This document shows, one piece after another, positions 1-27,318 of a stretch of 27,318 bases of DNA. A program made the translations under genes and the position numbers. The notes under the pieces were generated by a model. The model was not told where the DNA came from and did not search any database. It saw only the letters and a list, made by a program, of their open reading frames with translations. The first letter of the stretch is position 1, and the number at the start of each line of letters is the position of its first letter. The stretch covers positions 1 through 27,318 of IMG/VR virus record IMGVR_UViG_3300021963_000538; one strand, 5' to 3'. The stretch is from a virus.

Positions 1-1
1 C

Positions 2-82
2 TTGATTAAAAATCTAGGTGGCTGGCGACCATACTACGAAGATGATAATGTAACTACAGTTACAGAAGATAAAGATGAATGA
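2..82 (+). CDS. C-terminal end of a rightward gene (truncated at window edge)
   Basis: An open frame runs from the left edge of the window to a TGA at 80-82 and gives 26 residues ending in the acidic tail VTEDKDE. The true start lies outside the window. The downstream zinc-ribbon gene begins inside it at 75, so the two frames overlap by 8 bases, as is usual for this tightly packed cluster. The visible part (GGWRPYYEDD and an acidic end) is too short to assign a family. That it is a real gene end is an inference from the packing. Confidence 0.45.
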   Translation: MIKNLGGWRPYYEDDNVTTVTEDKDE

Positions 83-251
83 CCTTAGAGGTATACCTAC
101 ATTTGCCTGTATATGTGGTTGTGCCATGTTTAAGATTACAGTAATGTGGGACGAGGATACCAGAGCAGTTGGCTGGTATGACCTTGCTCAAGAATGTATT
201 GAGTGCGGAACTATCAGCACCGCACCAACAGAAATAGATGGGTGTGAGTAA
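75..251 (+). CDS. Small zinc-ribbon-like protein (58 aa)
   Basis: The protein has 58 residues. Cysteines lie at 12, 14 and 16 (sequence CICGC) and at 41 and 44 (CIECG), with one more near the end at 57. Two cysteine clusters about 25 residues apart suggest a small zinc-binding knuckle or ribbon fold. I do not recognise the exact family. Its TAA shares one base with the ATG of the next zinc-ribbon gene at 251, so they are probably translated together. The start at 75 was chosen because it gives the cysteine-paired product. A competing ATG at 79 in another frame, with an ATGA overlap, would give only a 21-residue peptide. Function unknown; a small nucleic-acid-binding or protein-binding role is plausible. 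Confidence 0.6.
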   Translation: MNDLRGIPTFACICGCAMFKITVMWDEDTRAVGWYDLAQECIECGTISTAPTEIDGCE

Positions 252-418
252 TGCCGTTATTTGATTTCAAATGTAATACTTGTAGCGAAGTGATAGAGGT
301 AAGAGAAAATGTCCCACCTCCTTGTGGTACTTGTGGAACGACTATGCAACGTGTATGGTCTCCAGTCGGTGTTAAGTTTAATGCATCGGGATTCTACAGC
401 ACGGACAACCCACGATGA
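251..418 (+). CDS. FmdB-like zinc-ribbon protein (55 aa)
   Basis: The 55-residue product begins MPLFDFKCNTCSE and carries a second cysteine pair in PPCGTCGT. Cys8, Cys11, Cys25 and Cys28 form a classic four-cysteine zinc ribbon. After them comes a V-KF-ASGFYSTD segment. This layout (MPL/Y-[DE]F-C-x2-C, then C-x2-C, then a KF..SGFYxTD end) is that of the FmdB-type regulatory zinc-ribbon family, found in many bacteria and in actinophages. Biochemical function is not established for the family; regulation of transcription has been proposed. The ATG overlaps the preceding stop by one base, and its own stop overlaps the next ATG by four (ATGA). Family assignment is fairly sure, function is not. 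Confidence 0.75.
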   Translation: MPLFDFKCNTCSEVIEVRENVPPPCGTCGTTMQRVWSPVGVKFNASGFYSTDNPR

Positions 419-507
419 GTGGGCAGGAGAGCGACCTCCAGGAGAGGAATGATATTGACTACTGGATTGACTACTGGAATGATTGGGCTGACAACTTCAT
501 TGGATAG
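415..507 (+). CDS. Acidic aromatic mini-protein (30 aa)
   Basis: This is a 30-residue frame starting at the ATGA overlap with the FmdB-like gene and ending with TAG six bases before the WhiB-like gene. The C-terminal half is rich in Asp, Trp and Tyr (IDYWIDYWNDWADNF), built partly on a perfect 12-base tandem duplication at 454-477. No family is recognised. Support for a real gene is positional: the overlap start, and the exact fill of the space between two convincing genes. It could be a leader or small regulatory peptide, or merely a chance frame. Confidence 0.4.
   Translation: MSGQESDLQERNDIDYWIDYWNDWADNFIG
454..477 (+). repeat. Perfect 12-base tandem duplication (ATTGACTACTGG x2)
   Basis: The unit attgactactgg occurs at 454-465 and again immediately at 466-477 with no mismatch. 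It encodes the repeated tetrapeptide IDYW in the 30-residue mini-protein. A looser third copy (aatgattgggct) follows. It looks like a recent slippage duplication that kept the reading frame. Confidence 0.85.
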
Positions 508-513
508 GAAATC

Positions 514-786
514 ATGGAAGAACTAAAGTGGATGGAACAAGCCAATTGCAGTGGGCTTGATACAGAAGATTTTTTTGCTGGAGATGATACAAAGGTATAT
601 GAAAACAAACCTTTGCTTACTAGAATCTGCAGTAACTGTGATGTACTAAAGCAATGCCAAGACTATTCTCTGCGCTATAATGTGCAGGGTTGGTGGGGTA
701 ATACCTCAGAGAAACAACGTCGCACCAAGCGACAACAACTTAATATAACTCCAATTCAAATCGTCTCAGATAAGGTGTATAAATAA
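514..786 (+). CDS. whiB: WhiB-family iron-sulfur transcription regulator
   Basis: The 90-residue protein has the four cysteines that ligate the [4Fe-4S] cluster in WhiB-like proteins: Cys12, Cys39, Cys42 and Cys48, spaced C-x26-C-x2-C-x5-C. They are followed by the turn GWWGN at 59-63 (GVWGG in typical members) and a basic DNA-binding segment, TSEKQRRTKR, at 64-73. WhiB proteins bind the main sigma factor and tune promoter choice. Phage copies are known; the mycobacteriophage TM4 version interferes with host WhiB2. Here the gene sits in a rightward cluster of small regulators, away from the virion genes, which suits an early host-takeover role. The start at 514 has a weak AGGA-type site in front. 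Its stop overlaps the next ATG by one base (TAATG). Family call is strong; the target promoters are unknown. Confidence 0.93.
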   Translation: MEELKWMEQANCSGLDTEDFFAGDDTKVYENKPLLTRICSNCDVLKQCQDYSLRYNVQGWWGNTSEKQRRTKRQQLNITPIQIVSDKVYK

Positions 787-1115
787 TGAATTATGAAATC
801 GTATGGAGCATTGTATTTGCTCTCATTCTTTTCCGTATTGTCGAAGATGGCATTGACCATGTAGTAGAAATAATTCTCAAGCGTAAGCGCAACAAAGATT
901 TCAAGAAGTTGGTTGGTCGTATAGAGAATATCCGCCAAGAAGATAAGCCATCATTTACCCTAGACATTGGTTGCAATGATGAAGACTGTGACATCTGTGG
1001 AGATGACGAGGGTACTATTGCACCCGCAAGACGCAAGCCAGTCAAGCGTGCAGCCACAAAGACAAAGGCGGTACGCCGTCCAGTCAAGAAGACAGTAGCC
1101 AAAAAGCGTAAGTAA
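786..1115 (+). CDS. Membrane protein with Cys cluster and Lys/Arg-rich tail
   Basis: The 109-residue product has a single N-terminal hydrophobic segment at about residues 5-17 (IVWSIVFALILF). A charged segment with KRKR near 32-35 follows, then an acidic cysteine-bearing stretch, CNDEDCDIC, around 63-71, and last a 30-residue tail dominated by Lys, Arg, Ala and Pro. The tail resembles histone-like or nucleic-acid-binding tails. It is the last gene of the rightward cluster, overlaps the WhiB-like stop by one base, and is followed within 10 bases by a strong terminator. An AAGGTG site lies just upstream inside the WhiB-like gene. No family recognised. A membrane-tethered protein whose basic cytoplasmic tail contacts DNA or the envelope is one reading. 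Confidence 0.7.
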   Translation: MNYEIVWSIVFALILFRIVEDGIDHVVEIILKRKRNKDFKKLVGRIENIRQEDKPSFTLDIGCNDEDCDICGDDEGTIAPARRKPVKRAATKTKAVRRPVKKTVAKKRK

Positions 1116-1120
1116 ACGAC

Positions 1121-1168
1121 AAAAAGACCCCCGCCTGGTAGGTTAAAGTACCAGAGCGGGGGCTTTCG
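1121..1168. terminator. Bidirectional intrinsic terminator between convergent gene clusters
   Basis: A strong hairpin has arms CCCCCGC+CTGGTA (1128-1140) and TACCAG+A+GCGGGGG (1149-1162), a single bulged A at 1155 and the eight-base loop GGTTAAAG. On the + strand it is followed by CTTTCGTGT and on the - strand by TCTTTTTGTC. A run of A at 1121-1125 can also pair with TTT at 1164-1166. It lies 12 bases after the last rightward gene and about 40 bases beyond the last leftward gene, so it can stop transcription from both sides. Confidence 0.9.
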
Positions 1169-1177
1169 TGTCTCTAC

Positions 1178-1193
1178 GGGGCTGCTATGCCCC
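1178..1193. other. Small GC hairpin next to the terminator
   Basis: Arms GGGGC (1178-1182) and GCCCC (1189-1193) enclose the six-base loop TGCTAT. It lies between the stop of the last leftward gene (1205) and the main terminator. There is no U-tract directly after it on the - strand. It may protect the 3' end of the leftward transcript or assist termination. The rest of 1116-1204 holds nothing else I can identify. Confidence 0.5.
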
Positions 1194-1204
1194 TAAAATG
1201 GGTA

Positions 1205-1393
1205 TTACTTGCGTCCGAACTCAGGCGCTGACTTGTCAAGTGCCTTCATAATTGGACCAACTAGACCTGCAAGGAAGGCAGTAGCCAATACCTTAGGGTC
1301 ATGCTGACCTGCTGTGTAGAGAGCAACGACTGACGCTGCTGCTGCACGTAGGTATGATAAACCAATCTGCTTTGCTTTATTCTTGTCGAACAT
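1205..1393 (-). CDS. Small membrane protein, holin candidate (62 aa)
   Basis: The 62-residue product has a charged start (MFDKNKAKQIG), a small-residue-rich hydrophobic stretch at about 15-29 (YLRAAAASVVALYTAG), a polar break with HDPK, a second hydrophobic segment at about 36-50 (ATAFLAGLVGPIMKAL) and a charged end, DKSAPEFGRK. The LAGL-GP-(L/M)-KALD pattern and small size are like putative holins and lysis-cassette membrane proteins of actinophages. It is the last leftward gene, just after the CHAP endolysin, which supports a lysis role. A strong ribosome site (AAGGAGGA) sits seven bases before the ATG and overlaps the endolysin stop. Could equally be an antiholin or a virion membrane protein. 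Confidence 0.65.
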   Translation of the reverse strand: MFDKNKAKQIGLSYLRAAAASVVALYTAGQHDPKVLATAFLAGLVGPIMKALDKSAPEFGRK

Positions 1394-1394
1394 G

Positions 1395-1408
1395 TGTCCT
1401 CCTTAGGA
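1395..1408 (-). promoter_or_regulatory. Ribosome-binding site in a small GTCC/GGAC hairpin
   Basis: On the - strand GTCC and GGAC flank TAAGGA, so the Shine-Dalgarno core AAGGAGG spans the loop and 3' arm of a possible four-base-pair stem. The TAA inside the loop is the stop codon of the endolysin. A near-identical arrangement precedes the 85-residue gene at 13883-13898. Pairing is visible; a regulatory effect is inference. Confidence 0.4.
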
Positions 1409-1912
1409 CTTAAATACTGGCTTGCCAAAGCCAACGATGTATACAGGCAGGGACTTCTTAATCTTTGAACTGTTCTTAGGCTTGTATGCACGTATCTTCT
1501 GGCATACCTGACCACCATTACGCTGGTCGCCCTTCTTATCAGGGCTAGTATTGCCCTCAATACAGGTTACAGTTCCGTCTCCGTTGTCTTTAACCACGAT
1601 TCCAACGTGACTAATACGGTCAACGCCATCATTGGGAAAATCAAAGAACACAATATCCCCAGGTAGTGGAGTCGCTTCATCTACTTTCTCCCACTGTTCT
1701 TTCTTAATGAACGCCTGAGCGCCCGCCACCGTGCTGACCACATTAGGAATCTTAAGTCCCACTTCATTTGCACACCAATTCACGAATGAGCCACACCAAG
1801 GCAGGAAATTAGCCTTGGTAAAGGCTCCATACTTTGTCTCATTATCTTTTGGTCCCTCGATGACACCTAGTTCACCACGGGCTGTCATTATAAACTGATT
1901 ACGCTGACCCAT
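1403..1912 (-). CDS. CHAP-domain peptidoglycan hydrolase (endolysin)
   Basis: This 169-residue protein carries a CHAP cysteine amidase/endopeptidase fold over most of its length. Cys40 in PWCGSFVNWC is the nucleophile and His102 in ISHVGIVV the base. Glu119 and Asn121 in CIEGNT complete the usual site. The segment PLPGDIVFFDF (about 82-92) is the typical strand before the His motif. CHAP enzymes cut peptide crosslinks or the amide bond of peptidoglycan. No signal peptide or separate cell-wall-binding domain is seen; residues 143-169 form only a short basic and hydrophobic tail. It therefore needs a holin to reach the wall. It overlaps the upstream holin candidate by one base (TAATG) and sits inside a cluster of membrane proteins. 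A tail-associated hydrolase is less likely, given its small size and position. Confidence 0.9.
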   Translation of the reverse strand: MGQRNQFIMTARGELGVIEGPKDNETKYGAFTKANFLPWCGSFVNWCANEVGLKIPNVVSTVAGAQAFIKKEQWEKVDEATPLPGDIVFFDFPNDGVDRISHVGIVVKDNGDGTVTCIEGNTSPDKKGDQRNGGQVCQKIRAYKPKNSSKIKKSLPVYIVGFGKPVFKS

Positions 1913-2154
1913 TATTCACTCGCCTTCTTATCTACCTTAGCAAAGGCAGCATTAATTTCATCTGAATCTAATTTGCCATCTGCTAGGAAGAATCTAGCAA
2001 GTGCTTCTAGCACACGGGCTGCACCAAGTGCGCCCGCTAGTACTGCAGCCTGCCATACTTCAATGCCTACCAAAGAGCCAGCACCGATTACTCCTAGTGC
2101 TTCGGCTGCAATGACTGCAAGGATTCGCATCATTACATTCTTAAATGTATCCAT
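1912..2154 (-). CDS. Holin-like protein with DG-x-L-x-x-[DE]-E-I-x-x-AF tail (80 aa)
   Basis: The 80-residue protein has two hydrophobic segments, about 8-30 (MMRILAVIAAEALGVIGAGSLVG) and 33-58 (EVWQAAVLAGALGAARVLEALARFFL). A polar end, ADGKLDSDEINAAFAKVDKK, follows. Two membrane helices followed by a short DGKL..DEI..AF tail is the pattern of r1t-like holins and related actinophage lysis proteins. It lies directly upstream of the CHAP endolysin with a one-base overlap, the position expected of a holin. Of the four small membrane proteins here it is the best holin candidate. Pore formation is inferred from family and context. Confidence 0.75.
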   Translation of the reverse strand: MDTFKNVMMRILAVIAAEALGVIGAGSLVGIEVWQAAVLAGALGAARVLEALARFFLADGKLDSDEINAAFAKVDKKASE

Positions 2155-2156
2155 AG

Positions 2157-2324
2157 TTATTCCTTCGGGTTACGTAGTCTGAAAGTTGCAACATGTGCAA
2201 CAAAGGTAATCACAATGAAGTAACCAACAACTGCTTTGGCTGAGCCTTCAAGTACTACCCATGCAATGAACATTCCAAGGAATGTCCACAACTGGCTTGC
2301 TAAATCTGAAAGGAATTGCTTCAT
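2157..2324 (-). CDS. Two-helix membrane protein (55 aa)
   Basis: A 55-residue frame starts ATG at 2324, with AGGAG ten bases upstream, and ends TAA at 2157-2159. It is MKQFLSDLASQ followed by a hydrophobic segment at about 12-27 (LWTFLGMFIAWVVLEG), a short polar link and a second segment at about 30-48 (AVVGYFIVITFVAHVATF). It ends in the basic RLRNPKE. Its ATG overlaps the stop of the PA14 gene in an ATGA, and it is followed after two bases by the next holin-like gene. Size, topology and place in the lysis cluster make it a holin, antiholin or accessory lysis protein candidate. It is easily missed because it is under 60 codons. Confidence 0.75.
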   Translation of the reverse strand: MKQFLSDLASQLWTFLGMFIAWVVLEGSAKAVVGYFIVITFVAHVATFRLRNPKE

Positions 2325-3769
2325 TGTTTTCTCCTATAGGCGGCTGCTCCAGCGGCTGCTGCCGCTGATTGTGTTGCTATGCCCCCTGCGATAATGGCTG
2401 AGACCACTACCTTTTCAGACTTCTCTCTTACTTCTGGTGTCATATCAGCACCGACTGACCCTAGTGCAGTTAAGACTGCACCTGGGTCTGTAAATAATTC
2501 TGCTAGTAATTCTGTAGGATTTTGCAGCAACACGATTGCTACTGCTTCCTCTTCTGTTAACACAACTCCGTTATCTAGTGTTACCATTGGCTCACTAACG
2601 ATTGGAGTTACAGGTGCAATTTCAGGCACAAATGTTGGTTCAGGTTCTACAGATGGCTGAGGCAAAGGCTCTGGATTTAGTTCGGTCTGCTCCACAATCT
2701 CGTCCTCAATTAGAATCTCATTCGTATCTTCTTCTTCTAGATATTCAGAAGGTTCATCGACAGGCAATGGCTCTTCAACAACTGGCTCTTGTTCCGTCGG
2801 CTCCTCTAATGGAGCCTCCTCATCTATCTCCTCAGGCAAAGGCTCAGGCTCTACTTGAGGCTGAGACTCGGGCTGAGGTTCTAGAACCAGGATTGGTGTG
2901 GGACGCACTGGTTCAAGTTGAACTACCACAGGAGAAGGAGTAGGCAATGGAGTTTCTATTGGCGCTGTTGACGTTTCTGTTGGGATGGTTTGTGTGCTGG
3001 ATTCAGATGTCGAAGTCTGAGTCTCGCCAGATAGAACAGTTGAAGTCTCAGAGTCGTTCGTGGGAGTCTGAGTATCGACAGGCAAAGGCTCGACTACAGG
3101 CTGAGAAACTGTCGTTTCAGTTTCACTTGAAGAAGTGTAAGTCTCTACCACCTGCGGTGTTTGAGTCTCATTGGGACCATCGATAGTAGTAATCAACTTA
3201 GGCATAGTACTAAATACAGACTCAGGAACTACAGCCCAGTCTTGATTCTCTAGTTGCCAGCGCAGTTGAACAACTGCACCTCCACCATTTTCATAATACC
3301 AAACAGTAAATGGTAGTGACTGATTAGGAACTAGTGTGTATTGATATACATCACCGCTTGTACCCTTGTCCCACCATTCATTAATAATGGTAGAACCATC
3401 TATAATTACAATACAACCATCATCTGCTAGGCACTGCAAGTTAGCAGTACCAGATTCAGTTGCAGTTATATAGCCCTCATACTTAACAACAAAGTCTTCG
3501 GTAAGTCCAGCCATAGGATACAAGTCAAAGTCTTGGTCTACCGTTGCAACTGGGATACTAAACACCATAGGTGTATCAGGTGGGATAGGCGGAGAATCAT
3601 TGTATGTATTCTCTGCAGTTTGATTGTCATAGAAGTATGCTTGTAGCCCCATGTTTGCATGGGCTTGAGGAGCAAACAAGAATGACGTTCCAAAGACTAT
3701 AAGAAAGACTGCGTACTTATTTGCTCTTCTCGCATAGGAGGAGATAAATCTGGTCAACGCGTTGTTCAA
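2321..3769 (-). CDS. Secreted PA14-domain protein with Pro/Glu/Thr stalk and C-terminal anchor-like tail
   Basis: This 482-residue protein has an N-terminal signal peptide: basic residues 14-18, a hydrophobic core at about 20-32 and an AHA cleavage site at 36-38. A PA14-like beta-sandwich spans about 41-187, with the expected F-x-V-x-Y-x-G-Y strand, the DDG turn at 116-118, a later WYYE strand at 157-160, and a possible disulfide between Cys113 and Cys119. PA14 domains commonly bind carbohydrate. Residues about 190-410 form a low-complexity stalk rich in Thr, Ser, Pro, Glu and Gln. The end (about 452-482) is an Ala-rich hydrophobic helix closed by YRRKQ, resembling a membrane anchor with a positive stop. 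The start is TTG with a weak ribosome site and overlaps the upstream gene by 53 bases; a TTG at codon 5 is an alternative. Role unknown: a surface protein made late in infection, or a virion adhesin. Confidence 0.75.
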   Translation of the reverse strand: MNNALTRFISSYARRANKYAVFLIVFGTSFLFAPQAHANMGLQAYFYDNQTAENTYNDSPPIPPDTPMVFSIPVATVDQDFDLYPMAGLTEDFVVKYEGYITATESGTANLQCLADDGCIVIIDGSTIINEWWDKGTSGDVYQYTLVPNQSLPFTVWYYENGGGAVVQLRWQLENQDWAVVPESVFSTMPKLITTIDGPNETQTPQVVETYTSSSETETTVSQPVVEPLPVDTQTPTNDSETSTVLSGETQTSTSESSTQTIPTETSTAPIETPLPTPSPVVVQLEPVRPTPILVLEPQPESQPQVEPEPLPEEIDEEAPLEEPTEQEPVVEEPLPVDEPSEYLEEEDTNEILIEDEIVEQTELNPEPLPQPSVEPEPTFVPEIAPVTPIVSEPMVTLDNGVVLTEEEAVAIVLLQNPTELLAELFTDPGAVLTALGSVGADMTPEVREKSEKVVVSAIIAGGIATQSAAAAAGAAAYRRKQ

Positions 3770-3938
3770 CTCGGTCCAATCGTTCGGTGTTGATATTAAC
3801 TGCGTCCCTCATGCTGCTGCCTGAGTTTGGTTTTAACTCACTCAAGTAATGCTTAACTAACCAGCGAACTGCACTGGTAAATCCAGCAAGTAGTGTCATT
3901 ACGGCTACGGCAAAGCCAGCCCATTCTGCTGCTGACAT
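3717..3938 (-). CDS. Membrane protein with coiled-coil tail, holin-like (73 aa)
   Basis: The 73-residue product has a hydrophobic helix at about 4-28 (AEWAGFAVAVMTLLAGFTSAVRWLV). A polar linker follows, then a heptad-patterned helix at about 46-68 (INTERLDRVEQRVDQIYLLL). One membrane helix with a short coiled coil is common in small actinophage lysis proteins and in proteins next to minor tail genes. Its ATG overlaps the stop of the 680-residue minor tail gene by one base (TAATG). Its last 53 bases overlap the presumed start of the PA14 gene. Best read as a holin-like or accessory lysis membrane protein; a tail-associated membrane protein is possible. Confidence 0.65.
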   Translation of the reverse strand: MSAAEWAGFAVAVMTLLAGFTSAVRWLVKHYLSELKPNSGSSMRDAVNINTERLDRVEQRVDQIYLLLCEKSK

Positions 3939-5980
3939 TAAACCGTCCTCACCACAATCTCAATGATTCCACCATTACCAGTAAACTTACCTGATGGTGG
4001 TGTTGCTTTTGTAAATCGAACTCTTTCAATCTGCACTTGACGCAACTCTTTTGTATTCAAGTCCTGCCATAAAAGAATATCTCCTGGCTCTTCAAGTGAT
4101 TCTAACTGCAGGATTCTATCCTGTGCTCTATCTTCATAGCCTACCTGTACACCATTGCGGTCTGTCTCTACATCATAGCAATAAACAGGAAACTGAATAA
4201 GCCTCTGACGAGGCGTAGCAATAGTAGCCTTAGCCTGATAGCCCTTAAAGATTGGACCAGCAGAAGTAGTTGTAGCATCACGATTAAATAAAAACTTATA
4301 GGCTACATATTCGGCAGCAATAGTTGGCTGGTTAGTTGCAACCTCAACTGAATCTACAACTGAGTCATATGTAATATGGTCATAGACTGTACCATTTTTA
4401 TCGACAGTTGCAAGTGTAAGTGTTCCCTTGCTAAAGTCACCGCGTCCGACAAGACGCTTAAAGTTTTTAGGCTCTAGTGTTCCAAAGCGGATATTACCTG
4501 TAGTCAAATAGCCATCTGCACGAAGAGTAGATGCTGCCTCAACGTATACAGCACCATCGGTTGTGCCGTCATTTGCAGTTGCAAACATAAGTCTATCTCT
4601 AGTTGCTGGGTCTGTATTGCCATCAAAGCAAACAGCAGTAGTGACATGACCAGTCACTCCATCATAATAAACATCGTTTGCATATGCAAAGCGCAGTGTT
4701 TCAATCTCATTTGATAGGTCAATACGAATCAATCCTGGTTCACCAGCAACACCAGCAGCACACCAGACATAATGGTCACGTCCAGCAAAGTCATAGACTG
4801 GCTGAGAAGTCTCCACAATAAGTGGACCGTAATTAATAGAACCATCTTGGTCTGATACAAGTGCTACACGCACACCTTTATTTGTACCTATAATCATATA
4901 GCCAAGGTAATAATAAATCTTATGTACAATTTCACCAACTGGCAACTCGGCTGCAATAACAGCAGATGTGAGTGTCGGCATGGCTCCAGAAGAACTAAGA
5001 GTATACTTCTCAATTGTAGATTGAGCACCATTGTATCCTGAGATATAGATAGCAGGACCTGATGCGGTGATGCTAGTATAAACATGGCTAGTAGATGGAT
5101 TTGTATAAAGCAAGTTTGGCGTAGATGAAACTGCTGCTGCTACCTCATAGACTTTATTGTCCGCACAGATAACTAAACGATGTTTAACGTAGTCAATTAT
5201 TGCATTAGATACAATCTGGCTGTTATCAAAGATTTTAAACTCATCTGTTGTAACAGAAGATGAGCCAGTAAGTGGCTTACCATAGACAGTAAACTTTGTA
5301 GTACCACCTGATGTTACATTGGTAGTCCAGTATGCATTAGTTCCATCGTCACAAATTGAGTAGACTGGATAAACGCCAGCACCTGCATTGTAGTCAATAA
5401 AGTGAACAGGATTACTTGGGTCATCTACTTTAATCTTATCTACATCATAGCCATCATTTAGCAAAGCACCAGTAAAGGTGCTCCACTTAATAGAACGCAT
5501 GTGCTGACGTACTTTGCCATTTGTTGAAACAGCAGCAGTAGTTACATGTCCAGAAGTTACATCTTTAAGCATTGTAACTTGTCCCTTGGTCCAGACATCT
5601 ACGCCCTTGCTATCATAAAAACGATAGTGACCCGACTCATCATTAGTAATTGGGTCATAAAAGTTAATGCCTGCTCCACTATGAAATGACATTTGTGAAC
5701 GCAGCCACCAGCCAGTGAGCGACTGCTCACCAGGCTCTTGACCATTATCAAACTGGTCTTTCTTAAACGGTGCAGTCTCACGAACATATTCGTTCTTATC
5801 GGTAACTGCTGATATAAATGGCATACCACCAATTGCAAAGTCATATGAGATATTAGTATTCTGCCAAACAGAATCTGTTGATACAATACCAACATCTGCA
5901 ATACCACGTGCAATAGGTAGGCTGTCAGGGGCTAACGCCCACTCATTGCCATCACCTTCGGTTATGTCGCGACCAGCCAC
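3938..5980 (-). CDS. Large minor tail protein, beta-propeller-like middle
   Basis: The 680-residue protein has an N-terminal region with SLTGWWLRSQMSFHSGAGINFYD. Between about residues 150 and 480 there are repeated beta-strand blocks with small-residue turns (for example YSICDDGTNAYWTTN, YNGAQSTIEKYTLS, GRDHYVWCAAG), resembling propeller blades. The C-terminal part is beta-rich, with GDILLWQDLNTKEL and the ending GGIIEIVVRTV. This mix is typical of minor tail or tail-tip proteins of actinophages that contact the host surface. It starts at GTG with a good AAGGAGT site seven bases upstream. It follows fibre and adhesin genes and precedes the lysis module. Exact family not recognised; tail location is inferred from context and fold pattern. 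Confidence 0.7.
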   Translation of the reverse strand: MAGRDITEGDGNEWALAPDSLPIARGIADVGIVSTDSVWQNTNISYDFAIGGMPFISAVTDKNEYVRETAPFKKDQFDNGQEPGEQSLTGWWLRSQMSFHSGAGINFYDPITNDESGHYRFYDSKGVDVWTKGQVTMLKDVTSGHVTTAAVSTNGKVRQHMRSIKWSTFTGALLNDGYDVDKIKVDDPSNPVHFIDYNAGAGVYPVYSICDDGTNAYWTTNVTSGGTTKFTVYGKPLTGSSSVTTDEFKIFDNSQIVSNAIIDYVKHRLVICADNKVYEVAAAVSSTPNLLYTNPSTSHVYTSITASGPAIYISGYNGAQSTIEKYTLSSSGAMPTLTSAVIAAELPVGEIVHKIYYYLGYMIIGTNKGVRVALVSDQDGSINYGPLIVETSQPVYDFAGRDHYVWCAAGVAGEPGLIRIDLSNEIETLRFAYANDVYYDGVTGHVTTAVCFDGNTDPATRDRLMFATANDGTTDGAVYVEAASTLRADGYLTTGNIRFGTLEPKNFKRLVGRGDFSKGTLTLATVDKNGTVYDHITYDSVVDSVEVATNQPTIAAEYVAYKFLFNRDATTTSAGPIFKGYQAKATIATPRQRLIQFPVYCYDVETDRNGVQVGYEDRAQDRILQLESLEEPGDILLWQDLNTKELRQVQIERVRFTKATPPSGKFTGNGGIIEIVVRTV

Positions 5981-6008
5981 GTTACTCCTTAAGTAGAAAG
6001 TTAATTAA

Positions 6009-6239
6009 TTATTCAGTTGGTGCTATAAAGATGTCTTGCTCTGGGTCATAGGAATACCCAATGCCTGCATATACGCCACGGATATTTCCGTTATAACTTG
6101 TACGCTTACAAGTTTGACCACGAAGTTCTCCGTAGTACGCTTCCCAATCAAAGATTCCACCTACTGCTTCATATTCATCACGACCAGTAATTACTTCTGT
6201 AACAATATTATTTTCATCTAAAAATGCATAATGTGCCAT
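6009..6239 (-). CDS. Small tail-associated conserved protein (76 aa)
   Basis: The 76-residue protein begins MAHYAFLDENNIVTEVITG and ends with NGNIRGVYAGIGYSYDPEQDIFIAP. The block [ST]YN-G-[NK]-IR-x2-YAG-IGY-x-YD-x3-D-x-FI-P recurs in many small phage proteins beside tail-fibre genes, particularly in aquatic phages. I recognise the pattern, but no biochemical role is established that I can cite. Here it sits between the glycine-rich adhesins and the 680-residue tail protein. Its ATG overlaps the adhesin stop by one base. It may be a fibre tip, connector or assembly factor. Confidence 0.65.
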   Translation of the reverse strand: MAHYAFLDENNIVTEVITGRDEYEAVGGIFDWEAYYGELRGQTCKRTSYNGNIRGVYAGIGYSYDPEQDIFIAPTE

Positions 6240-7093
6240 TAAACAGTCACCGTCCCTGTTCCCGCTGTAAACTGGTAAACCCTATAACCTGAACGAGATA
6301 CTGTTGAATAACTGTAAGTTAAACCAGCATCAATTGTAGTTAACGGACGATATGTATCTGGATATGCAAGAATAACAATGCCTGAACCGCCACCTTGGGC
6401 TGCTGCGCTTCTTCCGCAGCCACCACCACCGCCTGTATTAACAGTGCCTGGTTGTGGGTTATCATCGGCAGAAGTTCCACCTCTGCCTCCTCCACCAGAA
6501 CCTCCTGTTGGAATAGTTGTGCTTGATGATGCTCTACCTGCACCGCCACCGCCTGCTCTTGTTACTGCGGTTCCAGTAATTGAAGATGATAAACCATTAC
6601 CACCGTGTCCACCTGTGTCAGATGCAGCACCCGCACTACCTGCAGCACCAGCACCTCCACCTCCACCAGACCAAGAGTTAGATGCACCACCTGCATTACC
6701 TTGACCTGCTGGACTTGCAGCACCACCACTAAAGGTATTGTATCCAGCACCGCCACCAGAACCACCTGCAGTACCGTTAGAACCATTTCCTCCACGACCA
6801 CCACCTGTTGAGGTTATGGAAGAAAAAACTGATGCGTTTCCAGAAGTTGCAGCACCGCCTCCTGCACCGACAGTAACTGTAAAGGAAGCGCCAGAGTTAA
6901 CGGAAAATCCTGTTGATGTTAAATAACCACCAGCACCACCACCTCCATTAGATGCAGCACCACCTCCACCACCACCTGCAATTACAAGATATTCAAAAAT
7001 AGTAGGTGGGTAGTATGCTGCATTACCAGAAAGAAAAGAATCTGATTTATTAAGAGTCTTTAAACTTGAATTAGATATTCTTGTAATAGCCAT
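6239..7093 (-). CDS. Glycine-rich adhesin/tail-fibre-like protein, copy A (284 aa)
   Basis: After about 32 ordinary residues comes a strand, FEYLVIAGGGGGG. It opens roughly 200 residues dominated by Gly, Ala and Ser in GG-x-GG runs, interrupted by a strand-like FTVTVGAGG. The region closes with GGGSGIVILAYP, a standard end of the glycine-rich domains of phage fibres, and a 45-residue C-terminal beta unit ending GYRVYQFTAGTGTVTV. Glycine-rich phage adhesins (T4-like S16 gp38 type) fold as polyglycine-II helix bundles that display loops to receptors, so host binding is the likely role. The gene is a tandem paralogue of its upstream neighbour and is joined to it by a TAATG overlap. Receptor and virion position are inference. 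Confidence 0.75.
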   Translation of the reverse strand: MAITRISNSSLKTLNKSDSFLSGNAAYYPPTIFEYLVIAGGGGGGAASNGGGGAGGYLTSTGFSVNSGASFTVTVGAGGGAATSGNASVFSSITSTGGGRGGNGSNGTAGGSGGGAGYNTFSGGAASPAGQGNAGGASNSWSGGGGGAGAAGSAGAASDTGGHGGNGLSSSITGTAVTRAGGGGAGRASSSTTIPTGGSGGGGRGGTSADDNPQPGTVNTGGGGGCGRSAAAQGGGSGIVILAYPDTYRPLTTIDAGLTYSYSTVSRSGYRVYQFTAGTGTVTV

Positions 7094-7953
7094 TAAACTG
7101 TTACCGTTCCTGTTCCTGCCGTGAATCGATAAACACGATAACCTGTACGTGTTGGTTGGTCATAGGTCAATGTACCTGGAATTGATGAAAGTGCTGGATA
7201 TGTATTTGGATAGGCAATAACTACAATACCTGAACCACCGTTGTATGAATAAGGAGCACTTCCATTACCTCGACCACCGCCTGCTCCTGTATTTGCTGCG
7301 CCTGCTGTACTGGCTGCAGTCGCACCATTACCAGTTGTACCTGCACCACCAAAATCTGTGCCATTACCACCACCGCCATAATAAACAGTAGTTCCAGTTA
7401 TACTACTTGCAACACCTGGACCAGCGTTTTTTCCACTTCCAGCGCCGCCTGCCCCACCGCCACCTCCGCCAACATAACCATACATATTTCCATTATTGGA
7501 AACAGTTGCGCCAGGATAACCATCAACTCCAGCACCACCAGTATATGTTCCAGTTACGCTACCAGCAACATACGCACCACCGCCATTACCACCAGAAATA
7601 CCATTTGCGGAAATACCTGGTGTTCCATTTAATCCATAGCCACCACCAAGAGCAGTGACTGTGCTAAACACAGAAGACGCACCATTTGTGCTTGAAGTAC
7701 TGTTTGTGGGAGCAACAGTTACTGTAAATGTAGAACCTATTGGTAAGGTAAATAATGAACCAGTTTTTACCGTGCCACCACCTGCTCCAGAACCTCCACC
7801 ATATGCAGGGTTTCCCATTCCAATGCCACCAGCACCAACAACAAGATAATCAACCAATATAGATGGAAAGTAATACTGGTTGCCGACAAGTATAGAGCGA
7901 TACTTAGGGAACTTCTGAACTATGCTAGAAGTTTTGATACTGGACGCAGCCAT
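7093..7953 (-). CDS. Glycine-rich adhesin/tail-fibre-like protein, copy B (286 aa)
   Basis: The architecture is the same as in the downstream paralogue. A 35-residue lead ends in LVDYLVVGAGG and is followed by a glycine-rich core of about 200 residues. An internal strand FTVTVAP sits where copy A has FTVTVGAGG. The core closes with GGSGIVVIAYPNTY and a C-terminal unit ending GYRVYRFTAGTGTVTV. The first and last segments are much more alike between copies than the core. The core of copy B has more Asn, Tyr and Thr loops and fewer long Gly runs. A plausible reading is two receptor-binding variants, or two subunits of one adhesin. A GAGG site lies just upstream of the ATG. Confidence 0.75.
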   Translation of the reverse strand: MAASSIKTSSIVQKFPKYRSILVGNQYYFPSILVDYLVVGAGGIGMGNPAYGGGSGAGGGTVKTGSLFTLPIGSTFTVTVAPTNSTSSTNGASSVFSTVTALGGGYGLNGTPGISANGISGGNGGGAYVAGSVTGTYTGGAGVDGYPGATVSNNGNMYGYVGGGGGGAGGAGSGKNAGPGVASSITGTTVYYGGGGNGTDFGGAGTTGNGATAASTAGAANTGAGGGRGNGSAPYSYNGGSGIVVIAYPNTYPALSSIPGTLTYDQPTRTGYRVYRFTAGTGTVTV

Positions 7954-7956
7954 AGA

Positions 7957-8277
7957 CTACGCCTCATCGCCGAAGGCTGTGAATGTAAGGTTAGCAGTTG
8001 ATGCATATACTGTTACAACATCTGTAGCAGCAAGGGTGATACCAAGTGTAAGCGCTGTTGAATCAGATGCTCCGACTGTAATATCGTATGCTACATACTG
8101 TGAGTTAGCAAGTGTTGCTCCTGCTACACGGATTGCAACACGATATGTTGCTGCCGTTGTTGTGAGGTTAGCAATTACAAGTGTTGAGATTACAGCCGAC
8201 TTACCTGACGGTACTGTGTAAAGTGTTGTTGCCGTTGTCGCTGATGGGTTTAATTGCCCAAGTACTTTTTTAGCCAT
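7957..8277 (-). CDS. Small virion structural protein, beta-sandwich type (106 aa)
   Basis: The 106-residue protein starts MAKKVLGQLNPSATTATTLYTVPSG and continues with alternating hydrophobic and Thr/Ala strands (AVISTLVIANLTTTAATYRVAIRVAG). It ends LAATDVVTVYASTANLTFTAFGDEA. The order (GQ-x-P-x-A-[TA]-T..TLYTVP, then V-S/T-x-L-V-x-N, then LGITLAATDVVTVYA) matches a small structural protein family seen across phages near fibre genes. It is often just annotated as virion or head/tail structural protein. A clear AGGAG site lies 11 bases before the ATG. It sits between the repeat-bearing fibre and the adhesins. A fibre base, decoration or trimer cap role is possible; I cannot decide. Confidence 0.65.
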   Translation of the reverse strand: MAKKVLGQLNPSATTATTLYTVPSGKSAVISTLVIANLTTTAATYRVAIRVAGATLANSQYVAYDITVGASDSTALTLGITLAATDVVTVYASTANLTFTAFGDEA

Positions 8278-8300
8278 TGTTATTTCTCCTAGTTAGTTTC

Positions 8301-9761
8301 TTAAGCGCCCATCATCATAAAGATGTCAGCGGTAGGGTCGGTTGTTACTGAAGCCCAAGATGAAGTTGTTCCATCTGTGGTTAAATATTTGCCTGAGTTG
8401 CCAGTCTGACTTGGCACAACATATGCAGTTGAGTCAGTAGCCACAAGTGTCTTGCTTGAAGGAATTGTTGTACCATTAATTGATGTAGCAGTTGCTACTC
8501 CGAGTACTGGAGTGATAAGTGTTGGAGTGTTATCCATTACGAACTTAGTACCAGTGCCAGTCTGAGAGGCAATAGATGTAGCAGAACCAACGGAAGTAAT
8601 AGGACCAGTCAGGTTGCTAGGAGCAAGAACTACGTTATCAAGGTAGTACTTAGTAACTGCATCCTGTGCGTTGGTTGGGTCGCCAAGACCTGTAATCTTG
8701 TTGGTTCCCATAGCAAGAGCACCGCTCATTGTTGAGCCAGACTTGAGAACTACTGTATCTGAGAAGTTTGCTGTATCAGCCAAGGCTGCAGCAATCTCAT
8801 CTAATGTATCAAGAGTTGTAGGAGCACCAGCAATAAGGTTGTTGATTGCTGTGCCAACATATGCTGTAGTTGCTACCTGAGTAGTATTTGTACCTGCAGT
8901 AGCAGTTGGAGCAGTTGGAGTGCCAGTAAGTGCAGGACTTGCAAGCGGTGCATATGTGCTAGATGCTGTGCTAGTTGATAGTTTAGAATCTAACTGAGTC
9001 TGGACGGCAGATGTGACACCATCTAAATATCCAAGTTCTGTTGCAGATACTGTAGATGATGGGGCAATCTTTGACCAATCAATAGCAGCAGATGCGTTAA
9101 TGTCGCCATTTACAATGCCGTTAGTTAGCGCTAGTTTGCCATAGGCAATCTGGGCAGATGTGTTAATATCAGCATTTACGATAGTGCCATCTGCAATCTT
9201 GCCTGATGTAATAGCAGAGTCAGCAATTTTTCCAGTAGTTACATTAAGGTCAGCAATCTTGGCTGTAGTAACATTAGCATCTGCTATCTTAGCAGTTGTA
9301 ATATTTGCATCTGTAATCTTGGCAGTGGTCACAGCATTTGCTTGAAGCATTGCTGTTGTAATCATATCTGTATCTGTTGTTTCTAAAACGTTAGCAATTG
9401 TTAGACCATGAACAGAAGTGACATTATTGGCATGGTCATTGGCTTCTTGGTAATCCTCACCAATAGCCATGTGACGAACCTCAGCACCTGCTGAGTGAGC
9501 CTGTGCAATAGAGCCGTCAATTGCGCGTGCAATTGCTAATGTGTTACCAGATACAGGATTTGCTGATGAGGAATATACTTGTACAATTTCTTCAAGCGCT
9601 GTGTCTGGGTCAATGACTACAGTAAAGCGCTGACCAGCAGTAAGTGTTTTGCCACCCATAAGGGCAACAGCAGACACAACTGTAATAGAAGCACTAGATG
9701 AAGTAATCGCAGAAGCAAGTGTTGTCTTCTGTGAGCGGGATGAATATTTTCTGACTGCCAT
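8301..9761 (-). CDS. Tail fibre protein with decapeptide repeats
   Basis: This 486-residue protein has three recognisable parts. Residues 1-115 form a beta-rich attachment region (TVVSAVALMGGKTLTAGQRFTVVI, VRHMAIGEDYQEANDHANN). Residues about 141-200 are six decapeptide repeats of the form D-[AL]-N-[VI]-T-T-x-K-I-A, a beta-helical shaft pattern. Residues about 262-300 contain APLASPALTGTPTAPTA..TQVATTAYV, the lambda-like tail-fibre motif. MSGALAMGTNKITGLGDPTNAQDAVTKYY (about 344-372) is another widespread fibre motif. The C-terminal part ends IFMMMGA. The fibre is probably a trimeric shaft with a distal tip. AGGA lies upstream of the ATG. It follows the adaptor gene by nine bases. Confidence 0.85.
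   Translation of the reverse strand: MAVRKYSSRSQKTTLASAITSSSASITVVSAVALMGGKTLTAGQRFTVVIDPDTALEEIVQVYSSSANPVSGNTLAIARAIDGSIAQAHSAGAEVRHMAIGEDYQEANDHANNVTSVHGLTIANVLETTDTDMITTAMLQANAVTTAKITDANITTAKIADANVTTAKIADLNVTTGKIADSAITSGKIADGTIVNADINTSAQIAYGKLALTNGIVNGDINASAAIDWSKIAPSSTVSATELGYLDGVTSAVQTQLDSKLSTSTASSTYAPLASPALTGTPTAPTATAGTNTTQVATTAYVGTAINNLIAGAPTTLDTLDEIAAALADTANFSDTVVLKSGSTMSGALAMGTNKITGLGDPTNAQDAVTKYYLDNVVLAPSNLTGPITSVGSATSIASQTGTGTKFVMDNTPTLITPVLGVATATSINGTTIPSSKTLVATDSTAYVVPSQTGNSGKYLTTDGTTSSWASVTTDPTADIFMMMGA
9162..9341 (-). repeat. Six 30-base units encoding fibre-shaft decapeptides
   Basis: Codons 141-200 of the fibre gene encode six consecutive ten-residue units (ANAVTTAKIT, DANITTAKIA, DANVTTAKIA, DLNVTTGKIA, DSAITSGKIA, DGTIVNADIN). 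The middle units are best conserved and the outer ones have drifted. The regular ten-residue period with K-I-A-D turns fits a beta-helical or triple-beta shaft. Confidence 0.8.
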
Positions 9762-9770
9762 TGACGGTTC

Positions 9771-10694
9771 CTATCGGCTGTAGTGAATACGTGGGGGATA
9801 CTGCTGTTGCTGTGCTTGAACTTCTTCTGCCAAGCGTGTAGCGTAAAGTTGGTATAGTGCTCTTGTTGCTGTATTACCCGAACCATATGTACGCTTAGCA
9901 TCAATCTCATCAGCCTGTGGGCTAGTAAGAGCATTACGTGCAGGGTCAAGGAATGATAGGAGGCGGTATGCCGCTCCAAGTACTACTACATCTCGAAGAG
10001 ATTCAGGCAGCCCCGTCTGTGCTGTAAATGAATCCTCAGATGTTTCGCTTAGTGTTGATGGTGATGTTGCATAAGTAACATTGACCTTACGACCAGAATG
10101 GATACGACGGTCATTAATTGTTACTGTCTGTGCTGTAGCACCCCAAGTAGTAGCATCAGGAGATGAATCCCAAGACCACTTAGTAATAGGAATCCAGCGC
10201 TTACTAGCGCCAATTTCTTCCCAAGACATACGTAGGATGTTCTGGATATTCTTACCAGTAAATGCATATGTATCTACAACTGGGTTGTAGGTAAATGATG
10301 TGTTCTTAGCAGCAAAGATAGACGAGCCAATGGCTCGGATAGTATCTTGAATTGCACGCTTAACAGAGTGACGTGGGAATGTAGGAGCAATAACCACTCG
10401 GTCTCCTGCTGCATGCTCGTCTGCAGTTGTACCCATAAATCCACGACCATACGGTGGAACCGTAGCAGTCTTAGAGATGCGGTCATAGTCATCAATCCAG
10501 ATTAGTTCATCACCAATCTGAACCATGCCTTTGCCTACATTGTCCTCATTAAGTGAGAATGTTGTAGGCGCAGACAATGTAGATGTTGTGGTTGTAATAG
10601 CAGATGTAAGGTGAGTAGTACGGTCTTGCTGGAGTGTATAACCAGCAAGATTCATAGTTACCTCATCAACTAAATCGTTTAGAGTTACTGTCAC
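9771..10694 (-). CDS. Head-to-tail adaptor / neck protein candidate (307 aa)
   Basis: The N-terminal helix (LNDLVDEVTMNLAGY) is followed by a beta domain containing GDELIWIDDYDRISKTATV, and by PYGRGFMGTTADEHAAGDRVV at about 77-97. The C-terminal half has LPESLRDVVVLGAAYRLLSFLDPARN (about 228-253) and a long amphipathic helix near the end. I recognise this arrangement from actinophage proteins usually placed at the head-tail junction. The gene stands between capsid-side genes and fibre genes, which supports a connector role. The start is GTG at 10694 and overlaps the stop of the basic 424-residue gene in a GTGA, with AAAGG upstream. An alternative is a fibre-attachment or tail tubular protein. 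Confidence 0.55.
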   Translation of the reverse strand: MTVTLNDLVDEVTMNLAGYTLQQDRTTHLTSAITTTTSTLSAPTTFSLNEDNVGKGMVQIGDELIWIDDYDRISKTATVPPYGRGFMGTTADEHAAGDRVVIAPTFPRHSVKRAIQDTIRAIGSSIFAAKNTSFTYNPVVDTYAFTGKNIQNILRMSWEEIGASKRWIPITKWSWDSSPDATTWGATAQTVTINDRRIHSGRKVNVTYATSPSTLSETSEDSFTAQTGLPESLRDVVVLGAAYRLLSFLDPARNALTSPQADEIDAKRTYGSGNTATRALYQLYATRLAEEVQAQQQQYPPRIHYSR

Positions 10695-11965
10695 TTTCTG
10701 CCTTTCTTTGCTGCTTGCTCCATGGCTGCTTTCATTCTATCTGCAATTTCTTTAATTTGTCGTTGTTCAAGAACTTTACGCTGGTTAGCGGTTGCTTTAG
10801 CAACTTTTCTTGGATTACCAGATTTAACTGCTTCGGCAACTTTTGTCCGCTTACCTGGACGTATTCTTTCTTTAGCAGATACTTTAGGGTTTTCGAGTGC
10901 AGATATAGAACGGCTTGCTAATCTATCTGCCTCGTAATCGTTATTAGATGAACGAGAAGATTGACGTGGACGCTCTTCCACACCCTTAGTAATACGCTGG
11001 TCAATAGAACGTGGTTCTGCTGCTCCACCTCTAGCAGACGGAGCGCTTCTATCGCCAAAGCGAATGTTATAGTATCTTTGAAGAATCTCTTCACTGCGAG
11101 CATCTGTTCTGTTTGGACCAGAACCCTGCTTAGATGTACTTTTTGTACGAGAAGGATTGACACGAATTGTTAACGCATTACGCAATCTATCTCGGTTAGC
11201 CTTTGCCTTATCTGCACGAACATCTGCAGCCTTGCGTGGAGCAACCTTGCGAACAGTTATAGCACTGCCCTTTTCCTTAGGATTAATTTTCTTAAGTGGC
11301 GCTTGAACGTTTACTTTTTCTGTAGACCTAGATGTTGCTGGTGTTCTATAGGCAGTAACGGTTTTTGAAATTGTAGGTGGTTTTTCACCCTTGCGACTTG
11401 GACCTTCTAAACGTTTTGTAAGTTTAACAGTAGTTTTTTGAGTTGGTCCTTCTGCACGGACTGTACCTTTACCACCAGATGTTCTTGTTGTTACACGAAC
11501 AAATGGCTTAGGAGCAGTTCCTCGAATTGCACCAGTACCAGTAGTTGTTGATGAGCCACCAGGCTTACTGCTCATACCTTTAACGGCTTCAAATACATCA
11601 GCCCTTGAAGTTTTCTTTTTACCCTGTCCAGTAGTGGTGCGAAGTCCGCCACCACGATTTGGCGTTGGATTACCAGATTTAATTCTAGAGCCAAGTGAAG
11701 CAGGGCTTACTTTTACTTTATCACCAGCACGTGACTTCTGTGTTTTATTGCGTACCGCTAAACGCTCACTAGCAACCTGTCGTGCTCGCTCTCTACCAGC
11801 AGCATAGTCGTATCCCTTTTTAGGGGCACGCACAGCCTTACTAGTAGTTCTAGCACGTGTTACTACACGTCCACCACCAATACCAGTTGCGCCGCCTTTT
11901 GCGCCGCCTCCACCTGGTGATACAAGCGGGTCTTGCAACCTTCTACCTGGTCTGCGAATTGCCAT
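10691..11965 (-). CDS. Large Lys/Arg-rich disordered protein with RRPxRR N-terminal motif (424 aa)
   Basis: This 424-residue protein is low-complexity and strongly basic along its length, rich in Lys, Arg, Ser, Thr, Gly and Pro with few aromatics. It looks intrinsically disordered until a helical Lys/Ala/Glu-rich end (about 370-424). I start it at the ATG at 11965, not at an earlier GTG: this ATG forms the TAATG overlap used throughout the operon. It also gives the N-terminus MAIRRPGRRLQDPLVSPGG, which matches that of the 188-residue basic protein beside the portal. No enzyme or known domain is visible. It is the last of five consecutive basic genes between capsid and adaptor. A packaged DNA-condensing protein, or one lining the capsid interior, is the favoured guess. 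Function unproven. Confidence 0.75.
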   Translation of the reverse strand: MAIRRPGRRLQDPLVSPGGGGAKGGATGIGGGRVVTRARTTSKAVRAPKKGYDYAAGRERARQVASERLAVRNKTQKSRAGDKVKVSPASLGSRIKSGNPTPNRGGGLRTTTGQGKKKTSRADVFEAVKGMSSKPGGSSTTTGTGAIRGTAPKPFVRVTTRTSGGKGTVRAEGPTQKTTVKLTKRLEGPSRKGEKPPTISKTVTAYRTPATSRSTEKVNVQAPLKKINPKEKGSAITVRKVAPRKAADVRADKAKANRDRLRNALTIRVNPSRTKSTSKQGSGPNRTDARSEEILQRYYNIRFGDRSAPSARGGAAEPRSIDQRITKGVEERPRQSSRSSNNDYEADRLASRSISALENPKVSAKERIRPGKRTKVAEAVKSGNPRKVAKATANQRKVLEQRQIKEIADRMKAAMEQAAKKGRK

Positions 11966-12249
11966 TACCACTTCACCTTATCTGCCCAGTATGCTGCGCT
12001 TAGTTTGCCTTTAGAGATGTTAGAAGCGTGTCGTGCTTTAAACGACTTGCGACGAGCAGCATAGGATGCTGACTCTCCAGCCTTCTTAGGAGAACCGCTA
12101 ACACCTTGCTGACCAAAACGGATGGTCTTAACTGTGCTACCTTCTTTAGCCACAACTACGTGTGACTTCTTAGGATGGTTTGGTGTACGTTTTGGCTTGT
12201 TGTAGCCAGCCACACCTGCCCTTGTTAGGCGAGAGTCTTTTTTATTCAT
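11965..12249 (-). CDS. Conserved small basic phage protein (94 aa)
   Basis: The 94-residue product reads MNKKDSRLTRAGVAGYNKPKRTPNHP, then KSHVVVAKEG and TIRFGQQGVSGSP, and then a basic helical end, RRKSFKARHASNISKGKLSAAYWADKVKW. The blocks KRTP-x-HP-x-KSH-x-VVAKEG, IRFGQQG and SFKARH...I-KGK-SAAYWA-KVKW recur in phages from several environments. To my knowledge the function is unknown, and I do not name a Pfam family with confidence. It overlaps the 131-residue gene by four bases (ATGA) and the 424-residue gene by one. Its place in the basic-protein block suggests a virion or genome-packaging association. It lacks enzymatic motifs. Confidence 0.75.
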   Translation of the reverse strand: MNKKDSRLTRAGVAGYNKPKRTPNHPKKSHVVVAKEGSTVKTIRFGQQGVSGSPKKAGESASYAARRKSFKARHASNISKGKLSAAYWADKVKW

Positions 12250-12641
12250 CTGAACTTAGCCGTCTTCTTTGCTATAGATTTTGGTTGTCTTACAAATTGC
12301 TTGCCTTTGGCTGCACCAGCCCGCTTTGCAGCGGTGGTTTTAGCGTACTCAGAGGCCGATAGAGCCGCTCTAGCCTTCTTGGGTAGGTAACGCTCACCAG
12401 TAGCCTTAGACCCTTGTGTGCTGGGCTTGCCTGACTTTGTACCCCAGTCCTCTTTAGTCCACTTGGACAGTGAGGATTGAGCCTTGGTCTTGCTACCTGA
12501 GTAGCCACCGCCTGCTTTCTTATAAGCCTGAGCCAGTAACTGAGCCTTGCGAGCAGACCATTGACCAGGCTTACCGCCCTTAGAACCAGACATAATCTGG
12601 TTCTTTAGGCGTTCACGTAAGGCTGTCTTGGTGTATGCCAT
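12246..12641 (-). CDS. DUF5872-like basic protein (131 aa)
   Basis: The 131-residue protein carries QWSARKAQLLAQAYKKAGGGYSG (about 27-49) followed by SLSKWTKEDWGTKSGKPS. A conserved stretch, ATGERYLPKKARAALSASEYAKTTAAKR, and a basic tail complete it. The WSARKAQL..YK-x-GGGY, KWT-x-EDW-TKSGKPS and ERYLP..A...LS..EYA.TT..K blocks fit a protein of unknown function that I associate with DUF5872, found in phages and in large eukaryotic viruses. The spread over unrelated large DNA viruses hints at a general virion or genome-handling task, but no activity is established. It follows the 44-residue basic gene (its ATG precedes by one base) and overlaps the next gene in ATGA. The DUF number is from memory. 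Confidence 0.7.
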   Translation of the reverse strand: MAYTKTALRERLKNQIMSGSKGGKPGQWSARKAQLLAQAYKKAGGGYSGSKTKAQSSLSKWTKEDWGTKSGKPSTQGSKATGERYLPKKARAALSASEYAKTTAAKRAGAAKGKQFVRQPKSIAKKTAKFR

Positions 12642-12776
12642 TTACTTCTTCTTGCCCATCCTCTTGGTAACAGCCTTCTTCATGCCATATTCCTTCATGC
12701 GCATAGCCATAGACTCATTCTTTTCATGCTTCTTCTTGGCTGGCATTGAACTGTACTTCTCGCCCTTAACTGACAT
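12642..12776 (-). CDS. Tiny Lys/Met-rich basic protein (44 aa)
   Basis: A 44-residue frame runs from an ATG at 12776 to a TAA at 12642-12644. It contains 13 Lys, 2 Arg and 7 Met. The latter part, MAMRMKEYGMKKAVTKRMGKKK, can form an amphipathic basic helix. Its ATG overlaps the upstream stop by one base (TAATG), and the next ATG starts immediately after its stop. The exact fit between neighbours and the shared basic character support a real gene. No family recognised. It resembles small protamine-like or DNA-binding peptides in composition only. Confidence 0.7.
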   Translation of the reverse strand: MSVKGEKYSSMPAKKKHEKNESMAMRMKEYGMKKAVTKRMGKKK

Positions 12777-13177
12777 TACATACCTCGCTTTACAGGAGTT
12801 CCACGACGACGTGGCTTCACTTCATTTTTCTTTCTAATTCCTGGAAGAGTCTTAGGGCCAACCTTGACTCCCTTAGGCTGAATAGCAGGAACTGCGCCAC
12901 GTGTTGTACGTGTGCGTGAAGTAGATTGTGCTGTTCGACGAGCAGAAGAACCCTTGCCTACAACAATCTGCTTACCTGATGCGTCGTAACGACGACCCTG
13001 CAATACAGCACCAGCAAGTTGTCCTGCTTCCTTCTTGACATTTGATGGACCAATCTTGATTCCTTTAGGAAGTGGTCGGTTTCCATTTAAATACTTATCA
13101 ACAGCATTACTTGCGCTTCTTGCTGTCTGCTTTACTTCCTTAACAACATTGCCAAGGTAATTAACTTTCTTAGCCAT
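12776..13177 (-). CDS. Basic protein with duplicated PKG[IV]K[IV]GP motif (133 aa)
   Basis: The 133-residue protein has a short helical start (MAKKVNYLGNVVKEVKQTARSASNAVDKYL), then a motif PKGIKIGP at 37-44 that returns as PKGVKVGP at 101-108. Between them lies a Ser/Arg/Thr-rich section with ARRTAQSTSRTRTTRG. The end is strongly basic (RKKNEVKPRRRGTPVKRGM). The duplicated octapeptide suggests two copies of one binding element. It overlaps both neighbours by one base (TAATG on each side) and opens the run of five consecutive basic genes after the capsid gene. Function unknown; a DNA- or capsid-binding virion component is a reasonable inference. Confidence 0.7.
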   Translation of the reverse strand: MAKKVNYLGNVVKEVKQTARSASNAVDKYLNGNRPLPKGIKIGPSNVKKEAGQLAGAVLQGRRYDASGKQIVVGKGSSARRTAQSTSRTRTTRGAVPAIQPKGVKVGPKTLPGIRKKNEVKPRRRGTPVKRGM

Positions 13178-13626
13178 TAGACTGCTCCTACTTCTGTTAG
13201 TGATGTAACTGATTCTTTAGTAATTGATTGTGCTGTTGTTGCGTCTGTATCTGCATCAAAGGCTCTGCCCATAACGTCAGAGGCTTCTACTGCGGCTCTA
13301 ACATGAGCCATAGTTGTACCAGCAGGCTGGATACCTTGAGCACGTGCTGCACGATACGCATCTAGTTCTCCGTGCCACTTTTTATTTGACATCATTTTCT
13401 GTGAACTAGCATCACCAGTATTTAGTTGTAGTCCTCTAGCCTTGCAGCCAAAGCACGGATTATCGTCACACTCAGTGTGGTCGATACTTGCTACCTGAGC
13501 CTCATGTGGAAACGGCTTAGGTGATGTCTCATCACACAAAACGCAATCGTAGGCTGATGGAACAAAATCATGGTTGTCATTAAATGACCATTCAGTAACT
13601 CGGCTAATATGATGGCACTTAGTCAT
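13177..13626 (-). CDS. Cysteine-bearing conserved actinophage protein (149 aa)
   Basis: The 149-residue protein contains Cys4, a Cys28-x2-Cys31 pair and a Cys53/Cys58-x2-Cys61 group, with nearby histidines (5, 6, 41, 50). It looks like a treble-cleft or ribbon-like zinc site. The segment DDNPCFGCKARGLQLNTGDAS, followed by KKWHGELDAYRAARAQGIQPAGTT, is a combination I recognise from actinophage structural-region genes of unknown function. The C-terminal 40 residues are Thr/Ser/Val-rich and probably flexible. It overlaps the upstream 85-residue gene by four bases and the downstream basic gene by one. A zinc-stabilised adaptor or assembly protein is possible. Confidence 0.65.
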   Translation of the reverse strand: MTKCHHISRVTEWSFNDNHDFVPSAYDCVLCDETSPKPFPHEAQVASIDHTECDDNPCFGCKARGLQLNTGDASSQKMMSNKKWHGELDAYRAARAQGIQPAGTTMAHVRAAVEASDVMGRAFDADTDATTAQSITKESVTSLTEVGAV

Positions 13627-13880
13627 ACTGTCTCCACCGTATATCCTGCTGCTTCAAGGTCTGTCTTTTCTGCAGCATCTACCTCATAAGAATAACCACC
13701 AATATAGGCAACATCTGCATCTTGTACTTCTTCGCTAGATGGGTAACGTACTTCGTAGTATTCTCCATCAATCTTTAGAACTGTGATTCCGTGAGGAACT
13801 TTGATTCTAGAAAACAATGGATGTCCATCACTCTCTAGTTCTTCTAAGATAGTTGGTGTTGTGAATCTATATGTAGCCAT
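13623..13880 (-). CDS. Small conserved protein next to capsid (85 aa)
   Basis: The 85-residue protein reads MATYRFTTPTILEELESDGHPLFSRIKVPHG, then GEYYEVRYPSSEEVQDADVAYIGGYSYEVDAAEKTDLEAAGYT. The RFTTPT start, the Y-EVRYPS-EE strand and turn, and the YIGGYSY-V---EK--LEAAGY end recur directly after capsid genes in actinophages. It could be a capsid decoration or completion protein; that is inference from position. It is the first gene after the capsid protein. It is separated from it by a 69-base spacer with a hairpin and has a very strong AAGGAGG ribosome site. Confidence 0.6.
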   Translation of the reverse strand: MATYRFTTPTILEELESDGHPLFSRIKVPHGITVLKIDGEYYEVRYPSSEEVQDADVAYIGGYSYEVDAAEKTDLEAAGYTVETV

Positions 13881-13882
13881 TT

Positions 13883-13898
13883 GTCCTCCTTAATGGAC
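13883..13898 (-). promoter_or_regulatory. Ribosome-binding site flanked by GTCC/GGAC
   Basis: On the - strand GTCC, the loop ATTAAGGA and GGAC precede the ATG of the 85-residue gene. The core AAGGAGG lies partly in the loop. The layout is close to that before the 62-residue membrane gene (1395-1408). Confidence 0.4.
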
Positions 13899-13906
13899 TT
13901 ACCCCA

Positions 13907-13930
13907 ATGCACCAGGCGAACCTGATGCAT
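13907..13930 (-). other. UUCG-capped hairpin downstream of the capsid gene
   Basis: On the - strand the arms ATGCATCAGG and CCTGGTGCAT enclose the loop TTCG, making ten base pairs with one T-G wobble. It starts 19 bases after the capsid stop codon and ends 26 bases before the next ATG. UUCG-type loops make very stable RNA hairpins. No U-tract follows, so it is not a standard terminator. It may act as a 3' stabiliser, processing end or partial attenuator that raises capsid mRNA over downstream genes. Confidence 0.7.
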
Positions 13931-13949
13931 CAGAGTCAATCAATTAAGA

Positions 13950-14951
13950 TTAAGCGTTTGGACGGCCTGATGCCGCTGACTCGATACGAACCAATGATGG
14001 TGTGCGGTAAAGCGCCCAGTTAATGATTCCGTACCAACCTGCTGGTGAGAAACGATTGAAACGGTCCTGGATAACTCCAACTTCCATTCCTGGTTCCTTC
14101 CATACAGCCTCAGCAAGTGCCTGAGCACCTGTGACGTATGTGTTATAAACACGTGTCTGTGTTCCGCCTGTGCCAGAACCTGACTGTGTGTTTGTAGCGT
14201 TTGCTGTCTCAATGAAACGAACGCCTTCCCATGAGCCGAGTTCTCCACCGAAGAGTGGTGATACAGCCTGGTACTCATGTGGTGTACGCCATACGTTGTT
14301 ACCTGTCTCTGTGCGGAGGTCAGCAGAAACTTCTGGGTGGATGTATGAAACATACATTCCAGCAGCCTTGTACTGAACACCAGCAGCGCGCATCTTAGTA
14401 ACAGCGCGGCGAATTGCGTCAGACTTCATTGTGTCTGCAGGAGCAATTGCTGTCTTAGCAGCAACTGTTCCAACGCCTTCATAGACGTTTGATACTGCGC
14501 CTGTGCCGCCAGATACGCGAACGATGTTCGCACCTGCATCCAACTTAGCAACAACTGCTGCATCAAGTGTCTTTGTCATGTTAAAGCCAATTGCATTAGC
14601 AACCCATGGGTCGATGTTAGCGATTGACATAAGGTTAATCTTCTTAACAGGAAGTACTGAGCGACCAAGTTCAAGTTGTGCAATATCAATGTATGATGTT
14701 GCTGGAAGTGCTACTGAATCTGGGTCAACAGTCTCTGAAAGTGTCGCTCCTGCTACAGTTGTATCAGCAATATCATTGTTGAACTGGAAGCGAATAGAAG
14801 AACCATTGTGTGTAAGTGAGCCGACCTTCTTGTCAGCAATTTCACGGAACTTAGGCAAGATACGAAGATTGGTTTCAATCAACTTGTCATATGCTAAAGT
14901 TACGAGGTTTGAACCTACGCCCGAGGACGTGGTGGAAAAGACATCTGCCAT
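13950..14951 (-). CDS. Major capsid protein, N4-gp56 family type
   Basis: The 333-residue protein matches the N4-gp56 type of HK97-fold capsid protein. An N-terminal helix AYDKLIETNLRILPKFREIADKK (about 20-42) is followed by strands with GSSIRFQFNND. The characteristic SETVDPDSVALP comes next, then LVLP-type strands before IANIDPWVANAIGFNM. Later come AIRRAVTKMRAAGVQYKAAGMYVSYIHPEVSADLRTETGN and FGGELGSWEGVRFIE, and finally VIQDRFNRFSPAGWYGIINWALYR. It forms the icosahedral shell. No N-terminal protease-cleaved domain is obvious; a separate scaffold gene lies upstream instead. A GAGGGTAT site precedes the ATG. It is probably the most abundantly translated gene here. Confidence 0.92.
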   Translation of the reverse strand: MADVFSTTSSGVGSNLVTLAYDKLIETNLRILPKFREIADKKVGSLTHNGSSIRFQFNNDIADTTVAGATLSETVDPDSVALPATSYIDIAQLELGRSVLPVKKINLMSIANIDPWVANAIGFNMTKTLDAAVVAKLDAGANIVRVSGGTGAVSNVYEGVGTVAAKTAIAPADTMKSDAIRRAVTKMRAAGVQYKAAGMYVSYIHPEVSADLRTETGNNVWRTPHEYQAVSPLFGGELGSWEGVRFIETANATNTQSGSGTGGTQTRVYNTYVTGAQALAEAVWKEPGMEVGVIQDRFNRFSPAGWYGIINWALYRTPSLVRIESAASGRPNA

Positions 14952-14974
14952 TTGGCGATACCCTCTTTCTGAGT

Positions 14975-15460
14975 TTATTGCATCTTATTAGAGATGCTTT
15001 GGATTATGGATAGTAATTCCTCTTCAGAGTTTCCGTCGTAGTTTTGCAACAAATCAACATATTCATCTGAAACATCGGGAGTTGCAGCAAACTGCGTAGC
15101 GCTATCCTGACGAGAGAACTCTCGTACATTAGGCTTAGCCTCTTGCTCTTCCTCTGGTGCATATCCGATTAGGTCTCCGTTATCTTTGAGCCAGTTATTA
15201 ACTGCCTCTTCGTTAACTTCGTCTAAGTCCTTAAGGACTAAACGGGCAGCCTTGGAGTTGACTCCCTTAGATTCTAGGACTGACTTGATTGTTGACTCAC
15301 GCTGTTGGCGTTCGAACATCTCCAACTTCTCGGTCAGTTCCTTGATTCGTTTTTCATCAGCGCGCTTTGCTTTACGAAGGTCTTTAATACCATTCGTCTC
15401 GTCGCTCTGACCTTCAAAATCAAGGTCATCATTGTCTTCCCAGTTATCGTTGCTTCTCAT
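14975..15460 (-). CDS. Scaffolding protein (161 aa)
   Basis: The 161-residue protein is acidic and helical. A disordered acidic start (NWEDNDDLDFEGQSDETNG) is followed by a heptad-patterned coiled coil at about 25-60, containing KRADEKRIKELTEKLEMFERQQRES. A helix with VLESKGVNSKAARLVLKDL comes next, and an acidic C-terminal half. Position directly before the capsid gene, size and composition are typical of phage scaffolds, which guide shell assembly and leave before or during packaging. GGGTGAGG lies before the ATG. It is the first gene after the longest spacer in the operon. Confidence 0.85.
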   Translation of the reverse strand: MRSNDNWEDNDDLDFEGQSDETNGIKDLRKAKRADEKRIKELTEKLEMFERQQRESTIKSVLESKGVNSKAARLVLKDLDEVNEEAVNNWLKDNGDLIGYAPEEEQEAKPNVREFSRQDSATQFAATPDVSDEYVDLLQNYDGNSEEELLSIIQSISNKMQ

Positions 15461-15580
15461 GCAACCTCACCCTTCTATTCGTTGTAGTTCGCAAGCCACA
15501 GTGACTACTCGGGGAAGTAGGCTGGCTCTTGCTACCAGTCTTTTACGCCTGACGGGGCTGGTGTATCCGTCTAGGGATTC
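15461..15580 (-). other. 120-base structured spacer upstream of scaffold and capsid genes
   Basis: This is the only gap over 100 bases inside the leftward operon. On the - strand it contains several pairings. GACGG and CCGTC flank an 11-base loop that itself contains ACCAG, complementary to a downstream CTGGT. GCAAG-AG-CCA pairs with TGGCTTGC around an inner CTACT/AGTAG hairpin. I see no clear -10/-35 promoter and no tRNA cloverleaf. It may be a structured 5' leader, processing site or phage-specific promoter for scaffold and capsid. The function is inferred. Confidence 0.5.
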
Positions 15581-16753
15581 TTAGAATGAGCCTGTATTAC
15601 CGCTCTGTTGTCCAGTACGCAGGCGACCAGAGGAGCCGCTAAATGATGCAACCTCTTGCTCTGCTAACTGCTGACGCTTACGCTTGGCACTTGCTGTGCC
15701 CTTAAATACTTCTGCTTCCGCAGTTGCTTGGTCATACTTGTCACCATAGATGTTGCCCAACTTAGTAGCAGTAGGCATAATCTCGCCAATATTGGCATAG
15801 CCCTGTTGTGCCTGCTCCTTAGTAACACCAAACTGCGCAAGGGCTGTAGCCGCTGCAGCAGATGTAGTAAGGTCCTGACCCTTGGCTGCAGCACCAATCT
15901 CAGCGGCTGTAACCTTCTCCTGCAACTTAGGTAGGTTGTCCTTAGGATTCAAGAAGTAAGAAACCAACTCATCATCTTTGATTCCAAAGAATGATGTTAG
16001 GGTTTCCTTAACTATTGGGTCAGCGTTCTTAACGCGAGTGACCACAGTATCTACACGGTCTTTAAACTCAGTTGGAGATACGTCTCCACCGATAATATCT
16101 GCCATTGCAGTCTGACGAGTCTTAGCGTCTGCACCAAAGTATGATGCCAAACCGTATGACTTAAGTGTTTCTGAGTATGCATTCTCTAGGTTGAGATACT
16201 CTGCCTCAGATAGAACATTAAGTCCTGCCTTACGGCGCTTCTCGTTACCATCAAAACGCTTAAGGTATGCAGGTTCGCTCTTGAGAGCAAGTGATGCCTG
16301 CTCAGAACCAAGACCTTCATCCATGTAGCGCTTGATAACTGGAACTAAATCATCTAGTCCGTAGTCCTTAAACGCAGCCTCAACAATTGCATAAGCATCA
16401 AGGTCAACTGTATCTTTATACTTGCGACCAGAACTAGCAAGAGTCTTCTTGCTACCATCGCTATAGATACCAATAGTATTACCATATGCATCTGTAATTG
16501 TATCTACAAGAGTAATCTCAGGAACATCTTCACCACCACCACCTAGTGGTGTTCCTCCGCCCGCTGGTGTTCCTCCGCCTGCGGGAGTACCACCGCCTGC
16601 GGGTGTGCCACCTGCTGGAACTGGATTGAGTGATGCGGCTTCTGCTGCTTTGAATTGAACAAGAGAAGATGAATCAGTTGAAACCTTTGGTGCAGCCTTA
16701 GGCTTTGCTGGTTTTGCATTTACGGATGAGTCTGTATTTGTTGGTATTCTCAT
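15581..16753 (-). CDS. Internal virion / structural protein with PAGGGT repeats (390 aa)
   Basis: The 390-residue protein has a disordered N-terminus rich in Lys, Pro, Ala and Ser (1-45). A Gly/Pro/Thr hinge of PAGGGT units spans 46-74, followed by a short beta unit with DAYGNTIGIYSDGSKKTL. A largely helical body follows (about 110-350) with SEAEYLNLENAYSETLKSYGL and SPTEFKDRVDTVVTRVKNADP. The end is Gln/Ser/Gly-rich (RLRTGQQSGNTGSF). No enzymatic motif is apparent. It is translationally coupled by TAATG overlap to the 422-residue and 1,724-residue genes, which suggests one complex. Placement between portal and scaffold suits an internal or ejection protein of a short-tailed phage. Confidence 0.6.
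   Translation of the reverse strand: MRIPTNTDSSVNAKPAKPKAAPKVSTDSSSLVQFKAAEAASLNPVPAGGTPAGGGTPAGGGTPAGGGTPLGGGGEDVPEITLVDTITDAYGNTIGIYSDGSKKTLASSGRKYKDTVDLDAYAIVEAAFKDYGLDDLVPVIKRYMDEGLGSEQASLALKSEPAYLKRFDGNEKRRKAGLNVLSEAEYLNLENAYSETLKSYGLASYFGADAKTRQTAMADIIGGDVSPTEFKDRVDTVVTRVKNADPIVKETLTSFFGIKDDELVSYFLNPKDNLPKLQEKVTAAEIGAAAKGQDLTTSAAAATALAQFGVTKEQAQQGYANIGEIMPTATKLGNIYGDKYDQATAEAEVFKGTASAKRKRQQLAEQEVASFSGSSGRLRTGQQSGNTGSF
16532..16618 (-). repeat. 18-base tandem units encoding PAGGGT
   Basis: Codons 46-74 of the 390-residue gene encode VPAGGT and then successive PAGGGT units, with a last diverged PLGGGG. The units are 18 bases and differ by a few third-position changes, so the repeat is not brand new. 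It probably encodes a flexible hinge, and its copy number may vary among relatives. Confidence 0.8.
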
Positions 16754-18021
16754 TATGCCATCAATCCGAATGACTTAAGGATTGAGTTAGCATAACTTGC
16801 TGCCTCTTCCTTAGCACCCTGTGTCTTTAACCATTGTGACTTTGTTTTAGGATTAGTACGTAACATCTTCTGATACTCAGAAATAGTCATAACGCCATCC
16901 TTGCCCTCGTTCTTTAAGGCAGCCTGAATATCTTCATCAAATATGCTTACTGCTGTATCTGGTAGTTCAAGCATCTTGCCTTTGTAATATGCAAATTGAC
17001 TAGAGATATCGGAAATCTTTACACCTTGGTCAATTAGTGGAGATAACTTGCCATAAAAAACCTTAGACATTTCCATAATTGACTTCTTTTGGGCATCTAA
17101 CTTGCCAGTAGTTAGAGTTCCACCAGGAACTAGACCACCAGTTACCTTATCAAGTGCCTGCTTTGCATCCAACTGAATGCCATAGTCCGCAGCATATGCA
17201 CGAAGTTCTGCAACATCCTGAGCAATCCTGCCGTCACCCTTTGTAATCTCTTCGATTGCTGTACCCTTAACTGCTGGTTTTAGAACGCTTGCACGAATAC
17301 GGTAGTAGTCTGTCTCTTCAAGATACTCACCAGTAGTAGTCTGCTTGCCACCAGATGTGGTGGACTTACGAACAGCAGCCTTCTCTTCCTTATTTACCTT
17401 GTTATAGTAATCAAGTTTCTCTTCTGCAGTTGCCTTACGTCCAAGATAATCTACAAAGAACTCATCAATATCCTGGTCTGTCTGTGTACGGCTAGATACA
17501 GATGCGCCTGCATTTATATCTGAACCAGAACCTGCTGAGGCACGCATACCTAGCCATGAGTCATATGATGTAGATGATTCAACACCAGTATCAAGGAAGT
17601 TAGATACATACTCAACTGATGCGTTACGAGCAGAGCGAACCACAGCGCCATTAAGTGCTGTAGAATCCTTAGTTTTAAACTGCTGCTCATTCATGTAACC
17701 AGCCTTATAAAGACGGTCACGAAGATTTTCTAATTGCCCATTTGCTATAGCATTCTTAATGTAGACATTGCGAATTGCATCTGCACCTAGAACTGGTCGA
17801 TAGTTACCAGAATTATCAATGTATAAAAAGACTTCGCCTTCTTGTCCATCAATTTTTCCTTGAAGAATCCACTCAGTACCATTATTGGTGGTAGTAACAC
17901 CAGCAATTCTGCTTTGACTATTAGGCCCAAAGTCTGCTTCCATATCAGAGATTGCTGCATCTGCTCCGAACTTAACTTTGCCAGTATTGGCAGCACTAAC
18001 TTCTGGTGACTTACCTGCCAT
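16753..18021 (-). CDS. Internal virion / structural protein (422 aa)
   Basis: The 422-residue protein starts with a beta domain (about 35-90) containing GTEWILQGKIDGQEGEVFLYIDNSGNYRPVLG. It continues as mostly helical sequence with a Ser/Ala/Gly linker near 175-195. DIDEFFVDYLGRKATAEEKLDYYNKVNKEEKAAVRK falls at about 200-235. The C-terminal part, MTISEYQKMLRTNPKTKSQWLKTQGAKEEAASYANSILKSFG, looks like a short helical repeat seen in phage internal proteins (DEFFxxYLGRxAT is typical). It overlaps both neighbours by one base. No catalytic motif found. I propose a partner of the 1,724-residue protein inside the head or ejection machinery. Confidence 0.6.
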   Translation of the reverse strand: MAGKSPEVSAANTGKVKFGADAAISDMEADFGPNSQSRIAGVTTTNNGTEWILQGKIDGQEGEVFLYIDNSGNYRPVLGADAIRNVYIKNAIANGQLENLRDRLYKAGYMNEQQFKTKDSTALNGAVVRSARNASVEYVSNFLDTGVESSTSYDSWLGMRASAGSGSDINAGASVSSRTQTDQDIDEFFVDYLGRKATAEEKLDYYNKVNKEEKAAVRKSTTSGGKQTTTGEYLEETDYYRIRASVLKPAVKGTAIEEITKGDGRIAQDVAELRAYAADYGIQLDAKQALDKVTGGLVPGGTLTTGKLDAQKKSIMEMSKVFYGKLSPLIDQGVKISDISSQFAYYKGKMLELPDTAVSIFDEDIQAALKNEGKDGVMTISEYQKMLRTNPKTKSQWLKTQGAKEEAASYANSILKSFGLMA

Positions 18022-21000
18022 TATCTGCCTCCTGCTGAATATGTGTCACGTGAATAGAATCCGAGGATAGGTCCAAATACTGAACGGTTAGCCTCTTTAA
18101 CTGATAGGTCTGATTGCATAAGTGTGTTTAACTGTTCTTCAATAGCAGCACGCTTAGCGCGCTTTGAGTCCGAGAAGTTCCATAGCAATCTCATCTGTGG
18201 GTCATTTGAGTATGTAATAAACTCACGAACCATCTTAGTTGCAATGCTCATCTTCTTGCGAGTATCTGCTTTAATAGGAGTACCCTCATCAGCAATAGCC
18301 TGCTCAATAGATGATAGAAGGTTTTCCTCTGTTGCTACTTCAAAGCCACCTGTCTCAAGGGCTGTACGTAGTAATGGATTGCCAGTCTTAAGAGATTCGC
18401 GGCGTGCGGTAGCGCTATCAATAATAGACTTACGCATAGGAATACTGAACTCGTTAGCCAGTGCTTCCTTTTCTTGACGCTCAATATCAAAGTAAGCCTG
18501 CTTAGCACGGGCTACTTCTACATTCTTAAGATAGTCTTCCAACTTAGGAGACTTAATAAGGTCTTGTCCTTCTAGCCATGCATAGGCAGAAGCGGTGTAA
18601 TCACCAACCTGTGGAGCAAAGATAAAGGCTGTCTCGCCATAGGCGTTGATAAAGCCCTTGTTAAATGTAGACCAGTTCTTAACTTGGTCTGTCTTCTGGA
18701 TAAGAACCTTAGTAGTCTTCTCATTACGAGATACTGTATAGATAATCTTTCCTGGATTCTTACCAACAAACATAGCAACTGCTAGTTCATATGGGTCAAA
18801 TACAGTGTCTGATTCAGTCTTAGCAATACCAGATAGGATGTCAAAGAACTCAGCACGTAGGTTTACTACGCCAGTATTCTTAATATAATCTGGAACTCCC
18901 TTGCTCTCACGCAAGGTAGGAGATACTGGTGAAATCATACCTAGGATTGAACGCATAGCAATAACGTTATGTGCTGCAATCTTAATGTCTTTAATAAACT
19001 TAGCACGCTGAGCATCCGTTGGATTCTCTGGTAACTGTGATTCAGGACCACCAAATGCTTGTGTATAGGCAATAGCCTGGAATGCAGCGGTAACTTCCTG
19101 ACGACTCAACTCTGACTTAGGCATAATGTCATACAAGTTCTGTAGGAACAATGGTACCAAAGCCTTCTTGAATGTCATATTATCACCAAGGTTACCTAGT
19201 GCATATGTATCAAACTCATCTGCAAAGAACTCACCTGCATCACCAATCTTGCCTGGCATATAGCCAAGGAAAGACCTAAAGCCAATAAATGATAGAGCAG
19301 CAACTGGACCGCTAAGCCCAGGCTGTCCAGCCTCTGGTGAAAATGATGGGTTAATCAAGCGTAACTTAAGAGTTATATCATTAAACTGTGGAACCTTAAA
19401 AGAACCACCAGTAAACTTACGCATTACTGGTTCAACAGCACCATTGATAATACCATCTGTAGGTAGTACTACATATGGTTCGCCCTTTTCATCATAATGA
19501 ATCTCACCACGTGCAGATAATCCCTGATGCGCTAGACGCATACGGTAGATAACCTGCAATGGCTTCTCACGCATAAGACGGTAGTAACGTCGCCAGAAGT
19601 CTTCTGTTGCACGGTAAAAACGTGCCACAGTTCTAGTAGATAATGCAAAGTTAGAACGAATGTTAGGGTTATCGACATACTTTAGAACTGAATCAGCAGC
19701 CTCTTGCATAGCAATTTCTGTGTATCGCTTACGTGCAATATCTTCTGCTTGTTCTAGAGTACGTTGATATAGTTTATCGTCTGAAAGAATACGAGGATTT
19801 GTCTCTTTTGCTCCACGCATCAACTGACTGACAAACTCGTCTTGGAAACCAGTGTAGCCTTCACGAAGGCGACCATATGTAGTAAGGATTGCTGGCTGAC
19901 GGAACAAACCGTTTACTTGACGGTCCATGCTTTCCATGATTGTGTTACCAAATCTGGTCCACATGCTAGGTAATTCACTACCATCAATAAGTTCTACAAA
20001 CTCAATAGCAGTATTAATTTCACCAGTAGGCTGCTTGCCTACTGTTGCCTTCTCAAAGTCTGCAAACTCAATATTTGATGCAGCCTTAGACCACTTACCC
20101 TTAACAGTCTTGCCGCTCTCCATCTCATAAGCAACAAGTCGATTATGACGTGCAACCATTAGGTTGAATAGGTCATCGTTAAATGACTCAGGACCACCAT
20201 GGAATGTATTGCGCATATCGAGAAGCATGTTCTCAATATGAATACGAGCAATCTCTGCGTCACCTATCTTGCGCTGACGCAAGAAGGCTGAATCAGCAAA
20301 CTCATTGATAAATGCATCTACTGTTTTCTTACGCTTAGGGTCAATTGTAAACTGCTTTGTCTCCCAATTGTACTTAACACCAATACGCTCAAGCATTTCA
20401 GTGCGAGCAATAGCAAAATCCTTAGGTGTGCGAAGACCGTTGTTTCTAAAGAACGCAGTTGTTGGGTCTACCACTGTGTCATTAAAGGTTTTAACATTAG
20501 GAACCATCTGGCGATACCATGCATCAAAGTGTGCAAGGGTTAGATACTTGTCATTAACGCGGCGCAGTTCTTCTGTTGAGAAGATTCTAAACTTCTGACC
20601 TACCTTAAGGGAGGCATCATTTAAAGCCTGAGTCAAAGTACTAGGAGTAAAGACAGCATCAATGACATTCTTGTCAAAACGTCCAGCAAGAGAGGTACGC
20701 GCTGCAATAGAAGAAGCCATTGAGTTCAATGTATCTGGATGATATACAAATGCTTCCTTAATATACTTATAGTTGCCCATTGAGGCATCTACTCCATACA
20801 TTGCATATACTCTCGCTACGGTTTCTTCACGAATCTGCATGTGAGTAATCTCTTCAACTGGTACACCAAGGTCATCTGCTAGTTGTTGAGCAATAGTTGC
20901 ACGCTCTGCTGGAGATAAAGCGTTCTCTGGTCCACCATAGCGGAATACTTTATTGATTCCACGCTTAATTGGACCAACAGAGGTCAAAGAACCGCTAAGT

Positions 21001-23195
21001 GCTGTAAGTACATTCTTCTGCTTGCGAATATCTGCACTAGCAAAGCGGAATAAATCCTGTGCTGGTGCGCTAAAGGCATACATAAATGCTTCATCAATAG
21101 CAGAACGAACACCAAGACGTGGAAAAAGAGTCAAGATAGTCCAGAAGTTTACAAACTCACTGACATATTTGTTACGTGTAGCACCATCAAAGATGGCTGG
21201 GATAGAATCCTTACGTGCAGTCTTTGCTGCAACCTGCATAATCTGCTCGTATGGCAGTGTAGCAATAGCCTTAGCCAATTGACCTGGCTGAACAGCACCA
21301 CGTGCGTTAAGAAACGGTGTATCATTTTCAATACGAAGTGTATGTTCGCTTACTTGCTCAGCAAAGTTCCTAGGAACAGGTGTCTTTGGTGTAGTTGTCA
21401 TGTTAGCAAATGTCTTGCCAAGCACTTCTTGCATAAGTCGCTTGCCTTCTACAGTTCCATGGAGACCATAGCGGTACATAACAGCACCATAAAGGTTGCG
21501 AAGAATAACAATCTGCTCGTCTACGTTAGACTTGCCCCACTCAAATGCTACATAGTCAGCAATGTCGCGTGTAAATACCTGACGTGCCACAAGGCGTACT
21601 GTGTTAATTGACTTATTTGCATCTTCACCAAGGTAAATAATATCAGAACCAGGGTTACGAGCCATTAACTTACCAGTAATCTCAGCAAGTCTACGTGCCT
21701 TTTTAATATCTTTATCGAGGTCTAAGAATGTATCTACACCTGCACGGTTAATTCCAAAGTCAATCTCTTCACCAACTACGCGAAGAATATCTAACTTAGA
21801 CTTTCCTTCTGCTTCTAGTTTAGCCATTCTATCGGCTACACCCTTGTTGATAGCACTTGGATTAAAAATAGAATCAGCAATAGTAGCCATACCAGCAGAT
21901 ACGTGACGCTGGTTACGTGCGGTAATAATACCATTACGCATGTAGGTAATACCATCTACACGGTCACTAAGAAGCAAGTTTGCATTCTTTACATCTTTAG
22001 AGAAGAACGCTTTTGCAGTGTCAGCATCAAAGATTTTGTTATCTGAAAATAACTTAATTGTTGTGTCATTATTTACACCAGGATAATCCTGACCAATCTG
22101 ACGACGAATTGCAGTCTTTTCTGCTGTGGTAGGTGCATCAGAGAACTTCTTAATCTGCTCGCCAAGACCATCCCATACCTGACGAATATCTGGTTCATCA
22201 AATAGGTTTTGAACAGCACCCTTGTAGTTACCCTTTTTTGCTTCATTAGCAATGATGGCTGCTTTTTCAGCACCCTTAGTAGCAGCCTTAGTTGTGCCAC
22301 CAGTAATGTATGTTAGTGGGTCAACAACAATCTGATAGACAGCATCAATAGAACCAGATGAGCGCTTAGCAATTCTTTTGTAGGCATCAATCTGCTCTTG
22401 TGTTGGCTTATCGCCAAAGAAGAATCGGTTAATCCAGTTGTTCTTAATCACTGGCTTTTCTTCAAATATGCCATCACGGATAAAGTCACGTCCTGGAGAG
22501 GTACGTGCATATCCAACATCACTCATAATAAGTTTAAACTTATCTTCTTCATCAAATGCAGTTGCAATTGCATTGGTAATTTTAGGGTCGATTGTTCCGT
22601 ACTCTTCAATTACTTCGCCAGGTGTCTTACCAGCAAGTAAACCCTTTGCAACAAATACCATTTCCTTGCCATACTTTTCTTCAAGAATAGCAATTGAACC
22701 CTTATCATAAAGTTCTTTTCCACTATATGCTTCTGACCATACGGTTTTAGCAAATGGATTCTTAAATGGGTTCTTGGCATCAAAGTTTAATGCAGCGCTC
22801 TCTCCCTGCGCAATTTGACGCGCAGCAGAGTAGCCAGTGTTAATAACCTTGCCATAGCGCTCAGCCATTTTAAATGTCTCAACGATAGGAGAAGCACCAA
22901 ACTTTGCTACTGCCTTAACAGCACCCCAGCCACGCTCTAGAAGATTAGGGTCTTCTTTTGTAAACTCAGCATTAGGATAGATAGCACGGATAGATTGCTG
23001 TGCATCTTCTGTTAAAGCACGAAACTCTTTCTTTGCAGTCTCTGGATTCATACCGCGAAGTTTCTTGGCAGCCTTCACGGTATAACCAAACTGCTCCATC
23101 ATTGTCTGGTCTTGCGGAGAAAGATTAGCAGCATTTGCTGCTTTGTAAATGTTAGGACTTAACTCACCAACAACAGGATTAATTATGCGAGCCAT
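18021..23195 (-). CDS. Giant internal virion / DNA-ejection protein candidate (1,724 aa)
   Basis: This is the largest gene (1,724 residues) and is mostly alpha-helical. The start, MARIINPVVGELSPNIYKAANAANLSPQDQTMM, is followed by possible membrane-active helices (AVKAVAKFGASPIVETFKM). Around 700 there is a hydrophobic FVNFWTILTLFPRLGVRSAIDEAFMYAF. A conserved-looking region near 1280-1330 has STRTVARFYRATEDFWRRYYRLMREKPLQVIYRMRLAHQGL, resembling large internal or polyvalent phage proteins. A hydrophobic Gly-rich stretch (GPVAALSFIGFRSFLGYMPGKIG) lies near 1390. I see no lysozyme, protease or N4-type RNA polymerase motif. Size, helical content and position with two coupled partners between portal and scaffold fit an ejection-core protein (the role of T7 gp16, without claimed homology). 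A siphovirus tape measure is less likely, because it precedes the capsid gene and no tube genes are seen. Confidence 0.65.
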   Translation of the reverse strand: MARIINPVVGELSPNIYKAANAANLSPQDQTMMEQFGYTVKAAKKLRGMNPETAKKEFRALTEDAQQSIRAIYPNAEFTKEDPNLLERGWGAVKAVAKFGASPIVETFKMAERYGKVINTGYSAARQIAQGESAALNFDAKNPFKNPFAKTVWSEAYSGKELYDKGSIAILEEKYGKEMVFVAKGLLAGKTPGEVIEEYGTIDPKITNAIATAFDEEDKFKLIMSDVGYARTSPGRDFIRDGIFEEKPVIKNNWINRFFFGDKPTQEQIDAYKRIAKRSSGSIDAVYQIVVDPLTYITGGTTKAATKGAEKAAIIANEAKKGNYKGAVQNLFDEPDIRQVWDGLGEQIKKFSDAPTTAEKTAIRRQIGQDYPGVNNDTTIKLFSDNKIFDADTAKAFFSKDVKNANLLLSDRVDGITYMRNGIITARNQRHVSAGMATIADSIFNPSAINKGVADRMAKLEAEGKSKLDILRVVGEEIDFGINRAGVDTFLDLDKDIKKARRLAEITGKLMARNPGSDIIYLGEDANKSINTVRLVARQVFTRDIADYVAFEWGKSNVDEQIVILRNLYGAVMYRYGLHGTVEGKRLMQEVLGKTFANMTTTPKTPVPRNFAEQVSEHTLRIENDTPFLNARGAVQPGQLAKAIATLPYEQIMQVAAKTARKDSIPAIFDGATRNKYVSEFVNFWTILTLFPRLGVRSAIDEAFMYAFSAPAQDLFRFASADIRKQKNVLTALSGSLTSVGPIKRGINKVFRYGGPENALSPAERATIAQQLADDLGVPVEEITHMQIREETVARVYAMYGVDASMGNYKYIKEAFVYHPDTLNSMASSIAARTSLAGRFDKNVIDAVFTPSTLTQALNDASLKVGQKFRIFSTEELRRVNDKYLTLAHFDAWYRQMVPNVKTFNDTVVDPTTAFFRNNGLRTPKDFAIARTEMLERIGVKYNWETKQFTIDPKRKKTVDAFINEFADSAFLRQRKIGDAEIARIHIENMLLDMRNTFHGGPESFNDDLFNLMVARHNRLVAYEMESGKTVKGKWSKAASNIEFADFEKATVGKQPTGEINTAIEFVELIDGSELPSMWTRFGNTIMESMDRQVNGLFRQPAILTTYGRLREGYTGFQDEFVSQLMRGAKETNPRILSDDKLYQRTLEQAEDIARKRYTEIAMQEAADSVLKYVDNPNIRSNFALSTRTVARFYRATEDFWRRYYRLMREKPLQVIYRMRLAHQGLSARGEIHYDEKGEPYVVLPTDGIINGAVEPVMRKFTGGSFKVPQFNDITLKLRLINPSFSPEAGQPGLSGPVAALSFIGFRSFLGYMPGKIGDAGEFFADEFDTYALGNLGDNMTFKKALVPLFLQNLYDIMPKSELSRQEVTAAFQAIAYTQAFGGPESQLPENPTDAQRAKFIKDIKIAAHNVIAMRSILGMISPVSPTLRESKGVPDYIKNTGVVNLRAEFFDILSGIAKTESDTVFDPYELAVAMFVGKNPGKIIYTVSRNEKTTKVLIQKTDQVKNWSTFNKGFINAYGETAFIFAPQVGDYTASAYAWLEGQDLIKSPKLEDYLKNVEVARAKQAYFDIERQEKEALANEFSIPMRKSIIDSATARRESLKTGNPLLRTALETGGFEVATEENLLSSIEQAIADEGTPIKADTRKKMSIATKMVREFITYSNDPQMRLLWNFSDSKRAKRAAIEEQLNTLMQSDLSVKEANRSVFGPILGFYSRDTYSAGGR

Positions 23196-23596
23196 TAGTA
23201 CCCGTATTCAGAAATGATAGCGTAAAGCATTTCTGCTTCACCACTATTGTCGTACTGCGCAATCTTGCGAATAGTCTCAGAAAGAGTTGGCTCTTGTGTA
23301 GGTAATCCTAGTGCTTCACTTCCAGCACCTGGGCCCATATCAATACCATTTGTAATTGGTTCATTAGGACGCATAGTTGCCGCACCTAGCGGTGTAGGCA
23401 TTTCCATAGGTGCAGGCTCTGCCTTACCAGCCATAGGAGCGGCAGTCTGCTGGCTCATTGTGTTCTCGCCATAAGGCATGCCTGGCATGTACTTAGCGCC
23501 CTGTGTTGGTCCACCATCTGTGCGTCGTGAGAGTGCTCCTGGTCCCGATACTGGTGCAGGATTCTCTGGCTTGCGGTATCCGCCCTGTTGTGCCAT
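23195..23596 (-). CDS. Pro/Gly/Met-rich small protein (133 aa)
   Basis: About 90 residues are disordered and rich in Pro, Gly, Met, Ala and Glu (for example GAKYMPGMPYGENTMSQQTAAPMAGKAEPAPMEMP). A helical end with LSETIRKIAQYDNSGEAEMLYAIISEYGY follows. Such P/G/M-rich proteins with a short structured C-terminus appear in actinophages between portal and internal protein genes, with no known activity. It is coupled on both sides by one-base TAATG overlaps. It could be a portal- or core-associated assembly factor; the folded C-terminal 40 residues are the likely interaction part. Confidence 0.6.
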   Translation of the reverse strand: MAQQGGYRKPENPAPVSGPGALSRRTDGGPTQGAKYMPGMPYGENTMSQQTAAPMAGKAEPAPMEMPTPLGAATMRPNEPITNGIDMGPGAGSEALGLPTQEPTLSETIRKIAQYDNSGEAEMLYAIISEYGY

Positions 23597-23841
23597 TAGT
23601 CTTCATCCTCATCATCATACGGAATAGGGTCAATTTTGTTTGGTAGGTCAGGGATAATCCAGTCAGGATAAGAAGCCTTATCCATAATCATTGATATACA
23701 AATATCAACTGGGAAACCTGCAACGCGTAGCGCCTTGTAATACTCATTAAGAGCAATGCAATATTTTTCTAGCGGGGTATAATCATCTGAAAGGACAGTA
23801 CGTACTTTTGTCTGACGTACTGGCTTCTTACGTGCTGTCAT
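23596..23841 (-). CDS. Small conserved protein downstream of portal (81 aa)
   Basis: The 81-residue protein has a basic start (MTARKKPVRQTKVRTVL). A helical middle, TPLEKYCIALNEYYKALRVAGFPVDICISMIMD, is followed by YPDWIIPDLP and a very acidic tail, DDEDED. The pattern EYYKALR-AGF--D-A/C---I---YPDWI-P is known to me from actinophage gene sets as a conserved unknown. A GGGGGAAT ribosome site lies in the short gap after the portal stop. The split of basic head and acidic tail may matter for assembly. No catalytic motif is seen. Confidence 0.6.
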   Translation of the reverse strand: MTARKKPVRQTKVRTVLSDDYTPLEKYCIALNEYYKALRVAGFPVDICISMIMDKASYPDWIIPDLPNKIDPIPYDDEDED

Positions 23842-23849
23842 TATTCCCC

Positions 23850-25598
23850 CTAGATAATTCGTTGCTGCTGTGTCTGAACTGAACCTGATGCCTCTCCACT
23901 TGTATTCAAGCGGCTAAGCAGCATCTGTAAATCTGGTCGTCCTGGCTGTACTGGAGCGCCTCCTGCTGGAGCGCCAGGAGCAGAGGGGACGGGTTGCTCA
24001 ACTGTAGTCCCAGCAGGAGGATTCTCTGGAGTAAACACTTCCTCAACAACATCCTCAATTGAACGACCAGCCTTACGTCCCTTGATTGCCAAAGCAATCT
24101 TCTGAATAACTGGTAGTGGGTCTTGACCCTGAGTAGCCATCTGTGGAATTGTTTGTGTATATGCTGTCAGTGAACCAATGAGAGCCTTGCGAAGTTTTTC
24201 AACTTCTATCTTCTCTTGTTCTTGTGTCACGTTGATTCCGAATGGCATTTCTCGCTGTGCCAAATCTACGGAAATCAAATCGCCGCCCAACGCCTGCAGC
24301 ATAAAGATAAGGCCCTGTGCAGGATTGAGTCCCGCCAGCATGCCATAGCGAACATCTGCTGAGTAGTCACCCTTGATGTCCTTAGATGGTGTGTACTCAA
24401 GTGCGTAAGGCGCACCAGCATCTACACCACGGATTGTCTTCTTAAAATCAAATACTGTCTCGTCAACTTCAAAGCAGATAGAAATAACATTCTTAAGTGC
24501 TGATGCAAAGATTGCTTGTGCTGATTTAATCTGGGTATCGAATCCACCCATTAGGGCTTGAACGCCCTGTCCCGTAATGATTGATGCATCTACGTTACCA
24601 GTTCGTGATTCAGGATAACGTGTACCTGTGCGAAGTTCCTGCTGTAGAACCTGCTGCTCACTAAATGCGCCAGCAGGAATAGGTAGTTCTACACGGCGTA
24701 CTCCCGCAGGGTTGTTTGTGCGGATGACTCCATCGCCACCAAACTCAAACTCTTGAACATCCGAAGGCAAGACGATAGGTGACTGTACTGACTTCTCTGC
24801 TGCTTCCATTGCAAGTAATGCAAATCGATTACGAAGCAACTGAATACCAAGTACGTCATCAAACTGTCCACGCATTTCGCCATCGATAGATGGCTTTCGT
24901 GCAATGTGAACCATCATCTTCTTGACTGGATTCACAGCAACCGATACAGGATAATTTCCACGCTCTGGAATATAAATTACAGATTGTTCTTTATCATAAT
25001 ATCGAATAACTGTAAGATTCGCATTCATGTCTTGGTCATAACCATCTTTACCAAGGATGCCGTTTTCGTGCTCAGGGAACTGAGCAACGAGTTCTGCAAC
25101 TGTCATGCGATACTTTTTAGCGAAGGCTACACAGCGCCCATAGCGGTCATACTCAGGGTAAGCACCTACTGGGTTTTCTATGCGAATGCGTGGTAGTCCT
25201 GCTTCTTCGTCGAACTCAATAATGAATGGGACGAAACCAAATGTGATGTACCAGTCCGCGCCTGTATACATCTGTACTTGCAAATCCGAATTGATGAAGT
25301 AGTTCGCAGCAATCTGTGTGCGACGGTCTGCGAACTTACGTGACTTATCCTCAACCTTATTAATAGCAGAGCAGTTAATGGCAGGAAGCGGAGCCATAAC
25401 TTCTGAAAGGTCACGTGCAACGATGTCGATAAAGTTAGCGACAACGTTTGCATCTACTCCATCTGGGAAAAAGTCAGGATAAACACTAGCAATATCGCCA
25501 CGACGGACGGCAAGAACATCTTCCTGGCGTGAGTCGCGCTCACGTGCGCGGTGCTTGAGTGACTCAACACGCGCCGCAATCTGCTTTACTGTTAACAT
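23850..25598 (-). CDS. Portal protein
   Basis: The 582-residue protein has the usual portal order. An N-terminal helix (QIAARVESLKHRARERDSRQEDVLAVRRGD) leads to YPDFFPDGVDANVVANFIDIVARDLSEVMAPLP. The wing contains TGADWYITFGFVPFIIEFDEEAGLPRIRIENPVGAYPEYDRYGR. A helical stem region around residues 250-350 includes LLRNRFALLAMEAAEKSVQSPIVLPS and TGRYPESR-like segments. The C-terminal part is Gln/Pro/Gly-rich and probably flexible. Portals form the 12-subunit ring at one vertex through which the terminase packages DNA. Position two genes after the terminase large subunit is standard. TAGGA precedes the ATG. Start and stop are unambiguous. Confidence 0.9.
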   Translation of the reverse strand: MLTVKQIAARVESLKHRARERDSRQEDVLAVRRGDIASVYPDFFPDGVDANVVANFIDIVARDLSEVMAPLPAINCSAINKVEDKSRKFADRRTQIAANYFINSDLQVQMYTGADWYITFGFVPFIIEFDEEAGLPRIRIENPVGAYPEYDRYGRCVAFAKKYRMTVAELVAQFPEHENGILGKDGYDQDMNANLTVIRYYDKEQSVIYIPERGNYPVSVAVNPVKKMMVHIARKPSIDGEMRGQFDDVLGIQLLRNRFALLAMEAAEKSVQSPIVLPSDVQEFEFGGDGVIRTNNPAGVRRVELPIPAGAFSEQQVLQQELRTGTRYPESRTGNVDASIITGQGVQALMGGFDTQIKSAQAIFASALKNVISICFEVDETVFDFKKTIRGVDAGAPYALEYTPSKDIKGDYSADVRYGMLAGLNPAQGLIFMLQALGGDLISVDLAQREMPFGINVTQEQEKIEVEKLRKALIGSLTAYTQTIPQMATQGQDPLPVIQKIALAIKGRKAGRSIEDVVEEVFTPENPPAGTTVEQPVPSAPGAPAGGAPVQPGRPDLQMLLSRLNTSGEASGSVQTQQQRII

Positions 25599-25628
25599 TG
25601 AAATCCTAACGATTGATTAAAAATTATT

Positions 25629-26195
25629 TTAGCGGTTTTTCATTGCTGCTTTGTACCTTGCTTTTTTTGCAGCAAGAGCAATCTTGGCTTCATCTTTAGC
25701 AATACGCGCATCCATTTTATTATTATACTTAGCGCTTGACTTGGCTTCGTAATTCTGTGCCCAAGTCTCTTTTGCGCTCAGACGGTTTGCTTTTCTAGAA
25801 CCAACCTTAACTGTTTTTGGCTTTCCAGCAGTTGTTGCCTGACCAAAAATTCGAGTACCAATTTTTGTGACGTTATCTATCTTAACTTTCTTAGGCGCGT
25901 TAGCGCCCTTAAGACCACGTGCATTAGCCTTTGCTTCTGCGCTAGATGTCTTGGTAAGTACGCGAGCATTCTGAGCACGTGCTTGGTCAGCACCTGGCGA
26001 TGGCTTAAGTGGTAAACCCTTCTTAGCCTTTACGGTAACACTTGAACTTACTCTAACTGAACGTGAACCTGGCTTGTCTCCCTTACCTGGGCGAATGCTG
26101 CGACCTGCACTGCTTCCGCTTGTAGACCCGCGACCTGGACCGCCTGGTGTGTTGAGTGGGTTATCAAACTTCTTGCTTGGCTTCTTCATTGCCAT
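25629..26195 (-). CDS. Lys/Arg-rich protein with KKPxKK N-terminal motif (188 aa)
   Basis: The 188-residue protein begins MAMKKPSKKFDNPLNTPGG. This is clearly related to the N-terminus of the 424-residue basic protein 13 kb away (RRPGRRLQDPLVSPGG). The middle is Gly/Ser/Lys/Arg-rich and disordered, with RSIRPGKGDKPGSRSVRVSSSVTVKAKKG. The end (about 140-188) is a basic amphipathic helix, KMDARIAKDEAKIALAAKKARYKAAMKNR. It lies between terminase and portal, where packaging-related genes are usual. AAGGA precedes the ATG. No known domain. I infer a DNA-binding or portal/capsid-interior protein, probably functionally paired with the larger one. Confidence 0.7.
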   Translation of the reverse strand: MAMKKPSKKFDNPLNTPGGPGRGSTSGSSAGRSIRPGKGDKPGSRSVRVSSSVTVKAKKGLPLKPSPGADQARAQNARVLTKTSSAEAKANARGLKGANAPKKVKIDNVTKIGTRIFGQATTAGKPKTVKVGSRKANRLSAKETWAQNYEAKSSAKYNNKMDARIAKDEAKIALAAKKARYKAAMKNR

Positions 26196-26207
26196 AATGT
26201 TTATCCT

Positions 26208-27318
26208 TTATCCGAATTGTTCGTTCCACTGCTCTTGATAGGCAGCGTCGAGGTTGACTGATTGACGTTTTGATAGTTGAGCACGTGTGGCCCAACGGTT
26301 ATCTTTATATCGGCTTGTGAAAGAAGCCGCCTGCATTAGTTCCTTAGCACGCAAAACGCCAAACCAGAGTGCCATAACGCAGTCGGTTTTACCTTTAGTG
26401 TTTGGCTTCCAAGTCATCAACTGTTGAAGCAAGGCTTTCATGCCTTCAGAGCCTTCAGTTGATGGGAACTCTATAGAGTTATTATTCTGGAACTTACCCT
26501 CACGTAGCGTTCCGAATAAACTTGACATAGATGCTACGCCAAGGTTTGTGTCCCATTTGTTCTTGCCAGTAAAGTGTGGCTTTAAAGAACAGCCATACTG
26601 AGCAAGCCATTGAATCAAATCATCATCTAGGGCATAGCCCTTCTGGTGAGCGTTAATCTCAACGCGGAACTCATTAGGTCGGTACTTAACAACCAACTCT
26701 TCAATAGTAGTACGAATCTTCTGTGGCGTAGGCTCGCTCATGTTAATGCACTCGAGCACATAGATGCGACTATCAAGGGCATTGTAGTTGATAACTACAA
26801 AGGCAGAGTTACCAGTCATGGCAGGGTCAAAGCCAATGATGGTATAACCACGCACTTGACTTGGATGCCCTGGCAGTTCTGGGTTTAGTACTCCACGCTT
26901 TCGCATGCCGTTGATACAACCTTGAACCAGCGGAGCGGGGAATACTGAATCCTCCGCTATATCTTCCTGCTGGTACACCAGCGCCCAGGTAGAGGCGGTA
27001 ACTTCACCGCGACGTTTGTTTAGCGCTGGCCCGTCCCACTTTGGATACAAACCGTCTTCATCAACATCTTCTTCATCGTCGCCATCCCAAGGGATATTCG
27101 ACTTCGGCCAAAGAGTTACCCAGTCTTTAGGCTTATCTTTGTACTCTAAAACTGCAGGCATAGCCATATAGGTAAATGGGCACTTGCCACTTGACCAGTA
27201 CTTAGGCTCTCGTAGTTCTTTATAGAAATCTGTAGCGGCAATACGTGTGCCTACAATCAGCAACTTGCCGTTCTTACCCAGACGAGTGATAACTTCCTTT
27301 TGCAGCCAGTTAATCTGC
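26208..27318 (-). CDS. terL: Terminase large subunit (C-terminal part, cut by window edge)
   Basis: The frame is open through the right edge. Before the TTG at 27263, in-frame codons continue to 27317 and read INWLQKEVITRLG-KNGKLLIVGTR, so the true start is outside. The visible part holds the end of the ATPase domain (the KLLIVGTR strand) and the RNase-H-like nuclease domain. Acidic catalytic residues are seen as Asp in GFDPAMTGNS (codon 26826-26828), Glu in FRVEINAHQKG (codon 26658-26660) and Asp in GKTDCVMALW (codon 26382-26384). This motor packages DNA through the portal and cuts the concatemer. An acidic insert, DGDDEEDVDEDG, lies between the two domains. It ends 12 bases before the 188-residue basic gene. 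Walker motifs lie off the window. Confidence 0.93.
   Translation of the reverse strand, partial: QINWLQKEVITRLGKNGKLLIVGTRIAATDFYKELREPKYWSSGKCPFTYMAMPAVLEYKDKPKDWVTLWPKSNIPWDGDDEEDVDEDGLYPKWDGPALNKRRGEVTASTWALVYQQEDIAEDSVFPAPLVQGCINGMRKRGVLNPELPGHPSQVRGYTIIGFDPAMTGNSAFVVINYNALDSRIYVLECINMSEPTPQKIRTTIEELVVKYRPNEFRVEINAHQKGYALDDDLIQWLAQYGCSLKPHFTGKNKWDTNLGVASMSSLFGTLREGKFQNNNSIEFPSTEGSEGMKALLQQLMTWKPNTKGKTDCVMALWFGVLRAKELMQAASFTSRYKDNRWATRAQLSKRQSVNLDAAYQEQWNEQFG

Follow-up and report, generated by a model that had tools for sequence, protein, structure and literature searches.

The DNA analysed here, referred to as the window, is a linear viral record of 27.3 kb (27,318 nucleotides) in which structural and lysis genes lie on one strand, together with a divergent whiB-like gene. 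The feature at positions 2321–3769 proves to be two genes that are obligately paired, one for an exported stalk protein (gene A) and one for a small membrane protein directly downstream (gene B). Gene A is an open reading frame of 482 amino acids on the minus strand that opens with a TTG codon. A second TTG (MTRFIS...) lies four codons inside the frame and matches the start of several relatives, and the exact start of the gene is therefore uncertain.

Organization of gene A

The N-terminal 38 residues (3656–3769) read as a signal peptide, with an n-region that contains Arg, the core AVFLIVFGTSFLF, and an AHA site followed by Asn with cleavage after residue 38. An equivalent signal-peptide-like segment begins nearly all of the complete proteins among 105 distinct relatives. 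Inspection of residues 1 to 45 finds no Cys, and so no lipobox. The PA14 head (residues 39–190; 3200–3655) is followed by a Thr/Pro/Glu-rich stalk of about 190 residues (roughly 191–384; 2618–3199) that is predicted to be disordered, with low AlphaFold confidence and no structure in the model. The conserved C-terminal domain (residues 385–444; 2438–2617), with a GADM motif at 440–443, is modeled with short helices at 406–438 at a pLDDT of about 75. It leads into the C-terminal tail (residues 445–482; 2324–2437), which comprises PEVREKSEK, an Ala-rich helix of 34 residues modeled at 445–478, and the end YRRKQ, as delineated by the alignment of relatives, a profile and AlphaFold. The AlphaFold model of gene A drew on 49 aligned sequences, taken from the window and from the loci. 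A first-pass annotation of the window had proposed a signal peptide with an AHA site, a PA14-like domain with a DDG turn, a Thr/Pro/Glu-rich stalk and a final Ala-rich helix with YRRKQ, all within the lysis region, and these elements are indeed present.

The final helix appears only marginally hydrophobic, the Hessa scale giving the family an average of about +4 kcal/mol, and its sequence does not suggest a clear membrane anchor. No LPXTG-like motif is present in gene A or in the tails of its relatives, and the idea that the tail is a standard sorting signal was dropped on that ground. In one group of relatives (L017–L052) the tails are short, with about 14 hydrophobic residues before RKP, and gene B is still next.

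The PA14 head

Residues 73–177 of gene A match the Pfam PA14 family (PF07691) with an E-value of 1.4e-10, scoring 41.6 bits where the cut-off is 24, and a sequence match in the PDB is RsgI3 (6qe7, 7e-07). The AlphaFold model has a pLDDT of about 77–95 over residues 61–190, mostly 87–95 from residue 71 onward, and the head is confidently predicted to adopt the PA14 beta-sandwich fold. A failure of structure prediction to give this fold had been named in the first-pass annotation as the outcome that would speak against its reading; the fold was obtained. Structure comparison using VIA-align places the head closest to 6qe7 (Z 18.8, 2.6 Å over 142 residues), with Z scores of 15.8 for 6m8m, about 15.5 for the sugar-bound PA14 domain of a Marinomonas adhesin, and about 14 for the Flo and Epa lectins of yeast. 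All 13 PA14-headed proteins compared keep the DDG turn (D116-D117-G118 in gene A), and judging from the sequence the paired Asp of lectin-type PA14 members is present in gene A as D116-D117.

The nearest cellular PA14 heads occur in proteins secreted by freshwater Microbacteriaceae and by related actinobacterial bins, two of which (L135 and L141) carry a sortase-like LADTG end. Proteins of 1,200–1,500 amino acids in freshwater Micrococcales bins (L136–L139 and L146) combine a PA14 domain with Ig-like or FN3-like repeats, an Ala-rich helix and a multi-pass membrane domain. Homology between the tail of gene A and the Ala-rich helices of the Microbacteriaceae PA14 proteins was considered and rejected, as it has no profile support and the likeness is compositional.

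Gene B and its pairing with gene A

Gene B (2157–2324, minus strand) encodes a predicted membrane protein of 55 amino acids and was overlooked in the first-pass annotation. Its ATG overlaps the stop codon of gene A (ATGA, 2321–2324). The protein is modeled as a helical hairpin with helices at residues 2–26 and 29–46 and a mean pLDDT of 93, and the first helix is only moderately hydrophobic on the biological scale. Residue E26 (2247–2249), in the motif VLEGSAK, sits at the turn. All 116 A genes whose 3′ end is complete are followed directly by gene B, and gene A lies directly upstream in 78 of the 79 loci found with the B profile, the remaining locus being cut by a contig edge; the contigs of these two sets overlap. 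Among 69 loci chosen by the neighboring 73-amino acid gene described below and by sufficient downstream sequence, 35 have both genes, 34 have neither, and none has one alone. The anchored surface protein of the first-pass annotation thus stands as to export and the stalk, but not as a lone C-terminal anchor, because a coevolving 55-residue hairpin follows. One contig (L168, G457:C114) carries a remnant-like A tail of 57 amino acids with its own gene B at 12036–12580, as well as a longer A gene at 7560–9692.

Gene B has no match in Pfam, PHROGs, or phage and plasmid records, and the tail of gene A was not found in annotated phage records. More generally, the conserved part of the pair, that is the C-terminal domain together with B, found no match when annotated phage records and family libraries were searched, and is unrelated to the PA14 families, to which the head alone belongs. 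A literature search conducted mostly outside subscription journals found no report of the pair.

Relatives and the exchange of heads

A search using the whole gene A protein returned 51 viral contigs, many of them matched at the C-terminal end alone, and a profile of the C-terminal tail shows that it is encoded by at least 509 viral contigs, which argues that the feature is more than a chance occurrence. Among 93 clustered relatives the commonest head has two cysteines (55 of 93), a head with the pattern GGDD...NSVITFG accounts for 16, and the PA14 head for 12. Rarer heads include FN3-like and PPC-like forms, judged by eye, and Pfam gave no name to the heads other than PA14. In relatives with unlike heads the heads are 7–21% identical to that of the window, against 10–17% for shuffled sequence, and the C-terminal domains are 71–87% identical; five of these relatives (L056, L058, L062, L065 and L071) have C-terminal domains at 78–87% identity. 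Some genes neighboring A are up to 97% identical among loci where heads differ. From these comparisons heads are exchanged between close relatives, with the C-terminal domain as the constant part. Carbohydrate binding, which the first-pass annotation ascribed to the displayed domain, is therefore not the constant function of the system, PA14 being one of several exchangeable heads.

Several loci depart from the usual architecture. In L003, L092 and L096 the stalk is also swapped, and charged, coiled-coil-like KAEEERIKAEEEA repeats replace the Pro/Thr/Glu stalk. In L013 gene A is seemingly split into a head and a tail reading frame (2151–3278 and 3378–3659), and in L075 a single reading frame, from position 6083 onward, fuses the 73-amino acid gene to the middle of A through deletion or misassembly.

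Coevolution of A and B

Corrected mutual information between the A tail and B identifies one outstanding residue pair at 12 standard deviations, the next pair reaching 4.6, and six control pairs of neighboring genes peak at 5.1–6.8 standard deviations without a comparable outlier. The two sites are the residue after DM[ST]PE in A (V447 in the window; 2429–2431) and the variable position of VL-x-GSAK in B (E26). Across 122 non-redundant loci the A–B states are V/A with E in 80, E/Q with D in 39, E with E in two and T with T in one, so that a rule pairing Val or Ala with Glu, Glu or Gln with Asp, and Thr with Thr has two exceptions in 122 loci. On a tree built without the two tested sites, all seven changes in B share branches with changes in A (7/7, expected 0.43), although the sequences are short and single branches are uncertain. 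So sharp a signal at one residue pair argues for direct contact, and on this sequence evidence we consider it very probable that A and B interact directly.

Gene neighborhood and carriers

Gene A lies between tail genes and the endolysin, and all the neighboring genes described here are on the same (minus) strand. On the tail side is a 73-amino acid protein with a membrane segment and a coil (3717–3938), recognized by PHROG search and from relatives' loci, which marks the cassette and also occurs without A and B. Beyond it is a structural protein of 680 amino acids (3938–5980) that matches phrog_11667 and that is putatively nozzle-like from its position. On the other side, an 80-amino acid membrane protein (1912–2154) with a weak match to phrog_443 and a best match to phrog_26427 is a holin candidate from PHROG search and locus comparison, and a CHAP endolysin (1403–1912) is identified by Pfam and PHROG. 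The closer loci repeat the order phrog_11667 protein, 73-residue coil protein, A, B, 80-residue membrane protein, CHAP endolysin and a membrane protein of 62 residues; in a more distant group the 80-residue protein alone is still recognized beside A and B. In L292 (4200–5117) and L313 a glycosyltransferase, possibly surface-modifying, occupies the slot of A and B directly after the 73-amino acid gene; that of L292 matches Pfam PF11397 at 2.9e-33. Farther upstream in the window, two glycine-rich proteins at 6239–7953 (one Gly_rich_2, PF21722) are candidate receptor-binding tips.

Ca. Planktophila is a member of an order that ranks among the most abundant in lakes. The window shares its surroundings with E7 and F5, two cultured phages of Planktophila (PMC10202952), with a phrog_11667 protein at 62% identity; the cassette is present in both, and neither A nor B is found there. 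We infer from these common surroundings that the host of the window phage is a Nanopelagicales-type actinobacterium of fresh water. Hundreds of freshwater viruses carry A and B, and their hosts are probably tiny, very abundant lake bacteria.

Copies on host chromosomes

The first-pass annotation had suggested that host surface proteins with the same C-terminal tail be sought. A motif scan of 84,980 species genomes for the A tail confirmed no copy; its pattern was too strict, and divergent copies came from a later profile search. The A-tail and B profiles each pick out the same three of 296 genomes of one actinobacterial order (genomes of about 0.8–1.9 Mb), and a distribution limited to viruses, entertained earlier, was abandoned. 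A fourth match of the B profile, in G428, is at the threshold, and weaker A-tail profile matches with E-values of 0.001–0.01 were discounted as probably fortuitous. Housekeeping genes surround the pair in G347, where the A protein carries a signal peptide, a head of another kind and a stalk. No endolysin was recognized among the neighbors read around the chromosomal copies, which show T with T at the coevolving sites. By sequence, then, both the A–B unit and the PA14 heads have cellular counterparts, and the chromosomal copies indicate that the pair is not used in lysis or phage exclusion alone.

Discussion

The reading we favor, with some reserve, is that A and B together make up a two-component unit for surface display, which places a head on the infected cell, probably late in infection, with adsorption interference as its most likely use. 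Gene A would be exported by Sec and its signal peptide removed, after which the protein would be kept at the membrane through its conserved C-terminal domain, the weakly hydrophobic C-terminal helix pairing with the hairpin that the two helices of B form. On the outer face, V447 at the base of the A helix would touch the turn of B at E26, and the long stalk would take the swappable binding head, in the window phage a PA14 domain of the lectin-type fold, through and beyond the wall. The signal peptide and the basic ends of A and B suggest this topology, with the stalk outside and the tail helix in the membrane beside B, and display of gene A outside the cell is itself probable. Because the genes adjoin lysis genes, both proteins are probably made late, coating the infected cell. 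Against this model, the hydrophobicity of the tail on the biological scale is too low to predict a membrane helix with confidence, and in some relatives the tail has no more than about 14 hydrophobic residues; the same marginal hydrophobicity would explain the need for B. The alternative that A is held by its own C-terminal helix, with B an unrelated small lysis protein that lies downstream by chance, has in its favor that a 34-residue helix followed by basic residues fits a type I anchor and that many phage lysis genes encode small membrane proteins. The marginal tail, the all-or-none co-occurrence in both directions, host chromosomes included, and a residue-level coevolution unmatched by neighboring gene pairs make it very improbable. 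Still harder to credit is a tail or capsid appendage in which the hydrophobic N-terminus does not function as a signal peptide. A adjoins tail genes on the same strand and a stalk with a lectin-type head resembles a fiber, but signal-peptide-like N-termini accompany many head types in nearly all complete A proteins, the partner B is an obligate membrane protein, copies occur on host chromosomes, and A matches no tail-fiber family in Pfam or PHROGs.

What the displayed head is for is a more tentative matter. Adsorption interference, either as superinfection exclusion or by keeping progeny off envelope debris, is a plausible purpose by analogy that we put forward cautiously. The precedent is Llp of phages T5 and BF23, receptor-blocking lipoproteins that do the same job with no homology to each other (PMC4728585). 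The likeness is that Llp is phage-encoded, made in the infected cell and active at the host surface, and its non-homologous versions recall the exchangeable heads. However, Llp is a lipoprotein of phages with Gram-negative hosts, has a known receptor and is encoded beside the receptor-binding gene, whereas A lacks a lipobox, comes with a partner protein and carries a modular head on a long stalk, nor does head type follow the tail genes tested. Masking of a cognate receptor would predict that head class covaries with the tail genes. For the nozzle-like protein no such covariation is seen (65 loci, p 0.91); for the upstream receptor-binding block the comparison (p 0.51) covers 24 loci and has low power. 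As head type tracks neither, adhesion to other surfaces becomes a serious rival, in which the head would stick infected cells or debris to cells, algae or particles and so aid spread. PA14 heads share their fold with the Flo/Epa and MpAFP adhesins, similar host proteins exist, and head swaps independent of the tail genes tested are expected if the targets lie outside the phage–receptor pair. The inferred hosts, however, are thought to be free-living plankton, and the gain for a lytic phage is speculative, so that we regard adhesion as unlikely on balance.

In a lysis-timing role, A would be an exported regulator of B, itself acting as a class II holin or antiholin; the head would sense the outside and the tail would gate B. 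B does resemble a class II holin in having two predicted membrane helices in a short hairpin. In phages it is near the endolysin, between A and a second holin candidate, and it coevolves with A. T4 RI is a precedent for an exported holin regulator (PMC8385771), and like RI and holin T the pair consists of an exported protein beside a small membrane protein in the lysis region. The differences weigh more heavily: searches of Pfam and PHROGs give A and B no family match to RI and holin T, the pair occurs on chromosomes with no recognized endolysin adjoining, roughly one in two phages that have this cassette is without A and B yet keeps an endolysin, and B is unusually conserved for a holin in a cassette that has another candidate. 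We judge this explanation rather improbable. The pair also differs from two-gene spanins, because A without a lipobox would not be an outer-membrane lipoprotein and B is a hairpin.

Compared with other PA14 proteins (PF07691), including the RsgI3 sensor, MpAFP, Flo and Epa, the gene A protein has the same fold, the DDG turn and a putative surface-displayed binding head, but the head is the only part of the A family that belongs with them, and most members carry other heads. Sortase-anchored proteins of the LPXTG type, such as Rhodoluna L135, share with it a signal peptide, a PA14 head, a C-terminal hydrophobic stretch and a basic end; A differs in lacking an LPXTG-type motif and in having a dedicated membrane partner instead.

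Phage proteins that act at the surface of the infected host are known mostly as small lipoproteins and membrane proteins of model phages. The system described here, which recurs in at least 509 viral contigs, joins a modular stalked protein to a dedicated membrane partner; many of these contigs are akin in gene content to Planktophila phages. It may, at somewhat short of an even chance, be a mobile general-purpose display cassette, a stalk protein with plug-in heads and a coevolved membrane dock, whose heads phages swap to redress the dying cell. Were this so, hundreds of phages from fresh water would have the cassette in common with a small number of actinobacterial chromosomes, with some heads resembling host surface proteins. 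With one coevolving residue pair, one genomic slot and swappable heads, A and B would offer a testable handle on the surface of the dying cell.
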